DNA of 64,000 bases from Micromonospora sp. NBC_01813. Lineage in GTDB: Bacteria > Actinomycetota > Actinomycetes > Mycobacteriales > Micromonosporaceae. The notes under the pieces were generated by a model, which did not search any database, was not told the origin of the DNA, and saw nothing but the letters and a program-made list of their open reading frames with translations. Below are positions 1 to 64,000 of this stretch, in pieces. The translations under genes were made by a program, and so were the position numbers. Position 1 is the first letter of the stretch; every line of letters begins with the position of its first letter. The stretch is from contig NZ_CP109067.1 in NCBI RefSeq assembly GCF_035917335.1, positions 6,385,001 to 6,449,000 of the forward strand, in the 5' to 3' direction.

Positions 1-39
1 AGCAACACCGACGCTCTGGTGATGATGCGAGATGGCTGA
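1..39 (+). CDS. rimI: RimI C-terminal end (partial)
   Basis: Reading from base 1 gives the last 12 residues [12 protein letters not shown] and a TGA at 37-39. This looks like the C-terminus of the ribosomal-protein alanine N-acetyltransferase RimI, whose gene normally lies directly upstream of tsaD in actinobacteria. The stop overlaps the tsaD start by 8 bases, as expected for translational coupling in a tsaB-rimI-tsaD operon. Only the tail is visible, so the call rests on this short peptide and on gene order. Confidence 0.6.
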
Positions 40-1078
40 CGAACCCCTGGTTCTCGGGATCGAGACCTCCTGCGACGAGACCGGAGTCGGCATCGTGCGG
101 GGGCACACCCTGCTCGCCGACGCGCTCGCGTCCAGCGTCGCCGAACATGCCCGGTTCGGCGGCGTGGTGCCGGAGGTGGCCAGCCGGGCCCACCTGGAGG
201 CGATCGTGCCCACCATGCGGCGGGCACTGGACACCGCCGGGGTCACCCTCGCCGACATCGACGCGATCGCGGTCACCGCCGGGCCGGGCCTGGCCGGGGC
301 GCTGCTGGTCGGCGTCGCGGCGGCCAAGGGCTACGCGATCGCCACCGACAAACCGGTGTACGGGGTCAACCATCTCGCCGCACACGTGGCGGTGGACACC
401 CTGGAACACGGGCCGTTGCCGGAGCCGGCGATCGCGCTGCTGGTCTCCGGCGGACACTCGTCGCTGCTGCTGGTCGACGACCTGACCACCGGGGTCACCC
501 CGCTGGGTGCCACCATCGACGACGCCGCCGGGGAAGCGTTCGACAAGGTGGCCCGGCTGCTGGGGCTGCCGTTCCCGGGCGGGCCGCCGATCGACCGGTC
601 GGCCCGCGACGGCGACCCGGCCGCCATCGCCTTTCCACGCGGGTTGACCGCCCCGAAGGACCTTGCCGGGCACCGGTTCGACTTCTCCTTCTCCGGGCTC
701 AAGACGGCGGTGGCCCGGTGGGTCGAGGCCCGCGAGCGGGCCGGTGAACCGGTCCCGGTTGCCGACGTGGCCGCCTCCTTCCAGGAGGCCGTCTGCGACG
801 TGCTGACCGCCAAGGCGATCGACGCCTGCCGGGACCGGGGCATCGACACGTTGGTGATCGGCGGCGGGGTGGCGGCCAACTCGCGGCTGCGGGCCATGGC
901 GGAGCAGCGGTGCGAGCGGTACGGGATCCGGGTCCGGGTGCCGCGTCCGAAACTCTGCACCGACAACGGGGCGATGGTCGCCGCGCTCGGCTCGCATCTG
1001 GTGGCCGCCGGTGTGCCGGCCAGCCGGCTCGACCTGCCGGCCGACTCCGCGCTGCCGCTGACCACGGTGAGCGTGTAA
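32..1078 (+). CDS. tsaD: tRNA N6-adenosine threonylcarbamoyltransferase TsaD
   Basis: 348 aa, the usual length for TsaD (formerly Gcp/YgjD). In the cytoplasm it transfers the threonylcarbamoyl group from threonylcarbamoyl-AMP to A37 of ANN-decoding tRNAs, working with TsaB and TsaE. Visible signatures are the N-terminal ASKHA phosphate motif [12 protein letters not shown] (residues 9-20), the metal-binding histidines H114 and H118 in NHLAAH, the SGGHSS loop near 139-144, and [12 protein letters not shown] near the C-terminus carrying the metal-binding aspartate. The ATG lies inside the 3' end of rimI, and the stop shares a base with the next start (TAATG), so this is the middle of a tight operon. 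Confidence 0.97.
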
Positions 1079-1344
1079 TGTCCGGCGACGTGATCGTGCG
1101 GATGTGGGAGGTCAAGGCCGAGCCGTACCGTCTGCCGGAGTTGGTCACCTGGGTCTGCGACACCGCGTTGCCGGAGATCGAGCACAGCCCGCTGCACCTG
1201 GCGAGTGAGGTCTTCTCGTCGGCCGACGACCGGATGGTGGTCGTCTCCAAGTGGCGTAGCTCGCCGGTGTCGCTGCCCGATCCGCCGTTGCGGCTGGTCA
1301 CCCGGCCGCCGCACAGTTGGGACTTCACCCAGGTCGACCGCTGA
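1078..1344 (+). CDS. Conserved hypothetical protein, 88 aa, coupled to tsaD
   Basis: The ATG at 1078 overlaps the tsaD stop by one base, so translation is very likely coupled. The 88-aa product ([18 protein letters not shown]...) has no signal peptide or membrane segment. Its content of short strands with one helix is compatible with a small alpha/beta ferredoxin-like fold such as the antibiotic-biosynthesis-monooxygenase family, but I see no diagnostic motif and that is a guess. A 46-bp gap separates it from the ABC exporter. I do not recognise a function. Confidence 0.75.
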   Translation: MSGDVIVRMWEVKAEPYRLPELVTWVCDTALPEIEHSPLHLASEVFSSADDRMVVVSKWRSSPVSLPDPPLRLVTRPPHSWDFTQVDR

Positions 1345-1390
1345 CGTAAATCGGTGGCTCGACCTCGGCCGCTGCCCGTAGGGTCGCAGA

Positions 1391-3139
1391 GTGATGCGGT
1401 CGTTACCCGTCGCCGATCCGGGCGTTGCCGACCACCGGTCGGCGGCACGTCTGCTGCGCTGGCTCGCCGGTCGGGTCCGGCCGTCCCTGGCTGCCAGCGC
1501 GGCGCTCTGCATGGTCTGGACGGTGAGCCAGGCGTTGATGCCGGCGGTGGTCGGCCGGGCGGTCGACGCGGGCCTGACCGCCCGCGACACCGATGCGTTG
1601 CTGGCCTGGGGCGCGGCGCTGCTCGGCCTGGGCCTGATCCAGGCCGCCGCCGGGGTCGCCGCGCACCGGTTCGCGGTCTTCACCTGGCTGGCCACCGCGT
1701 ACCGGACCGTCCAGCTGACCGTGCGCCACGCCAGCCGGCTCGGCGCGACGCTGCCGAGACGGCTCGCCGCCGGTGAGGTGGTGAGCATCGGCACCTCCGA
1801 CATCAGCCAGCTCGGCAGCGCGATGGAGATCGTGGCGCGGGCGGCCGGGTCGGTCGCCGCGATCGTCGTCATCACCGCGATCCTGCTCGTCACCTCCGTC
1901 CCGCTCGGACTGGTGATCGTGGTCGGCGTGCCGGTGCTGATGGCGGTCATCGGCGTCGGGATCCGACCGTTGCACCGCCACCAGCAGATCTACCGTGACC
2001 AGCAGGCCACCCTGGCAACCCTGGCCAGCGACATCGTCACCGGGCTGCGGATCGTCCGCGGCGTCGGCGGCGAGCCGGTGTTCGCCGACCGCTACCGCGC
2101 CCAGTCGCAGGAGCTGCGGCGGCGTGGCATGCGGCTCGCCAGCGTGGAATCCCTGCTGGAGGCCGCCCAGGTGCTGCTCCCCGGTCTGTTCCTGGTGCTG
2201 GTGACCTGGATCGGTGCCAGGCTGGCCGTCACCGGGGAGCTCACCGTCGGCCAGCTCGTCGCCTGCTACGGCTACACCGCCTTCCTGGTCGGTCCGATGC
2301 GGACGTTGACCGAGTTCGTCCACACCACGACCCGGGGCCATGTCGCCGCCCGCCGGGTCGTCGGCCTGCTCGCCATCGAACCGGAGTTGACCGATCCGCC
2401 GCAGCCCCGGCAGGTGCCGCCGGCCGGTGGGGACCTCGTCGACGTACCGTCCGGGCTGCGGGCGACGGCGGGCCGGTTGACCGCTGTCGCGGCCACCACA
2501 CCCGAGGACGTGGTCGCGCTCGCCGACCGGCTGGGCCGCTACCGGGACGCCGAGGTGACGCTGGCCGGCGTACCGCTGCGGGAGCTGGCGCTGGCCACGG
2601 TCCGGCAGCGGATCCTGGTGGCCGACAACGACGCACGGCTGTTCGCCGGCCGGCTGCGCGACGAGCTCGACGGCGACGCGCAGGTGCCCGACGACGCCCT
2701 GCGGTCCGTACTCACCGTGGCCAGCGCCTCCGACATCGTCGACGCCCTGCCGGCCGGGCTCGACGCCGTCGTGGCCGAACGCGGCCGGGAGTTCTCCGGC
2801 GGCCAGCAGCAGCGGCTGCGGCTGGCCCGGGCGTTGTTGGCCGACCCGCCGATCCTGATCCTGGTCGAGCCGACCAGCGCGGTCGACGCGCACACCGAGG
2901 TGCGGATCGCGGCCCGGCTGCGGGCGGCCCGGTCCGGGCGGACCACGGTGGTCTGCACCACCAGCCCCCTGCTGCTCGAACACGCCGACCGGGTGGTGCT
3001 GCTGCACGACGGCAAGGTGCTGGCCGAGGGCGGCCACGCCGAACTGCTCCGCACCGAGCCCCGCTATGTCGCCCTGGTCACCCGCACCGAGGCCGTGGCC
3101 GAGGCGTCCGCCGGGCCGCCGGTCGAGGTGGCGTCGTGA
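1391..3139 (+). CDS. ABC exporter half-transporter, degenerate NBD
   Basis: 582 aa: an N-terminal six-helix ABC exporter membrane domain (about residues 25-310) followed by a nucleotide-binding domain. The NBD has lost most catalytic motifs. At the Walker A position there is AATTPEDV with no GKS/T. The Q-loop position reads VADND. Walker B reads ILILVEPTSAVD, with Val for the Asp. The switch His is replaced in VVCTTSPLL. The signature FSGGQQQRLRLARAL is perfect. It can therefore act only as the signature donor to the partner encoded immediately downstream, whose GTG start overlaps this stop (GTGA). The start could be GTG 1391 or ATG 1394. Substrate unknown; drug or lipid export is typical of the family. 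Confidence 0.93.
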   Translation: MMRSLPVADPGVADHRSAARLLRWLAGRVRPSLAASAALCMVWTVSQALMPAVVGRAVDAGLTARDTDALLAWGAALLGLGLIQAAAGVAAHRFAVFTWLATAYRTVQLTVRHASRLGATLPRRLAAGEVVSIGTSDISQLGSAMEIVARAAGSVAAIVVITAILLVTSVPLGLVIVVGVPVLMAVIGVGIRPLHRHQQIYRDQQATLATLASDIVTGLRIVRGVGGEPVFADRYRAQSQELRRRGMRLASVESLLEAAQVLLPGLFLVLVTWIGARLAVTGELTVGQLVACYGYTAFLVGPMRTLTEFVHTTTRGHVAARRVVGLLAIEPELTDPPQPRQVPPAGGDLVDVPSGLRATAGRLTAVAATTPEDVVALADRLGRYRDAEVTLAGVPLRELALATVRQRILVADNDARLFAGRLRDELDGDAQVPDDALRSVLTVASASDIVDALPAGLDAVVAERGREFSGGQQQRLRLARALLADPPILILVEPTSAVDAHTEVRIAARLRAARSGRTTVVCTTSPLLLEHADRVVLLHDGKVLAEGGHAELLRTEPRYVALVTRTEAVAEASAGPPVEVAS

Positions 3140-4935
3140 CCGCGCTGCCGGTCGCCGGCCGGGCCGAGGTCCGCCGGTACGCCCGCCTCCTGGTCCGGCG
3201 GCATCCCCGGCTGCTGGCCGGTGCCCTCGTCCTGCACACTGGCGCCGCCGTCGCCGGGCTCGCCGCACCACGCCTGCTCGGTGGCCTGATCGAAGCCCTG
3301 ACCACCGGTGCGGTGGCCGCCACCGTCGACCGGACCGCGCTGGCGATCGCCGGCTTCCTGATCCTGCAGGCGGTGCTGGCCCGCTACGCGCACGTCGCGT
3401 CGGCGCGGCTCGGCGAGCAGGTGCTGGCCGGCCTGCGGGAGGAGTTCGTCGACCGGGTGCTGGCCGTCCCACTGTCCACGATCGAGCGCAGTGGCACCGG
3501 TGACCTGCTCACCCGGACCTCCCGTGACGTGGCGGTGCTGTCCAAGTCGGTCCGGTTCGCGGTGCCGGAGACGTTGATCGCGCTCAGCACCGCGATCTTC
3601 ATCTTCGGGGCGTTGCTGCTGGTCGGGCCGCTGCTCGCGCTGCCCTGCCTGATCGTGGTGCCGCTGCTGTGGGCCGGCACCCGGTGGTATCTGCGCCGGG
3701 CGCCCGACGGCTACCTGGCCGAGAGCGCCGCGTACTCGCAGATCACCGACGGACTCAGCGAGACCGTCGAGGGTGCCCGGACGGTGGAGGCGCTGCGCCG
3801 CCAGCGGCAGCGGCGGCGACGGACCGACACCGACATCGGTCGGCAGTACGCGGCCGAGCGCTACACGCTGTGGCTGCGCACCGTCTGGTTCCCGATCATC
3901 GAGATCGGCTACGTGGTGCCGGTGGTGGCGACCCTGGTCCTCGGTGGCTGGTTCTACCTGCAGGGCTGGGTCGGCCTCGGCCAGGTGACCGCTGCCGTCC
4001 TCTACGTGCAGATGCTGGCCGACCCACTGGACCGGCTGCTGAACTGGCTGGACGAGCTGCAGCTCGGTGCCGCCTCACTGGCCCGGATCCTCGGCGTCGC
4101 CGACGCCGGTCAGCCCGTCACCGGAGCAGGCCCGGCCGCCGCGACCCCGGCACCCCGCCGGTCGGCGCGGGATCCGCAGCCGACCGCCGAGCCGGTGGCC
4201 GCCCGCGACGTCCGGTTCAGCTACGTCGACGGGCACGAGGTGCTGCGCGGCGTCACGTTGGTGCCGCGCCCGGGGGAACGGATCGCCATCGTCGGGCCGT
4301 CCGGAGCCGGCAAGTCGACCCTGGGCCGGCTACTCGCCGGTGTGCTGCAGCCCGGCACCGGTACGGTGACCGCCGGCGGCGTACCCCTGGCCGACCTGCG
4401 TCCGGACGAGCTGCGTGCCAGGGTCGCCCTGGTCACCCAGGAACATCACGTCTTCATCGGTACGGTCCGCGACAACATCGCCATGGTCCGACCGGGCGCG
4501 ACCGACGCCGAGGTACGCGAGGCGCTGGCCGCCGTCGACGCCCTGGACTGGGTGGCCGAGTTGCCGGCCGGTTCGGCCACAGTGGTCGGTGCCGGCGGGC
4601 ATCCGCTCGGACCGGACCAGGCGCAGCAGCTGGCCCTGGCCCGGCTGGTGCTCGCCGATCCGCAGACCCTGGTGCTGGACGAGGCGACGTCGCTGATCGA
4701 CCCGCGGGCCGCCCGGCGGATGGAACGATCCCTCGCGGCGGTGCTGCACGGCCGTACGGTGATCGCGATCGCGCACCGGCTCTTCTCCGCCCACGACGCC
4801 GACCGGATCGCGGTCGTCGACGACGGCCTGATCATCGAGTTCGGTACGCACGACGAACTGGTCGCCGCCGACGGCTCGTACGCCGCCCTGTGGCGGGCCT
4901 GGCAGGGGCACGCCGAGCCGGCCCGGACCACCTAG
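3136..4935 (+). CDS. ABC exporter half-transporter, catalytic NBD
   Basis: 599 aa, partner of the preceding half-transporter, with which it overlaps by 4 bp. A six-helix exporter domain is followed by an NBD with intact Walker A (GPSGAGKST), Q-loop (LVTQEHH), Walker B (LVLDEATSLID) and switch His (IAIAHRL). Its signature motif is degraded to LGPDQAQQL. The two proteins therefore form one complete ATP site (this Walker A/B plus the partner's FSGGQ) and one fully degenerate site. The stop TAG lies in the palindrome CTAG shared with the stop of the convergent ROK gene, so no terminator can lie between the two genes. Confidence 0.95.
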   Translation: MTALPVAGRAEVRRYARLLVRRHPRLLAGALVLHTGAAVAGLAAPRLLGGLIEALTTGAVAATVDRTALAIAGFLILQAVLARYAHVASARLGEQVLAGLREEFVDRVLAVPLSTIERSGTGDLLTRTSRDVAVLSKSVRFAVPETLIALSTAIFIFGALLLVGPLLALPCLIVVPLLWAGTRWYLRRAPDGYLAESAAYSQITDGLSETVEGARTVEALRRQRQRRRRTDTDIGRQYAAERYTLWLRTVWFPIIEIGYVVPVVATLVLGGWFYLQGWVGLGQVTAAVLYVQMLADPLDRLLNWLDELQLGAASLARILGVADAGQPVTGAGPAAATPAPRRSARDPQPTAEPVAARDVRFSYVDGHEVLRGVTLVPRPGERIAIVGPSGAGKSTLGRLLAGVLQPGTGTVTAGGVPLADLRPDELRARVALVTQEHHVFIGTVRDNIAMVRPGATDAEVREALAAVDALDWVAELPAGSATVVGAGGHPLGPDQAQQLALARLVLADPQTLVLDEATSLIDPRAARRMERSLAAVLHGRTVIAIAHRLFSAHDADRIAVVDDGLIIEFGTHDELVAADGSYAALWRAWQGHAEPARTT

Positions 4936-6119
4936 GCGATAGTGGCGTCGAGCGGATCGGCGAGCAGCTGCTCGAAGGCGAGTTCGGCGGCCCCGATCAG
5001 CGGGGCGTCGTCACCGAGCTTCGGGGTGCGCAGCCGGACGTGCTCCCGGCAGGCCGGCAACGCGATCGAGTTGAGCCGGCTGCGTACGTGCGCCGCCGCC
5101 GCCAGGTAGACGTCGCGCAGCGTACCGCCGAAGACCACCGTCTCCGGGTTGAAGATGTTCACCAGGTTCGCCACCCCGAAGCCGAGCCAGTCGCCGACCT
5201 GGCGGATCGCCGCCTGGGCCAGCCCGTCGCCCCGGTCGGCGGCGTCGACGACGGCGAGGACCGCTTCCCGGCCGACCGCACCGCTGCGCCCGGCCGCCTG
5301 GATCAGGGCATGTTCGCCGATCTCGGTCTCCCAGCAGCCCCGGGATCCGCACAGGCAGGGCCGGCCGCCGGGGTGCACCACCATGTGGCCGACCTCGCCG
5401 CCGTACCCGCCGTGTCCGGTGACCCGCCGGCCGCCGACGATGATCCCGGCGCCGACGCCGACGTCGCCGTACAGGTAGATGACGTGGTCGCAGCCGACTG
5501 CCGCGCCCCGGGTGTGTTCGGCCAGCGCGCACACGTCGGAGACGTTGCCGACCAGGACGCCCCGGTCGTCACCGAGCGCCTCGGCCAGCGCGGCGCCGAG
5601 CGGCTCGTCCACCCAGCCCATGGTCGGTCCGAGCCGGACCATGCCGTCGTCGCGGCGGACCATGCCACTGACCGCGACGCCACTGCCGACGCAGACCGAG
5701 CCGGGGGGCGCCGAGTGGTGCAGTTCCTTGACGAAGCCGGCGAGCGGGCCGACCGCCTCGGCGGCCAGGGTGCCCCGGGGCCGGTCGGCGGTCCGTACGT
5801 CGAGGACCCGACCGCCGAGCCCGACCCGGGCGGCCCGCAGCCGGTCGACCTCGATGCTCAGCGCGTACGCGTACACCCGCTGGGATTCGGGCCGGACGAC
5901 CAACGACGGTCGCCCGGCCCGGCCGGTTTCCCGGGCGCCGCCCTCGCTGACCAGGCCGGCTGCGGCCAGGTCGGCGGTGAGCGCCCCGATGGTGCTGCGG
6001 TTGAGCCCGAGGGTGTTGGTCAGCTCGGCGCGGGTGGTGGCCCCGTTGACGTGCACGTGACGCAGCAGCGCACCGAGGTTCTGTCGACGGATCTCCTCCT
6101 GGCTGGGCCCTGCCCGCAT
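4932..6119 (-). CDS. ROK-family transcriptional repressor (XylR-like)
   Basis: 395 aa. The N-terminal winged HTH (about residues 8-65, EIRRQNLGALLRHVHVNGATTRAEL) is followed by a ROK sugar-kinase-like domain. The ROK zinc motif CLCGSRGCWE is present, as is the GVGAGIIVGG phosphate/sugar loop. Members with an HTH bind operators and release them on sugar binding; this one most likely senses xylose or a related sugar because it ends the xylFGH-type gene set. It starts only 19 bp after the permease stop, so it is probably co-transcribed and controls its own operon. Confidence 0.92.
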   Translation of the reverse strand: MRAGPSQEEIRRQNLGALLRHVHVNGATTRAELTNTLGLNRSTIGALTADLAAAGLVSEGGARETGRAGRPSLVVRPESQRVYAYALSIEVDRLRAARVGLGGRVLDVRTADRPRGTLAAEAVGPLAGFVKELHHSAPPGSVCVGSGVAVSGMVRRDDGMVRLGPTMGWVDEPLGAALAEALGDDRGVLVGNVSDVCALAEHTRGAAVGCDHVIYLYGDVGVGAGIIVGGRRVTGHGGYGGEVGHMVVHPGGRPCLCGSRGCWETEIGEHALIQAAGRSGAVGREAVLAVVDAADRGDGLAQAAIRQVGDWLGFGVANLVNIFNPETVVFGGTLRDVYLAAAAHVRSRLNSIALPACREHVRLRTPKLGDDAPLIGAAELAFEQLLADPLDATIA

Positions 6120-6138
6120 CGCTCCGTCGTCTCCGCAG

Positions 6139-7398
6139 TCATCGTGACCCGGTGGCGGCTGCCCGCCGGCGGGACAGCGCGTCGACGCTGGCGGCCAGCA
6201 GCAGGACCAGCCCGGTGAAGACGAACTTCACGCCGGATTCGACGTTCAGCAGTCCCATGCCGTTCTCGATCACCGCGACCACGGCCCCACCGAGGACCGC
6301 GTCGAGGACCCGGCCCTTGCCGCCGAAGAGGCTGGTGCCGCCGATCACCGCGGCACCGACGGCGAACAGCAGCACGTTGCTGCCGCCGGTGTTGGCGTCC
6401 ACCGAGTTGGCCCGGCTGGCGGCCACGATGCCGCCGACGGCGGCCATCGACGAGCAGATGATGAACGCGGAGATGCGGATTCGGTCGACGTTGATGCCGG
6501 CCCGGCGGGCGGCTTCGCGGTTGCCGCCGACGGCGTAGATGTGCCGGCCGTACGCGGTGCGCTTGAGGACGAAGGTCCAGAAGATCAGCAGTACCACGAT
6601 GATCGGCACCACGATCGGCACCCCGCGCAGCGAGGCGAACAGCGGGTTGACCGCCCGCTCCTGGTTGAGGATGTAGACCGCGGCCCCGGCGATGGCGATC
6701 AGCACGGCGATCCGGGTGAGGACGACCACCATCGGGTCGGTGACCAGGCCCTTGGCGGAGCGCTTGCGGTAGCGCAGCAGTTGGATGAGCGCGAAGCCGG
6801 CCACGCCGACGCCGAAGATGGCCCAGCCGATCACCGGCGGGACGTTGCGGTTGACGATCGCGATCAGCACGCTGTCGCGGATCGACACGTTGCGGCCGCC
6901 CTCGATGAGCAGCAGGACCGTGCCCTGGAAGGCCAGGAACGCGGCCAGGGTGACCACGAACGACGGGATGCCGACCTTGGCGACCAGGAAGCCGAGTACG
7001 GTGCCGATCACCGTGCCGGTGGCGATCGACGCCAGGATCGCCACGTACCAGGGCAGTCCCATGTTGGTGGAGACGACCGCCAGGATCGCGGCGCAGACGC
7101 CGCTGGCGAAGCCGGCGGACAGGTCGATCTCGCCGAGCAGCAGGACGAAGATCAGGCCCATCGCGATCAGGGTGACCGCCGAGCCCTGGATGAACAGGTT
7201 GGCGAAGTTGCCGGCGGTGAAGAAGTTGGGCCGCACGACCGAGAAGACCGTGCAGAGCACGATGAGACCGAGGATGGCCGGCAGCGCACCGAGGTCACCG
7301 CCGCGGAGCTTGGAGAAGTAGCCGCCGATGTGTTCGCCGAGGCTCGGCGAGGCGGCCGGGGCGGCGGGCCGCCGGACTGTCGGGGTGGCGGTGCTCAT
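6139..7398 (-). CDS. xylH: Sugar ABC transporter permease, XylH type
   Basis: 419 aa, with many hydrophobic segments typical of the AraH/RbsC/XylH permease family, in which two copies form the membrane channel. The stretch GEIDLSAGFASGVCAAI after the second or third helix and AVGGNREAARRAGINVDRIR (the EAA-like coupling loop to the ATPase) are diagnostic. A cytoplasmic N-terminus of about 45 residues precedes the first helix. Its ATG overlaps the upstream ATPase stop by 4 bp. Substrate assignment to xylose or a related pentose comes from the binding protein and is an inference. Confidence 0.92.
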   Translation of the reverse strand: MSTATPTVRRPAAPAASPSLGEHIGGYFSKLRGGDLGALPAILGLIVLCTVFSVVRPNFFTAGNFANLFIQGSAVTLIAMGLIFVLLLGEIDLSAGFASGVCAAILAVVSTNMGLPWYVAILASIATGTVIGTVLGFLVAKVGIPSFVVTLAAFLAFQGTVLLLIEGGRNVSIRDSVLIAIVNRNVPPVIGWAIFGVGVAGFALIQLLRYRKRSAKGLVTDPMVVVLTRIAVLIAIAGAAVYILNQERAVNPLFASLRGVPIVVPIIVVLLIFWTFVLKRTAYGRHIYAVGGNREAARRAGINVDRIRISAFIICSSMAAVGGIVAASRANSVDANTGGSNVLLFAVGAAVIGGTSLFGGKGRVLDAVLGGAVVAVIENGMGLLNVESGVKFVFTGLVLLLAASVDALSRRRAAATGSR

Positions 7399-8198
7399 CG
7401 GTCGGCTCCCGGTCCGGTGGTGGTGTACTCGGCGCCGTTGTCGGCGGGCAGACCGAGGTCACCGCTGCGGCCGGCGGTGATCAGCTCCACGATCTGTGGG
7501 TGGGTGATCTCCGTGCTGCGCACCTGGGCGACCATCTGGCCGAGGTACAGCGCGGCGATCCGGTCGGAGACGGCGAAGACGTCGTTCATGTTGTGCGAGA
7601 TCAGCACGACCGCGAGTCCGTTGTCGGCGAGCCGCCGGACGAGTTCGAGGACCTGGGCGGTCTGGGCGACGCCGAGCGCGGCGGTGGGCTCGTCGAGGAT
7701 GACGACCTTGCTGTTCCAGAGCACCGCCTTGGCGATGGCGACGGTCTGGCGTTGGCCGCCGGAGAGGCTGGCGACGAGTTGGCGCAGCGACTTGACGGTC
7801 CGTACCGACAGCCCGGCGAGGGTGTCGGCGGCCATCTGTTCCATCGTGGTCTCGTTCAGCACGAGACCGGAGCGCACCTCGCGGCCGAGGAACATGTTCT
7901 GCACGATGTCGAGGTTGTCGCAGAGCGCGAGGTCCTGATAGACGACTTCGATGCCGTACGCCGAGGCGTCGCGCGGGCTGTGGATGTGCACCGGCCGCCC
8001 GTCGAACACGACGTCGCCGCTGTCGATCGGGTGGATGCCGCTGATGCACTTGACCAGGGTGGACTTGCCGGCGCCGTTGTCGCCGACGAGTGCGGTCACC
8101 TCACCGGGGTAGACGGCGAAGTCGACGTTGCGCAGCACCTGGACGGGACCGAAGTTCTTGTTGATCCCGCGCAGTTGCAACAGGGGGGTCGCGGACAC
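7395..8198 (-). CDS. xylG: Sugar ABC transporter ATP-binding protein, XylG/FrcA type
   Basis: 267 aa when started at GTG 8198, which is preceded by GAAGGAGA at good spacing; the longer reading frame from 8261 lacks such a site. It has a single ABC domain: Walker A GDNGAGKST, signature LSGGQRQTVAIA, Walker B VVILDEPTAALG, and the switch region LISHNMNDVF. Classical XylG/MglA proteins have two tandem ABC domains; this is the single-domain type, which dimerises. It energises the XylH-like permease encoded 4 bp downstream. Confidence 0.93.
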   Translation of the reverse strand: MSATPLLQLRGINKNFGPVQVLRNVDFAVYPGEVTALVGDNGAGKSTLVKCISGIHPIDSGDVVFDGRPVHIHSPRDASAYGIEVVYQDLALCDNLDIVQNMFLGREVRSGLVLNETTMEQMAADTLAGLSVRTVKSLRQLVASLSGGQRQTVAIAKAVLWNSKVVILDEPTAALGVAQTAQVLELVRRLADNGLAVVLISHNMNDVFAVSDRIAALYLGQMVAQVRSTEITHPQIVELITAGRSGDLGLPADNGAEYTTTGPGADR

Positions 8199-8324
8199 GG
8201 ATGGGTCTCCTTCGTGAGGGTGTCCGTCCAACGGCGCTGGTGCCGCCGCCGCGGGTGTCACCCGGCGATGGTGCTGCCGGGTGACACCCGCGGCTGGGCT
8301 ACCGGCCGGGGCCGGTACGCCGGG

Positions 8325-9416
8325 TCAGCTGATGCCGGCCTCGGCGCAGAGCGCGGCGAAGTCACCGGTGCAGAGTTCCTCGGCGGTGACGTAGCCGTCG
8401 TTCACCACGTCGGCGACGTTGTCCTTGTAGATGGCCTGCGGGGTGAGCAGCACCGACGGCACCTCCCGGTTGGTCTCCGGGTCGGTGACGGTCTGCGCGA
8501 CCTCCTTGCGCTCGCCGTTGGCCAGCCCGATGGCCAGCTCGGCGGCGGCCTCGGCCTCAGCCTTGATCGCCTTGTAGACGGTCATGCACTGGTCGCCGGC
8601 GAGGATGTTCTGCAGGCCCTGCGGGGTGGCGTCCTGGCCGGTGACCGGCACGGTGCCGTTGAGCTGGTTGCGCTTGAGGACGGAGATCGCCGCGTTGCCG
8701 AGGCCGTCGTTGGCGGCCAGCACGCCGTCGATCTTGCCGCCGGTCTCGGTCAGCATCTGCTCGAAGATGGTCGCGGCCTGGGTGTTGTCCCAGTCCGGCA
8801 CCCACTGGTCCGGGCCCTTGGTGTACTCGCCGGCGCTGTACTTGGTCTCCAGCACGCCGTCGTAGCCGGCCTTGAACAGGGTGGCGTTGTTGTCGGTCTG
8901 CGAGCCGTTGAGGGTGGCGATCGTCGGGTTTTCCACCCCGGCGTCGGTGAGGCACTTGACCAGGCCCTCGCCCTGCAGGGTGCCGACGGCCTCGTTGTCG
9001 AAGCTGACGTAGTACTCGGCCGAGCCGCCCAGGGTGAGCCGGTCGTAGTCGATGGTGGCGACGCCCTGCTGCTGGGCCTTGTCGAGCACGGCCTTGCCGG
9101 TGCCGGAGTCGAGGTTGACGATCATGAGGACGGTGGCACCGTCGGTGATCATCTGGTCGGCGATGGTCTGGAACGCCGCCTTGTCGCCCTGCGCGTTCTG
9201 GATGGTGTAGTCGACGCCGGCGGACTCGAACGCCTCCTGCAGGAAGCGCCGGTCGGCGGTCTCCCACCGGTCCGAGGAGGCGCTGTCCGGCAGGATCACG
9301 CCGATCTTCGGGGTCGGGGTGTCGCCGGTGCCGGTGCCGGTGTCGCTGCCGCAGGCGGTCAGCCCGCCGGCGAGCAGTACGCCGACGGCTGCGGTGCTGA
9401 GGATCCCTTTGCGCAT
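8325..9416 (-). CDS. xylF: Sugar-binding lipoprotein, XylF/ChvE type
   Basis: 363 aa. The signal peptide MRKGILSTAAVGVLLAGG ends in the lipobox LTAC, so the protein is anchored outside the membrane. The mature part is a periplasmic-binding-protein type I fold; the order GVILPDSASSDRW, DYDRLTLGG, YYVSFDN and TVPVTGQDA matches xylose/multi-sugar binding proteins. ATG 9416 was chosen over the longer frame from 9593 because it starts a perfect lipoprotein signal and has AAAGGA upstream. It is the first gene of the operon xylF-xylG-xylH-ROK, and the 126-bp gap to xylG allows higher expression of the binding protein. Confidence 0.93.
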   Translation of the reverse strand: MRKGILSTAAVGVLLAGGLTACGSDTGTGTGDTPTPKIGVILPDSASSDRWETADRRFLQEAFESAGVDYTIQNAQGDKAAFQTIADQMITDGATVLMIVNLDSGTGKAVLDKAQQQGVATIDYDRLTLGGSAEYYVSFDNEAVGTLQGEGLVKCLTDAGVENPTIATLNGSQTDNNATLFKAGYDGVLETKYSAGEYTKGPDQWVPDWDNTQAATIFEQMLTETGGKIDGVLAANDGLGNAAISVLKRNQLNGTVPVTGQDATPQGLQNILAGDQCMTVYKAIKAEAEAAAELAIGLANGERKEVAQTVTDPETNREVPSVLLTPQAIYKDNVADVVNDGYVTAEELCTGDFAALCAEAGIS

Positions 9417-9574
9417 CGCGTGGGTCCTTTCGAGGGGTGATGTTCGCGTACAAGAAGGTTTTGGTGCTTTGGGGTGCTGTGCGGAGTCAGGTGCGGTTCG
9501 CGCGGCACTGCTGGGCTCCGGAGACCCGGGGTGCCGGCGACGGTGACAGCCGGGTTGGGCGACCAGCTGCCGTA

Positions 9575-9669
9575 GTTTTGTTGTGTCCGGCAACGTATTC
9601 AGAGTGTGGCGTCCAGCACAAGACCAGTGACGTCATGAGTTTTGTTGCTGGCCATAACAATTCAGCAAC
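9575..9669 (-). promoter_or_regulatory. Candidate ROK operator region upstream of the sugar operon
   Basis: The 297-bp gap upstream of the sugar-binding gene holds no gene. It contains the word GTTTTGTTG twice (9575-9583 and 9639-9647), each followed by a complementary CAAC. The second copy is part of an inverted repeat GTTGCTG (9644-9650) and CAGCAAC (9663-9669), and also of TTGTT/AACAA around GCTGGCCAT. T-rich/A-rich inverted repeats of this kind are typical of XylR/ROK operators. Function is inferred from position only. Confidence 0.5.
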
Positions 9670-9713
9670 GCGCCGGACATCTACCCGCTACCCGGGGAGG
9701 TGAGGGGGAGCGG

Positions 9714-10193
9714 TCAGGGGGTGGCGATCGGGGCGAGGTGGGCGGCGGCCGCGGCCAGCAGATCGGCCGGGGCGAGACTCACCTGCAGGCCGCGGCGACC
9801 AGCCGAGACGTAGACCTCGGCGAACCGCTGCGCCGAGGTGTCCAGCACCGTCGGCAACCGCTTGCGCTGCCCCAACGGGCTGATGCCACCCCGGACGTAC
9901 CCGGTGGTCCGCTCGGCCAGCGCCCGCTCGGCGAGCACCGCCCGCTTGCCGCCCAACGCCGCCGCGAACGCCTTGAGGTCCAACTCCCCGGTGACCGGCA
10001 CGATGCCGACCGCGAGCGCGCCGTCGACCTGCGCCACCAGCGTCTTGAAGACCTGCTCGGCGGCGACGCCCAGGGCGAGAGCCACCGCCGCGCCGTAGTC
10101 CGGGGTGTCCGGCGACACCTGGTACGGATGGACCCGGAAGGGGATCCGCCGCTTGGTCAGCAGCGCCGTCGCCGGGGTCGCCGTTCCTGCCAT
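9714..10193 (-). CDS. ybaK: Cys-tRNA(Pro)/aminoacyl-tRNA deacylase, YbaK family
   Basis: 159 aa, usual YbaK/EbsC length. Signatures are the N-terminal ATPATALLTKRRIPFRVHPY, the conserved lysine in VFKTLVAQVDG, the GGKRAVLA segment, and TGYVRGGISPLGQRKRLPTVLD, which is highly diagnostic of YbaK. The family hydrolyses mischarged Cys-tRNA(Pro) in trans after ProRS error. The start is ATG 10193, since the upstream in-frame codons are not starts; no strong ribosome binding site is visible. It follows the methyltransferase gene by 11 bp and is probably translated by coupling. Confidence 0.93.
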   Translation of the reverse strand: MAGTATPATALLTKRRIPFRVHPYQVSPDTPDYGAAVALALGVAAEQVFKTLVAQVDGALAVGIVPVTGELDLKAFAAALGGKRAVLAERALAERTTGYVRGGISPLGQRKRLPTVLDTSAQRFAEVYVSAGRRGLQVSLAPADLLAAAAAHLAPIATP

Positions 10194-10204
10194 GCCGTGC
10201 GACG

Positions 10205-11530
10205 TTACCGGTCGACCGGCTGGACCGGCTGGACCGGCTGGACCGGCTGGACCGGCTGGACCGGCTGGACCGGCTGGGCGAGCAGGACGGTTGGGGCGCC
10301 GGCCACCCGGGTCAGCACCAGGCTCGCTGGCACGCCGGCCCCGGCGGCGGTCCGCAGCCGCAGGTCGCGGCGCAGCTGGGCGGGGTCGAGCGCGGAGCCG
10401 CGTTTGAGGATCTCCAGCCGCGTGACACCGCGCTCGCGCAGCAGGGTCCGTAGCCGCTTGAGTGAGAACGGCAGCACGTCGGTGATCTCCAGACACCGCG
10501 CGTACGGGGTGTCGACGTGGGTGTCGGCGTAGACGTAGGCGATCGACTCGTCGGCGAGGGCGCCGTCGACGGTGGCGGCGAACGCGGCGACCAGGTGCGA
10601 TCGGACCACGGTGCCGTCCGGGTCGTACAGGTAGCGCCGGACCGGCCCGACCGAGACCGGTTCGGCCCCGTCGCCGGTGAGCTCCACGGCTGCCCGGCCG
10701 GTGCCGTGGTTGGCGGCCCGCTCTGGTCGCAGCAGGGTGGCCCGGCGGCCGACGGCGGCCAGCGGGCCGCACCAGAACGCCGCCTCGACGACGTCGCGGT
10801 CGACGCTGACCCATTCGGCCTCCGCGCCGGGCGGGATCAGCGCGTGGTCGATGCCGGGGGCCGCCTTGACCACGGTCCGCGGCACCCGCTCGGTGAGGGC
10901 GCGGACGAAGTTCCACGACGGCGAGTAGCTGTCCGGGTCGAAGGTTCGCCGGCCGGTGCCGGAGCGCCGGGCCGGGTCGCAGAAGACCGCGTCGTAGCCG
11001 GCGACGTCGATGGTGGTCGCGTCGGCGCAGGTCACGGTGACGAGGTCGGCCAGCCCGGCGGCGTGGGCGTTGGCGGCGGCCAACGCGGCGGTGCCCGGGT
11101 CGGCCTCCACCGCGTACACCCGGATGCCGGCGCGGGCGGCGGCCAGGGTGTCCGCGCCGAGTCCGCAGCCGAGGTCGGCGAGGGTGCGCACCCCGGCGGC
11201 GCGCAACCGGGCGGCCCGGCGGTCCGCGACCACCGCGCGGGTGGCCTGCTCCAGGCCGGTGCGGGTGAAGAACATCCGGCCCGCGACCGGGCCGAACTTG
11301 CCGACCGCGCGAGCGCGCAGGGTGGCCTGGGTGAGGGCGGCGGCGGCCAGTGGCGGCGACACCCCGGCGGTACGCAGTGCGCTGGCCGCCGCGAGCGGGT
11401 CGCCGCCGGTCGGCGCGGTCAGCACCTGCGTCGCCGCGGTCAGGGCAGCCGCACCTTCCGGGGTACGCAGGGCGGCCAACTCGTCCGGGTGCACCGCGAC
11501 ATTGTCCACGCTCGGCCATCGGGCTAGCAC
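10205..11530 (-). CDS. Class I SAM methyltransferase with THUMP-like domain
   Basis: 441 aa from the longest start. The SAM-binding motif LADLGCGLGADTLAAA and the acidic VYAVEAD strand are followed by the catalytic-type VFCDPARR (motif IV) and a C-terminal THUMP-like region (about 310-415). This architecture is found in actinobacterial putative RNA methyltransferases of unknown target. The C-terminus is seven repeats of Gln-Pro-Val made by a 9-bp tandem repeat. GTG 11530 sits inside a CIRCE operator; GTG 11509, giving a product 7 residues shorter, is an alternative and avoids most of that overlap. Neither has a good ribosome binding site. Confidence 0.88.
   Translation of the reverse strand: MLARWPSVDNVAVHPDELAALRTPEGAAALTAATQVLTAPTGGDPLAAASALRTAGVSPPLAAAALTQATLRARAVGKFGPVAGRMFFTRTGLEQATRAVVADRRAARLRAAGVRTLADLGCGLGADTLAAARAGIRVYAVEADPGTAALAAANAHAAGLADLVTVTCADATTIDVAGYDAVFCDPARRSGTGRRTFDPDSYSPSWNFVRALTERVPRTVVKAAPGIDHALIPPGAEAEWVSVDRDVVEAAFWCGPLAAVGRRATLLRPERAANHGTGRAAVELTGDGAEPVSVGPVRRYLYDPDGTVVRSHLVAAFAATVDGALADESIAYVYADTHVDTPYARCLEITDVLPFSLKRLRTLLRERGVTRLEILKRGSALDPAQLRRDLRLRTAAGAGVPASLVLTRVAGAPTVLLAQPVQPVQPVQPVQPVQPVQPVDR
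10216..10278. repeat. 9-bp tandem repeat, 7 units, coding QPV
   Basis: Six perfect copies of CCGGCTGGA followed by one copy with a single change (10270-10278). Read on the minus strand in the methyltransferase frame it codes QPV seven times at the very C-terminus. The unit is a multiple of three, so copy-number change would lengthen or shorten the tail without a frameshift. Confidence 0.95.
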
Positions 11531-11550
11531 TCCGCACAGGCGACTGCTAA
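11524..11550. promoter_or_regulatory. CIRCE operator 1 (HrcA site)
   Basis: CTAGCACTC, nine bases, then GACTGCTAA: 16 of 18 arm positions match the CIRCE consensus (TTAGCACTC, N9, GAGTGCTAA) bound by the heat-shock repressor HrcA. It lies upstream of groES and overlaps the predicted start of the divergent methyltransferase gene. Confidence 0.9.
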
Positions 11551-11557
11551 TCTGCGA

Positions 11558-11584
11558 TTAGCACTCTCAGGCTGAGGGTGCCAG
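11558..11584. promoter_or_regulatory. CIRCE operator 2 (HrcA site)
   Basis: A perfect left arm TTAGCACTC, nine bases, and a degenerate right arm GGGTGCCAG (6 of 9 matches). It follows the first CIRCE after 7 bp, so two HrcA dimers could bind side by side about 140 bp upstream of the groES start. Confidence 0.8.
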
Positions 11585-11725
11585 CTCGCCGGCCCAGGCC
11601 GGGGGGCGAAACGCCAGGCGGACCGGCACCCGCGACGACGGATCCGCCCGGTGGACATGAGGCAGATTGTCGCCGGTCGCCCACGCGGCCGGCACCGAAA
11701 CCTGATACCCCAGGAGGGTATGCCC

Positions 11726-12034
11726 GTGACTACCGCGACCAAGGTTGCGATCAAGCCGCTCGAGGACCGGATCCTGGTCCAGGCGAACGAGGCTGAGACC
11801 ACCACGGCGTCGGGCATCGTGATCCCCGACACCGCCAAGGAGAAGCCGCAGGAGGGCACTGTCCTCGCTGTCGGCCCCGGACGCGTCGACGACAAGGGCA
11901 ACCGGATTCCGGTTGACGTCAACGTCGGCGACACGGTCCTCTACTCGAAGTACGGCGGCACCGAGGTGAAGTACGCCGGCGAGGAGTACCTGGTGCTCTC
12001 CGCCCGCGACGTCCTCGCCGTCATCGAGAAGTGA
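11726..12034 (+). CDS. groES: Co-chaperonin GroES
   Basis: 102 aa, the typical actinobacterial length. It forms the heptameric lid of the GroEL chaperonin. Conserved segments are [14 protein letters not shown], the mobile loop [21 protein letters not shown], and [18 protein letters not shown] 11726 is chosen because AGGAGG (11712-11717) lies eight bases upstream and homologues start at MTTA; the in-frame ATG 11720 is only two bases from that site. Expression is expected to be heat-inducible through the two CIRCE elements upstream. Confidence 0.97.
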
Positions 12035-12052
12035 CCTACTGCCAGTGCTGAA

Positions 12053-13788
<1,736 letters not shown>

Positions 13789-13803
13789 CCCGAGCCACAC
13801 CTG

Positions 13804-13861
13804 AATCCGCGTGATCAGGGCAGGGGCGGTCGTCCGCCGCCGGGCCCCGATCACGCGGATT
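13804..13861. terminator. Terminator after groEL1
   Basis: A perfect 13-bp inverted repeat, AATCCGCGTGATC (13804-13816) and GATCACGCGGATT (13849-13861), with a 32-base GC-rich loop that can pair further. It sits 15 bp after the groEL1 stop. Confidence 0.85.
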
Positions 13862-13905
13862 CTGCGTATCGTCGTGCCGCCGGGATCTGCGTATCCTTCA
13901 GATCG

Positions 13906-15552
13906 ATGACGCGAGACGACGTAACGCGAGACGACGCGGCACAGACGAACCCGGCGCAGACCGGCCCGGCACCCGACGGCGCGCTCCCGGCCGACACGGC
14001 CCCGACGGCGGGCCGGGTCCCCGTGTGGCTCGCCGCGCTCGCCGGGGTGGCCGCCGCCGCCGTCGCCCTCGGGCTCGCCGAACTGGTCGCGGTCTTCACC
14101 GGCGCCCGTACGGCACCACTGGTCGCGGTCGGCGGGGTCGTCGTCGACACCGTGCCGGAACCGCTCAAGCAGTTCGCCATCGACGTGTTCGGGGTGCACG
14201 ACAAGACCGCGCTGCTGATCGGCACCGCCGTACTGCTGGCCGGCTTCGCGGCCGGCATCGGCGTACTGGCCGTCCGCTGGCCGGCCGCCGGCGTCATCGG
14301 CGTCGCCTGCTTCGGGCTGATCGGCGTCGCGGCCGCGGTGACCAGGCCGGACGTCGGCCCGTTCGCCGCGTTGCCGGCGCTGGTCGGCGCACTCGCCGCC
14401 GCGGTCGTGCTCTGGTCGTTGATCACCGGCCCGCTGCGGCCCGCCGCCCGCCCCACGCCGTCGCCGGTCGTGCCCGGTGCCGGCGCGGCTGACCGCCGCC
14501 GGTTCCTGACCACCGTCGGAGTCACCGTCGGCGCCGCCGCGCTGGCCGGCGCCAGCGGCCGTTGGCTGGCCCAACGCCGGGGCGTGGCCACCGCCCGGAC
14601 CGCGGTGACGCTGCCCGCCCCGGTCGACGCGGCACCACCCGTGCCGTCGGGTGTGGACCCACCGGCGACCGGGCTGAGCCGCTACGTCACCGCCAACCGG
14701 GACTTCTACCGGATCGACACCGCGCTGGTCGTGCCACAGGTCGACCCGGTCGACTGGCGGTTGCGGATCCACGGCCGGGTGACGAACGAGGTCACCATCA
14801 GCTACGGCGACCTGCTCGGTATGGACCTGGTCGAGCGGTACGTCACCCTGTCCTGCGTCTCGAACGAGGTCGGCGGGGATCTGATCGGCAACGCCCGCTG
14901 GCTCGGCGTACCGGTGCGGGACCTGCTGCTCGAAGCCGGCCCGCTGCCCGGCGCCGACCAGGCTGTCAGCCGGTCGGTCGACGGTTGGACCTGCGGTACG
15001 CCGACCGAGGTGCTGCTCGACGGGCGCGACGCGCTGCTCGCGATCGGCATGAACGGCGAGCCGCTGCCGGTGGAGCACGGCTTCCCGGTCCGGATGGTGG
15101 TGCCCGGCCTCTACGGCTACGTCTCCGCCTGCAAGTGGATCACCGAGCTGGAGTTGACCAGTTTCGCCGACTTCGACGCCTACTGGGTGCCGCGTGGCTG
15201 GTCGGCGCAGGGGCCGATCAAGACCCAGTCGCGGATCGACACGCCTCGGCGCGGCGGCGAGTTGACCGCCGGCCAGGTGACGGTGGCCGGGGTGGCGTGG
15301 GCCCCGCACCGGGGGATCAGCGCCGTCGAGGTACGGGTGGACGAGGGTCCGTGGCAGCCGGCGACCCTGGCCCCGGTCGTGTCGGTCGACACCTGGGTGC
15401 AGTGGGTCTGGCAGTGGCCGGCCACCGCCGGCGAGCACCTGCTGCAGGTACGAGCCAGCGACGGCGACGGCGTGACCCAGCCGCAGGAGCGAACGCCGGT
15501 AGCCCCGGACGGGGCGACCGGCTGGCATTCGGTCCAGGTGACCGTGGCGTAG
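13906..15552 (+). CDS. Membrane-anchored molybdopterin oxidoreductase (sulfite-oxidase fold)
   Basis: 548 aa. Residues about 38-170 form four to five membrane helices. A twin-arginine-like DRRRFLTTVGVTVGAAALAG segment then leads into an extracellular sulfite-oxidase/YedY-like domain. The molybdenum-ligand cysteine is C317 in TLSCVSNEVGG, followed by NARWLGVPV and the C-terminal Mo-co dimerisation-like domain. Acceptors for this family are unknown; no haem domain is present. The first 20 codons contain a direct repeat giving MTRDDVTRDD. It is absent from this position in the mycobacterial gene order, so it looks inserted between groEL1 and the whiB gene. Confidence 0.92.
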   Translation: MTRDDVTRDDAAQTNPAQTGPAPDGALPADTAPTAGRVPVWLAALAGVAAAAVALGLAELVAVFTGARTAPLVAVGGVVVDTVPEPLKQFAIDVFGVHDKTALLIGTAVLLAGFAAGIGVLAVRWPAAGVIGVACFGLIGVAAAVTRPDVGPFAALPALVGALAAAVVLWSLITGPLRPAARPTPSPVVPGAGAADRRRFLTTVGVTVGAAALAGASGRWLAQRRGVATARTAVTLPAPVDAAPPVPSGVDPPATGLSRYVTANRDFYRIDTALVVPQVDPVDWRLRIHGRVTNEVTISYGDLLGMDLVERYVTLSCVSNEVGGDLIGNARWLGVPVRDLLLEAGPLPGADQAVSRSVDGWTCGTPTEVLLDGRDALLAIGMNGEPLPVEHGFPVRMVVPGLYGYVSACKWITELELTSFADFDAYWVPRGWSAQGPIKTQSRIDTPRRGGELTAGQVTVAGVAWAPHRGISAVEVRVDEGPWQPATLAPVVSVDTWVQWVWQWPATAGEHLLQVRASDGDGVTQPQERTPVAPDGATGWHSVQVTVA

Positions 15553-15578
15553 CCACGGGATGGTCGATCGGCCTGCGG

Positions 15579-15971
15579 TCAGGCCGCGGCCTCGTCGTGG
15601 CGCTGGGCCGGGATGGTCGACTTGTGCGGCCGACCCAGCCGGGCCTCCAGCCGTTGGACGTCGACCCGGTGCCGGCGTCGGTCGGCGAGGTCCTCCCAGC
15701 CGACCGCGAGCAGTCGCAACCGCTCCGATTCGCTGAAGCCGCCCCACACTCCGTACGGTTCGCGGACCGCGAGGGCATGTGCCGCGCACTCGGCGCGTAC
15801 CGGGCAGGTCCGGCAGACCGCCTTGGCGCTGGACTCCCGGCGGGTGCGCGACGAGCCGCGTTCGCCGTCCGGGTGGAAGAACTGCGCGCTGTCGCGGCCC
15901 CGGCAGGCGCCGAGTACCTGCCACTCCCACAGGTCGACGATAGGTCCGGGCAGTCGGCGTACATCCGACAT
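15579..15971 (-). CDS. whiB3: WhiB-family iron-sulfur regulator, WhiB3/WhiD type
   Basis: 130 aa. Four cysteines (C23, C53, C56, C62) ligate a 4Fe-4S cluster, and the turn GVWGG (74-78) precedes the basic DNA-binding tail. The sequence LPGPIVDLWEWQ..., FFHPDGERG and EPYGVWGGFSESER follows mycobacterial WhiB3 and Streptomyces WhiD closely, and the position near groEL1 and the bldM-type gene fits. WhiB3-type proteins bind sigma factor region 4 and respond to redox or control sporulation. ATG 15971 has GGAGG upstream; the longer frame is not credible. The C-terminus is about 30 residues longer than in WhiB3. Confidence 0.93.
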   Translation of the reverse strand: MSDVRRLPGPIVDLWEWQVLGACRGRDSAQFFHPDGERGSSRTRRESSAKAVCRTCPVRAECAAHALAVREPYGVWGGFSESERLRLLAVGWEDLADRRRHRVDVQRLEARLGRPHKSTIPAQRHDEAAA

Positions 15972-16214
15972 CAGCACCCCTCCTTCCGCGCGGCAGCCGT
16001 GGACAGCTCGTAAGTCGGACCGGGCGGCCGGCCGCGCAAGCGCATCGGTCCTTCGTGTCACTCGAGTACCCGCCAACCTCGCGGCTCAATCCCCTCGTGG
16101 TGATGGGAGGTCGGCGAGCGGACAGCCGTACTGACTTTTCATCTTTTTTCGTGGCAAAGCGTGTGAGTGAGTGCGCCTCGCGTGATCTCCTGCTGACGGG
16201 AGAGGGGAGACAGC

Positions 16215-17180
16215 GTGCGTAAAGTGCTCGTATGTGTACGGACGGTTGCCGCAGCTCAGAACATCACCGCCGCGGCGGCCCGGCTCGGGCTCTCCGGCGC
16301 CGTCCGGACCGCAGTCTCTGAACCTGAGGTGATGCTGCGGCTGTCCGAGCGGTCGGCGGAGATCGTGCTCGCCGACACGGCATTGGCGCGGCCGGACAGC
16401 GCCAGTTTCACCCGTCGGGTGTTGGCCCGGTCACCCGGCAGTGTGATCGTGCTCTTCGGTGGCGAGGACCCGCAGGTGGCGTCCGCCGCGATGGCCGCCG
16501 GCGCCCGTGGCCTGATCAGGAACGCCGACGACCTGGTGAGCGTGGTCGCCAAGACGTTGCTGCTGCTGGCCGCGCCCGGCCGGCACGTGCCAGCCCTGCT
16601 GACCGAACAGTCGGCGACCACACCCGTCGCGGCGGTCGCCGCGCCGACCCTGCCGGAGGTCGCCACGGTCGGCGCGGCCAGCAACCACCGTCCGACGACC
16701 GCCGCCGGGGGAGCCGATCCCGCTGCCGATCCCGTCAGCGGAGCGGATCCCACCAGTGGGGCGGATTGCGTCAACGGCGGCGACCCGACCAGCGGGTCGA
16801 CGGTGGTACCGAACCAGCGCGACGACGCCGCCGCGACGAATCCGGCCAGCGGCCCCGCCCAGCCGACCACCACCGCGACGAACCCGATCCGACCGGCGGA
16901 CCCGGCGCGGCTGGCAGACCCGACCAGAAAGACCGACCCGGCCGGAGCCGCGACGTCCGTCGGCCCGGTTACCCCGTTGCGCCGCGTCGGCCTCACCGAG
17001 CGAGAGCTTCAGGTGCTGCGCGGCATGTCGGAAGGCAAGAGCAACGGCGAGATCGGCCGGGAACTGTTCGTCTCCGAGGACACCGTCAAGACACACGCCC
17101 GGCGGCTGTTCCGCAAACTCGGTGCGCGCGACCGGGCACACGCCGTGGCCACCGGCTTCCGCAGCGGACTGGTCGCCTGA
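16215..17180 (+). CDS. BldM-like orphan response regulator with long linker
   Basis: 321 aa. The C-terminal LuxR-type HTH (about 257-321, LTERELQVLRGMSEGKSNGEIG and SEDTVKTHARRLF) is nearly identical to BldM of Streptomyces, and the locus is the bldM position next to whiD. The N-terminal receiver keeps D54 (IVLAD) but has lost the acidic pair (V8, R9), the Thr/Ser switch (Phe) and the Lys (R102), so ordinary phosphorylation is unlikely. About 130 residues of Ala/Asp/Pro/Thr-rich linker with repeats of GADP-type units separate the domains, whereas BldM is about 200 aa. GTG 16215 has GGGAG upstream. Confidence 0.88.
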   Translation: MRKVLVCVRTVAAAQNITAAAARLGLSGAVRTAVSEPEVMLRLSERSAEIVLADTALARPDSASFTRRVLARSPGSVIVLFGGEDPQVASAAMAAGARGLIRNADDLVSVVAKTLLLLAAPGRHVPALLTEQSATTPVAAVAAPTLPEVATVGAASNHRPTTAAGGADPAADPVSGADPTSGADCVNGGDPTSGSTVVPNQRDDAAATNPASGPAQPTTTATNPIRPADPARLADPTRKTDPAGAATSVGPVTPLRRVGLTERELQVLRGMSEGKSNGEIGRELFVSEDTVKTHARRLFRKLGARDRAHAVATGFRSGLVA

Positions 17181-17204
17181 GCGCGACCGGCCGCACCGGC
17201 CAGC

Positions 17205-17636
17205 TCAGTGCTGCTGCTCCGGACCATCGCCGTCGCTGTCGTCATCGTCGTCCGACTCGTCGTGCAGCGTGTCGTGCACGCCGTCGGCGTAGCCCCGGGC
17301 GTACTCCCAGGTGACGTAGTGATCCGGGTCGGGATTGAACGCCGGCTCGTGCACCCGTGGCCGACCCGAGTTGAGCAGATGCCGCAGGTTGCCGCGCAGC
17401 AGATCCCAGTCGAAGTAGTGCGGCTCCCGGCAGTCCTCGCACTCGATCACCAGGCCCCGGATCCCGACCGCACCCAGCAGGGTCTGGTAGACCTCCAGGT
17501 CGGCCAGGTCCTCCAACACGTCCTGCCGCTCGGCAGGGGTCAGCGAGTCCGGCTCCCCGTCGTCGGTGAGATCCTCCAGCCCGGCCGCCGGGTCGGCGGG
17601 GTCGCCGCTGAACGGATCGATCGGCTCCTCGTGCAC
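17205..17636 (-). CDS. DUF5319 family acidic protein
   Basis: 143 aa, strongly acidic, with C-terminal runs of Asp. The core ECEDCREPHYFDWDLLRGNLRHLL has a CxxC pair and matches the actinobacterial DUF5319 family (Rv3412-type), always found close to guaB2. No catalytic motif is visible and the function is unknown. It is convergent with the BldM-like gene (24-bp gap) and divergent from guaB. Confidence 0.88.
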   Translation of the reverse strand: MHEEPIDPFSGDPADPAAGLEDLTDDGEPDSLTPAERQDVLEDLADLEVYQTLLGAVGIRGLVIECEDCREPHYFDWDLLRGNLRHLLNSGRPRVHEPAFNPDPDHYVTWEYARGYADGVHDTLHDESDDDDDSDGDGPEQQH

Positions 17637-17743
17637 CCCTCCACCGTAGTCCCATCCGTACCAGCCGCGCCCGCCCCACCCGGTGCGTCAGCCTGCGCAG
17701 GTGGGCGCGGCGCGGTCGGCGGCCGGGCCGGTGGGTACGATGA

Positions 17744-19465
<1,722 letters not shown>

Positions 19466-19534
19466 CCTTCACCGTCGATCAACCGGTGGCGGCCGAGCCG
19501 CCGGTGGGTCGACCTGTCCATAACGGAGACACCC

Positions 19535-20653
19535 ATGCGTGACGTGGTCGAGATCGGGCTGGGCAAGACCGCGCAGCGCGGCTACCACCTCGATGACATC
19601 GCCATCGTGCCGAGCCGGCGCACCCGGGACGTCGACGACGTCTCCACCGCCTGGCAGCTCGACGCGTACCAGTTCAAGATCCCGTGCGTGGCGCACCCCT
19701 CGGACGCGACGATGAGCCCGGCGACCGCCGCCCAGCTCAGCGGGCTCGGTGGGCTCGGCGTGCTCAACGTCGAAGGGCTGTGGACCCGCTACGAGGACCC
19801 GAGCAAGATGCTCGGTGAGCTGGCCGCGTTGGACGACGACGCCCCGGCCACCAAGCGGCTGCAGGAGGCGTACTCCGAACCGATCCGGCCCGAGTTGATC
19901 GCCGAACGGGTCCGGCAGATGCGGGCCGGCGGCGGCACGGTCGCGGTCCGGGTGTCGCCGCAGCACACCCTGGCGTTGGCGCCGGTGATCCTCGACGCGG
20001 GCGTCGACATCCTGGTCATCCAGGGCACCCTGGTCTCGGCGGAGCACGTCTCCACCACCGACGAGCCGCTGAACCTCAAGGAGTTCATCGCCGACCTGGA
20101 CCTGCCGGTCGTGGTGGGCGGCTGCACCGACTACAAGACGGCGCTGCACCTGATGCGTACCGGCGCGGCCGGCGTGATCGTCGGCATCGGCGCCGACGAG
20201 TGGTCGACCACCGACTCGGTGCTCGGCATCCGGGTGCCGATGGCGTCGGCGATCGCCGACGCGGCCGCCGCCCGCCGCGACTACCTGGACGAGACCGGCG
20301 GCCGGTACGTGCACCTGATCGCCGACGGTGACCTGCAGACCTCCGGCGACATCGCCAAGGCGTTGGGCTGCGGCGCCGACGCGGTGATGCTCGGCGAGCC
20401 GCTGTCGCTGTGCGCCGAGGCACCCGCGTCCGGCGCGTGGTGGCACTCGGTGGCCAGCCACCCGAAGTTGCCGCGTGGTGCCTTCGGGGTGGCCGGCGAG
20501 CCGCTGGGCGACATGGAGCAGCTGCTGTTCGGCCCGGCCGATGAGCCGGACGGCCAGCAGAACCTCTTCGGCGGGCTACGCCGGGCGATGGCCAAGTGCG
20601 GCTACCGCGACCTGAAGGAGTTCCAGCGGGTCGGGCTGGTCCTGGACCGGTGA
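19535..20653 (+). CDS. guaB3: GuaB3 family IMP dehydrogenase-related protein
   Basis: 372 aa. A TIM barrel of the IMPDH/GMP reductase family without a CBS insert. At the catalytic loop, where GuaB has GPGAICTTR, this protein reads GADEWSTTDS, so the catalytic Cys is replaced (probably by Ser). NAD/phosphate-site strands ([32 protein letters not shown]) are kept, and the ending KEFQRVGLVL is the GuaB3 signature. A paralogue follows guaB2 in mycobacteria and Streptomyces. Activity of the Cys-less actinobacterial group is uncertain; a regulatory or altered nucleotide role is possible. Confidence 0.93.
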   Translation: MRDVVEIGLGKTAQRGYHLDDIAIVPSRRTRDVDDVSTAWQLDAYQFKIPCVAHPSDATMSPATAAQLSGLGGLGVLNVEGLWTRYEDPSKMLGELAALDDDAPATKRLQEAYSEPIRPELIAERVRQMRAGGGTVAVRVSPQHTLALAPVILDAGVDILVIQGTLVSAEHVSTTDEPLNLKEFIADLDLPVVVGGCTDYKTALHLMRTGAAGVIVGIGADEWSTTDSVLGIRVPMASAIADAAAARRDYLDETGGRYVHLIADGDLQTSGDIAKALGCGADAVMLGEPLSLCAEAPASGAWWHSVASHPKLPRGAFGVAGEPLGDMEQLLFGPADEPDGQQNLFGGLRRAMAKCGYRDLKEFQRVGLVLDR

Positions 20654-22077
20654 CCCGCCGTACGGTGCCGCTGGTCGCCGCGTCGTTGACGGCGGTGCTG
20701 GCGGCGAGCAGCGGCTGCGGCGTACTGCCGGTGCTGCTCGACGGCGCGGGCCGGTCGGCTGCGGGGGACTTCCAACCCGGCGCGGCCGGCATCGGCGACC
20801 CCTACTTCCCGACGTACGGCAACGGCGGCTACGACGTGGCCGGTTACCAGCTGGTGCTGCGCTACGACCCGGCGGAGCAGCAGCTCGACGGCACCGCCAC
20901 GATCACCGCGACCGCCACGATGGACCTGTCCCGGTTCAACCTCGACCTGGCCGGGCTGGACGTCGCCGCGGTCAGCGTCGACGGCGCGCCGGCCGAACAC
21001 GACCGCGACGACGACGAACTGGTCGTCACCCCGGCGGCCGGGCTGACCGACGGGTCGGAGTTCACCGTGCTCGTCGAGTACGGCGGTCGCCCCGAGCCGC
21101 TGGCCAGCCGGGACTTCGGCGAGGGGGGCTTCCACATCACCGACGACGGGGTGATCGCGCTCGGCCAGCCCGAGTCGGCCAGCACCTGGTTCCCGGTCAA
21201 CGACCATCCGTCGGACAAGGCGACCTTCGACCTCGAGATCACCGTCCCGGACGGGCTGGCGGCGCTGAGCGTCGGCGTACCGGGGGAGACGACCAGAGCC
21301 GACGGCTGGACCACGTGGACCTGGTCGGAGAGCACCCCGATGGCCAGCTATCTGACCACCCTGGTGATCGGCGACTACCGAGTGCAGAGCTCGACGCACG
21401 CCGGCCGGCCGATGGTGATCGCCATCGACGCCGACCTGCCCGAGGGCGGCCCGGCGGAGCAGGCGATGGCCCGCACCGGCGAGATCGCCGACTACCTGGA
21501 GACGGTGTTCGGCCCGTACCCGGTGGACGCGTACGGCGGGATCGTGGTCCGCGACGACCGGATCCGCTACGCCTTGGAGACCCAGTCGCGGCCGGTCTAC
21601 GGCGACGTGTTCTTCGACTCCGGGCCGCAGACCTGGGTGATCGCCCACGAGTTGGGCCACCAGTGGTTCGGCAACAGCGTGTCGATCCGGCAGTGGCGGG
21701 ACATGTGGCTCAACGAGGGCTTCGCGACGTACGCCGAATGGTTGTGGTCCGAACACGACGGCGCCGCCACCGCCGACGAGATGTTCGACCGGGAGTACGC
21801 CCGGACCGACTGGGCGTTGCCGGCCGGTGATCCGGGCCCGGCGGGGATCTTCAGCCAGGCGGTCTACAAACGCGGCGGGATGACGGTGCACGCGCTGCGG
21901 CGCACCGTCGGCGACGACGCGTTCTTCCGACTGCTGCGCACCTGGGCCGCGGAGTATCGCGGCGGCAACGCTGGCACCGATCAGTTCGTCACGGTCGCCG
22001 AGCGGGTCACCGGCCAGCCGCTGCGGGAGTTCTTCGACGAGTGGCTGTACGGCGACACCGCACCGGCGAAACCCTGA
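20650..22077 (+). CDS. M1 family zinc metallopeptidase, lipoprotein
   Basis: 475 aa from GTG 20650, which overlaps the guaB3 stop (GTGA). The signal sequence ends in a lipobox-like SSGC (C23), so the enzyme is probably attached to the outer face of the membrane. An N-terminal beta-sandwich (about 55-230) is followed by a thermolysin-like domain with H333, E334 and H337 (HELGHQ) and the third zinc ligand E356 (WLNEGFATY). ALETQ takes the place of the GAMEN-type exopeptidase loop. It is about half the length of full PepN, as in short bacterial M1 enzymes. Confidence 0.93.
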   Translation: MTRRTVPLVAASLTAVLAASSGCGVLPVLLDGAGRSAAGDFQPGAAGIGDPYFPTYGNGGYDVAGYQLVLRYDPAEQQLDGTATITATATMDLSRFNLDLAGLDVAAVSVDGAPAEHDRDDDELVVTPAAGLTDGSEFTVLVEYGGRPEPLASRDFGEGGFHITDDGVIALGQPESASTWFPVNDHPSDKATFDLEITVPDGLAALSVGVPGETTRADGWTTWTWSESTPMASYLTTLVIGDYRVQSSTHAGRPMVIAIDADLPEGGPAEQAMARTGEIADYLETVFGPYPVDAYGGIVVRDDRIRYALETQSRPVYGDVFFDSGPQTWVIAHELGHQWFGNSVSIRQWRDMWLNEGFATYAEWLWSEHDGAATADEMFDREYARTDWALPAGDPGPAGIFSQAVYKRGGMTVHALRRTVGDDAFFRLLRTWAAEYRGGNAGTDQFVTVAERVTGQPLREFFDEWLYGDTAPAKP

Positions 22078-22119
22078 CCTGATCGGGTAGCCGGTCGATC
22101 CGGACCGTGCAATGACGCG

Positions 22120-22150
22120 GGGCGGGCTCGGTGGTGCGCCGAGCCCGCCC
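22120..22150. terminator. Bidirectional terminator
   Basis: A perfect 12-bp stem GGGCGGGCTCGG / CCGAGCCCGCCC with a 7-base loop between the convergent M1 peptidase and GH62 genes. Confidence 0.9.
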
Positions 22151-22188
22151 CTTCGGGTGCTACGTGAGCCGGATCTGTGTCATGCCGG

Positions 22189-23619
22189 TCAGCGTTGCAG
22201 GGTGAGGACTCCGGGGCGGTAGGGGAGTAGGCCGTAGTCGCCACCGGAGTTGGGGGAGCGTCCCTGGTAGAGGAACTGCAGGTTGCAGGGGTCGATGGTC
22301 ATGGTCTGGTCGGCGTTGGAGCGGATGAGTTCGCCGTGGCTGATGTCGTTGGTCCAGGTGACGCCGGTGTTGGCACGGCCTGCGAAGGGGTTGGATTCGC
22401 TGGTGGCCTGGGGTGTCCAGGTGCCGCCGAGGTTGGTGGCGGTGAAGGAGCGGAAGTAGCGGCCCTGGGAGCCGATGGCTTCGACGATCATGAGGTAGCG
22501 CTGTTGGCCCTGGAGTTTGTAGACCTGGACGCCTTCGAAGAGGTTGTTCGTCGTGTCGGTCATGATCGTGGTGTAGTTGGAGCCGAAGCTGCCGGGGAAG
22601 TTGCCGATGGGCATGCTGGCCCGGTAGATGCGGCCGTTGTCGCCGGCGAAGAAGAGGTACATGTTCTGGTCGTCGCCGATGAGGGCCTGGTCGATGGGGC
22701 CGGTGCCGGAGTTGGAGATGCTGCCGGTGAACAGGGTCTGGTGCGCCGACCAACTGTTCACATTGGTGGGGTTGGTCGACGTGCGGTAGGAGAACGCCGG
22801 TCCGCCCCACTGGTAGGCGAGGACCCAGACGTTGCGGGGCGCGAAGTAGAACAGTGACGGTGCGACCGAGGAGAACGGCATCCGGTTCTGGCTGGCCGAG
22901 CCCATCTGGTTCCAGTTGGAGAAGAGGCCGAAGTTCATCGACCCCCACGAGGTGCCGAAGTCGTGCGTCGTGGCGTAGACGAGGTGTTGGCCGTTGTAGG
23001 GGGCGTGGGTGAAGTCCTTGAGTGACACCCAGCCGGAGGCCGGCTGCGCCAGCGCGCCGGTCGACGTCCAGCGGTACGTCGACGGAAGGTTGCAGTTGGT
23101 CGGCGGTGGCGTGGTGGGTGGCGCGGTGGTGGGGGGCGCGGTGGTCGGTGGTGCCGTCGTCGGCGGCGCGGTGGTCGGGGGCGGCCCAGTGGTCGGGCCC
23201 GTGCTACCGGTGCACGCCACCCCGTTGAGCGCGAAGCTCGTCGGCGCGGCGTTGCTGCTGGTCCACGATCCGTTGAAACCGAAGGCCGTCGTGCCGTTGG
23301 TCCCGATCGAACCGTTGTAGCTCACGTTCCTGGCGGTCACTGCCGCGCCGCTCTGCGTCAGTGTGGTGTTCCACGCCTGCGTCACGGTCTGCCCGGCGCC
23401 GAACGACCAGGTCAGCGTCCAACTGGCCAACGGATCACCGAGGTTCGTGATGGTCACGTTGGCGCCGAAACCGCCGGGCCACTGCGACGAGATCGCGTAG
23501 TTCACCGAACAGCCTGCGGCAGCGTGGCTTGCCGGCGCCGCGACGACAATCGCCGCCGATGCGAGTAGTGCGGCGCCGGCCGATGCGAGGCCGGCTCTGG
23601 TCGCTCTCGATTTGATCAT
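22189..23619 (-). CDS. Secreted CBM2-GH62 alpha-L-arabinofuranosidase
   Basis: 476 aa. A signal peptide (to about residue 36, ending ASHAAA) is followed by a family 2 cellulose/xylan-binding module (about 37-145), a Pro-Thr linker (repeats of TTAPP, about 146-175) and a GH62 five-bladed propeller. Expected catalytic residues are Asp in [11 protein letters not shown] (base), Asp in GPIDQALIG and Glu in NLFEGVQVY (acid). The enzyme removes arabinose side chains from arabinoxylan. ATG 23619 has GGAGGG upstream. A CebR/CelR-type palindrome lies about 90 bp upstream, so repression lifted by cello-oligosaccharides is likely. Confidence 0.95.
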
Positions 23620-23707
23620 GAAGCACCCTCCGTACAGGACGGCGACCTGCACATTCGTGGAGGTCGCTGTAAGGTGAGCGTTAACATTCGCGTGTCGGGT
23701 ATGTTAC

Positions 23708-23719
23708 GGGAGCGCTCCC
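23708..23719. promoter_or_regulatory. CebR/CelR-type operator
   Basis: The 12-bp perfect palindrome GGGAGCGCTCCC, followed by A, is the core of the 14-bp site (TGGGAGCGCTCCCA) bound by the LacI-family repressors CelR of Thermobifida and CebR of Streptomyces at cellulase genes. It lies 88 bp upstream of the GH62 start. Confidence 0.88.
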
Positions 23720-23810
23720 AATCCATCAACCTCGATCTTTTGGTGGATGTTGCCCGCGCCGTACCTGCGAGAAGGCCGGTTCGACCGCTGCCCGCCCGGC
23801 GACGGGCATG

Positions 23811-23843
23811 ACGAAGGGCCCGGCGCGGAACCGGGCCCTTCGT
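23811..23843. terminator. Terminator after the DUF5954 gene
   Basis: A perfect 13-bp stem ACGAAGGGCCCGG / CCGGGCCCTTCGT with a 7-base loop, 34 bp past the stop of the minus-strand DUF5954 gene. Confidence 0.88.
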
Positions 23844-23877
23844 CGTACTCGTAGGTTGAAACAGTGAGGTGGCGGGG

Positions 23878-24864
23878 TCAGGCCGGGTCGGGTTCCTGCA
23901 TGAGCCGCGCCGGCGGCAGATGCCCGTTCGGGTCGGACGGGCGCGGCCCCTCCGGTCCGTCCGGGCCGACCCGGACGAAGGTCTCGATCCGGGTCACCCG
24001 ACACGGGACACCGCGTACCTCGAACTCGTCGGTGCGCGGCGGCTTGTGCTCCGCGCGAGCGCGTTGGTACGCGGCCATGTACTCCTCCATCGGAGTGTTC
24101 TCGTCCGGCTGGAAGTCCACCGAGAAGGACTCCGCGTCCCGGACGTCCTGCGGCGTCGCGTACGTGATCGACGACCGGGGGCGCCAACTGCCGTCGATGC
24201 ACGCGCCGATGGTGTAGCCGACCGGGAGTAGCACCACGTTCGGGTGGGTGGTCAACGCCCGGCGCGAGTCGGCCCGCATGTCCGCGGGGACGGCGTCCGG
24301 CGGGTAGGACGCCGAGATCATCTCCATCCGGACGAGCCCGTCGGTGAGCCCGGTGCTGGCGGTCGGGTCGATGACGAATCCGTCGAGATGAGACGTGGAC
24401 CGATCCGTCGTGCCCGGAGCGTGCGGGTCCGGGTCGGTCGGTCGGGGCGGCTCCGGCCCGTCCGGGCCCATTCGGATGAACGTCTGCGCCCGGATGATTC
24501 GATAGCGGAAGCCGTTGACCGTCGGTTCGTTGATCGGCTCCCAGTCGAGCAGCTCGTAGATCCTTTCGTACTCCGCCCGCGCGGCCGCGTTCTCGGCGGT
24601 CGGCGGCGTCTCGCTGTACAGCTTGCGGAAATGGGAGGCGAGGCTGTCGCGGGCATCCTGCAGTGTGTCGGCGTTGAGCCGCACGATCCGCCACCGGCCG
24701 TCCACCTCCTGGGCGGAGCCGAAGACCGGGGCGCCCCACATGGTGGTCGGATAGGCGGCCCAGCGGTTCCGGGCGTCGTCCTCGGAGACCGCCGATACGG
24801 GATCGTCCCGCTGCTCGATCTTGATCAGTAGGTGACCAGGCACCTGGTCAGCGTCATAGGTCAT
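23878..24864 (-). CDS. DUF5954 family protein
   Basis: 328 aa, soluble, no signal peptide. It contains two similar halves, each with a segment of the form Phe-(I/V)-Arg-(M/V)-GPDGPE followed by PRP(T/S)DP (near 124-141 and 298-314), suggesting an internal duplication. It resembles the actinomycete DUF5954 family of unknown role. ATG 24864 is chosen because homologous proteins start near MTYD; the longer frame to 24993 has no support. GAAGGA lies about 14 bases upstream, so the exact start is not firm. Confidence 0.75.
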   Translation of the reverse strand: MTYDADQVPGHLLIKIEQRDDPVSAVSEDDARNRWAAYPTTMWGAPVFGSAQEVDGRWRIVRLNADTLQDARDSLASHFRKLYSETPPTAENAAARAEYERIYELLDWEPINEPTVNGFRYRIIRAQTFIRMGPDGPEPPRPTDPDPHAPGTTDRSTSHLDGFVIDPTASTGLTDGLVRMEMISASYPPDAVPADMRADSRRALTTHPNVVLLPVGYTIGACIDGSWRPRSSITYATPQDVRDAESFSVDFQPDENTPMEEYMAAYQRARAEHKPPRTDEFEVRGVPCRVTRIETFVRVGPDGPEGPRPSDPNGHLPPARLMQEPDPA

Positions 24865-24999
24865 GTGCGCATTGTGTTCCTTCGATCGCGCAAACGCAGC
24901 CCCCGCCACCTCCACAGTTGTTCCACAAATTTCCTCAGCTCTCCACAAAATTCCACTGGCCGCCCAATGGGCCTGACCCGGGTTGGCGGGCATCCCAGC

Positions 25000-25653
25000 T
25001 CAAGGGGCTGCGTGCCCTCGGGAGGGTGTCGGGCGGGGCGTGTGCTTGATGCCGCTGAGGATGACCGTTAGTCCACGCTCGAACTCCTGGCCCGAGAACG
25101 CGGCCCCGACTGGAGCTAGCTCGGCGAGGGTCGGTAGTTCGCCTTGTGCAAGCTCTCCGATCCGTTGGGCGGCAGAGATCGGATCCTTCTCGTGGGACAG
25201 CCGGCCGGCTAGCTCGTTTTGCGCGATGCCCATGACAAATGCCGATACAGTGCGAAATGCGACAAAAAGGTCGACTCCGTCCAGGCCTCCTCGTGCGAGT
25301 GCCGACGCGAGTGCCTCGGCTGGGGCGAGGCTGGCGCGGGAGGAGGTGCGGCGGGTGAGTACGAGCGGGATAGCTGCCGGATGTGCGCGGAAGGTTCGCC
25401 ACAGAGAGGTGGCGACCGCGCGTGTGTCGGCCAGCCAGTCGTCGGTTGGCTCTGGTATTTCGACGAGGGCGGAGACGGCGTCGACCACGAGTTCCTCGAG
25501 GGCTTCGCGGCTCTCTACATAGTTGTAGAGGGTCATGGCGCCCGTCTGCAGGGACGCCGCGAGTGACCGCATGGTGAGTCCGGCCAGACCGTCCCGGTCG
25601 ACGATCGCCAGCGCGTGTTGCTGGATGTCCACGAGGGTGAAACGGGCTCTCAT
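25000..25653 (-). CDS. TetR family repressor of the hydrolase/SDR locus
   Basis: 217 aa. The N-terminal TetR HTH (FTLVDIQQHALAIVDRDGLAGLTMRSLAASL...TLYNYVESRE) is followed by a TetR_C-like ligand domain. ATG 25653 is favoured because GGGAG lies eight bases upstream; the in-frame ATG at 25689 has no ribosome binding site and would place an operator-like copy inside the gene. It is divergent from the disrupted gene and the hydrolase-SDR pair, and the same CGTACAACGTACGTA word occurs at both promoters, so it most likely represses itself and that unit. Confidence 0.9.
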   Translation of the reverse strand: MRARFTLVDIQQHALAIVDRDGLAGLTMRSLAASLQTGAMTLYNYVESREALEELVVDAVSALVEIPEPTDDWLADTRAVATSLWRTFRAHPAAIPLVLTRRTSSRASLAPAEALASALARGGLDGVDLFVAFRTVSAFVMGIAQNELAGRLSHEKDPISAAQRIGELAQGELPTLAELAPVGAAFSGQEFERGLTVILSGIKHTPRPTPSRGHAAP

Positions 25654-25672
25654 GCTGGCGACTCCCGGCTTA

Positions 25673-25718
25673 GGTACGGCGTACGTCATCAGAGGCTACT
25701 ATGCGTACAACGTACGTA
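25673..25718. promoter_or_regulatory. TetR operator in the divergent promoter
   Basis: CGTACAACGTACGTA at 25704-25718 is identical to each arm of the large inverted repeat at 26391-26437. A degenerate copy (GGTACGGCGTACGTC) lies at 25673-25687, within the 5' leader of the TetR gene. Placement between divergent genes fits autorepression. Confidence 0.75.
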
Positions 25719-25736
25719 AGATGGGGAGGAGTCTCA

Positions 25737-26301
25737 GTGGCCATCACGAATCCGAGGGGCCAGGCCGGCCGCAGGGGTGGAACCGGCTTCCGTGCCCTTG
25801 TTCGACGCCAGGACGACGCGTTCGTCGCTTTCGCTCGTACCCTGACCGACGAGGAGTGGAACCGACCCAGCCTCTGTGCGGGTTGGACGAACAGGGATGT
25901 GCTCGCTCACCTCGTACTCGGCCTGCGCCTGCCGCCGCCCCGGCTGCTGCTAGCGATGGGGCGGCGGCGCTGGTCGTTCGCCGCAGCCAACGACGTCCTC
26001 AGTCGCGAGTACGCCAGCCGGAGCACCGCTCGGCCTCGGCAGGTCCGGCGTCCTCTCGCCGCAGGTGGCCGACGCGGTCCTCGTCGTCGAGACGCGCGTG
26101 CCCAACCCGTTCATCCCAGCGGTCTCGCGAGCGCGCGGTCTCGCGTTCCGCACCACTGACACGAACTGGTCGCGTTCGTCCGAGCGTGCTCTCGAGGTGG
26201 TCGGCACCGCCGAAAGCATCATCTCCGTCCTCGCCGGGCGACACCACGCCATCCCCGGTCTGACCGGCAGCGGCGTCGCCACGCTGACGAGCCGGCTCTG
26301 A
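25737..26301 (+). pseudogene. Disrupted maleylpyruvate-isomerase-like (DinB/MDMPI) gene
   Basis: GTG 25737 follows GGGAGGA. The first frame reads a typical MDMPI N-terminal half (FRALVRRQDDAFVAFARTL, LCAGWTNRDVLAHLV) to about 26020 and then turns into an Arg-rich out-of-frame peptide ending at 26159. From about 26020 another frame gives the matching C-terminal part (APLGLGRSGVLSPQ, ARGLAFRTTDTNW, GTAESIISVLAGR, LTGSGVATL), ending at 26301. The centre is shorter than in intact homologues by an estimated few tens of residues. An internal deletion with a frameshift has therefore inactivated a mycothiol-dependent-type enzyme. Confidence 0.8.
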
Positions 26302-26390
26302 GCTGAGCAGGACCCGGCCCATGAGGTCCGTCCGGTTGCGTCGTTGCCCGGGCCAGTGCCTCGCTTGGCCCGATGTGTCGCACATCACTT

Positions 26391-26437
26391 GACACGTACA
26401 ACGTACGTATTGCAGTCTTACGTACGTTGTACGTGTC
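26391..26437. promoter_or_regulatory. Large TetR operator and promoter of the hydrolase-SDR unit
   Basis: A perfect inverted repeat with 19-bp arms (26391-26409 and 26419-26437) and a 9-bp spacer. Each arm contains CGTACAACGTACGTA (or its complement). A -35-like TTGACA (26389-26394) overlaps the left arm, so binding would block the promoter. The site is 63 bp upstream of the hydrolase start. Confidence 0.9.
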
Positions 26438-26499
26438 TTGTTTGGGCAGAGTGCGGGACCGGACCGGGGCAACTTCTTCACTAGAGATTGAAGGATCAC

Positions 26500-27438
26500 A
26501 TGCTCAGTATCGACAGCGAACTTCTCGAGGCCGCCAGCGCTATTGCAGCCGCCGCCCCACCCACGCCGCCCGTTGTAGATGACTGGAAGACGCGGCGGGC
26601 GAACATCGACGCTCTCTACGGCGGACTGGCCGCCGCCAGCACGCCCGACAACCGCATCGAGGTTGTGGACTTCACCATGCCATCTTTGGATGGGTCCGCC
26701 ATTCCGCTGCGCCTGTACAAGCCAAAGAACTTGCCGAACGCACTTGTCGTCTATATCCACGGTGGTGGTCTTATCGCCGGAAACATTGACGGATACGACC
26801 ACGTCTGCCGCCGCTACGCCTTGGAGGCCGGGGTAGCGATGCTCGCGGTCGACTACCGCCTGGCACCCGAATCGCCGTACCCAAGAGCGGTCGAAGACTC
26901 TGTCGCCGCGGTCCAGTGGGCGATCGAGCACGCCGCAGAGCGGGTACCCGGGGCCCGCGTCGCGCTGATGGGTGACTCCGCCGGAGGTGGGCTCGCGGCA
27001 GCGACGGCGATCGTGTGTCGCGACCGTCGGATCGGGCCCTTGGCCGCGCAGATCCTGGTCTACCCGATGCTCGATGACCGCACCGCAGCCACCGACCCGG
27101 CGGTCGAGCCGTTTCTTGCCTGGTCGGTGGCTGACAACATCACCGGCTGGCGTGCCTACCTCGGCGACAAGTACGGCACCGGCAACGTGCCTGCCTCCGC
27201 TTCCGCCGCCCGCAGTGGTTCGCTCCACGATCTGCCAACGGCTTACCTCGAGGTCGGTCAACTGGATCTCTTCTGCACGGAGACGGTTGCCTACGCCACG
27301 CGGCTCATGGAACACGGTGTGGCCGTGCACCTCTGCGTACGCCCGGGCGCATTCCACGGCTTCGACCAACTCGCACCCGCGTCCCGCATCGCCCAGAGCG
27401 CATTCGCGGATCGCGTCGCATTCCTCCGGGCCCTGTAG
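26500..27438 (+). CDS. Alpha/beta hydrolase, hormone-sensitive-lipase-like esterase
   Basis: 312 aa. Oxyanion-hole motif HGGG (87-90), nucleophile S160 in GDSAGG, AVDYRLAPE (117-124) and the C-terminal catalytic His in GAFHGFD place it in the bacterial HSL (family IV) esterases. It is cytoplasmic, with no signal peptide. ATG 26500 is chosen because GAAGGA ends five bases upstream; TTG 26488 is less likely. It precedes the SDR gene by 73 bp, and both are probably controlled by the divergent TetR protein. Natural substrate unknown. Confidence 0.93.
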   Translation: MLSIDSELLEAASAIAAAAPPTPPVVDDWKTRRANIDALYGGLAAASTPDNRIEVVDFTMPSLDGSAIPLRLYKPKNLPNALVVYIHGGGLIAGNIDGYDHVCRRYALEAGVAMLAVDYRLAPESPYPRAVEDSVAAVQWAIEHAAERVPGARVALMGDSAGGGLAAATAIVCRDRRIGPLAAQILVYPMLDDRTAATDPAVEPFLAWSVADNITGWRAYLGDKYGTGNVPASASAARSGSLHDLPTAYLEVGQLDLFCTETVAYATRLMEHGVAVHLCVRPGAFHGFDQLAPASRIAQSAFADRVAFLRAL

Positions 27439-27511
27439 CGCCGACCGCTGTCCGACCCACGTCATCCGGTCACATCCCCTGACCGTCAGAAACCACCAGC
27501 AAGGAGATCCC

Positions 27512-28249
27512 GTGAGTACCAAGACCGCCCTCATCACCGGCTCGACGAGTGGAATAGGTCGCGCCACAGCGCTCAAGCTCGCCCGCAGCAGCGTCCGTAT
27601 CGTCGTCTCCGGCCGGGATGCGAAACGAGGACAGGACGTAGTGGACGAGATCCGCTCCGAAGGAAACGAGGCCCACTTCGTCCGTGCGGACCTATGTGAC
27701 GCAAAGTCAGCCGTTGAACTCTCGGCCAAGGCCACCGAGGTCGCTGGCGGCGCCCTCGACATCCTGGTCAACAATGCGGCGATCGGGACCGGTGGCCCAA
27801 CCGCAGGCATCGAGGAGTCGACCTTCGACAGGGTGCTGGCCACCAATCTGAAGGCCCCGTTCTACCTGGTCGCGAACATCGCACCCGCGATGGCCGCCCG
27901 CGGCACTGGGGCGATCGTCAACGTGTCAACACTCGCCGCCGAAGTCGCGCTCCCCGGCCTGTCGATCTACGGGGCGAGCAAGGCCGCCCTGGACCTGCTG
28001 ACCAAAAGCTGGGCAGCCGAGTTCGGCCCCGCCGGCGTGCGGGTGAACTCCGTCAGCCCCGGCCCGACCCGCACCCCGGGATCCGAATCCCTAGGAGACT
28101 ACCTGCAGCAGCTCGCAGCGCAGGCCCCGCTCGGCTTCGTCGCCAACCCGGAAGACATCGCCGCAGCTATCGCGTTCCTCGTCAGCGACGAGGCACGTTT
28201 CGTGACCGGCACAGTGCTGGATGTGAACGGCGGCCGCACCATTGTGTGA
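27512..28249 (+). CDS. Short-chain dehydrogenase/reductase
   Basis: 245 aa classical SDR. The nucleotide motif TGSTSGIG starts at residue 9, NNAAIG follows the fourth strand, and the catalytic Ser and YGASK triad are present (about 138-155). GTG 27512 is preceded by AAGGAG. The last strand carries DVNGGRTIV, usual for FabG-like members. It probably works with the upstream esterase in degrading or modifying one compound under TetR control; the substrate cannot be told from sequence. Confidence 0.92.
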   Translation: MSTKTALITGSTSGIGRATALKLARSSVRIVVSGRDAKRGQDVVDEIRSEGNEAHFVRADLCDAKSAVELSAKATEVAGGALDILVNNAAIGTGGPTAGIEESTFDRVLATNLKAPFYLVANIAPAMAARGTGAIVNVSTLAAEVALPGLSIYGASKAALDLLTKSWAAEFGPAGVRVNSVSPGPTRTPGSESLGDYLQQLAAQAPLGFVANPEDIAAAIAFLVSDEARFVTGTVLDVNGGRTIV

Positions 28250-28251
28250 GA

Positions 28252-28270
28252 GGCCCACCCCTGAGGGGCC
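28252..28270. terminator. Short hairpin between convergent genes
   Basis: GGCCC and GGGCC arms with an inner CCCC-TGA-GGGG stem directly after the SDR stop. It is short and has no U-tract, so its strength is uncertain. Confidence 0.45.
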
Positions 28271-28307
28271 ATCCCCAAATTACGTGCCGTAACCACTAAC
28301 GGCCGGG

Positions 28308-30167
28308 TCAACCCCACCACTGCTGACCTGTCGGCTCGTTGGGGTGCGGTGGCCAGGTTGCCCCAAGGCGGATGGTGGTGGGCCGGCCGGGGTGGCGGGC
28401 GGCGAGGCGGCGTACCTCGGAGATGAAGCTGGATGTGTCGAGAGCGGGACCGGCCGACGCGAGCTGTTGGGGGACGGGGATCGGCCGGTCTGGGATCTTC
28501 GGGATGGTGGCGCGCAGCGCGCCGCTGAGGTAGCGCAGGCAGAGCGCGACGGCCTCGGGCAGGCTGGCGCAGGTCGGGGCCTGGTCGACGGCGACGGCGG
28601 CGGCTGGGCCGACGACCGCGACCTGCCAGCCTTCGCCTTGCGGCAGGTCCGGGCGGGCAAGATTGCGCCGGTGGTCGACCACGGTGACGTCGAGCGCGAG
28701 GCCGACGCCGACGACGATGCGGGCGAGGTCGTCCAGGCTTGGCCCGGCCCAGTCGTTGGCGCGGACCAGCAGCCGGGCAGCGTGGTGGGTGGCGACGACT
28801 TCGGCCAGAAAGGTGCCGACCGGGTCGCCGCCGTCGGGCGCAAGGTGACTGACGCCGTCGCGCAGGTGCTGCTCGACGACGGTTTCGCCGTCGAGGTCGG
28901 TCAGATCAACCGGCTGTACGCCGAACTCGGCGGCCAGCAGGCCGACCCGGTAGTGCTCGGGCAGCCGCCACCCGGTCGGGCCGCCGGGTGAGTCGGTGCC
29001 GATGAGCGTGGCCGCTGGCTGCGGGTCCTCCTGGTCGGGTCGCCAGTTGCGGTGCACGGTCCGGCCGCGCAGGTCGGTGACGGTGAGCACCGCGCCGCGC
29101 CGAATCTGGCGGGTGCCGTAACAGTCCACGCAGTACGGCGGATCGTTGGCGTCGCGGCAGCGGACGCAGGGGCGGGTGGGGATCGACTCGCCCCAGTAGT
29201 CAGGGGCGGGCGGCTCCCAACCGCGCCGGAACGCACCCGCCGTGTCACCCGGTCGCAGGCTGGTGTGCCACCACTGCCGGTTCCGCCAGATCGCCTGCGC
29301 GCCGCAGCGCGGCTCGGTGCCAGCGGGCTGCCCGGTGGCCGACAGTTGCTCGGTGACCGACGGTTGTTCGGCGTCGGCGTCGGCGACGATCCGACGTTCG
29401 AGCTGGTCGATGTCGTGCCCGCCGGGGTAGCCGGCCAGGCCGACCGTCGCCGGGCGCGGCGTGAGCGCAGCATCGGCGAGGAAGTACGCCGGGACGTCCG
29501 GGCCGGCGCTGTCCAGCCCGGACGCCGCTTGCTCGGCGGTGACGGTGGCGATCGCGGCGGGCAGGTCGGCGGCCCGCCGGTGCGGGTAGTCGGGCACCTG
29601 GCCGCCGGGCAGCTCGAAACGGATGTCCCAGGTCAGGCCGGCACCGGCTGTGGCACTGGCACTGGCTGCGGCTGTTGCCGGTCGGGCTTCGATCACCAGG
29701 TCGACGTGCAGTTGGTCGGCGAGCATGCAGAGCCGACCGAGCAGCCGGGCGTGCTCCGGTGGGGCGGGCTCGGTGCTGCGGCCGAGCAGGACCAGCCACG
29801 GGGCGGTTACCCGCTCGGCTATCGCGGCGGCTTCGAGCTGGTGTCGCTGCCCGACCGGCAGCTCAGGTTGCCACTGGCGGGGCAGGTTGATCCCGGCGGC
29901 GGGCAGCCGGCCGCGTTCGTCGGGGAAGTCCGGGTCGTGCAGCGTCGCGGCAGCGACCCCGGCCTGTGCGGCGAGGCCAGTGACGATCGGGCGAAACGGC
30001 AGCCACCAGCCGCCGTTCGGCGTCGGGACCGGCGTGAACCCGCCTGGCACGAGGCTGGTCGAGGCGATCTGCCCAGTGTCGAGGTTGCCGACGGTGAGCA
30101 CGATCTGTGCACGCCGCCGGCCGCTGCCGGTGCCGACGACGTGGATGCCGGCCGGCGTGCCGGTCAT
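28308..30167 (-). CDS. Uncharacterised 619-aa protein with Cys4 zinc motif
   Basis: I do not recognise a named family. The N-terminal ~260 residues are mixed alpha/beta, a variable Glu/Thr/Pro-rich stretch follows (about 262-290), then C334-x2-C337-x8-C346-x2-C349, a rubredoxin/DnaJ-like zinc knuckle ending CYGTRQI, and a C-terminal alpha/beta domain (about 355-619). There is no signal peptide or membrane helix. Its ATG overlaps the stop of the DivIVA-domain gene (ATGA), and two smaller genes precede that. It is the last gene of a four-gene unit whose job is unknown. Confidence 0.85.
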   Translation of the reverse strand: MTGTPAGIHVVGTGSGRRRAQIVLTVGNLDTGQIASTSLVPGGFTPVPTPNGGWWLPFRPIVTGLAAQAGVAAATLHDPDFPDERGRLPAAGINLPRQWQPELPVGQRHQLEAAAIAERVTAPWLVLLGRSTEPAPPEHARLLGRLCMLADQLHVDLVIEARPATAAASASATAGAGLTWDIRFELPGGQVPDYPHRRAADLPAAIATVTAEQAASGLDSAGPDVPAYFLADAALTPRPATVGLAGYPGGHDIDQLERRIVADADAEQPSVTEQLSATGQPAGTEPRCGAQAIWRNRQWWHTSLRPGDTAGAFRRGWEPPAPDYWGESIPTRPCVRCRDANDPPYCVDCYGTRQIRRGAVLTVTDLRGRTVHRNWRPDQEDPQPAATLIGTDSPGGPTGWRLPEHYRVGLLAAEFGVQPVDLTDLDGETVVEQHLRDGVSHLAPDGGDPVGTFLAEVVATHHAARLLVRANDWAGPSLDDLARIVVGVGLALDVTVVDHRRNLARPDLPQGEGWQVAVVGPAAAVAVDQAPTCASLPEAVALCLRYLSGALRATIPKIPDRPIPVPQQLASAGPALDTSSFISEVRRLAARHPGRPTTIRLGATWPPHPNEPTGQQWWG

Positions 30168-30559
30168 GCCGGCATCATTCCGGCCTGGAACTGCTGCGAC
30201 TGCCAGTCGCGCAGCGCCTGCTTGATGCGATCGTTCTCATCCTGAGTGGCGGCCAACTCGGCGCGCAGCGCGGTCAACTCGTCGGCGACCACGTGCAGGA
30301 AGGCGCGTACCTCCGTCGGGTCGCAACCGCGCCGGGTGCGGTCGTGGAACTGGCGGTCGCGGACCAGGCCGGGGCTGATCGACGGCCGTACGGCGGTGCC
30401 GTAGTAGGCGCCGGCGTTGCGGCTGCGGCGCAGCGGCAGACGCGACCCGGCACCGGGTCGGGCCGGCGGCCGGGACTGCCGCCGGGACTGCTCGGCGAGC
30501 AACCGCCGCTGCCGCCGGCTGCGCACGGGTACGCGGAACAGGTCGAAGAATCTGCGCAC
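30164..30559 (-). CDS. DivIVA-domain-like small protein
   Basis: 131 aa from GTG 30559, with AGGAAGGG upstream. The N-terminal 50 residues are very basic (runs of Arg). Residues about 75-125 (LVRDRQFHDRTRRGCDPTEVRAFLHVVADELTALR) match the membrane-curvature-sensing DivIVA N-terminal pattern, followed by a short coiled coil. It is much shorter than polar-growth DivIVA/Wag31. It overlaps the downstream 619-aa gene by 4 bp. A scaffold or localisation role for its neighbour is possible but unproven. Confidence 0.75.
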   Translation of the reverse strand: MRRFFDLFRVPVRSRRQRRLLAEQSRRQSRPPARPGAGSRLPLRRSRNAGAYYGTAVRPSISPGLVRDRQFHDRTRRGCDPTEVRAFLHVVADELTALRAELAATQDENDRIKQALRDWQSQQFQAGMMPA

Positions 30560-30618
30560 GGTAGAACCGCCCTTCCTCAGGTCACGGATTGCGTTCACGT
30601 TGTCGGGTTGCTTGCTCG

Positions 30619-30873
30619 TCAGGTGCTTTTCGTGGTGCGCGCCCAGCGGAGACCGGCTCGCTGGACGAAGATTTCGCGCCGCTCGCGGGCCTGGCCGTCG
30701 GGGCCCAACACGTAGCCGGCGAGCCACACCCAGCCCTGGTACGTCCAGCCCTGGTCCACTGTCGTCACCCGGAACACGAAGCCATTGCCGGCCCGGAACT
30801 GGACACTCGCTCGGCTATCGATGATCAATTCGTCGCCGGGGCGGGGATCTGTCGGGGATCGGTCGGCCGGCAC
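30619..30873 (-). CDS. Hypothetical protein, 84 aa
   Basis: GTG 30873 lies one base after the stop of the 42-aa membrane peptide gene, so translation is coupled. The product (PGDELIIDSRASVQFRAGNG, GWTYQGWVWLAGYVL, REIFVQRAGLR) looks like a compact all-beta domain with many Trp/Tyr residues. I do not recognise a family. It is followed after 59 bp by the DivIVA-domain gene. Confidence 0.7.
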   Translation of the reverse strand: MPADRSPTDPRPGDELIIDSRASVQFRAGNGFVFRVTTVDQGWTYQGWVWLAGYVLGPDGQARERREIFVQRAGLRWARTTKST

Positions 30874-30874
30874 G

Positions 30875-31003
30875 TTACCGATCGGCCGCCGGCACCGTCA
30901 GCCGCCCGCGTTCGGGACACCAGCGTGATTTGATCTTGAAACTGAACAGTCCAACGAAGAAGCCGAGCAGGGCTGCCACAGTCAGTGCACCAAACGCCAC
31001 CAT
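30875..31003 (-). CDS. Small membrane protein, 42 aa
   Basis: ATG 31003 has GGAGG at ideal spacing. The 42 residues start MVAFGALTVAALLGFFVGLF, a single membrane helix, followed by a basic cytoplasmic or external tail SFKIKSRWCPERGRLTV and TAA at 30875. It is too short for routine gene calling, but the ribosome binding site, the helix and the one-base junction with the next gene make it convincing. It is the first gene of the four-gene unit. Confidence 0.78.
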   Translation of the reverse strand: MVAFGALTVAALLGFFVGLFSFKIKSRWCPERGRLTVPAADR

Positions 31004-31216
31004 GATCAACCTCCTACGTTGGACTGGATGGTGAAGTAGGTCGTTGTTGTGGAGCAGGTGTCAGGTCGGCTAGTGGCGTGGCTCATGTTGATCATCTGGT
31101 TCCCTTTCTGGGGAGCCGTCAAGTCGCATCCCTCGACATCCACCCTGGACTGGGCCCGACTTGCGGCGGAAGATAGTGGGCAGCAAGTGGCGTCAGGCGA
31201 ACGGGAGCGTTGACTA

Positions 31217-32005
31217 GTGGCGAACCAGTATGCGAACGAACTTCAGGAGCTACTCAAGCAAGCGCGCCAGTCGCGCGGGATGTCCCAGGACGCCGTTGGT
31301 GCGGAAGTCCACTTGAGTGGTTCTCAGATCGGCAACTATGAGAACGGCAAGGCGATCCCCCCGGACGACATCGCGATGCTTCTCGATGCGGTGTACGGCA
31401 CCGGGAAGCAAATCCGGGAGGCAGCTGAGGAAGCTCGGGGCGAGACTGTGCCGCCCTGGCTCCGCCCATGGGCCGACAACGAGGAGCGCTCCACTCTGCT
31501 CCGTACGTTCCAACCAAACCTCGTGCCGGGCCTCCTGCAAACCGAGGCGTACGCCAGGATGGTCCTTACCGCTGGTCTCCACTCAGAGGCAGAGGTCGAG
31601 GAGATGACTCGGGACCGGCTGGCGCGGCAGGCCGCGACGCTCGAACGGCCAGACCCGGTGATGATCTCGGCGATCGTCTGTGAACCGGTGTTACGGACCG
31701 GCGACCCAGCGGTCATGAAAGCTCAGCTTGAGCACCTGGTCGACCTTAGCCACCGCCCGACCGTTCATGTTTGGGTCATCCCGACGCGTGCGGGCGTGCA
31801 CGTCGGACACTCCGGCTCGTTCGTGATCGCGACCTTGATCAACGGAACCAGGATCGGCTACCTGGACGATCAACTCGAAGGACGACTGGCGTCGAGCGCC
31901 AGCAAACTAGCTACGCTGGAACGACGGTGGGAGTCTGTGAACGACCTGGCCTTACCTGGTCAGGAGTCGCGAGACCTGATGCTAAGGGTGATCGATGAGT
32001 ACTGA
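31217..32005 (+). CDS. XRE-family regulator with DUF5753 domain
   Basis: 262 aa. An N-terminal XRE HTH (about 8-65, LLKQARQSRGMSQDAVGAEVHLSGSQIGNYENGK) is followed by DUF5753 (about 85-260). This combination is abundant in actinomycetes and is nearly always paired with a DUF397 gene, as here (11-bp overlap). BldB/AbaA/WhiJ-like systems of this type regulate development or antibiotics, and some behave like toxin-antitoxin pairs. GTG 31217 follows GGGAG. It is divergent from the four-gene unknown cluster (213-bp gap), which it may regulate. Confidence 0.93.
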   Translation: MANQYANELQELLKQARQSRGMSQDAVGAEVHLSGSQIGNYENGKAIPPDDIAMLLDAVYGTGKQIREAAEEARGETVPPWLRPWADNEERSTLLRTFQPNLVPGLLQTEAYARMVLTAGLHSEAEVEEMTRDRLARQAATLERPDPVMISAIVCEPVLRTGDPAVMKAQLEHLVDLSHRPTVHVWVIPTRAGVHVGHSGSFVIATLINGTRIGYLDDQLEGRLASSASKLATLERRWESVNDLALPGQESRDLMLRVIDEY

Positions 32006-32186
32006 GCACACGCCGCAGTGGCGCAAGTCCAGCCGTAGCAGCAACGGTGGAGACACCTGTGTCGAGGTTGCGGACAACGTCCCAGGCCGGGTGTATGTCC
32101 GTGACACCAAGGACCGCGAGGCAGGGACCCTGACTTTCGAGCCGGCAGCCTGGTCGGCGTTCGTCGAACTGGCGAAGTCCCGCTGA
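31995..32186 (+). CDS. DUF397 protein, partner of the XRE regulator
   Basis: 63 aa, full-length DUF397: WRKSSRSSNGGDTCVEVADNVPG, VRDTKDREAGTLTFEPAAWSAFVE. The ATG lies within the 3' end of the XRE gene, so production is coupled. DUF397 proteins are thought to bind and modulate their adjacent XRE/DUF5753 protein. Confidence 0.93.
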   Translation: MSTEHTPQWRKSSRSSNGGDTCVEVADNVPGRVYVRDTKDREAGTLTFEPAAWSAFVELAKSR

Positions 32187-32326
32187 CCCTCCTACCAGCC
32201 GAAGCGACCCCGCGCCGAAGGGTGGCGCGGGGTCGCCGAGCGGCTGAGGCGTCGATGGTGCGACCGTACTCTCGCGACTCGCTCGCAGGCGTCCAGGCTT
32301 TCAAGCGCGTGAAGGAGTGCCATCTA

Positions 32327-32551
32327 GTGCCCAGTAGTCGTGACGCGCTCTCCCCAGAGGTTCTGGCCACCGCGCAGTACCGAAAATCAACCCGATCAGA
32401 CAGCACAGGCTCATGCGTCGAAGTCGCCACGAACCTTCCCGACGTCGTGCTCGTACGCGACAGCAAGGACCCCGCCGGCCCTTCCCTGAGCTTCGGCCCC
32501 CACAGCTGGACATCCTTCGTTAGCACCCGCAAGACAGGGGACCCTCGCTGA
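32327..32551 (+). CDS. Second DUF397 protein
   Basis: 74 aa from GTG 32327, with AAGGAG nine bases upstream; the longer frame to 32222 has no such site. It keeps the DUF397 core (YRKSTRSDSTGSCVEVATNLPDVVLVRDSKD, LSFGPHSWTSF) but is divergent from its neighbour. It has no XRE gene of its own and lies 53 bp before an IS1380 remnant, so a partner may have been lost, or it is a duplicate serving the same regulator. Confidence 0.85.
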   Translation: MPSSRDALSPEVLATAQYRKSTRSDSTGSCVEVATNLPDVVLVRDSKDPAGPSLSFGPHSWTSFVSTRKTGDPR

Positions 32552-32604
32552 CCCGGCCACCCGAGACATTCGGAGCAGGAGGGTCCTGTCGGGAGTGTCA
32601 CGCT

Positions 32605-33120
32605 GCGCAGATCGCCGAAACCACGTACACCGCGTTCGCCGGCACCCGACACGAGGCGACCGCCCGGCTGATCGTGCGCCGCGTCCGCCGTGACGACCCG
32701 CAACAGATCCCCGGCCAGGACGAACTCCTGCCGACCTACCGGTACCACGCCGTGTTCACCGACAGCCCGTACACCCTCGTACAGGCCGAAGCCCAGCACC
32801 GGCAACACGCGATCATCGAGCAGGTCAACGCCGACCTGATCGCCGGGCCCCTGGCCCACCTGCCCTCCGGACACTTCAGCGCCAACGACGCCTGGCTGAC
32901 CTGCGCCGCGATCACGCACAACCTCACCCGCGCCGCCGGACACCTCGCCGCGGGCACCTGGTCGACCGCCAGACCCGCCACCATCCGGACCCGGATCATC
33001 ACCGTCGCAGCCCGCCTCGCCCACCGGGCCCGCACCATCCACCTACACCTGCCCGAGTACTGGCCCTGGCAGGCGGCGTTCGACAACCTGTTCACCGCCG
33101 TCCAACCGGCACCCGGCTGA
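32605..33120 (+). pseudogene. IS1380-family transposase, 3' remnant
   Basis: A continuous frame without an initiating start encodes the C-terminal third of an IS1380-type DDE transposase: TARLIVRRVRRDDP, ELLPTYRYHAVFTDSP, AEAQHRQHAIIEQVNADL, SANDAWLTCAAITHNLTRAAG and EYWPWQAAFDNLF. The N-terminal DDE region is missing, so it cannot transpose. It marks an old insertion boundary next to the XRE/DUF397 genes. Confidence 0.85.
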
Positions 33121-33450
33121 CCACACCCCACCAGCAGAAACCAGGCGGCCCGACCACAGGCCACAATCCCGTTCCACCCCGAACCCTCACCCTCGGAGCA
33201 AGCCGATCACGTGATCGGCGACTCCCTCACGCCCGCCGCACCACCCAACACAGAAATGATCAACCAACATTCAGCGGCAACCGCGTCGGTGGTGTCAACG
33301 ACATTTGAAATTTTTCACGCGTCGTCGACAGGTGGATCGAGGCTGAGCCCTCCACTCGACGGCGTACCGTGACTTGGGAGACTGACGTGGGCTCATGGCA
33401 GACCTGGTCAAGGCCGGAAGCCTCCTATCGAGTCCGCCTTGCAGCGGCTG
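33121..33450. other. Intergenic region after the IS remnant
   Basis: No gene is evident in these 330 bp. A perfect 18-bp palindrome (GCCGATCAC/GTGATCGGC, 33202-33219) and an AT-richer stretch (about 33250-33325, including ATTTGAAATTTTTCA) stand out. It probably includes the right end of the IS1380 relic, but I cannot define its terminal repeat without a full copy. Confidence 0.4.
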
Positions 33451-34395
33451 TCACGGGCTTGACGTGGTGGCGGTGCCGGCTGCGTACTCAGAGAAGATCT
33501 CTCCCAGGACGCGCTGGGCGCTGGCGTGCTCTTCCGCGTACTCGGGATCTTCGAAGGTGTTGGAGCACGTAGCGAGCGTCTTCCAGAGGGCCCAGCCACG
33601 TCCGCGCGCCCACGTCGCATCATCCACCGATAGCCGCTCGCGGAATGCCTGCCGGCCGTCGGCGGTCAGCAAGGTCCAAGCGATCGTCAGATCGCAGGCC
33701 GGATCGCCGACGCCGCAGGTCCCGAAGTCAATGACGGCCACCAGCTGCCCGTCAGCGACCAGAAGGTTCCCGGCGGCGATGTCCCCGTGGAACCAGCGGT
33801 CCACCCCGTCCCAGCGGGCACCGAGCGCACTCGCCCAGATCTCGCGGACCAGCTCGGCATCCACGCGGTCGGCCAGCTCCGCGAGCGCGCACTCAACCGT
33901 CATGTCGTACGTACGCAGAGTGCCACCCCGGAACCAGTTGTGGACACCCGGCTGCGGACCGCCAGCGGTCTCGACCCCCTGCAGGGCCGCTAGGAACTCA
34001 GCCAGGTCGAGCGCGAACCGCACCGGGTCGGCGATCCGGTCCGGGCGCGCTGGCGCGCCGTCGAGCCATTGGTAGATCGACCATGGGTAGGGGTAGCCGG
34101 CTCCGGGCTCGCCCTTCGCCAGCGGGGTGGGGACCGGTAGCGGTGACCGGGTGGCGAGCGTCGGGAGCCACCGATGCTCCTTGTCGACCGCGAGGGCGTA
34201 CTCCGCGGCGCTCGGCAGGCGTACGGACATCTCGGGGCCGAGGTGGAACGTCCAGTTGTCCCAGCCGCTGTTGGCCACGGGCTCAACCGGGAGGTCGGCC
34301 CACTGCGGGAACTGGGCGGCGACGAGTCGACGCACCTGCTCCACGTCGGCGGCAATGCGCTGCGGCGGGGGACCGAGATCCGGAATGTCACTCAC
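33451..34395 (-). CDS. Aminoglycoside-phosphotransferase-like kinase
   Basis: 314 aa from GTG 34395. The APH/ChoK-type kinase fold shows the catalytic loop HGDIAAGNLL with Asp as base and Asn as metal ligand, and the metal-binding IDFGTCGVGDPACDL. The N-lobe has NSGWDNWTFHLG as nucleotide loop. Members phosphorylate hydroxyls of antibiotics or small metabolites, and sequence alone does not give the substrate; this group is widespread in actinomycetes without proven resistance. It stands alone with flanking gaps over 300 bp on both sides. No strong ribosome binding site was seen. Confidence 0.9.
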   Translation of the reverse strand: MSDIPDLGPPPQRIAADVEQVRRLVAAQFPQWADLPVEPVANSGWDNWTFHLGPEMSVRLPSAAEYALAVDKEHRWLPTLATRSPLPVPTPLAKGEPGAGYPYPWSIYQWLDGAPARPDRIADPVRFALDLAEFLAALQGVETAGGPQPGVHNWFRGGTLRTYDMTVECALAELADRVDAELVREIWASALGARWDGVDRWFHGDIAAGNLLVADGQLVAVIDFGTCGVGDPACDLTIAWTLLTADGRQAFRERLSVDDATWARGRGWALWKTLATCSNTFEDPEYAEEHASAQRVLGEIFSEYAAGTATTSSP

Positions 34396-34722
34396 CGAGC
34401 CATCTTTGCCTGACCAACCAAGCGGCAGCGTGCCGCAGCGGATTCGGTCACCGCTGCTCGTTGATCGATCCGGGCCTGCGCCCTGCCAGGTACACCAACA
34501 CGAGGGTGCAAAAGTGCGTGACGCGCAAGAATGCGGGTCACGCACTCTTGACTGTTGTGATTGAACAGTGTGCGGTCCTAGACACCGGGCGGGCTCTCCG
34601 CCCCTACCAGCTAGCGGACCGCGCCTACCCGCGCCGACGTGGCAACCGTGCAGACCACCGAGGTGAACACCTGGACCGGCCCGACCACTGCCTACTGCCT
34701 GACCTGTCCAGGGCAACGCGGG
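34396..34722. other. Intergenic region with inverted repeats
   Basis: No convincing gene in 327 bp. A 10-bp perfect inverted repeat AGTGCGTGAC (34513-34522) / GTCACGCACT (34537-34546), preceded on the plus strand by GCAAA (which reads as a short T-run on the minus strand), may be a terminator or an operator for the kinase gene. A second hairpin, GGGCGG (34587-34592) / CCGCCC (34598-34603), may end the TetR gene transcript. Confidence 0.45.
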
Positions 34723-35385
34723 TCAGCGCGGGAGTACGCCCAGGAGGGTTGCGGTCAGGGCCAGCTTCAAGGAGTCCTTCAGCTCCAGGTGGAAGTGGGC
34801 CAGGTCGGGCTCGGCCTGGTAGGCCGCCTGCAGGCTGGGTGGGGGGGTGCTGTAGGCCGACAGCGCGCCGGCCATGACCATGGTTTGCAGGCTGAACAGG
34901 GTTGCGTTCTCGCCCAGCTCCGGCAGGTACTGCTGGATCAGGGCGGTCATGGTTGCCAGGCGGTCCAGGGAGGCGCGCTTGTAGCGTGCCACGACCTCGA
35001 CGGAGACGTTGTGTTCCAGGACGCTGCCCTGCGCGCCGAAGAGGTCGCACAGTACCACTCGGGCGGAGAGTGAGCGGCTGAGGATCTCGGCCACCGCTGC
35101 CGCTCGCTCCGCCATGGGGAGATTTTCGTCGACTCCGGCGGCCAACTCGCCTGCAAGTTCCGTCAGCCACTCCTGGAGGAAGTGGTCCAGCAGTTCCAGC
35201 AGCACCGCCTCGCGAGACTCGAAGTAGCGCAGCACGTTGGGCTTCGCCAGGCCTACCCGGCGGCTGAGCTCGTTCAGGGTGACTGCGGCCACGGGCATCT
35301 CGTCGAGCATCGCCGACGCCATGTCGAGGATCGCCCGTCGGCGGATCTCCCGCTGCTCTTCGGTTCGTGCCCGCTGGAAAGTCAC
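34723..35385 (-). CDS. TetR family repressor of the adjacent SDR
   Basis: 220 aa. HTH near residues 15-60 (RRRAILDMASAMLDEMPVAAVTLNELSRRVGLAKPNVLRYFESRE) and a TetR_C ligand domain. It starts at GTG 35385 and is divergent from an SDR gene, with a long palindrome between the two. The usual arrangement of a TetR repressor with its target enzyme suggests that the SDR substrate or product is the inducer. Confidence 0.92.
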   Translation of the reverse strand: MTFQRARTEEQREIRRRAILDMASAMLDEMPVAAVTLNELSRRVGLAKPNVLRYFESREAVLLELLDHFLQEWLTELAGELAAGVDENLPMAERAAAVAEILSRSLSARVVLCDLFGAQGSVLEHNVSVEVVARYKRASLDRLATMTALIQQYLPELGENATLFSLQTMVMAGALSAYSTPPPSLQAAYQAEPDLAHFHLELKDSLKLALTATLLGVLPR

Positions 35386-35402
35386 GATCGCCAGCGTAAC
35401 TT

Positions 35403-35475
35403 AAGTACCTGCGGTACGTTGACAACGTACCGTGAGTACTTTAACGTCATCGGCACAAGATACCTTCGGTACGTT
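35403..35475. promoter_or_regulatory. Composite TetR operator upstream of the SDR
   Basis: A 39-bp near-perfect palindrome (35403-35441): inner arms CGGTACGTT (35412-35420) and AACGTACCG (35424-35432) around GAC, and outer arms AAGTAC (35403-35408) and GTACTT (35436-35441) across three unpaired bases on each side. A third half-site CGGTACGTT occurs at 35467-35475, 20 bp before the SDR start, so extended occupancy is possible. Confidence 0.88.
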
Positions 35476-35494
35476 AGCGAGTTGGGAGCCTGAC

Positions 35495-36430
35495 ATGGGC
35501 GAGAAGTGGACCACGGCGAACATTCCAGACCAGCACGGGCGGGTGGCCGTCGTGACCGGGGCCAACACCGGACTGGGGTACGAAACCGCCAAGGCGCTCG
35601 CCGAGCGCGGGGCGTCCGTGGTGCTCGCCGTACGCAACGTCGAGAAAGGCGAGCGGGCCGCGGCCGGCATGACCGGCGACGTGACCGTGCAGGCGCTGGA
35701 CCTGACCTCGCTCGACTCCGTCCGGACCGCGGCGGCGGCGCTGCGGTCCCGGCTCGACCGAATCGACCTGCTGATCAACAACGCCGGAGTGATGTACACC
35801 CCGAAGCAGACCACCCGGGACGGCTTCGAGATGCAGTTCGGCACCAACCACCTCGGCCACTTCGCGCTCACCGGGCTGCTGCTGGACCTGATGCTGCCGG
35901 TGCCCGACTCACGCGTCGTGACGGTCAGCAGCACCGGCCACCGCATCCGGGCCGCGATCCACTTCGACGACCTGCAGTGGGAGCGGTCGTACAGCCGGGT
36001 CGCCGCCTATGGTCAGTCCAAGCTGGCCAACCTGATGTTCACGTACGAGCTGCAGCGCCGGCTCGCCACGCACGGCACCACCGTCGCGGCGGCCGCACAC
36101 CCGGGCATGTCCAGCACCGAACTCGCCCGCAACACCCCTGCGGCCCTTCGGCTTCCGCTCACCTGGCTCGCGCCGCTGATCACCCAGACGCCGGCGATGG
36201 GCGCGCTGCCGACCCTGCGCGCCGCCACCGACCCCGCCGTGCTCGGCGGCCAGTACTACGGCCCCGGCGGACGCAACGAGGTCATGGGCCACCCCCGGCT
36301 CGTCACCTCCAGCCCGGAGTCGTACGAGGCAGCCGTCCAGCAGCGGCTGTGGGCCGTCTCCGAAGACCTCACCGGGGTGAAGTTCCCCGTCGACAGCCGT
36401 GCCACGGGGCCCCTGTTGGACGCCGGCTGA
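35495..36430 (+). CDS. Short-chain dehydrogenase (retinol-dehydrogenase-like SDR)
   Basis: 311 aa. TGANTGLG nucleotide motif, NNAGVMYTP, catalytic Ser in VTVSSTGH and YGQSK. The length and the FGTNHLGHFALTGLLL segment match the WWOX/retinol-dehydrogenase-like SDR subgroup. ATG 35495 has GGGAG seven bases upstream; the longer frame begins inside the operator. It is probably induced when the divergent TetR protein is released. Confidence 0.93.
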   Translation: MGEKWTTANIPDQHGRVAVVTGANTGLGYETAKALAERGASVVLAVRNVEKGERAAAGMTGDVTVQALDLTSLDSVRTAAAALRSRLDRIDLLINNAGVMYTPKQTTRDGFEMQFGTNHLGHFALTGLLLDLMLPVPDSRVVTVSSTGHRIRAAIHFDDLQWERSYSRVAAYGQSKLANLMFTYELQRRLATHGTTVAAAAHPGMSSTELARNTPAALRLPLTWLAPLITQTPAMGALPTLRAATDPAVLGGQYYGPGGRNEVMGHPRLVTSSPESYEAAVQQRLWAVSEDLTGVKFPVDSRATGPLLDAG

Positions 36431-36453
36431 GCTCGGGTTTCTGCGGCCGGTTT

Positions 36454-36981
36454 CTATCGGAGGAGGTCGAGTGCCCACAGCACCCCGAAACCGATCCCGG
36501 CGAAGGCGATGACCACGGCGACCAGGACGAACGGACCGACGATGTCGCGGATCAGGTTGCCCACCGGGGCCGGCCTCGGCAGCAACTCGGTCTGGCCGCT
36601 CGGGACGTGCCGGCGGACGAGGACGCGCTCGCCCACCCGGCCCGGGTCCCAAACCCCGTTGTCGATGGTGCAGGTGAAATCCGGGCCCGCCAGGTGCGCC
36701 GTCCAGAGGGTGTCGGACTCGGCGTTGTGGCGGCGCTCCTTGTCGGTCAGCACCACCCACACGTCCTCCCCGAGCAGCCTGAGCTGCCAGGACCGCCAGA
36801 GCATGAGTACGAACTGCCCGGTCTGCCGGACGCCGATGAAGAGAAGAATGCTGCCGCCGGCACCGATCAGCCACCGGTCAGTGCCGCTGTCCCGCGAGAC
36901 CAGGCGAGCCACGACGCCGACGAGCACGACCGCAGCCAGCGCATAGCCGACCATCCGTGGCAGGCTCCGACGCTTCGCCAT
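36454..36981 (-). CDS. Hypothetical membrane protein, 175 aa
   Basis: Helices at about 12-30, 38-58 and 143-170 enclose a hydrophilic part (LGEDVWVVLTDKERRHNAESDTLW, TCTIDNGVWDPGRVGERVLVRR). I do not recognise a family; the middle part may be a small beta domain. It is convergent with the SDR gene (23-bp gap) and 149 bp from the DUF4291 gene on the other side. Confidence 0.75.
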   Translation of the reverse strand: MAKRRSLPRMVGYALAAVVLVGVVARLVSRDSGTDRWLIGAGGSILLFIGVRQTGQFVLMLWRSWQLRLLGEDVWVVLTDKERRHNAESDTLWTAHLAGPDFTCTIDNGVWDPGRVGERVLVRRHVPSGQTELLPRPAPVGNLIRDIVGPFVLVAVVIAFAGIGFGVLWALDLLR

Positions 36982-37130
36982 GCGCCCAGCATCTCCGACC
37001 GCGTCAACCGGGGTGCCGTCGTCCGTGGACAGCGGCTGTGCTCCGTGACGAGTAGTCGGTGACGGTAGGTTGTCCGGGTGGCGGGCAAATCCTGTGGAGC
37101 TTGCCGGGCCCGTGCGGCACCATCCGGTGC

Positions 37131-37763
37131 GTGAGTGTTCCGTACCGTCAGATTCGGGCCAGGTTCGACGAGCAGACCATCACCGTCTACCAGGCGTACT
37201 CGCCGGAGATCGCTGCCCCAGCGGTGGCGGCCGGTCGGTTCGTGGCGCCCTTCAAGCGCGGGCGGATGACCTGGATCAAGCCGTCGTTCCTGTGGATGAT
37301 GTACCGCAGTGGGTGGGCGTCCAAGCCTGGCCAGGAGCGGGTGCTCGCGGTCGAGATTCTGCGCAGTGGATTCGAGGCGGCGCTTGCTCAGGCATGCCTG
37401 AGTCACTACGACCGTGACCTGTATCCGGACCGGGCTGCCTGGTCGCGGCTCGTGAAGACCAGCCAGGTCAGGGTCCAGTGGGACCCGGAGCGGTCGCCGC
37501 ATCTCGGCCCGCTGCCGTACCGGTCGTTGCAGGTCGGGCTGTCCGGCCAGGTCGTCGACCGGTACGTTGACGATTGGACCGTCGCCGTCAGTGACGTGAC
37601 GGCTCGGGCGCGCGCGATTCGAGACCGCCTCGCCGCTGGTGGCGGAGCGCTCCCGCCCGACCTGTTGCCTGTCGAACGGCCATACCCGTTACCCGCCCCG
37701 ATCGGGGCGACGATCGGCATCACCGACCAGGCGCTGATGAGCGGCGGCGACGAGTCGCGGTGA
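37131..37763 (+). CDS. DUF4291 domain protein
   Basis: 210 aa from GTG 37131. YRQIRARFDEQTITVYQAYSPEIAAPAV, FKRGRMTWIKPSFLWMMYRSGWA and GQERVLAVEI are the conserved DUF4291 blocks; the family is common in bacteria and some fungi and has no known activity. The 24 codons of frame upstream are not in homologues. It is a single gene, ending shortly before the GntR-type operator. Confidence 0.9.
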   Translation: MSVPYRQIRARFDEQTITVYQAYSPEIAAPAVAAGRFVAPFKRGRMTWIKPSFLWMMYRSGWASKPGQERVLAVEILRSGFEAALAQACLSHYDRDLYPDRAAWSRLVKTSQVRVQWDPERSPHLGPLPYRSLQVGLSGQVVDRYVDDWTVAVSDVTARARAIRDRLAAGGGALPPDLLPVERPYPLPAPIGATIGITDQALMSGGDESR

Positions 37764-37791
37764 GGTGGTCGGGGCGGAGGCGTGCGCCAGA

Positions 37792-37857
37792 TGTATCAAG
37801 TGGTTGACACAAACTGGGCGCCGTGGTGCACTCGGTTTGTACCGCACACTTGATACA
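37792..37857. promoter_or_regulatory. GntR-type operator and promoter
   Basis: Perfect 11-bp inverted repeats TGTATCAAGTG (37792-37802) and CACTTGATACA (37847-37857), with a -35-like TTGACA (37804-37809) between them and an inner complementary pair ACAAAC/GTTTGT. It lies directly upstream of the membrane-protein/GntR unit, fitting autoregulation by the YtrA-type regulator. Confidence 0.82.
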
Positions 37858-37865
37858 AACGGGGG

Positions 37866-38759
37866 GTGCTCGTGACCGTACTGCCGATCCTGGCGCTGTT
37901 GTTCGGACTGATCGGGTGCGCCGTAGCCGTGGCCTTGCTGGCTCGGCGAGCCTCGCGCCACCCGCCTGCCGCTGCGAGCGAGATCCCGAGGACGGTCGCC
38001 CGGCGCACCGCCGCACTGCGGTGGGCCGGCGTGACGGTCGGCCTGATCGTCGCCGTCATCGCCGCCGGATCCGGCGATCTCGGCACCGGGCAGTTGCTGG
38101 CAGCCCCGTTGTTCGGGCTGTGCGCACTCATCGGCGTACTCGCCGGGGAGCTGACCGTGTGGCCGCCGCGCGGGCCGACGCGGACCGCAACCGTCGAAGT
38201 CCGCCGAGTCCGCCACTACCTGCCACGCCACCTCAGCCGGGTGGTCGCGATGGCCGTCGGAGTGCTCCTGGCCCTGGTCGCCGCCACCACGGCAGCCGGC
38301 GGCCCCGACGACATGGGACGCCCCGGGCGCTCGCTCACCCGGCAGTGCACCGTCGACATGAGCCAGAGCCGGGGCCCGTGGCCGGGCTCGTTCTACACCG
38401 CTGGGCTGGTGGTTGTCGTGCTGGTCGGCCTGCTGGTGGCGTACCTCGCCGTGCGCGCCATCGTCCGACGACCGCGATCCGGCGGCGTCGGCGACGTGGC
38501 AGTCGACGACGCGTTGCGCAGGCGCGCGGCCTACGTCGCCACCGGCGCGGTCGGCGTCCTCGCCGCCATCCCGCTCGCCGGGGTCAGCCTGACGGCAGCC
38601 AACGGCCTGCTCGGCATCACGTGCGCACCACTGTGGTGGACGGTCGTCGGGTGGGGCCTGCTTGCGCTGGCTCCGGCGGCGCTCGTCATGGTGGGCTGGT
38701 GCGCGGCAGCGGTACTTCTTCCGACGGACCGAGCCGAACCCCTGGCGCGGACGCGGTGA
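37866..38759 (+). CDS. Membrane protein paired with GntR regulator
   Basis: About 297 aa with six hydrophobic segments (about 3-25, 50-70, 75-95, 122-140, 178-200, 220-240 and 250-275, one possibly not spanning). No catalytic motif was recognised. GTG 37866 and GTG 37872 are both possible; the second is better spaced from the GGGGGG run. The stop overlaps the GntR start by 4 bp. In YtrA-type loci such membrane proteins are often ABC permease-like or DUF1648-like, but there is no ATPase gene here. Confidence 0.8.
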   Translation: MLVTVLPILALLFGLIGCAVAVALLARRASRHPPAAASEIPRTVARRTAALRWAGVTVGLIVAVIAAGSGDLGTGQLLAAPLFGLCALIGVLAGELTVWPPRGPTRTATVEVRRVRHYLPRHLSRVVAMAVGVLLALVAATTAAGGPDDMGRPGRSLTRQCTVDMSQSRGPWPGSFYTAGLVVVVLVGLLVAYLAVRAIVRRPRSGGVGDVAVDDALRRRAAYVATGAVGVLAAIPLAGVSLTAANGLLGITCAPLWWTVVGWGLLALAPAALVMVGWCAAAVLLPTDRAEPLARTR

Positions 38760-39142
38760 CCGACCGTCCGGCATTGACGGTGGTCACCGACGACCCCACG
38801 CCGCCCTACGAGCAACTGCGCCGCCAACTCGTCGAGCTGATCCGGTACGGCGTGCTCGCCCCTGGCGATCGGCTGCCGCCCGTACGCCAACTCGCCGCCG
38901 ACCTGGGGCTCGCCGCCGGCACCGTCGCCCGCACGTACCGGGAACTCGAGATGGCCGGGATCGTGACCTCCCGGCGCGGCGGCGGCACCCGCGTCGCGGC
39001 CGCGCCAGCTCTCGGGTCGGACCCGGTTGAGGCGCTGCGCGAGCGCGCCGCAGCGTTCGTACGCGAAGCACGTCTGCTCGGTGCCGACGAGGCGCAGATC
39101 GTGTCGGCGGTCGCCCATGCGCTGGCGGCGCCCAAGCGCTGA
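38756..39142 (+). CDS. GntR regulator, YtrA subfamily
   Basis: 128 aa: a winged HTH (PPYEQLRRQLVELIRYGVLAPGDRLPPVRQLAADLGLAAGTVARTYRELEMAGIV) and a short C-terminal helical tail (about 85-128) for dimerisation without a large ligand domain, the YtrA hallmark. The GTG start overlaps the membrane-protein stop. It probably binds the TGTATCAAGTG/CACTTGATACA operator and represses its own operon. Confidence 0.92.
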   Translation: MTDRPALTVVTDDPTPPYEQLRRQLVELIRYGVLAPGDRLPPVRQLAADLGLAAGTVARTYRELEMAGIVTSRRGGGTRVAAAPALGSDPVEALRERAAAFVREARLLGADEAQIVSAVAHALAAPKR

Positions 39143-39190
39143 AGGCACCGGAGCCGCTGAGCGGAGCGGGCACTTGCCGGACGATCGCGG

Positions 39191-39631
39191 TCAGCCGAAG
39201 GAGACGATTCCACCGCGTTCGTCGAAGACCGCGCTGCCCGCCCACGCGATCTCCCAGCGGTTGCCCTCGGGGTCGGCGACATATCCGGAGCGGCCGCCCC
39301 ACGGCCGATCGGTCGGCTCGGCCACCACCCTCGCCCCTGCGGCAACGGCTGCGGCGAACGCTCGATCGACGTCTTCTCGACTGTCCACGTTGCAAGCGAG
39401 GGTGACGCCGGACCAACCTCCGACCGGCTCCGGCGTATCAGGTGCGGCCTCGGCAGCCAGTTCGGGCATCGGATACAACGCGAGCACGACACCGCCGAGC
39501 AGGAACGCCGACCAGTCGTCATCGCCGCCGGGCAACTCGGGCCAGCCCAGCGAACGGTAGAACGAGCGCAGAACGACCATGTCACGGGTGCCCAAGGTGA
39601 CGACAGACAGCCGGGGCGGCATCGTGTTCAT
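39191..39631 (-). CDS. VOC family protein (glyoxalase-like)
   Basis: 146 aa from ATG 39631 (ATG 39622 also possible). Two beta-alpha-beta-beta-beta modules: RLSVVTLGTRDMVVLRSFYRSLGW and the C-terminal GRSGYVADPEGNRWEIAWA. The second has a metal-ligand-type Glu (WEIAW), but the first His/Gln ligand is not evident. Such single proteins serve as dioxygenases, glyoxalases or antibiotic-binding proteins; no specific function can be assigned. Confidence 0.88.
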   Translation of the reverse strand: MNTMPPRLSVVTLGTRDMVVLRSFYRSLGWPELPGGDDDWSAFLLGGVVLALYPMPELAAEAAPDTPEPVGGWSGVTLACNVDSREDVDRAFAAAVAAGARVVAEPTDRPWGGRSGYVADPEGNRWEIAWAGSAVFDERGGIVSFG

Positions 39632-39693
39632 CCGACAATAGTGCCGGAAGGTGAGGCCGGCTCCTGCGCCGAAGTGACGGTAGTCGGGCTGCG

Positions 39694-40332
39694 TCAGGTG
39701 GCGTTCCACTGGCCGTGATGGATGACGGTGGCGGCGTCGCGACGGCGTGCGGCGACGGTCGGGGCCTGCGGCGGCAGGTCGTCGGCGCGGTAGCCGATGC
39801 AGATGCCGCCGATCGGCGAGTACTCGTCGGGGATGCCGAACTCGGCCTTGAACGCGGCCGTGTGTGCCGGGACGTCGACCACGGGATCGAGGTCATCGCC
39901 GGCGACCCGCATGATGCCGAAAAAGCAGGCACCCAGGCCCTCGTCGACGGCGGTGAGCAGCATCATCAGCGCTGCCATGCCGGTGTCGATGTACCAGTAG
40001 GGTGCCGGCCAGCGGGCTTCGGACCGATCGGCCCAGCCCTTGTCGGCTTCGGCGTACCGGGCGAGGTAGGCGGCCTTGTGCGCGAGCGGCACGACCACGA
40101 GCGGCGCGTGTTGCATGGTCGGGGTCTGCGCGACGCGGGTGGGGACGTACGGCCAGAATCTGGCCCGGTCCTGCGGTTTGGTGAGGGCGAGGAAGGCCCA
40201 GCCCTGGGAGAAACCGGCCGAGGGCGCGCGCAGCGCGCTGGCCAGGATTCGGTCGACGACATCGGGGCTGAGTGGCCGGTCGGCGTAGTGCCGCACCATC
40301 CGCCGCCGACGGATCACCTCTGCGTACTCCAT
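39694..40332 (-). CDS. Nitroreductase family FMN protein
   Basis: 212 aa. The N-terminal RRRRMVRHYADRPLSPDVVDRIL with the Arg pair binding FMN phosphate, APSAGFSQGWAFLAL, and GLGACFFGI near 140-150 are nitroreductase/F420-binding BluB-like signatures. ATG 40332 gives the family-typical start EYAEVIRRRR. It is 62 bp from the VOC gene on the same strand and may be its operon partner upstream. Confidence 0.9.
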   Translation of the reverse strand: MEYAEVIRRRRMVRHYADRPLSPDVVDRILASALRAPSAGFSQGWAFLALTKPQDRARFWPYVPTRVAQTPTMQHAPLVVVPLAHKAAYLARYAEADKGWADRSEARWPAPYWYIDTGMAALMMLLTAVDEGLGACFFGIMRVAGDDLDPVVDVPAHTAAFKAEFGIPDEYSPIGGICIGYRADDLPPQAPTVAARRRDAATVIHHGQWNAT

Positions 40333-40453
40333 GCCACCGATCCTGCCACGGCCCGATCCAGCCCGATCCGCCCCATGAAGAGGCATGGGGAACTCGAAGC
40401 TCTGATCATGGATAGTCAGCGCGGCAGGCCCGGATGGGTGAGAGCCCGCCAGA

Positions 40454-40867
40454 ATGTCGTTGGCGCAGGTTACGGTCTGCGCCGTGGACGACGACTCGGT
40501 GGCACGGCGTGCCGCGTTCGCCTACGTAGATCTCCTGGAGCGCCGCGACTGGCCGGGGCTTGCCGCCCTGCTCGCCGACGATGTGGTCTTCGACATGCCG
40601 CAGACCCGGGAGCGCATTCGGGGCAAAGATTCATTTCTGCGATTCAACATGGAGTATCCCGGCGATTGGCACCTACGGGTGCGACGGGTGATCGCCGATG
40701 GCCGGTTCGCCGCCCTGTGGCTTGAGGCTCGGGTCGGCACCGAGCAGCAGGATGCGTGTGTCTGGCTCGAGACGTCCGAGCGCGGGCTGATCAGTAAGGT
40801 CACCGACTACTGGCCCGAGCCGTACGAGCCGCCGCCGGACCGGGAACATCTCGTGGAGCGGTGGTGA
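40454..40867 (+). CDS. SnoaL-like/NTF2-fold protein
   Basis: 137 aa (or 127 aa from GTG 40484). AAFAYVDLLERRDWPGLAALLADDVVFDMP and RIRGKDSFLRFNMEYPGDW are the typical SnoaL/nuclear-transport-factor-2-like N-terminal helix and beta-sheet entry. The pocket may bind a small hydrophobic ligand; the family includes polyketide cyclases and ketosteroid isomerases, but no Asp/His set identifies a reaction. It ends 13 bp before the convergent DinB gene. Confidence 0.85.
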   Translation: MSLAQVTVCAVDDDSVARRAAFAYVDLLERRDWPGLAALLADDVVFDMPQTRERIRGKDSFLRFNMEYPGDWHLRVRRVIADGRFAALWLEARVGTEQQDACVWLETSERGLISKVTDYWPEPYEPPPDREHLVERW

Positions 40868-40880
40868 CGACTTCCCCGCG

Positions 40881-41378
40881 TTACTTGTCGATGAGCTGTT
40901 CTCGAAGGATGTCTGCGTGTCCACAGTGCTGGGCGAGCTCGCGCAGCACGTGGAGATACACCCACCGCAGCGGAAGCGGCCCCCGTCGGTTTCCGGGCAG
41001 GATGTCGTCCAGACCCAGGGATGCCGTCGCTCGTCGGGACGCTTCGCAGGCTTCGCGGTGTGCCTGCTGGACGGTGGCGATCGTGTCGTCGTCATCCAGG
41101 ATGAACGAGTCGTGGGACTCCGCAGGGACGCCGATCTCGGCGCGCGTCCGGCAGGTGACGGCTTCGTCGAACCAAACCTTCTCGACGAAGGTCGCGTGCT
41201 TCACCAGACCCAGCAGCGTGGTCCGGGAGGCCACCAACGAGCGGCGTGCCTGTTCCTCGGTCAGCCCGTCCAGGCAGCCATTGAGCGCGATGCGGTGCTC
41301 GTCGATGAACGCCTCGAACTGGGCTTGGGCCGACTGCGCTACGACCTGGTCGGCGAAGGTGGGCGGGTAGGAAGACAT
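40881..41378 (-). CDS. DinB family protein (DUF664-type)
   Basis: 165 aa four-helix-bundle DinB/YfiT-like protein. Candidate metal-binding histidines are in GLVKHATFVEKVWF and ELAQHCGHADILRE, giving the usual three-His pattern. Members with mycothiol act as thiol-dependent transferases. It is divergent from the alpha/beta hydrolase gene at 41464 (85-bp gap). Confidence 0.9.
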   Translation of the reverse strand: MSSYPPTFADQVVAQSAQAQFEAFIDEHRIALNGCLDGLTEEQARRSLVASRTTLLGLVKHATFVEKVWFDEAVTCRTRAEIGVPAESHDSFILDDDDTIATVQQAHREACEASRRATASLGLDDILPGNRRGPLPLRWVYLHVLRELAQHCGHADILREQLIDK

Positions 41379-41463
41379 GGACGAAGCATTCCAGACCGCG
41401 ACTCGTCATCCGGCTGCCTCGGCTGGACCGCAGTACCCGCCGGCTGGCCGTAGTCTTCTCACC

Positions 41464-42339
41464 ATGACGAAGGCGCGGACCCATACCCTCGCCCTACCTG
41501 ACGTCGACCTGGTCTACGACGTACGCGGCCCGCTCCCACCAGCCGACGGACGTCCCGCGTTGGTCATGATCGGCCAGCCGATGACAGCGGACGGCTTCGA
41601 CGCGCTCGCCGCCCACTTCGCGGACCGTACGGTCGTCACCTACGATCCGCGCGGCCTGGGCCGCAGCATCCGCAGGGACGACCGGTCCGATCACACGCCA
41701 CAGCAGCAGGCCGCCGACCTGCACCTGCTCATCGAGGCGCTTGGCGCCGGCCCGGTGGACATGTTCGCCAGCAGTGGCGGTGCGGTGACCGCCCTCGAAC
41801 TGGTCGCGACCCACCCTGACGACGTCGTCACCCTGGTCGCGCATGAGCCGCCGATCAACGCCGTGCTACCCGACTGCGCGGCCGCCGAACGCGCTCGTGC
41901 CGCCTTCCACGAGGCCTACCAGGCGAGGGGCACCGGTGCCGGGATGGCGGCGTTCATCGTGATGACGTCCTGGCAGGGCGAGTTCACCGACGCCTACTTT
42001 GCCCAGCCCGAGCCTGACCCGGTGATGTTCGGCCTGCCGACCGACGACGACGGCACCCGCGCTGATCCGCTGCTGTCGAAGAGTTCGTGGGCGATTACCG
42101 ACTACCGCCCCGATGCGGCGGCGCTGGCCACGGCATCGACCCGGATCGTGATCGCGGTTGGCGAGGAGTCGGCGGGGACGTACACCGCGCGTACGGCCGT
42201 CGGTATCGCCGCCCTGCTCGGCCAGGAAGCCACGGTGTTCCCGAGCCATCACGGCGGCTTCCTCGGTGGGCAGTTCGGTTACGCGGGCAAGCCCGAGGAG
42301 TTCGCAGTGAAGCTGCGCGAGGTACTGGTCGCCGGTTGA
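41464..42339 (+). CDS. Alpha/beta hydrolase
   Basis: 291 aa. The core shows VTYDPRGLGRS, nucleophile elbow FASSGGAVTAL with Ser, and the C-terminal SHHGGF with the catalytic His. It is cytoplasmic. ATG 41464 gives MTKARTHTLALPDVDLVYDVRG, a usual start; the 29 codons upstream lie within the divergent promoter gap. Function unknown among esterases, lactonases and C-C hydrolases. Confidence 0.9.
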   Translation: MTKARTHTLALPDVDLVYDVRGPLPPADGRPALVMIGQPMTADGFDALAAHFADRTVVTYDPRGLGRSIRRDDRSDHTPQQQAADLHLLIEALGAGPVDMFASSGGAVTALELVATHPDDVVTLVAHEPPINAVLPDCAAAERARAAFHEAYQARGTGAGMAAFIVMTSWQGEFTDAYFAQPEPDPVMFGLPTDDDGTRADPLLSKSSWAITDYRPDAAALATASTRIVIAVGEESAGTYTARTAVGIAALLGQEATVFPSHHGGFLGGQFGYAGKPEEFAVKLREVLVAG

Positions 42340-42437
42340 CCAACTCGCCGCCAGAGTTTCGCCGATCCGCTGTTGGCCGGACCGGCTCGGTGGATCGGCT
42401 GGTGGCGTGACGGTTACCTGGCGGTAATGATGGCGGG

Positions 42438-44174
42438 ATGCGGTACGACGTAGTCGTGATCGGGTCTGGGTTCGGCGGCAGCGTCGCCGCGCTGCGGCTC
42501 GCCGAAAAGGGCTACTCGGTGCTGGTGCTGGAGGCCGGCCGACGCTTCGCCGACCACGAGCTGCCGCGTACCTCGTGGCGGGTGCGCCGGTTCCTGTGGG
42601 CGCCGGCGCTCGGCTGTTACGGCATCCAGCGGATCACCCTGCTGCGCTCCGCCGGCAAGAGCGTGACGGCGGGTCAAGGCGTGACGGCCGGGCGTAGCGT
42701 GACGGCCGGGCGTAGCGTGACGGCCGGTCGAGGCGCGCAGGCTGGCCGACGCGGCGCGGGCAGCGGCAGCCGGGCCGGGGTGCTGGTGCTCTCCGGGGCT
42801 GGCGTCGGCGGCGGGTCGCTGGTCTACGCGAACACGCTGTACGAGCCGCCGGCCGACTTCTACGCCGACCCGCAGTGGTCCGGCATCACCGACTGGCAGG
42901 CAGAACTCGCCCCGCACTACGCCCGCGCCAAGCAGATGCTCGGCGTCGTCGACTATCCGCGTACCACTGCGGCGGACCGGGCGATGCGGGCGGTCGCCGA
43001 CCGGATGGGGGTCGGCGACACGTTCCGGCCGACCCCGGTCGCCGTCTACCTCGGCCGGCCAGGTGAGCGGGTCGCCGACCCGTACTTCGGTGGGGCCGGA
43101 CCGGACCGGGTCGGCTGCACGCACTGCGGGTCCTGCATGACCGGCTGCCGGGTCGGTGCCAAGAACTCGCTGCCGAAGAACTACCTCTGGTTCGCCGAAC
43201 GGGCCGGAGCCCAGGTCCGGGCGCTGACCACGGTCGTCAGGCTGCGGCCGAGCGGGGACGGTGCCGGCTACCTGATCGAGGTACGGCGTACCGGTGCCTG
43301 GGTCGGCGGCCGGGAGACGATCACCGCCGACCAGGTGGTGCTCGCCGCCGGGGCGCTCGGCACCCAACGGCTGCTGCACGCCGCCCGAGCCACCGGAGCG
43401 CTGCCGGCGATCTCGGCCCGGATCGGCACCCTGACCCGGACCAACTCGGAGGCGATCCTCGGCGCGGCGGTGCCCCGCCGGGCGGCCCGCCGTCGGCGGC
43501 TCGACTTCACCGACGGCGTCGCGATCACCAGCTCGTTCCACCCGGAGCCGGGCACCCACGTCGAGCCGGTCCGCTACGGTCACGGCTCCAACCTGATGGG
43601 GCTCCTGCAGTCGGCGCCGGTGGCCGGCGGGCCGCGCCGGGTGCGCCGCTGGCTGGCCGCGCTGGCCGGCCGACCCCGGGACACGCTGCGGCTGCTGTCG
43701 GTACGGGACTGGTCGCGGCGCACCATCGTGGCGTTGGTGATGCAGTCGGTGGACAACTCGCTGACCACGTACCTCCGTCGCGGCCGGCTGGTCGCCGGGC
43801 ACGGGCACGGCCAGCCCAACCCGAGCTGGATCCCGGCCGGTCACCGGGCGGTGCGGCTGCTCGCCGACGAGATCGGCGGCCTGCCCGGCGGTGCGGTCAC
43901 CGAACCGTTCGACGTGCCGATGACCGCGCACATCCTGGGCGGGGCGGTGATCGGGGCCACCGCACAGGACGGCGTCGTCGACCCGTACCACCGGGTGTTT
44001 GGTTGTCCGGGCCTGCACGTGATCGACGGCGCGGCGGTGCCGGCGAACCTGGGGGTGAATCCGTCGCTGACCATCGTCGCGTTGGCCGAGCGGGCGATGT
44101 CCTACTGGCCGGTCAAGGGTGAGCCGGATCGTCGACCTGCACCATCGTCGGGCCGGTCCGACGACGGTCGGTAG
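42438..44174 (+). CDS. GMC oxidoreductase, cholesterol-oxidase-like
   Basis: 578 aa FAD enzyme. [17 protein letters not shown] binds [18 protein letters not shown] contacts FAD, and [14 protein letters not shown] closes the C-terminus. A cysteine-rich [18 protein letters not shown] is characteristic of the cholesterol-oxidase-like GMC subgroup. Between LLRSAGK and VLVLSGAG an extra ~40 residues made of 18-bp repeats ((S/G)VTAG(R/Q)) interrupt the FAD-binding region, which in relatives is short here. It lies 11 bp upstream of guaA and is probably co-transcribed with it. Confidence 0.92.
42661..42750 (+). repeat. 18-bp in-frame tandem repeat in the GMC gene
   Basis: Four units beginning GCGTGACGGC (42661, 42679, 42697, 42715) and a degenerate fifth (42733). 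The second and third are identical. Each unit codes six residues of the type VTAGRS, so the array can expand or contract without changing the frame. Confidence 0.93.
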
Positions 44175-44185
44175 GCTTCCTGAAC

Positions 44186-45739
44186 ATGAGCACGCCGCGC
44201 CCGGTCCTGGTGGTCGACTTCGGAGCCCAGTACGCCCAGCTGATCGCCCGCCGGGTGCGGGAGGCCAAGGTCTATTCGGAGATCGTCCCGCACGACATGC
44301 CGGTGGCCGAGATGCTGGCCAAGGATCCGGCCGCGATCATTCTTTCCGGCGGCCCGGCCAGCGTCTACGCCGACGGTGCCCCGCAGCTGGACCCGAAGCT
44401 GTTCGACGGCGGGGTGCCGGTCTTCGGCATCTGCTACGGCTTCCAGGCGATGGCGCAGGCGCTCGGCGGCACGGTCGCGCACACCGGCAACCGTGAGTAC
44501 GGCGGCACCCCGCTGGCCGCCCGCCCCGACGCCGGGGTGCTGCTGCGGGAGTTGCCGACCGAGATCCCGGTCTGGATGAGCCACGGTGACTGCGTGACCG
44601 CCGCCCCGGACGGGTTCGTGGTGACCGCCGGTTCGGCCGGGGCGCCGGTCGCCGCGTTCGAGGACGTCGCCGGCCGGCGGGCCGGGGTGCAGTTCCACCC
44701 AGAGGTGGCCCACACCGCGCACGGCCAGCTGATGCTGACCCGGTTCCTGTACGACATCGCCGGTATCGAGCCGACCTGGACCCCGCAGAACATCATCGAC
44801 GAGCAGGTGGCCCGGATCCGGGCGCAGGTCGGCGACAAGGAGGTCATCTGCGGGCTGTCCGGCGGGGTGGACTCGGCGGTCGCCGCCGCACTGGTGCACC
44901 GGGCCGTCGGCGACCAGCTGACCTGCGTCTTCGTCGACCATGGGCTGCTGCGCGCCGGTGAGGCCGAGCAGGTCGAGTCGGACTACGTCGCCGCGACCGG
45001 GATCAAGCTGAAGGTGGTCGACGCCGCCGACCGGTTCCTTGGTGCGCTGGCCGGGGTGACCGACCCGGAGCAGAAGCGCAAGATCATCGGCCGGGAGTTC
45101 ATCCGGGTCTTCGAGGCGGCGGCCCGCGAGGTGGCCGCCGCCGGCGACGTGGAGTTCCTGGTGCAGGGCACCCTCTACCCCGACGTGGTGGAGTCCGGTG
45201 GCGGCACCGGCACCGCCAACATCAAGTCGCACCACAACGTCGGCGGGCTCCCGGACGACCTGCAGTTCGCGCTGGTCGAGCCGCTGCGCACGCTGTTCAA
45301 GGACGAGGTGCGGGCGCTCGGCCTGCAGCTCGGACTGCCGGAGGCGATGGTCTGGCGGCACCCGTTCCCCGGCCCGGGTCTGGCGATCCGGATCATCGGC
45401 GCGGTCGACCGGGAGCGGCTCGACCTGCTGCGCGCCGCCGACCTGATCGCCCGCGAGGAGTTGACCGCCGCCGGGCTGGACCGCGACGTCTGGCAGTTCC
45501 CGGTGGTGCTGCTCGCCGACGTACGCAGCGTCGGCGTGCAGGGCGACGGGCGCACCTACGGCCACCCGGTGGTGCTGCGCCCGGTGTCCAGCGAGGACGC
45601 GATGACCGCCGACTGGTCCCGGTTGCCGTACGACGTGATCGGCCGGATCTCCACCCGGATCACCAACGAGGTGGCCGAGGTGAACCGGGTGGTGCTGGAC
45701 GTGACCAGCAAGCCGCCGGGCACCATCGAGTGGGAGTGA
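44186..45739 (+). CDS. guaA: GMP synthase (glutamine-hydrolysing)
   Basis: 517 aa, full length. An N-terminal class I glutaminase domain with nucleophile Cys in GICYGFQAM and the triad His/Glu in VQFHPEV is followed by the ATP-pyrophosphatase domain with P-loop [12 protein letters not shown], and the C-terminal dimerisation domain ending KPPGTIEWE. It aminates XMP (made by GuaB in the same window) to GMP. Confidence 0.98.
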
Positions 45740-45740
45740 C

Positions 45741-45776
45741 CTGACCGGTCAGACCGGGACCGGAGCGCCCGGTCAG
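45741..45776. terminator. Inverted repeat between guaA and the PspC gene
   Basis: CTGACCGG (45741-45748) and CCGGTCAG (45769-45776) form an 8-bp stem around a 20-base loop containing a further GC stem. It overlaps the stop of the convergent PspC gene, so it may serve both. Confidence 0.65.
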
Positions 45777-46114
45777 ATCGGGCCTCGGTCGCCTTCCACC
45801 GGCATCGCCGGCGCGGTGCCGGCCGGAGCGCTGCCGGGTGCCCCGGCGTGCGGCGATGCCGGCGGTGCGGTGCCGGGCCAGGCGGGCGCGGTCGGCGGCT
45901 CCTCCGGCATCAGGAACCAGATCACCGGGTAGGTCAGCGCGGCCAGGCCGCCGGTGAGCACGGTGACCACCGCGAAGATCACCCGGACCAGGGTCGGGTC
46001 GGTGTCGAAGTAGCGGCCGATGCCGCTGGCCACCCCGGCGATCATGCGGTCCGTGGTGGGTCGCCGGAGCTGCTTGTACGGGGCGTGAGCTGCGGAGCTG
46101 GCGTGTGTCGTCAT
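45773..46114 (-). CDS. PspC domain membrane protein
   Basis: 113 aa. The PspC pattern YKQLRRPTTDRMIAGVASGIGRYFDTDPTLVRVIFAVVTVLTGGLAALTYPVIWFLMP occupies residues 13-70 with one or two membrane helices; a Pro/Ala-rich tail follows. It is one of three PspC-domain proteins in the window. PspC proteins sense or modulate envelope stress; in actinobacteria many occur without PspA. Confidence 0.92.
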   Translation of the reverse strand: MTTHASSAAHAPYKQLRRPTTDRMIAGVASGIGRYFDTDPTLVRVIFAVVTVLTGGLAALTYPVIWFLMPEEPPTAPAWPGTAPPASPHAGAPGSAPAGTAPAMPVEGDRGPI

Positions 46115-46194
46115 GCTTCAACGATCCGCGTGTGGACCCTGGGCGACCTCGGTGACTGCCCGGATCAATACCCTGATCCGTCCCGTATTGCGGC

Positions 46195-46220
46195 TCTAGG
46201 TAGTCAAGTAGTTACCTAGA
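46195..46220. promoter_or_regulatory. Palindromic operator overlapping a -10 element
   Basis: TCTAGGTA (46195-46202) and TACCTAGA (46213-46220) form a perfect 8-bp inverted repeat with a 10-bp spacer. The right arm runs into a -10-like TAGAAT (46217-46222), 62 bp before the first Nudix gene. A dedicated regulator is expected but is not encoded next to it. Confidence 0.72.
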
Positions 46221-46283
46221 ATACTGTCGCCAATCCGACAGTTTTTCCCGGCGAGGGTCCACCGACGGGCAGAATTCGGACTC

Positions 46284-47231
46284 GTGACCCCTGCCCTAGA
46301 GCCGCTTCGCAGGATCGCGGCATACGCTGTCTGTGCCGATTCGGAAGACCGGGTTCTCCTGGTCCGAGCCTCTCCGCGCTCCGGTACGCCAGGGGTGTGG
46401 TCACTGCCCGGCGGGGCGGTCGACCACGGGGAGGACCCCAACCACACCGTCGTGCGGGAAACCGCCGCCGAGACCGGCATCTCGGTCGCGGTCACCGGGC
46501 TGCGTGACGTCCTCGCCGACATGCGCTCACTGCCCCGGCGCGGCATCACCCTGCACACCGACCGGCTGATCTACCAGGCCGCCATCCGTGGCGGGCAGAT
46601 CTGCCACCGGATCAACCAGCCCACCGACCTGGCCCGCTGGTGCAGCCTGGACGAGGCGAAGCAGTTGCCGCTGCGCCCGTTCACCGCCAGCGCCCTCGGC
46701 CTGCCGCCGGAGACGATCGACCTGCGGCCGGACACCGCCCCCGACTTTCCCTCCTTCTACGCCGTACCCGGCCCGGACGGGCTGCACCGGGCGCAACGCT
46801 TCGCCGCGTACGCGGTCGCCACCGACCCGGCCCGGCGGATTCTGCTCACCCGGATCGCCCCCGGCTACCCCGGCGCCGGCCGCTGGCACCTGCCCGGCGG
46901 CGGCACCGACTACGGCGAGCAGCCCGGCGCGGCGCTCATCCGGGAGCTCGTCGAGGAGACCGGCCAGCGTGGCCGGCTGATCCGGCTGCTCGGGGTGGCC
47001 AGCCACCGGGACGCCGCCTCGCTCGGCCCCGAGGGCTACCCGATCGACTGGCACGGCGTACGTGCCTTCTACGAGGTGGCGGTCGACCGCCCGGCGCCGC
47101 CGATCGTCGGCGACATCGGCGGCTCCACCTCGGAGGCCCGCTGGTTCGGCAACGCCGAGCTGACGGCCATGCCGTCGTCGGAGCTGACCGAGGTGACCGC
47201 GGAGGCGGTCAGCGCCGCCCGGCTTGTCTGA
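46284..47231 (+). CDS. Double-domain Nudix hydrolase 1
   Basis: 315 aa with two Nudix domains (about 8-130 and 168-300). The N-terminal box GGAVDHGEDPNHTVVRETAAETG has Ala in place of the first Glu of the REUXEE core, so it is probably impaired. The C-terminal box GGGTDYGEQPGAALIRELVEETG is canonical. Nudix enzymes cleave nucleoside diphosphates linked to other moieties. GTG 46284 was taken as start. The downstream paralogue overlaps its end by 8 bp. Confidence 0.9.
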   Translation: MTPALEPLRRIAAYAVCADSEDRVLLVRASPRSGTPGVWSLPGGAVDHGEDPNHTVVRETAAETGISVAVTGLRDVLADMRSLPRRGITLHTDRLIYQAAIRGGQICHRINQPTDLARWCSLDEAKQLPLRPFTASALGLPPETIDLRPDTAPDFPSFYAVPGPDGLHRAQRFAAYAVATDPARRILLTRIAPGYPGAGRWHLPGGGTDYGEQPGAALIRELVEETGQRGRLIRLLGVASHRDAASLGPEGYPIDWHGVRAFYEVAVDRPAPPIVGDIGGSTSEARWFGNAELTAMPSSELTEVTAEAVSAARLV

Positions 47232-48312
47232 CGCCGCGCCCGACCCCGACCGGGACAGCGTCGGCGCGCCCGGCACCGACCGGGGTGCCGACGTCGACGC
47301 TGGCACCGGCCGCGACGGCGGTGCCGGCCGCGCGCGCGAGCGGCGGATCGCGGCGTACGGGGTCTGCCCCGACCCCGCCGGCCGGCTGCTCATGGTCCGC
47401 GCGTCCGCGCTCACCGGGGTGCCCGGCTGGTGGCAGATCCCCGGCGGGGGAGTAGAGCAGGGCGAGCACCCGGCCGACGCGGTGGTCCGGGAGTTCGCCG
47501 AGGAGACCGGGCTGGCCGTCGAGGTCGCCGACCTGGTCGCCGTCGACTCCGACGTCGGCCCGGACCCAATTACTGGCCGGTGGCGGCACACCGACCGGAT
47601 CGTCTACCAGGTCGTCGCCCGCTACGGGGTGCTCCGGGCGGAGGCCGCCGGGGGAACCGACCTCGCCCGGTTCCTCGACGAGCCGCAGTTGTCCGTGGCG
47701 ACGGTGCTGCCCTGGTGCGCGCGGCTGCTGGGGCTGCCCGAACGGGAGCTACCCGCCACCACCGCGCCCGCCGCCGCCGGCACCGGCCAGCCAGCGCCGC
47801 CGCAACCGCTACCGCCGGGCGGCGAGACCCACAGCGCTGCCGGACCGCCGCGCGGGCAACGGTTCGGCGCGTACGGGGTGGTCACCGATCCGGCGGGTCG
47901 GCTGCTGTTGACCCGGATCGCGCCCGGCTACCCCGGTGCCGGCAGGTGGCACCTGCCCGGCGGCGGCACCGACTTCGGCGAGCGGCCGACCGACGGGCTG
48001 CTGCGCGAACTCGTCGAGGAGACCGGTCAGCGTGGCCGGGTCGATGCGCTGCTCGGCGTACGGCATCATCACGACCCGGCCGCACTCGGTCCGGAGGGCC
48101 ACCCGGTGGACTGGCACGTCGTGCAGGTGGTCTACCGGGTCCTGGTCGATCATCCTGCGCCGCCGGTGGTGATCGAGGCGGCCGGCGGTTCCACCGAGGC
48201 GGTCGGCTGGTTCACCGCCGCCGAGGTGGGCGCGCTGCCGTTGACCGGCCTCGTTGCGGATGTTCTCGCAGGTGGGGCCGACAGCGGGGTCGCCGGCGCT
48301 AGCGGTAGCTAG
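47224..48312 (+). CDS. Double-domain Nudix hydrolase 2
   Basis: 362 aa from TTG 47224, which has no ribosome binding site and relies on coupling with the preceding gene; no better in-frame start was found before the first domain. Two Nudix domains (about 40-165 and 213-345), both with canonical boxes (GGGVEQGEHPADAVVREFAEETG and GGGTDFGERPTDGLLRELVEETG), are linked by a Pro/Ala-rich segment. The second domain is very close to the second domain of the first Nudix gene, showing duplication. Substrate unknown. Confidence 0.88.
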   Translation: MSDAAPDPDRDSVGAPGTDRGADVDAGTGRDGGAGRARERRIAAYGVCPDPAGRLLMVRASALTGVPGWWQIPGGGVEQGEHPADAVVREFAEETGLAVEVADLVAVDSDVGPDPITGRWRHTDRIVYQVVARYGVLRAEAAGGTDLARFLDEPQLSVATVLPWCARLLGLPERELPATTAPAAAGTGQPAPPQPLPPGGETHSAAGPPRGQRFGAYGVVTDPAGRLLLTRIAPGYPGAGRWHLPGGGTDFGERPTDGLLRELVEETGQRGRVDALLGVRHHHDPAALGPEGHPVDWHVVQVVYRVLVDHPAPPVVIEAAGGSTEAVGWFTAAEVGALPLTGLVADVLAGGADSGVAGASGS

Positions 48313-48470
48313 CAATCCGGCCGGAATTATGCCCGCTTTGCCCGGGAGGAAATGGCATAACCAAGACTGATCTCTCGCCAACCCGCGTCGGCTGTGCAAT
48401 GGTGTAGGCCGCATAATCGGGCGTTCGTCGCACTCCCGCGACGGACGACCGACCGATGATGGAGGGATCC

Positions 48471-49469
48471 GTGGCGAGAGCCCCGTGGCGGCGGCGGCGC
48501 ACGACCGACAGTCCGCGACCGGCAGGACGTCGATGGGCGGGACCGCTGCGCCGCAGCGGCACCTTCGCCCGTCAGGTGCTGCTGGTCCGGGTAGGGCGGC
48601 GTAGCCGGGACGGGCACCGGCCGGGTCGGCCGGGGATCGATTCCCCGGGCCGGTTCGACATCGACCCGTTGACCGCGGCGGAGATCGCCGCCATCGCCCC
48701 GATCAGCCCGGCGATCGGTCCGGTCCGGCCGACGTCCGTCGAGCCCGATGCGACCGGCTCCGGCGTCGACGCGGTCACCGTACCGCTGCTGCCCGGCACC
48801 CCCACGGCGGCCCGGCGGGCCAGCTTCGTGCTGGTCAACGCGACCACCCTGACCAGCCTGACGCTCGGCCTCACCGCGATCATCCTGGCGATGGAGGGCG
48901 ACGTCCGGATGGCGGCGTTCTGCCTGATCGCCTGCGTCATCTTCGACGGCCTCGACGGAGCGCTCGCCCGACGCCTCGGCGTCGCCAGCCCGTTCGGCGC
49001 GCAGATGGACTCGCTGGCCGACATGTGCTCGTTCGGGCTGGCCGCCCCGGTCGTCGTCTACGCCTCGCTGGCCGGCAGCGTCGCGACCCCGGCCGCCGCG
49101 GTCGCCTGCGCCCTGGTCGCCGCCTGCGCGGCGATCCGGCTCGCCCGGTTCAACGTCTCGCCGAAGGACGGCGGGTTCTTCACCGGCGTCCCGACCACCC
49201 TGGCCGCCGCGGTGCTTGGCCTCGGGGTGCTGATCGAGGTGCCGATGCCCGGCGGGGTGCAGGTCGCCGTCGTCGCGCTGCTGGCCTTCGCGATGGTCTC
49301 CAGCTTCCCGTACGTCAAACTGGCCCAGCTGCTGCGACTGCCGCCGTGGCTGTGGGCGATGCTGGTGGTCGGTGCGCTGATCGACGTCCGGTTGACCTTC
49401 GGACTGATCGTGCTGGCGTATCTGTCCAGCGGTCCGCTGCTCTGGCTGCACCGGCGCCGGGCGATCTGA
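48471..49469 (+). CDS. pssA: CDP-diacylglycerol-serine O-phosphatidyltransferase
   Basis: 332 aa from GTG 48471, with GGAGGG upstream. The complete CDP-alcohol phosphotransferase motif starts at D159 (DGLDGALAR, then G and two Asp in GAQMDSLADM), and eight or so membrane helices occupy residues about 125-330. It makes phosphatidylserine for PE synthesis. The first ~110 residues (Arg-rich, then Pro/Ala-rich) are an unusual cytoplasmic extension. The partner psd lies convergent rather than in the usual psd-pssA operon. Confidence 0.94.
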   Translation: MARAPWRRRRTTDSPRPAGRRWAGPLRRSGTFARQVLLVRVGRRSRDGHRPGRPGIDSPGRFDIDPLTAAEIAAIAPISPAIGPVRPTSVEPDATGSGVDAVTVPLLPGTPTAARRASFVLVNATTLTSLTLGLTAIILAMEGDVRMAAFCLIACVIFDGLDGALARRLGVASPFGAQMDSLADMCSFGLAAPVVVYASLAGSVATPAAAVACALVAACAAIRLARFNVSPKDGGFFTGVPTTLAAAVLGLGVLIEVPMPGGVQVAVVALLAFAMVSSFPYVKLAQLLRLPPWLWAMLVVGALIDVRLTFGLIVLAYLSSGPLLWLHRRRAI

Positions 49470-49490
49470 CGATCCCACTGTTCCCGACCG

Positions 49491-49523
49491 ACTGGGCGCG
49501 GCCGATCATCGGCCGCGCCCAGT
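49491..49523. terminator. Bidirectional terminator between pssA and psd
   Basis: 16-bp perfect arms ACTGGGCGCGGCCGAT and ATCGGCCGCGCCCAGT around a single central base, placed between two convergent genes. Confidence 0.9.
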
Positions 49524-49548
49524 GTCGTTGCGATGAGTGCGGTGCGGG

Positions 49549-50802
49549 TCAGCGCCAGCGGGCGATGACCGAGGCGCCACCGGCCACCCGGTCACCCGGG
49601 CCGACCAGCGCGTCGGCGGACTCCGCCGGCAGATAGACGTCGGTGCGGGAACCGAACCGGATCAGCCCGAAACGCTCACCCTTGGCCAGCAGCGCACCGA
49701 CCGGCGCGCGGTGCACGATCCGGCGGGCCACCATCCCGGTACGCTGCGCGACCACTACCCGGCCGTGCGTGGTGTCCAACAGGGTGTACGCGGCGACGTT
49801 GTGCTCCGCGGCCGGCTTCATCGCCGCCGCGAACCCGCCGTCCACGACGAAGTGGTCGGTGACCCGGCCGGCCACCGGTGCGCGGTTGACGTGCACGTCG
49901 AGGATCGACAGGAAGACCGCGATCCGCAGGAACTCGGTCGCACCGAGCCGCTCGTCGCGTACCCGTTCGACGGAGAGCACCCGCCCGTCGCTGGCCGCCA
50001 CCACCGCCGTCGGGTCTTCCGGGGTGTCGCGCTGCGGGTCCCGGAAGAACGCGGCGACCGGCACCGCCGCCAGCGCCGGAAGCAGCCACAGTCGGCTCTT
50101 CGGCCGGGCGGCCCGGGTCGCGGCGGCCAGCCCGAGGGCGATCGCGGCGGCCGCGACGCCGCTGGAGTCGATGTGCATGCCCCGGGTCAGCGGCACGCTG
50201 CTGGTCCGTGCCGCCGGCCCCAGCTTCTCCGCCCGCGCCGTCGCGGCAGCGGTGAACCGCAGGCGGTGCACCCGCACCGGCGGCACGTTGCGCAACACCA
50301 GGTCGCCGCCGACGCCGAAGAGCGCCGCCTGGCGGTCCAGCTCGGCTGCTGCCCCGGAGGTGCTGGCGGGCAGCGCCGGTGTCGCCACCGACAGCACGCC
50401 CCCCTCGGTCAGATACTTGGCGTACCCGTCGATCGTGGTGCGCGCGTCGTCGCCGGTGCCGGCCAGGGCCGTCGCGACGATCAGATGGTCGGTCGGGTCG
50501 GCGGCGGCCAGCGTGTCGACGACCCGGACCCGTTCGCTGACCCAGCTGCCGTGGCTGTCGACCTCCGTCCGTAGCCCCGCCGCCTGTCCGACCTCGGCCG
50601 GCACCACCGTCAACGTGTCGCCGGGCAGCAGCCCGTCTATCGCCGCGCCCAGCACCGCCGAGCCCGGGGTCGTGTCGACCAGCAGCGCGTGCTTCTCGGT
50701 GTTGTCGCGGGCGAGTTCGGCGGTCAGCGCCCGAGCGGCGCGGTCACCGAGGTCGACCGGGCCGCGCGGGCCGGATGCGGGTGGGGCGGGGGAGTTCGAC
50801 AT
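49549..50802 (-). CDS. psd: Phosphatidylserine decarboxylase with N-terminal Rossmann-like extension
   Basis: 417 aa from ATG 50802 (AAGGAG nine bases upstream). The C-terminal ~210 residues are an Asd/Psd-A-type proenzyme: FFRDPQRDTP, IAVFLSILDVHVNRAPVAG and the self-cleavage site FGSRTD (between G384 and S385), yielding the pyruvoyl group. The first ~200 residues (LGDRAARALTAELARDNTEK, HALLVDTTPGS, DTLTVVPAEVGQAAG) look like a methyltransferase-type Rossmann fold lacking a clear SAM motif. Usual Psd proteins of this type have about 210 aa, so this is a fusion. It converts PS to PE at the membrane. Confidence 0.9.
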   Translation of the reverse strand: MSNSPAPPASGPRGPVDLGDRAARALTAELARDNTEKHALLVDTTPGSAVLGAAIDGLLPGDTLTVVPAEVGQAAGLRTEVDSHGSWVSERVRVVDTLAAADPTDHLIVATALAGTGDDARTTIDGYAKYLTEGGVLSVATPALPASTSGAAAELDRQAALFGVGGDLVLRNVPPVRVHRLRFTAAATARAEKLGPAARTSSVPLTRGMHIDSSGVAAAAIALGLAAATRAARPKSRLWLLPALAAVPVAAFFRDPQRDTPEDPTAVVAASDGRVLSVERVRDERLGATEFLRIAVFLSILDVHVNRAPVAGRVTDHFVVDGGFAAAMKPAAEHNVAAYTLLDTTHGRVVVAQRTGMVARRIVHRAPVGALLAKGERFGLIRFGSRTDVYLPAESADALVGPGDRVAGGASVIARWR

Positions 50803-50876
50803 GCGGACGGGCTCCTTGCGGCGATGGCGGGACGCGAACCCAGCATAGGTGGCAGCCCGACCCGCCGCAGTGGCTG

Positions 50877-51194
50877 TCAACCGCGGCGGGCTTCGGCCGA
50901 CGTCTCCTCGTCGGCGGCCAGGTCCGGCAGGTCGTCACCGGCAGCACCAGCGTCCGGCGTGGTGCCGTCCGGCACGCCGCCGTCCAGGGTGGTGCTGTCC
51001 GCTGTGCCTGCGCGGCCGGAGCGCAGCGCGCCGACCAGCCCGAGCAGACCGACCAGGATCAGGCCGCCCGCGACCACCCAACCGACCCTGGGCAGCGGAA
51101 CATCGACGTACTGGGCAATCACCCACCACCCCGCGATCAGGCTGAAGATCAAGCCGAAAGTGAGGGACACGCCATCGATACGGTGTCGTTTCAC
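50877..51194 (-). CDS. Small membrane protein downstream of the PspC/LiaF-like gene
   Basis: 105 aa, GTG start overlapping the previous stop (GTGA). Two membrane helices (about 8-27 and 37-58) are followed by a Gly/Asp/Ala-rich acidic tail. No family is recognised. Position suggests it acts with the PspC/LiaF-like protein encoded upstream in the same operon. Confidence 0.78.
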   Translation of the reverse strand: MKRHRIDGVSLTFGLIFSLIAGWWVIAQYVDVPLPRVGWVVAGGLILVGLLGLVGALRSGRAGTADSTTLDGGVPDGTTPDAGAAGDDLPDLAADEETSAEARRG

Positions 51195-52867
51195 CGGGTC
51201 ACCTCCAGGTCGCCAGCGCTGATTCGGATCCGCAAGGTCAGGTCGCCGCCGCCGGGGCCGTCCGGGCCGACGTCAGACACGACCCGGATCGGCTGCTCGA
51301 AGCCGCTCCACCGCTGGCCGAGTACGACGGCCTCACCGGCCCTGACGTCGGTTTCGGTACGAACGTCGACGTCCGGGGGCAGGTAGACCTGCAGCTTGCC
51401 GAACGACACCGCCACCGTCACGTCCGCCTGCTGCTGCGTGAAGTCGACGTCACGCAGGTCGAGTACGGCGTCGCCGAAGACGGTCTCGTACCGTTCCGCC
51501 AACTGGTCGTAGCTCGCCGGCTGCCAGGTCACGTCCTTGGTGTGGGTCTGGCCGACCGACTCGGCGAGGCTGGAGACGCCGACCGCGGCGGCGGCGACCA
51601 GCCCGAGCGCGATCAGCCACCGGGCCCGGCCGAACCAGGCCCCGACCAGCAGCCCGGCCGCGATCGTGGCCAGCACGGCGGCGAAGTAGGCCGACGGCGG
51701 GGTCGCGGCGGCGTCGGTCAGGTCGATCGCGGCCACCAGGCCGAGCACGACGAAGATCATCGAGAAGGTGATGGTGCCGAGCCGGGACCGTTCCCGGGGC
51801 GGCCGTGGTGGCACTGGCGGGGCGGGCGGTGGTGGCGGTGGCATCGAGCCGTGCTGCGATGGGCGGTTCGCGTACGGGCCGTAGGGCGCGAACGGGGCCC
51901 GGTAGCCGGCCGGGTAGCCACCCGGCCCGGTCGGCGGCGGGCCCGGCACCTGGTACGGCGCGACCGGCGGGGGCACCGTGACCGGCTGGGTCGCGGTGGT
52001 GGAGTAACCGGTGGTGGAGTAACCGGTCGACGGATAGCCCGGAGCCGGGTAGCCGACCGACGGATATCCCGCGCCGGTGGGGTGGCCGGGTGCCGGCGGG
52101 GTAGGCGGTGTCGGCGGACCGTACCCGCCCGTGACCGGGCCGGACGCGGGCCAGCCGGCGGGCGTCGGCGGCGGGTACGCGGTCGGCCCGTACCCGTACC
52201 CCGGTGGGGCGCTGGGGGTGCTCGGGGTGCCGGGTGCCGGCCCGAGCTGACCCCCGTTCCGATTGAGCAGCAGCGCCCCGCCGATCAGCACCGCCGATCC
52301 GAGCAGGACCGCCCGGAAGCTGTCGGTGACGATGAAGGCGAACATCACCGCAGCGAGGATGCCGAGTAGCAGCACGGTCACCGGTGACATGCTCGACTGG
52401 CCCCGGCCGAGCATCCCCTCGACCGGCGAGGTGTTGTCGCCTTCACTCGGTGTGGCGAGCCACACCACGAGGTAGACGAGAATGCCGATGCCGCCGAAGA
52501 AGCCGAGGACGGCGAGCAGGACGCGCCAGAGGATCGGGTCGGTGTTGGTGGCCCGGCCGATGGCACTGCAGACTCCGGCCAGGTAGCGGCCGTTGCGGGG
52601 GCGTACCAGCCCGTACCGGGAAGAGAAGGCGCCGGACGGCGGCGGCGGGCCCCACCCGGGCCCGCTCGGGCCAGGGCCGCTGGCACCGGTGGCGTCGGGC
52701 CCGGCGGCGCCTGCGGTGTCGGTCGAGCCGGGACCCGTCGTGCCGGTGGAGCCGGGACCCGTCGCGCCGGTGCCCGGAGTCGTGCTGGCGGATGCGGCGT
52801 CGGCGGGGCCGCCGCCCGGTTCGGAGGGCTGCGCCGGCCCGGATGGCTGGGTCGCGTCGTCGGTCAT
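51191..52867 (-). CDS. PspC-domain LiaF-like membrane protein
   Basis: 558 aa. The N-terminal 75 residues are low-complexity Gly/Pro/Thr, then a PspC domain (about 80-150, NGRYLAGVCSAIGRATNTDPILWRVLL), further helices (about 170-205), a Pro/Tyr/Gly-rich linker (about 210-350, repeats such as GYPSTGYSTTGYSTT), two to three helices, and a C-terminal beta-rich LiaF-type domain (VFGDAVLDLRDVDFTQQQADVTVAVSFGKLQVYLPPDVDV). LiaF proteins restrain their sensor kinase. It is divergent from the kinase gene (118-bp gap). Confidence 0.88.
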   Translation of the reverse strand: MTDDATQPSGPAQPSEPGGGPADAASASTTPGTGATGPGSTGTTGPGSTDTAGAAGPDATGASGPGPSGPGWGPPPPSGAFSSRYGLVRPRNGRYLAGVCSAIGRATNTDPILWRVLLAVLGFFGGIGILVYLVVWLATPSEGDNTSPVEGMLGRGQSSMSPVTVLLLGILAAVMFAFIVTDSFRAVLLGSAVLIGGALLLNRNGGQLGPAPGTPSTPSAPPGYGYGPTAYPPPTPAGWPASGPVTGGYGPPTPPTPPAPGHPTGAGYPSVGYPAPGYPSTGYSTTGYSTTATQPVTVPPPVAPYQVPGPPPTGPGGYPAGYRAPFAPYGPYANRPSQHGSMPPPPPPAPPVPPRPPRERSRLGTITFSMIFVVLGLVAAIDLTDAAATPPSAYFAAVLATIAAGLLVGAWFGRARWLIALGLVAAAAVGVSSLAESVGQTHTKDVTWQPASYDQLAERYETVFGDAVLDLRDVDFTQQQADVTVAVSFGKLQVYLPPDVDVRTETDVRAGEAVVLGQRWSGFEQPIRVVSDVGPDGPGGGDLTLRIRISAGDLEVTR

Positions 52868-52985
52868 ACCGTGATCCTGCGCGTCGGGTCGCCCGGCCCG
52901 CCTCGGGAACCGACCCTGAGCGCACCCTGAGATCCGCGGCCGCTGACTATCCGGGACGTCCCCGTGGTGCGCGGGCGGGCACCGT

Positions 52986-54443
52986 GTGACGATCGAACCA
53001 CCGCGCCGGCCAGTGCGACCGGCGGCGTCTCATCCGACCTGGGAGGCAGCGATCACCACCGCGATCGAGCCGCCACGGCTGTATCGCAGCCGCGAGCATC
53101 GGGTGGTTGCCGGAGTAGCCGCCGGACTCGCCCAACACCTGCGGCTGCCGGTGGTCGGCGTACGGGTGGCGTTCCTGGTCCTGCTCGGGTTCAGCGGGCT
53201 CGGCGTGCTGCTGTACGCGGCCTTCTGGGCCGTCGTGCCGCCGGCGAGCACCGGCCCGCCCAAGCGCCGCGACCTGGCCGAGTTGCTGCCGTTCGTGGCG
53301 ATCGGTCTCGGCGTGATGCTGATCCAGGTGCTGATCTTCGGCTCGAGCGGGCTGAGCGCCACCGCCGGCTGGCTGGTGGCGGTCATCGCGCTCGGGGCCG
53401 GCATCATCTGGCACCAGTCGGCGCCGGAGCGTCGCCGGGCCTGGAGCGAGACCCTGCCGCAGGTGCCCTGGCTGGGTGCGGTGGTGGAGGAGAACGACCG
53501 CCGGGCTTTCCTGCTGCGCTTCATCGGCGGGGGCCTGCTGGTCGCGGTCGGGGTGATCGGCGTGGTGGCGGTGTACTCGCCGCAGGGCAACTCCGCTGCG
53601 GTCGTCAACGGGGTGATCTTCGCGCTGGTCGGGCTGGCCGGCGTCGGGGTGGTGACCGCCCCGGTGCTGTGGCGCACGTTCAACCAGTTGCGGGCCGAAC
53701 GGGAGGGCCGGGTCCGGGAGCAGGAGCGGGCCGAACTCGCCGCCATGATTCACGATCAGGTGCTGCACACCTTGGCGTTGATCCAGCGCAACGCCGGTGA
53801 CGCGAAGGCCGTGCAGCGGCTGGCCCGGGGCCAGGAGCGTTCGCTGCGGAACTGGCTGTACAAGCCGACGGCGTCCCCGACGGAGCGGTTCGCGGCGGCG
53901 TTGGAGCAGGCGTCGGCCGAGGTGGAGGACACCTTCGGGATCAGCGTCGAGACGGTGGTGGTGGGGGATCGGGGCACCGACGAGCGGGTCGGCGCGCTGG
54001 TCGCGGCCGCCCGGGAGGCGCTGGTCAACGCGGCGCGCCACGCGGGGGTCCAGACGGTGTCGCTGTACGCCGAGGTGGAGCCGGACCAACTCAGCGTGTT
54101 CGTCCGGGACCGGGGTGCGGGTTTCGACCCGGATCAGGTGGAGGACCATCGACACGGGGTACGGGGGTCGATCATCGGGCGGATGCGACGGCACGGCGGT
54201 CGTACGGAGATCATCAGCGCACCGGGGGCCGGCACCGAGGTCCGCCTGATGCTTCCGGTCGGCCCGGAGAGCCCGCAGCCGGCCCAACCGGCCGGTCCCC
54301 CGGCCCCCGCCCCACCGACCCCGGCCCCACCTGCGGCGCCACCGACCACAGCCGCACCGCCGGCTCCGGCTCCGGCCGGAGCCGGCGCCGGCTCCGGCGG
54401 GGCGGCGGCAACCGGCGACAGACGAAGCGAGGACGAGCAGTGA
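52986..54443 (+). CDS. PspC-domain sensor histidine kinase (LiaS/NarL-type)
   Basis: 485 aa. A PspC domain (about 30-85, RLYRSREHRVVAGVAAGLAQHLRLPVVGVRVAFLVLLGFSGLG) replaces an extracytoplasmic sensor. Additional helices lie at about 95-140 and 175-235, then the phospho-acceptor H256 in AAMIHDQVLHTLALIQ, and a HATPase domain (LVNAARHAGV, VRDRGAGFDPD, GRMRRHGGRTEI). The Pro/Ala tail (about 430-475) is non-conserved. The stop overlaps the response regulator start. It probably senses envelope stress through the PspC segment. Confidence 0.93.
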   Translation: MTIEPPRRPVRPAASHPTWEAAITTAIEPPRLYRSREHRVVAGVAAGLAQHLRLPVVGVRVAFLVLLGFSGLGVLLYAAFWAVVPPASTGPPKRRDLAELLPFVAIGLGVMLIQVLIFGSSGLSATAGWLVAVIALGAGIIWHQSAPERRRAWSETLPQVPWLGAVVEENDRRAFLLRFIGGGLLVAVGVIGVVAVYSPQGNSAAVVNGVIFALVGLAGVGVVTAPVLWRTFNQLRAEREGRVREQERAELAAMIHDQVLHTLALIQRNAGDAKAVQRLARGQERSLRNWLYKPTASPTERFAAALEQASAEVEDTFGISVETVVVGDRGTDERVGALVAAAREALVNAARHAGVQTVSLYAEVEPDQLSVFVRDRGAGFDPDQVEDHRHGVRGSIIGRMRRHGGRTEIISAPGAGTEVRLMLPVGPESPQPAQPAGPPAPAPPTPAPPAAPPTTAAPPAPAPAGAGAGSGGAAATGDRRSEDEQ

Positions 54444-55150
54444 TGAGCGAGCCGTTCAGGCAGCATCCGACCGGTGGCGACCCGGGCACCGGCGACGATC
54501 GGCGGTTGCGGGTCTTCCTGGTCGACGACCACGCGATGTTCCGCGCCGGGGTACGCGCGGAACTCGGCGTCCACGTGGAGGTCGTCGGGGAGGCGAGCAC
54601 GGTCGCCGAGGCGGTCAGCCGGATCACCGCGACCGGTCCGGATGTGGTGCTGCTCGACGTACACATGCCGGACGGTGGGGGGCGGGCGGTGCTGGACGCG
54701 ATCCTGCGTGGCCCCGGCGCGGCCCGGTCGTCGGTGCGGTTCCTGGCGCTGAGCGTCTCCGACGCGGCCGAGGACGTGATCGGCCTGATCCGGGCCGGTG
54801 CCCGCGGGTACGTCACGAAGACGATCTCGCCGGAGGACCTGGCGGCGGCGATCCAGCGGGTGGCCGAGGGCGACGCGGTGTTCAGCCCCCGGCTGGCCGG
54901 GTTCGTGCTGGACGCGTTCGCGGCCCGGCCGGACGCGCCGGTGGTGGACCCGGAGCTGGACCTGTTGACCAACCGGGAGCGTGAGGTGCTGCGGTTGCTC
55001 GCCCGGGGCTACGCGTACAAGGAGATCGCCAAGGAGCTGTTCATTTCGATCAAGACGGTGGAGACCCACGTCTCGAACGTGTTGCGAAAGCTGCAGATGT
55101 CAAACCGGTACGAACTGTCCAGATGGGCAGCCGATCGTCGATTGATCTGA
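54440..55150 (+). CDS. NarL/LiaR-type response regulator
   Basis: 236 aa. Receiver with VDDHAMFRAG, phospho-acceptor D73 in VVLLDVHMPDG, LSVSD and YVTK, and a LuxR HTH (LTNREREVLRLLARGYAYKEIAKELFISIKTVETHVSNVLRKL). It starts at GTG 54440 or ATG 54443, overlapping the kinase gene. With the kinase and the LiaF-like protein it forms a three-component system whose targets may include the PspC genes nearby. Confidence 0.95.
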   Translation: MMSEPFRQHPTGGDPGTGDDRRLRVFLVDDHAMFRAGVRAELGVHVEVVGEASTVAEAVSRITATGPDVVLLDVHMPDGGGRAVLDAILRGPGAARSSVRFLALSVSDAAEDVIGLIRAGARGYVTKTISPEDLAAAIQRVAEGDAVFSPRLAGFVLDAFAARPDAPVVDPELDLLTNREREVLRLLARGYAYKEIAKELFISIKTVETHVSNVLRKLQMSNRYELSRWAADRRLI

Positions 55151-55610
55151 CCAATCAGCGGACTTGCTCTATCTCCCGGATGGTGGGAACCTAGTGGCGT
55201 TCTGACGTCATGCTGCCCACAAGGTGCCTGGTCACCTGGCTCTGGTGGGTCTGCTGCGGATCGCCGTTCATCGCGAAGTTACAAACTGGCAATTGCCGCT
55301 AATCCGGCAATCGGACACCCTGGACAAGGGGTGACGCTGGGTATTTACTTGACATCTGAACGTGATGGAGGGCTCGCGGGGAAGGTCACACACGGGCGTT
55401 CCTACTCGGCGGTAATCGGGGTTGTACAGTGGTCCGATGCCCAGGTCAGGAAGGGTTCGAGGCGAGGTTGAGAGATTTCGATCAGCGTATCGAGGCAGTC
55501 CCGGCCGCGTATCGGCTTGATAACGGCACCTTCACGTAACGGGCTACCTGGTGTCACAGTGTCAGTCACCTCACAACCCCCCCCGTGAGCGCCCTGAGGA
55601 GGCTCCTCCC
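55151..55610. other. Upstream region of the peptide ABC operon
   Basis: 460 bp without a gene. Small hairpins (TGCCG/CGGCA near 55290-55315 and ACACCC/GGGGTG near 55315-55335) may end the response-regulator transcript. A -35-like TTGACA lies at 55349-55354 without a convincing -10. The last 40 bases contain a self-complementary ribosome binding region (GAGGAGGCTCCTC) before the ATG at 55611. Confidence 0.4.
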
Positions 55611-57212
55611 ATGCGTGGGAAAACCCTAAAAGTGGCGGTCGCAGCGACCGCCATCGCTCTGTTCGCCACCGCTTGCAGTAGCGACAGCGAAGAGACCACG
55701 GAGACCAACGACTCCGGCGGAACGCTTCGCATCTATGCCTCGGAGCCAGCCTTCCTGCTGCCGTCCGCTGGTGATGACGAGCCGTCGATCCTGGTGATCC
55801 GTCAGCTCTACCGTGGTCTCGTCAAGTACAACGCCGAGACCGGCGAGCCGGAGATGGACCTCGCCGAGTCGATCGAGTCCGAGGACAACAAGTCCTGGAC
55901 CGTCAAGCTCAAGGACGGCTACACCTTCGACAACGGCGAGGCGGTCAACGCCGACGCCTTCATCCGGGCGTGGAACTTCACGGCGTACGGGCCGAACGCG
56001 CAGAACAACGCGTACTTCATGAAGCGTATCGCCGGCATCGACGAGGTCAGCGGCGAGGAGCCGGCCGCCGAGGAGCTCTCCGGTCTGGCGAAGGTCGACG
56101 ACCTGACCTTCACCGTCGAGCTGAAGGAGCCGTTCGCCGGCTTCCCGGCGATCGTCGGGTACTCCGGCTTCTTCCCGATGGCCGAGGCCTGCGCCACCGA
56201 CACCGACGCCTGCAACGAGACGCCGATCGGCAACGGCCCCTACAAGATCGACGGCAGCTGGCAGCACGACGTCGGCATCAAGCTGGCGCGTAGCGAGACC
56301 TGGGCCGGTGAGGACAAGGGCAAGGCCGACGTCCTCGACTACAAGATCTACGCCGACGTGGACGCCGGCTACGCCGCCTTCCAGTCCGGCGAGCTGGACG
56401 TGATGTACACCATCCCGCCGGCGCGGTACCAGGAAGCCAAGCAGCAGTACGGCGAGCAGATGTACGAGGCACCCGGCGACAGCTTCACCTACGTCGGCTT
56501 CCCGACCTACGACGAGCGCTTCGCCGACAAGCGGGTCCGCCAGGCGTTCTCGCTCGCGCTGGACCGGCAGGGCATCATCGACGCCGTCTTCGACGGCCGG
56601 TTCACCCCGGCCGAGGGCGTCGTGGCACCGACCTTCGACGGCTACCGTCCGGGCGTCTGTGACTACTGCACCCAGGACGTCGAGCGGGCCAAGGAGCTGC
56701 TGGCCGAGGCCGGTGGCTGGGAAGGCGGCCCGCTGACCCTGTGGGCCAACGCCGGTGCCGGTCACGAGCAGTGGCTGCAGGCGGTCGGCGACCAGATCAA
56801 GGCCGCGCTGGGTATCGACTACGAGCTGAAGGTCAACCTGCAGTTCCCCGAGTACCTGGCCACGGCCGACGAGAAGGAGTTCACCGGTCCGTTCCGCCTC
56901 GGCTGGGGCCCGGACTACCCGGTGGTCGAGACCTACCTCTACCCGCTCTACGGTTCCGGCTCGGACAGCAACAGCTCGGGCTACACCAACCCGGACTTCG
57001 ACGCGCTGATCGCCCAGGGCGACGCCGCGCCGGACCTCGAGGCGGCGATCCCGTTCTACAACCAGGCCGAGGACATCATCGTGGAGGACCTGCCGGTCAT
57101 CCCGATGTGGTTCAGCAAGATCGCCGCGCTGTACGGCGAGAACGTCGACCAGTTCGTCTGGAACAAGATCTCGGACGCTGAGTACGGCAAGATCACTCTT
57201 AAGAACTCCTGA
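55611..57212 (+). CDS. dppA: Peptide ABC transporter substrate-binding lipoprotein (DppA/OppA)
   Basis: 533 aa. The signal MRGKTLKVAVAATAIALFATAC has its lipobox Cys at residue 22. The mature part is an SBP family 5 protein (LRQLYRGLVKYN, VKLKDGYTFDNGEAVNADAFIRAWN, FSLALDRQGIIDAVF). ATG 55611 is the start that gives the signal peptide; the 20 upstream codons are not used. It binds oligopeptides or nickel/sugar-like ligands; peptide is the most likely from the following permeases and ATPases. A strong hairpin separates it from the permease genes. Confidence 0.95.
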   Translation: MRGKTLKVAVAATAIALFATACSSDSEETTETNDSGGTLRIYASEPAFLLPSAGDDEPSILVIRQLYRGLVKYNAETGEPEMDLAESIESEDNKSWTVKLKDGYTFDNGEAVNADAFIRAWNFTAYGPNAQNNAYFMKRIAGIDEVSGEEPAAEELSGLAKVDDLTFTVELKEPFAGFPAIVGYSGFFPMAEACATDTDACNETPIGNGPYKIDGSWQHDVGIKLARSETWAGEDKGKADVLDYKIYADVDAGYAAFQSGELDVMYTIPPARYQEAKQQYGEQMYEAPGDSFTYVGFPTYDERFADKRVRQAFSLALDRQGIIDAVFDGRFTPAEGVVAPTFDGYRPGVCDYCTQDVERAKELLAEAGGWEGGPLTLWANAGAGHEQWLQAVGDQIKAALGIDYELKVNLQFPEYLATADEKEFTGPFRLGWGPDYPVVETYLYPLYGSGSDSNSSGYTNPDFDALIAQGDAAPDLEAAIPFYNQAEDIIVEDLPVIPMWFSKIAALYGENVDQFVWNKISDAEYGKITLKNS

Positions 57213-57244
57213 CCTGCGAGTCTGACTGATCAAGCCGTAACGCG

Positions 57245-57291
57245 ACGTGGCGGCAACGGGAACTCCCACGAGGGGCCTGTTGCCGCCACGT
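57245..57291 (+). terminator. Attenuating hairpin in the peptide operon
   Basis: A perfect 13-bp stem ACGTGGCGGCAAC (57245-57257) / GTTGCCGCCACGT (57279-57291) followed by TTT, between the binding-protein and permease genes. It probably stops part of the transcripts and protects the dppA mRNA end, giving excess binding protein. Confidence 0.85.
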
Positions 57292-57316
57292 TTAGCGCCG
57301 AGAGGAGACCCCCGAC

Positions 57317-58327
57317 ATGGGGCGCTACGTCATCCGACGGTTGCTCCAGTTCATTCCCACCGTACTGGGCACCATGTTCCTACTGCACTACGTCACGTCG
57401 CTGGGCATCCAGTTCAGCGGCAACCCGGTTCGGGCGATCTTCGGGGACCGCAAGCCGACCGACGCGCAGCTCGCCGCCATGACCGAGAAGCTCGGCTTCG
57501 GCGACGCCTGCCTGGAGCAGCCAGGCAACCCGTGCTTCGGCCTGTTCATCGACCGGCTGCAGAGCATCTTCCTGCACTTCGACTTCGGCATCAATCTGCA
57601 GCAGGAGCCGGTCACCGAGCTGGTTTCCCGTGCCCTGCCGCACACCCTGCGGCTCGTGCTGATCGCGATCGTCTTCGAGGCGGTCATCGGCATCCTCGCC
57701 GGCGTCCTGGCCGGTCTGCGTAACGGCAGCTTCTGGGACTACCTGGTCAAGATCTCCACGGTCTTCGTCATCTCCGTGCCGATCTTCGTTCTCGGTGTGG
57801 TGGTCCGCCAGTACGTCGGCGTCGAGTTCGGCAACGTCCTGCGGGGGCAGGACTGGATACCGGAAGTGATCTCCCGTGGTGTCTTCGGTGCCGGCTTCAT
57901 CGCCGACTACCCGACCGCCAGCCTGATCATTCCCGGCATGGTGCTCGGTGCGGTCTCGCTGGCGACCACCGCGCGGCTCACCCGGACCAGCATCATGGAG
58001 AACGTCCGGGCCGACTACGTGCGTACCGCCAAGGCCAAGGGCCTGACCAACCAGCGGGTCATCGGGGTGCACACGCTGCGCAACTCGCTGATCCCGGTGA
58101 TCACCTACCTCGGTGTCGACATCGGCGCGCTGATGGGTGGTGCGGTGGTCACCGAGCGGATCTTCAACGTCCGCGGTATCGGATCGTTGGTGGCCCAGGC
58201 TGCCACGTCGGGCGAGGCCCCGGTGGCAATCGGCGTGGTGACGATGCTGGTCATGGTCTTCCTGCTGGTGAACCTGCTGGTGGACCTGCTTTACGCGGTC
58301 CTCGACCCGAGGATTCGCTATGAGTGA
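57317..58327 (+). CDS. dppB: Peptide ABC transporter permease (DppB)
   Basis: 336 aa, six helices, first at about 12-30. A hydrophilic loop (40-110) follows the first helix, as usual for DppB/OppB, then the BPD_transp_1 domain with the EAA-type loop ADYVRTAKAKGLTNQRVIGVHTLRNSLIPV. ATG 57317 is preceded by GAGAGGAG. It is the first gene after the attenuator hairpin. Confidence 0.94.
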   Translation: MGRYVIRRLLQFIPTVLGTMFLLHYVTSLGIQFSGNPVRAIFGDRKPTDAQLAAMTEKLGFGDACLEQPGNPCFGLFIDRLQSIFLHFDFGINLQQEPVTELVSRALPHTLRLVLIAIVFEAVIGILAGVLAGLRNGSFWDYLVKISTVFVISVPIFVLGVVVRQYVGVEFGNVLRGQDWIPEVISRGVFGAGFIADYPTASLIIPGMVLGAVSLATTARLTRTSIMENVRADYVRTAKAKGLTNQRVIGVHTLRNSLIPVITYLGVDIGALMGGAVVTERIFNVRGIGSLVAQAATSGEAPVAIGVVTMLVMVFLLVNLLVDLLYAVLDPRIRYE

Positions 58328-58399
58328 TCGCAATGGACCGAACATCCGGCCCGGTGCCGTGCCGATCCACGGCGGACCGAGCGTAGCGAGGTGCCACCC

Positions 58400-59332
58400 A
58401 TGAGTGACTCGACCCATCCCACGGCCCCGGCCGGTGGCACCGAGGTGGCGCCGCCACCATCGGAACCAGCCCCGGCCACGAGCGAGCGAAGCGCCAGCCT
58501 GTGGGCCGACGCACGGCGCCAGCTGCTGCGTGACCCGGTCTTCATCGTCGCCTCCATCTACGTGCTGCTGGTGGCGTCGATGGCTGCGTTTCCGATCCTG
58601 TGGACCCGCCAGGACCCGCGGGCCTGTGACGTCCAGCGGACCAGGATCCCGCCCAGCTGGGAGCATCCGTTCGGGTTCAACAACCTGGGGTGCGACTACT
58701 ACTCGCACGCCATCTACGGTGCCCGGCCGTCCCTGCAGATCGCGATCTTCGCCACCCTGGGAATCGTTCTCTTCGGTGGTATCGCGGGTCTGCTCGCCGG
58801 GTACTTCGGCGGCTGGGTGGACGCGATCATCTCCCGCATCACCGACATCTTCTTCTCGCTGCCGTTCCTGCTCGGCGCGATCGTCTTCCTGACGGTGATC
58901 AAGCAACAGAACGTCTGGACGCTTGCCATCGTCCTCATCGTGCTCGGTTGGACCACGATCGCCCGGATCATGCGGGGCAGTGTGTTGTCGTCCAAAGGGC
59001 TCGACTACGTGCAGGCGGCCAAAGCGATGGGCGCCGGGCACGGTCGGCTGATGTTCCGGCACATCCTGCCGAACGCGATCGCCCCGATGGTCGTCTACGC
59101 GACGATCACCCTGGGCGCGTTCGTCTCCGCCGAGGCGACGCTGACCTACCTTGGGGTCGGCCTGCAGCCGCCGGAGGAGTCCTGGGGCATCATGATCTCG
59201 CAGCACCAGGTCTACTTCCTCGAGCATCCGTGGCTGCTGCTTTTCCCGTGCGGACTGCTGGTCGGCACGGTGCTCTCCTTCATCCTCATGGGCGACGCGC
59301 TGCGGGACGCCCTCGACCCGAAACTGCGGTGA
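58400..59332 (+). CDS. dppC: Peptide ABC transporter permease (DppC)
   Basis: 310 aa from ATG 58400 (GAGGTG upstream). A roughly 35-residue cytoplasmic N-terminus precedes the first helix, an OppC-type periplasmic loop (DPRACDVQRTRIPPSWEHPFGFNNLGCDYYS) follows, and the domain ends with the EAA loop LDYVQAAKAMGAGHGRLMFRHILPNAIAP. It pairs with DppB to form the channel. Confidence 0.94.
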   Translation: MSDSTHPTAPAGGTEVAPPPSEPAPATSERSASLWADARRQLLRDPVFIVASIYVLLVASMAAFPILWTRQDPRACDVQRTRIPPSWEHPFGFNNLGCDYYSHAIYGARPSLQIAIFATLGIVLFGGIAGLLAGYFGGWVDAIISRITDIFFSLPFLLGAIVFLTVIKQQNVWTLAIVLIVLGWTTIARIMRGSVLSSKGLDYVQAAKAMGAGHGRLMFRHILPNAIAPMVVYATITLGAFVSAEATLTYLGVGLQPPEESWGIMISQHQVYFLEHPWLLLFPCGLLVGTVLSFILMGDALRDALDPKLR

Positions 59333-59340
59333 GGTGAGCC

Positions 59341-60384
59341 ATGACGACAGACAAGAGCATCACCGCCACCATCGATGCGCTGCCCGGCCTCGACTCCAGC
59401 GCACCGCCACTGGACGTCAAGGATCTGCAGGTCGAGTTCCGGACCCGCAACGGCATCGCGCATGCGGTCAACGGGGTCAGCTTCTCGTTGCAGCCCGGTG
59501 AGACCCTGGCCATCCTCGGCGAATCCGGCTGCGGCAAGAGCGTCACCGCACAGGCGATCATGGGCATCATCGACTCGCCACCCGGCTTCATCACCGGCGG
59601 GGAGATCAAGTACCGCGGCGTCGACATGCTCAAGTTGCCCGAGTCGCAGCGGCGCACGATCCGGGCCAACCGGATCGCGATGATCTTCCAGGACGCGCTG
59701 TCGGCGTTGAACCCGGTCTTCACCGTCGGGTTCCAGCTCAGTGAGCTGTTCCGCAAACACCGGGGAATGTCCCGGGCCGACAGCAAGATCCGCGCGGTCG
59801 AGCTGCTCGACCTGGTGAAGATCCCGGCCGCGAAGCAGCGGGTGACCGACTTTCCGCATCAGTTCTCCGGCGGCATGCGCCAGCGGGTGATGATCGCGAT
59901 GGCGCTGGCCCTCGATCCCGAGGTGCTGATCGCCGACGAGCCGACCACCGCACTCGATGTCACCGTGCAGGCCCAGATCATGGCGTTGCTCGCCGAGCTG
60001 CAGCGGGAACGCAACATGGGCATGGTGCTGATCACCCACGACATGGGGGTGGTCGCCGATGTCGCCGACCGGATCTCGGTGATGTACGCCGGTCGGGTCG
60101 TCGAGGAGGCACCGGTCCGGGACATCTACGCCTCGCCGGCCCACCCCTACACGAAAGCCCTGCTGGAGTCGATCCCCCGGATCGACCTCAAGGGCCAGGA
60201 GCTGAACGTCATCAAGGGCCTGCCCCCGGCGCTGACGAACATCCCGCCGGGCTGCTCGTTCAACCCGAGGTGCCGGTACGCGCAGGACCTCTGTCGGGTG
60301 GATCCCGAGCCGCCACGTTTCTCGGTCTCTCCCACCCGCACCTCCGCCTGCCACTTCTGGAAGGAGGTCAAGGGCGATGAGTGA
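59341..60384 (+). CDS. dppD: Peptide ABC transporter ATPase (DppD)
   Basis: 347 aa. Walker [10 protein letters not shown]-loop [13 protein letters not shown], signature [15 protein letters not shown], Walker [12 protein letters not shown], switch His in LITHDMGVV, and the C-terminal oligopeptide-transporter extension with cysteines ([14 protein letters not shown]) that can hold an iron-sulfur cluster or metal in some relatives. It overlaps dppF by 8 bp. Confidence 0.95.
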
Positions 60385-61387
60385 CGTTGTCCTGGAGACC
60401 AAAGACCTGGTCAAGCATTTCCCGCTGACCAGGGGCATCCTGTTCAAGAGGCAGTTCGGCGCGGTGCGTGCGGTCGACGGCATCAACATCTCGCTGCACC
60501 GCGGCGAGACGCTGGGCATCGTCGGCGAGTCCGGCTGTGGCAAGTCCACGCTGGCGAAGCTGCTGGTAGGGCTGGAGACTCCGTCAGCCGGCTCGATCGT
60601 GGTGCACGGCAAGGACATCGCCAGCCGCAGCGGCGCCGAGACCCGACGGGCTCGGCGCAACATCCAGTTGGTGATGCAGGATCCGTACACCTCGCTGAAC
60701 CCGCGGATGACGGTCGGTGACCTGATCGGCGAACCGTTCGAGATCCACCCGGACGTGGCCCCGAAGAGCGACCGCAGCCGTCGGGTCCAGGAACTGCTGG
60801 AGCTGGTCGGTCTCAACCCGGACCACGTCAACCGCTACCCGCACCAGTTCTCCGGCGGGCAGCGGCAGCGGATCGGCATCGCCCGGGCGTTGGCGCTGCG
60901 TCCGGAGATCATTCTCTGCGACGAGCCGGTCTCCGCACTCGACGTGTCGATCCAGGCTCAGGTGATCAACCTGCTGGAGCAGCTGCAGAAGGAACTGGGG
61001 CTGTCGTACATCTTCATCGCGCACGACCTATCGGTGGTGCGGCACATCGCGCACCGGGTCGGGGTGATGTATCTCGGCAAGATCGTGGAGATCGGCACCG
61101 AGGAGGAGATCTACGAGCGGCCGACCCACCCGTACACCCAGGCGTTGCTCTCCGCGGTGCCGCTGCCGGATCCGACGGTACGCGGCCTGCGGGACCAGAT
61201 CGTCCTGGAAGGCGACGTGCCGTCACCGGCCGATCCGCCGTCGGGTTGCCGGTTCCGTACCCGGTGCTGGAAGGCGCAGGACATCTGCGCGGCGGAGGAG
61301 CCTCCGCTGATGATCCGGGACGCCTCGGCTCACCCGAGCGCCTGCCACTTCGCCGAGGTACGCGACGTCGTCCACGCCGTCGAGTAA
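60377..61387 (+). CDS. dppF: Peptide ABC transporter ATPase (DppF)
   Basis: 336 aa. Walker [11 protein letters not shown]-loop [14 protein letters not shown], signature [15 protein letters not shown], Walker [12 protein letters not shown], His in FIAHDLSVV and the C-terminal oligopeptide extension ([15 protein letters not shown]). It partners DppD. It is the last gene of the operon, followed after 19 bp by a large inverted repeat. Confidence 0.95.
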
Positions 61388-61406
61388 CCCACCCCCTACC
61401 CCCCCG

Positions 61407-61466
61407 GCGATCTTGCAGTTATCGAGAGTTTTTGTCCAGATTGTCCGTCGATAACTGCAAGATCGC
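61407..61466. repeat. Large inverted repeat, terminator-like element
   Basis: Perfect 19-bp arms (61407-61425 and 61448-61466) containing GATCTTGCAGTTATCGA and its complement around a 22-base loop. Outside the arms a C-run on the left faces a G-run on the right, which could extend the stem. It lies between the convergent dppF and chorismate mutase genes and most likely terminates both. The high AT of the arms compared with their surroundings suggests a dispersed palindromic element. Confidence 0.85.
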
Positions 61467-61484
61467 GCGGGTGGGGGTGGGGGC

Positions 61485-61829
61485 TCAGAGTGGGCCGCGG
61501 CCGGCCCGCAGGACCAGCAGGGCCAGCTGCGTGCCGTCGGCACCCAGTGCGGCCCGGAAGCGGTCGACGATCTCCCGTTCCCGGGACAGCACCAGCCGGG
61601 TGCCACCCGAGGCGATCCGCACCGCGCCAACCTGTCTCGACAGCTCGGCGCGCTCCTGCCACAACGAGATCAACGCCTCGTCGATCTCGTTGATCCGGTT
61701 CCGGATGGCCAGGATCCGCTCGGCGGCGTCCGGCGAATCCGTCCCGGTCTGTCGAGGATCACCGGGTTGCGCCCCACCGGTCGGCGAAGCCGCACCGTCG
61801 TCGGTCGGCGCTACGGCGTTGGTCCCCAT
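61485..61829 (-). CDS. Chorismate mutase, AroQ type
   Basis: 114 aa. The helical core (ILAIRNRINEIDEALISLWQERAELSRQVGAVRIASGGTRLVLSREREIVDRFR) carries the catalytic Arg/Lys positions of AroQ enzymes, which convert chorismate to prephenate for Phe/Tyr synthesis. The first ~35 residues are non-conserved. ATG 61829 follows AGGAGG. A terminator-like palindrome lies 54 bp upstream of the start, in the presumed leader. Confidence 0.92.
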   Translation of the reverse strand: MGTNAVAPTDDGAASPTGGAQPGDPRQTGTDSPDAAERILAIRNRINEIDEALISLWQERAELSRQVGAVRIASGGTRLVLSREREIVDRFRAALGADGTQLALLVLRAGRGPL

Positions 61830-61882
61830 GTCCTGCCTCCTGGACTGTCAGGTCCCCGATGGACGCGGAACCCGGAACGCGA

Positions 61883-61916
61883 AACGCCCCGGGCTCTCGC
61901 GAGAGCCCGGGGCGTT
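61883..61916. terminator. Perfect 34-bp palindrome upstream of chorismate mutase
   Basis: 17-bp arms AACGCCCCGGGCTCTCG and CGAGAGCCCGGGGCGTT without a spacer. On the minus strand it is followed by TTTCGCGTT and then the chorismate mutase gene. It could end a transcript from upstream or act as an attenuator in the leader. No other structured RNA or gene is evident in the 316-bp gap to pcrA. Confidence 0.7.
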
Positions 61917-62130
61917 CGTAGGTCTGATGATCAGGCGCGACCCACGGCAGCCGGACTCCCGGAGCCATAGGTAAAGTAAAATCGCGCCTTGCGGATCACG
62001 CCCCCGAGTATGCCCAGGCTGGCAGCGTCAGCGCAAGAATACCGGTTGGGTGTAGGGATACCGGCCACTTGCTGAGACGCCAGCGGGCGCGGCCGGGCGA
62101 GGCCGGGTGAGGCTGTCAGGCCTGCGGCAT

Positions 62131-62136
62131 AGAATC
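62131..62136 (+). promoter_or_regulatory. -10 element of pcrA
   Basis: TAGAAT lies nine bases before the ATG at 62146, so transcription would start at or within a few bases of the start codon, giving a leaderless message. The expected -35 position reads GTGAGG. Confidence 0.6.
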
Positions 62137-62145
62137 GCCCAGCGA

Positions 62146-64000
62146 TGCATCCACTCTTCGAAACCCCAGCAGCCCCGACGGCACCTGCCGGCACCGAGGG
62201 CCTCGCCAGCGCGGGCGACAGCCTGGCCGGCGGCCCGGCCACCAACCTCGCCGGAGCGGCGTTGCTGACCGGCCTCAACGGCCCGCAGCGGGAGGCCGTC
62301 ACCCATGCCGGCGGACCGCTGCTGATCGTCGCCGGTGCCGGCTCGGGCAAGACCAAGGTGCTGACCCACCGGATCGCGTACCTGCTCGCGGCGCGGCAGA
62401 CCCATCCCGGTGAGGTGCTGGCGATCACCTTCACCAACAAGGCGGCCGGCGAGCTCAAGGAGCGGGTCGGCAAGCTGGTCGGGCCCCGGGCCCGGATGAT
62501 GTGGGTCTCCACGTTCCACTCCGCCTGCGTGCGGATCCTGCGCTCCGAGCACGAGCACGCCGGGCTGAAGTCGACCTTCTCCATCTACGACGCCGACGAC
62601 TCGCGCCGGCTGATGCAACTCGTCGCCCGCGAGCTCGACCTGGACCCGAAGCGCTATCCGGCCCGTGGCCTGGCCAACCAGGTGTCGAACCTGAAGAACG
62701 AGCTGATCGACCCGGAGGAGTTCGCCGGTCGGGCGGCCGGCCCCAACGAGCGGGCCCTCGCCGAGGCGTACACGCTGTACCAGCGACGGCTGCGCGAGGC
62801 ACACGCGCTCGACTTCGACGACCTGATCATGACGACGGTGCACCTGCTTCAGGCCCATCCGCATGTGGCCGGCAATTACCGCCGGCGGTTCCGACACGTG
62901 CTTGTCGACGAGTACCAGGACACCAACCACGCCCAGTATCAGCTGATCAAGGAGCTGGTCGGGGACGGCTCGGACGACGTCGCACCGGGCGAGCTGTGCG
63001 TGGTCGGTGACGCCGACCAGTCCATCTACGCGTTCCGGGGCGCGACCATCCGCAACATCCTGGAGTTCGAGCGGGATTTCGCCCAGGCCCGCACCATCCT
63101 GCTGGAGCAGAACTACCGGTCCACCCAGACCATTCTGAGCGCCGCGAACGCGGTGATCACCAACAATGCCGGGCGCAAGCCGAAACGGCTCTGGAGTGAT
63201 CAGGGCGACGGCGATCCGATCGTCGGTTACGTCGCGGACACCGAGCACGCGGAGGCGGACTGGGTCGCCCGGCAGATCGACCGGCTCTGTGACGACGGCG
63301 CGGCCCGCCCCGGCGACGTCGCGGTGTTCTACCGGACCAACGCCCAGTCCCGGGTCTTCGAAGAGGTCTTCATCCGGGTCGGCCTGCCGTACAAGGTCGT
63401 CGGCGGGGTGCGCTTCTACGAGCGCAAGGAGGTCCGCGACGCGCTCGGGTACCTGCGGGCGGTGGTCAACGCCGACGACACGGTGAGCATCCGGCGGGTG
63501 TTGAACACCCCACGCCGGGGGATCGGCGAGCGGGCCGAGGCCTGTATCGAGGCGCTGGCCGCCCGGGAGCGGATCTCGTTCGGTGCCGCGTTGGGCCGTG
63601 CGGCGCAGGCACCGGGGATCTCCACCCGGGCGGTGAAGGCGATCGACGAGTTCGTGGCGCTGCTGGACGGGGTGCGCGAGCAGGCGGCCACCGGCACCCC
63701 GGAGGAGGTCCTGGAGACGGTGCTGCTGCGCTCGGGCTACCTGACCGAGCTGGAGGAGAGCCTGGACCCGCAGGACGCCGGCCGGGTGGAGAACCTGCAG
63801 GAGCTGGTCAGCGTCGCCCGCGAGTACACCGAGCGGGTCGAGGCGCAGGACGAGCCGGCCACCCTCGCCGGGTTCCTGGAACAGGTGGCGTTGGTCGCCG
63901 ACGCCGACCAGGTGCCCGACGACGACCCGGACCACCAGGGGGTGGTGACCCTGATGACCCTGCACACCGCCAAGGGGCTGGAGTTCCCGGTGGTCTTCCT
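62146..64000 (+). CDS. pcrA: UvrD/PcrA-type ATP-dependent DNA helicase (partial)
   Basis: The 5' 618 codons; the gene runs off the window. Superfamily 1 motifs in order: Q-motif LNGPQREAV, Walker A GAGSGKTKVLTHR, Ia ITFTNKAAGELKER, II VDEYQDTN, III GDADQSIYAFRGA, IV LEQNYRST, and the start of V TLHTAKGLEFPVVF. It is a 3'-5' helicase in nucleotide-excision repair and removal of RecA or RNA polymerase. The first ~40 residues are a variable Ala/Gly/Pro-rich extension. Confidence 0.97.

Follow-up and report, generated by a model that had tools for sequence, protein, structure and literature searches.

In the 64,000-nucleotide stretch of Micromonospora sp. NBC_01813 DNA analysed here (the window), the four-gene cluster at 28308-31003 proved to be genuine and conserved, one among numerous related copies of an operon within a single actinobacterial genus. 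It is a true set, yet it combines two modules that are also found separately, and its constant core is the pair formed by a DivIVA-like gene and the gene for a 619-aa protein, called BIG below. The XRE/DUF397 unit that diverges from the cluster is more important than an earlier note on this DNA assumed. The 213-bp divergent intergenic region contains a 13-bp site, overlooked in that note, which tracks the regulator group and not the output genes. Gene order, conservation and the linkage of site to regulator were computed here. We give about an even chance to the view that the locus belongs to a family of WhiJ/BldB-type switches expanded in this genus, in this case driving a membrane-associated DivIVA/zinc-protein effector.

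The output operon and its two modules

Four open reading frames are present on the minus strand. The first, TM42 (30875..31003 in the ORF list), encodes a peptide of 42 aa that contains a single hydrophobic stretch (FFVGLFSFKIKSRWCP). Its best 19-residue hydropathy is 2.33 and GGAGG ends 6 nt upstream of its ATG, in line with the earlier description of a membrane peptide with a perfect ribosome binding site. One base separates TM42 from the gene for an 84-aa protein without an assigned family (30619..30873), whose GTG start is backed by conservation, and a further 59 bases lie before the gene for a 131-aa DivIVA-domain protein with a basic N-terminus (30164..30559). The latter overlaps the BIG gene (28308..30167) by 4 bp (ATGA). 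The one-base junction, short gap and 4-bp overlap described previously were thus borne out by the ORF coordinates. The cluster is beyond chance because the 84-aa reading frame is kept from the GTG start in several relatives and all four genes are under purifying selection (dN/dS <0.6). In 10 comparisons each, dN/dS was 0.24-0.45 for TM42, 0.16-0.34 for the 84-aa gene and 0.34-0.49 for the DivIVA-like gene. The BIG gene had the highest values of the four, 0.48-0.56 in 9/10 comparisons; the tenth, with a stop inside the aligned stretch, was set aside.

The earlier note treated the four genes as one set. This was correct as to their reality and conservation but not as to their being a fixed unit, since only two of the 11 places encoding BIG in this genome, the window and L022, contain all four. 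The DivIVA-like gene stands upstream at all 11. In the same-genus set (20 loci from six other genomes of the genus) the pair is constant in 20/20, with the 4-bp overlap, and is preceded by the 84-aa gene in 16 and by TM42 in nine. The gene-neighbourhood survey showed that the DivIVA-like and BIG genes travel together but that TM42 and the 84-aa gene are often elsewhere: by coordinates, 12 of the 14 TM42 places and eight of the 12 places for the 84-aa protein in this genome lie away from BIG. An NDGIG peptide was found in 10/18 loci. The distribution of the DivIVA-like/BIG pair is patchy (39/200 family genomes).

Nine same-genus relatives of TM42 carry CPxCGR, and the window's TM42 reads CPERGR at this position. 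The single-sequence fold prediction of the 84-aa protein, made without an alignment, was uninformative (pLDDT 46). The DivIVA-type domain reported earlier was recovered by TIGR03544 above the cut-off (22.5 bits against 22), and the score with Pfam DivIVA (PF05103) was 24.9 bits, under the gathering score of 28. The domain match covers residues 61-120 of 131; a second reading of the matched stretch gives 66-120, and the protein ends 11 residues later. Presence of the domain in 17/17 aligned members of the operon's small protein (E 0.001; four short members left out) is its likeness to the DivIVA/Wag31/GpsB family, from which the window member differs in its 131-aa length, its short tail after the domain and its score below the Pfam threshold. 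To our knowledge, BIG, as a partner, lies outside this family.

BIG belongs to an undescribed family. Its AlphaFold model has a pLDDT of 82.2 and a pTM of 0.81, and the fold search gave no match in PDB or among viral folds, where the lowest E values were 0.92 and 3.2, respectively. Known-family identity was rejected, with no reliable match in Pfam, NCBIfam, PADLOC, PHROGs or PDB sequence searches. The profile and structure searches proposed for the 619-aa protein found neither a known family nor a solved or viral fold, and neither BIG nor the 84-aa protein had a reliable match in profile and sequence searches. The Cys4 site of the large protein was also substantiated: C334, C337, C346 and C349 are invariant in 28/28 aligned sequences, that is, the window's and those of 27/32 loci having a called protein >600 aa; the short forms L030 and L031 of the same genome (256 and 360 aa) were excluded from the alignments. 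From this site, zinc binding by BIG is putative. The DnaJ central (CxxCxGxG) zinc domain was matched by 7/28 members (best E 0.00094), but the window's own BIG has no match and the bulk of BIG is unrelated to it. The comparison of residues 143-208 with 478-542 is no more than suggestive of an internal duplication (probability 74%; E 2.7e-05, calculated for a single comparison). An 85-aa Cys/His protein encoded between the DivIVA-like and BIG genes in Micromonospora and Plantactinospora found no support as being related to part of BIG (hhalign probability <1%).

Divergent regulators and the 13-bp site

The divergent position of the XRE/DUF397 unit was confirmed by coordinates and domain matches. 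On the plus strand, a WhiJ-type regulator of 262 aa (31217..32005) combines an XRE HTH (HTH_31, E 4.2e-11) with DUF5753 (E 2.4e-44), and overlaps by 11 bp the adjoining, co-directional gene for a BldB-type DUF397 protein of 63 aa (31995..32186; E 1e-20). A second DUF397 ORF, 109 aa as listed (32222..32551, plus strand), has the domain at residues 51-102. The genome has 71 DUF5753 matches, some of which are fragments. Among 32 loci from other genera, an XRE gene is directly divergent to the DivIVA-like/BIG core in 18, a mini-GntR gene is found in eight, and six have another regulator or none. In the 20 same-genus loci the regulators are mini-GntR (eight), XRE (six) and none recognised (six).

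The 13-bp site (31139..31151) reads TCCACCCTGGACT on the plus strand and AGTCCAGGGTGGA on the minus strand, has the core TCCA-N3-TGGA, and is proposed to be an operator at the -35 region of the XRE gene. The proposed -10 element of this gene, GAAGAT (31169..31174, plus strand), begins 17 bp after TGGACT (31146-31151), and its AAGAT is kept at a fixed spacing. A sigma-70 consensus scan found no promoter; TGGACT/GAAGAT match 7/12 consensus bases.

Eighteen exact copies of the site occur in the genome against 0.24 expected, each with an XRE gene 65-163 bp downstream. The 13-mer was first spotted by eye in three intergenic regions of this genome, and 15 of the 18 sites are therefore independent of its discovery. 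In a second genome, 13/14 sites are upstream of an XRE gene, and seven same-genus genomes have 8-18 copies each (reversed control, 0). Sites with one mismatch number 16, not many more than the roughly 10 that chance would give. In a tree of 63 XREs, all 21 site-bearing proteins fall inside one group of 27, which has moderate support (87/66) and includes six members without the site; gain and loss of the site need 4 changes on the tree versus 17.7 when shuffled. The site-bearing XREs stand beside different output genes, and their recognition-helix residues differ (the text pattern fitted 14/21, and ten distinct residue pairs were seen among these). The exact site is absent from all 20 same-genus loci of the DivIVA-like/BIG operon, and at L022 the XRE belongs to the other tree group and lacks the site.

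The site was matched in 56/121 family genomes. When one locus each was inspected in 30 of these 56, an XRE gene was correctly placed at 5/6 same-genus and 2/24 other-genus loci. One genome of another genus (G314) has 11 exact copies against one for the reversed control. The divergent intergenic regions of other genera, when aligned, had no clear common block in the part of the alignment listed.

A candidate switch and competing explanations

In the mechanism that we propose, the XRE-DUF5753 protein and its DUF397 partner would bind the TCCA-N3-TGGA palindrome at the XRE gene's own -35 region, and from this site the regulator would set the levels both of itself and of the divergent operon. Control of the four genes by the XRE protein is inferred because of position. 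If it resembles iosA and abaA of Streptomyces venezuelae, the operon would normally be kept low. A membrane complex of the cluster products is plausible: TM42 may be the anchor of a small membrane-associated assembly whose main body would be zinc-bearing BIG, with the DivIVA-domain protein as oligomerising adaptor and the 84-aa protein as a small partner. Once released, the operon might act at the cell envelope or pole and modulate growth or sporulation. On a wider and more tentative view, one WhiJ-type group keeps a near-invariant 13-bp palindromic operator throughout the genus, output cassettes are exchanged, and the DivIVA-like/BIG pair is a membrane-associated machine, with a fold not seen before, for local control of hyphal growth or sporulation, its copies being separately addressable developmental brakes. 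The cassettes exchanged would be TM42 with the 84-aa protein, the NDGIGG peptide with a small protein, and DivIVA-like with BIG.

It is possible, with a likelihood well short of even, that the 13-bp element is instead a common promoter or the site of a third factor such as a sigma factor, and that the XRE copies share it by descent. The same 13-mer is found despite differing recognition helices, and the fixed spacing of AAGAT is a promoter-like layout. However, 35 XREs of the other group have no such element, its core is palindromic, and 13 conserved positions exceed the need of a promoter hexamer. Somewhat less probable is that the DivIVA-like/BIG pair has a structural or trafficking role in hyphal growth, with copies for each growth stage and freely exchanged regulators, and without a developmental brake; the constancy of the pair under several regulator types fits such a role, but its patchy spread (39/200 family genomes) speaks against an essential function in growth.

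We regard two further readings as improbable. Passages of one report put forward the XRE-DUF397 pair, on comparative grounds, as a type II toxin-antitoxin system (PMC2701414), in which case the four-gene operon would be an unrelated neighbour. Against this, an XRE gene is directly divergent to the core in 18/32 other-genera and 6/20 same-genus loci, above the expectation for chance neighbours, and the Streptomyces studies, in the parts concerned, treat such pairs as regulators. An anti-phage or conflict system would be in keeping with the many divergent paralogues, the swapping of regulators, the tiny membrane peptide and the fact that BIG changes fastest (dN/dS 0.48-0.56). However, no PADLOC model matched BIG, the DivIVA-like protein or the 84-aa protein (TM42 was left out), none of the four proteins matched PHROGs, and BIG relatives were absent from the viral contigs, phages and plasmids searched. 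A defence or phage origin is unsupported by these searches, which gave no sign of a link to defence or mobile elements; the earlier note had suggested looking for defence or conjugation genes nearby. The XRE protein itself had weak PADLOC matches to HTH-bearing models (best E 4.7e-05).

Relation to WhiJ/BldB loci of Streptomyces

The switch arrangement that we favour has so far been studied mostly in Streptomyces. The targets of WhiJ- and BldB-type regulators are an old question, as mycelial actinomycetes have these regulators in multiple copies and only a few of their targets have been identified. In the present case a large regulator set has an exactly conserved DNA site in common, and its outputs recur and can be tested; among them is a protein family without recognisable fold. 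The results provide a defined sequence for binding assays, a list of operons as candidate targets, and a new DivIVA-linked protein to localise.

The window's regulator unit has the XRE HTH with DUF5753, the adjoining co-directional DUF397 gene and the large paralogous family of WhiJ/BldB systems, and its XRE-DUF5753 and DUF397 make-up equals that listed for SCO4543 (= WhiJ). An abaA-like HATPase partner, which occurs at some but not all Streptomyces WhiJ/BldB loci, was not found in a scan of eight entries that represent seven window genes. WhiJ9-type direct repeats were absent from the window intergenic region (30990-31230 searched), and short repeats in some of 13 stretches examined had no obvious common unit. 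The whiJ/abaA clusters of Streptomyces coelicolor, as described in part of PMC4255298, share with our locus a WhiJ-like regulator, a SCO4542/BldB-type small protein, many copies and a variable third partner; they differ in the anti-sigma-like (HATPase) protein, absent from the seven window genes scanned. In iosA-whiJ9-bldB9 of Streptomyces venezuelae, a WhiJ-type regulator and a DUF397 BldB paralogue lie beside an output gene (PMC10294661). The output there is the 15-kDa IosA and the site consists of three CGNNCTCAAC direct repeats, whereas here the output is an operon of four genes, among them those for a DivIVA-domain and a Cys4 protein, and the candidate site is a TCCA-N3-TGGA palindrome. 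Both have a regulator with a DUF397 gene, an output of unknown fold across a regulated intergenic region and membership of a multi-copy family, and in layout our locus matches Streptomyces WhiJ/BldB loci such as iosA-whiJ9-bldB9.

Gene content and co-occurrence of the cluster

The four minus-strand genes and the junctions proposed in the earlier note were borne out. They encode a 42-aa membrane peptide (TM42, 30875-31003), an 84-aa protein (30619-30873), a DivIVA-like protein (30164-30559) and a 619-aa Cys4 protein (BIG, 28308-30167). In Pfam and NCBIfam profile searches, the DivIVA-like protein matched the DivIVA domain with scores bordering on the curated cut-offs; BIG gave 0 matches, and the 84-aa protein and TM42 gave nothing over cut-off. 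The dN/dS ratio (NG86) was below 0.6 in all four genes and lowest in the 84-aa gene across ten related loci (nine of the ten for BIG), one from the own genome and nine from others, with paralogues and orthologues pooled. A 29-aa ORF (31006-31095, minus strand) stops two bases ahead of the TM42 start codon.

The 7.63-Mb single-contig genome containing the window holds 13 BIG matches at 11 places, and the DivIVA-like protein, the 84-aa protein and TM42 were found 16, 12 and 14 times. The DivIVA-like gene is upstream of BIG at all 11 places; according to a home-made codon-usage gene caller, the two are direct neighbours with a 4-bp overlap at 10, and a small gene intervenes at one. The full set of four genes is present at 2 of the 11 BIG places, the window and one other locus (L022). 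The 84-aa gene is present at 4 of the 11. By coordinates, TM42 lies within about 600 bp of 7 of the 12 places of the 84-aa gene, which indicates that these two genes form a second module. Among 20 same-genus loci from six other genomes, the DivIVA-like gene directly precedes BIG in all 20, the 84-aa gene is ahead of this pair in 16 and TM42 is present in 9, although the sample is biased towards the window's kind since mostly best-scoring BIG places were taken.

The own genome combines these parts in a third way at 260513-265513: genes for a TM42-like peptide, a DivIVA-like protein of 70 aa and a protein of the 84-aa type run divergently from an XRE/DUF397 pair, with BIG absent among the genes seen. 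At two further loci (L032 and L033), DivIVA-like genes that lack BIG are closely followed by a stretch distantly resembling TM42, RHRHRWCPGCGR.

The BIG protein and its distribution

Cys 334, 337, 346 and 349 of BIG are invariant in 9/9 aligned own-genome sequences, the other two of the 11 places encoding short forms of 256 and 360 aa. They are likewise invariant in 28/28 cross-genus sequences, taken from the 27 of 32 loci in which the called protein exceeds 600 aa and from the window, whose BIG is in both counts. We infer that this Cys4 site binds zinc. Some relatives have an extra N-terminal Cys-rich part, and the DnaJ zinc domain was touched by 7 of the 28 aligned members. The AlphaFold model of BIG was good (pLDDT 82.2, pTM 0.81), and Foldseek searches of the PDB and of viral proteins found no match to it, the best E-values being 0.92 and 3.2, respectively. 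Judged against these two sets, it is possible that the modelled fold is new.

BIG was present in 7/7 genomes of the genus; across the family, 39 of 200 genomes had it, representing 11 of 44 genera. A phylum-wide search found it in 1 of 296 genomes, namely the own one; this search scored four candidates per genome and was not very sensitive, since it recovered only 4 of the 11 own places. Scanning 84,980 species genomes with two short peptide patterns yielded 32 BIG loci, with titles naming Micromonospora, Plantactinospora and one Dactylosporangium MAG, genera that we take to belong to the Micromonosporaceae. Searches of viral contigs, phages and plasmids found no BIG relatives. Of the 32 loci, 20 had a called DivIVA-like gene, in many cases with the gene for an 85-aa Cys/His protein between it and BIG. 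The nearest divergent gene encoded an XRE at 18 loci, a mini-GntR at 8 and something else, or was lacking, at 6. Several loci of Micromonospora and Plantactinospora (L034-L063) share families of 86-aa, 217-aa and 142-aa proteins that lie next to the regulator, beyond the XRE/DUF397 genes; their representatives gave nothing over cut-off in Pfam.

A 13-bp site that accompanies one group of XRE regulators

The 213-bp intergenic region between the cluster and the plus-strand XRE-DUF5753 (31217-32005) and DUF397 (31995-32186) genes contains a candidate operator, AGTCCAGGGTGGA, at 31139-31151. This site, first spotted by eye in three own-genome divergent intergenic regions, has 18 exact copies in the genome, and 34 when up to one mismatch is allowed, versus 4 for the reversed control. 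A dinucleotide model built on the window predicts 0.24 exact copies and about 10 with one mismatch, so that the signal is carried by the exact copies. In a count taking in 64 loci and 68 XRE calls, each exact copy is divergent to an XRE gene and located 65-163 bp upstream of it; stretches within 400 bp upstream of XRE genes make up about 0.35% of the genome. Seven same-genus genomes have 8-18 exact copies each (control 0), and in a second genome, G328, 13 of 14 exact sites are upstream of an XRE gene, at 63-302 bp. Among single loci from 30 genomes, the site is beside an XRE gene in 5/6 of the same genus and 2/24 of other genera. G314, a genome of yet another genus, holds 11 copies. On the XRE strand, AAGAT is conserved at a fixed distance from the site and, with TGGACT, may form an XRE-gene promoter with a 17-bp spacing; a consensus promoter scan did not find this putative promoter.

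In a tree of 63 of the 68 XREs (five of 230 aa or less were dropped, including L125, which has a one-mismatch site), all 21 site-bearing regulators (up to two mismatches) fall in one group of 27 that lacks strong support (87/66); the other group, of 35, contains no site-bearing member. Site presence requires 4 changes on this tree versus 17.7 in shuffles, and 0 of 500 shuffles were as low. The 13-bp site follows the regulator.

The outputs vary. At 10 of the 18 exact sites, an NDGIG-type peptide is readable in the 330 bp that follow downstream, and other sites adjoin TM42 and the 84-aa protein, the DivIVA-like protein and BIG, or other genes. BIG operons without an exact site adjoin mini-GntR genes (8/20) or XREs (6/20) in the same-genus loci. 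Regulators and outputs thus look like exchangeable parts. The ORFs at those 10 sites begin (R)NDGIG, often RNDGIGG(T/E)PRLARY (e.g. L100, L103, L104 and L113), and two of the proteins (L104 and L113) had no Pfam match; a loose NDGIG text pattern also wrongly labelled three proteins in the 20 same-genus loci, which their profile matches identify as BIG. Beyond the window's regulator pair, a truncated-transposase-like ORF (32674-33120, plus strand), judged by eye, adjoins a second DUF397 ORF (32222-32551).

Proposed working and comparison with WhiJ/BldB loci

Most likely, the XRE protein would act at the palindromic site to control both its own gene and the divergent four-gene operon, the DUF397 protein would modulate this control, and the operon product would be a membrane-associated DivIVA/BIG assembly. 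In a literature search with most subscription papers outside its coverage, no paper contained the 13-mer as one word, or "DivIVA domain" together with Micromonosporaceae.

DUF397-Xre pairs have been proposed as toxin-antitoxin systems (PMC2701414), and some graspetide clusters may be accompanied by DUF397-DUF5753 pairs (PMC13097080). The window's XRE-DUF5753 regulator has the domain make-up of SCO4543 (PMC10364602), which is WhiJ, and its DUF397 partner is of the BldB type. The whiJ paralogues have been suggested to be developmental brakes (PMC4255298). In S. venezuelae, WhiJ9 binds direct repeats adjoining iosA, and bldB mutants require it to activate iosA; without WhiJ9, the level of the whiJ9 transcript about doubles. 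Sporulation is impaired when either iosA or abaA6 is overexpressed, and overexpressing the two jointly mimics the bald mutant (PMC10294661). Compared with iosA-whiJ9-bldB9, the locus in the window has the same layout, but its output is new.
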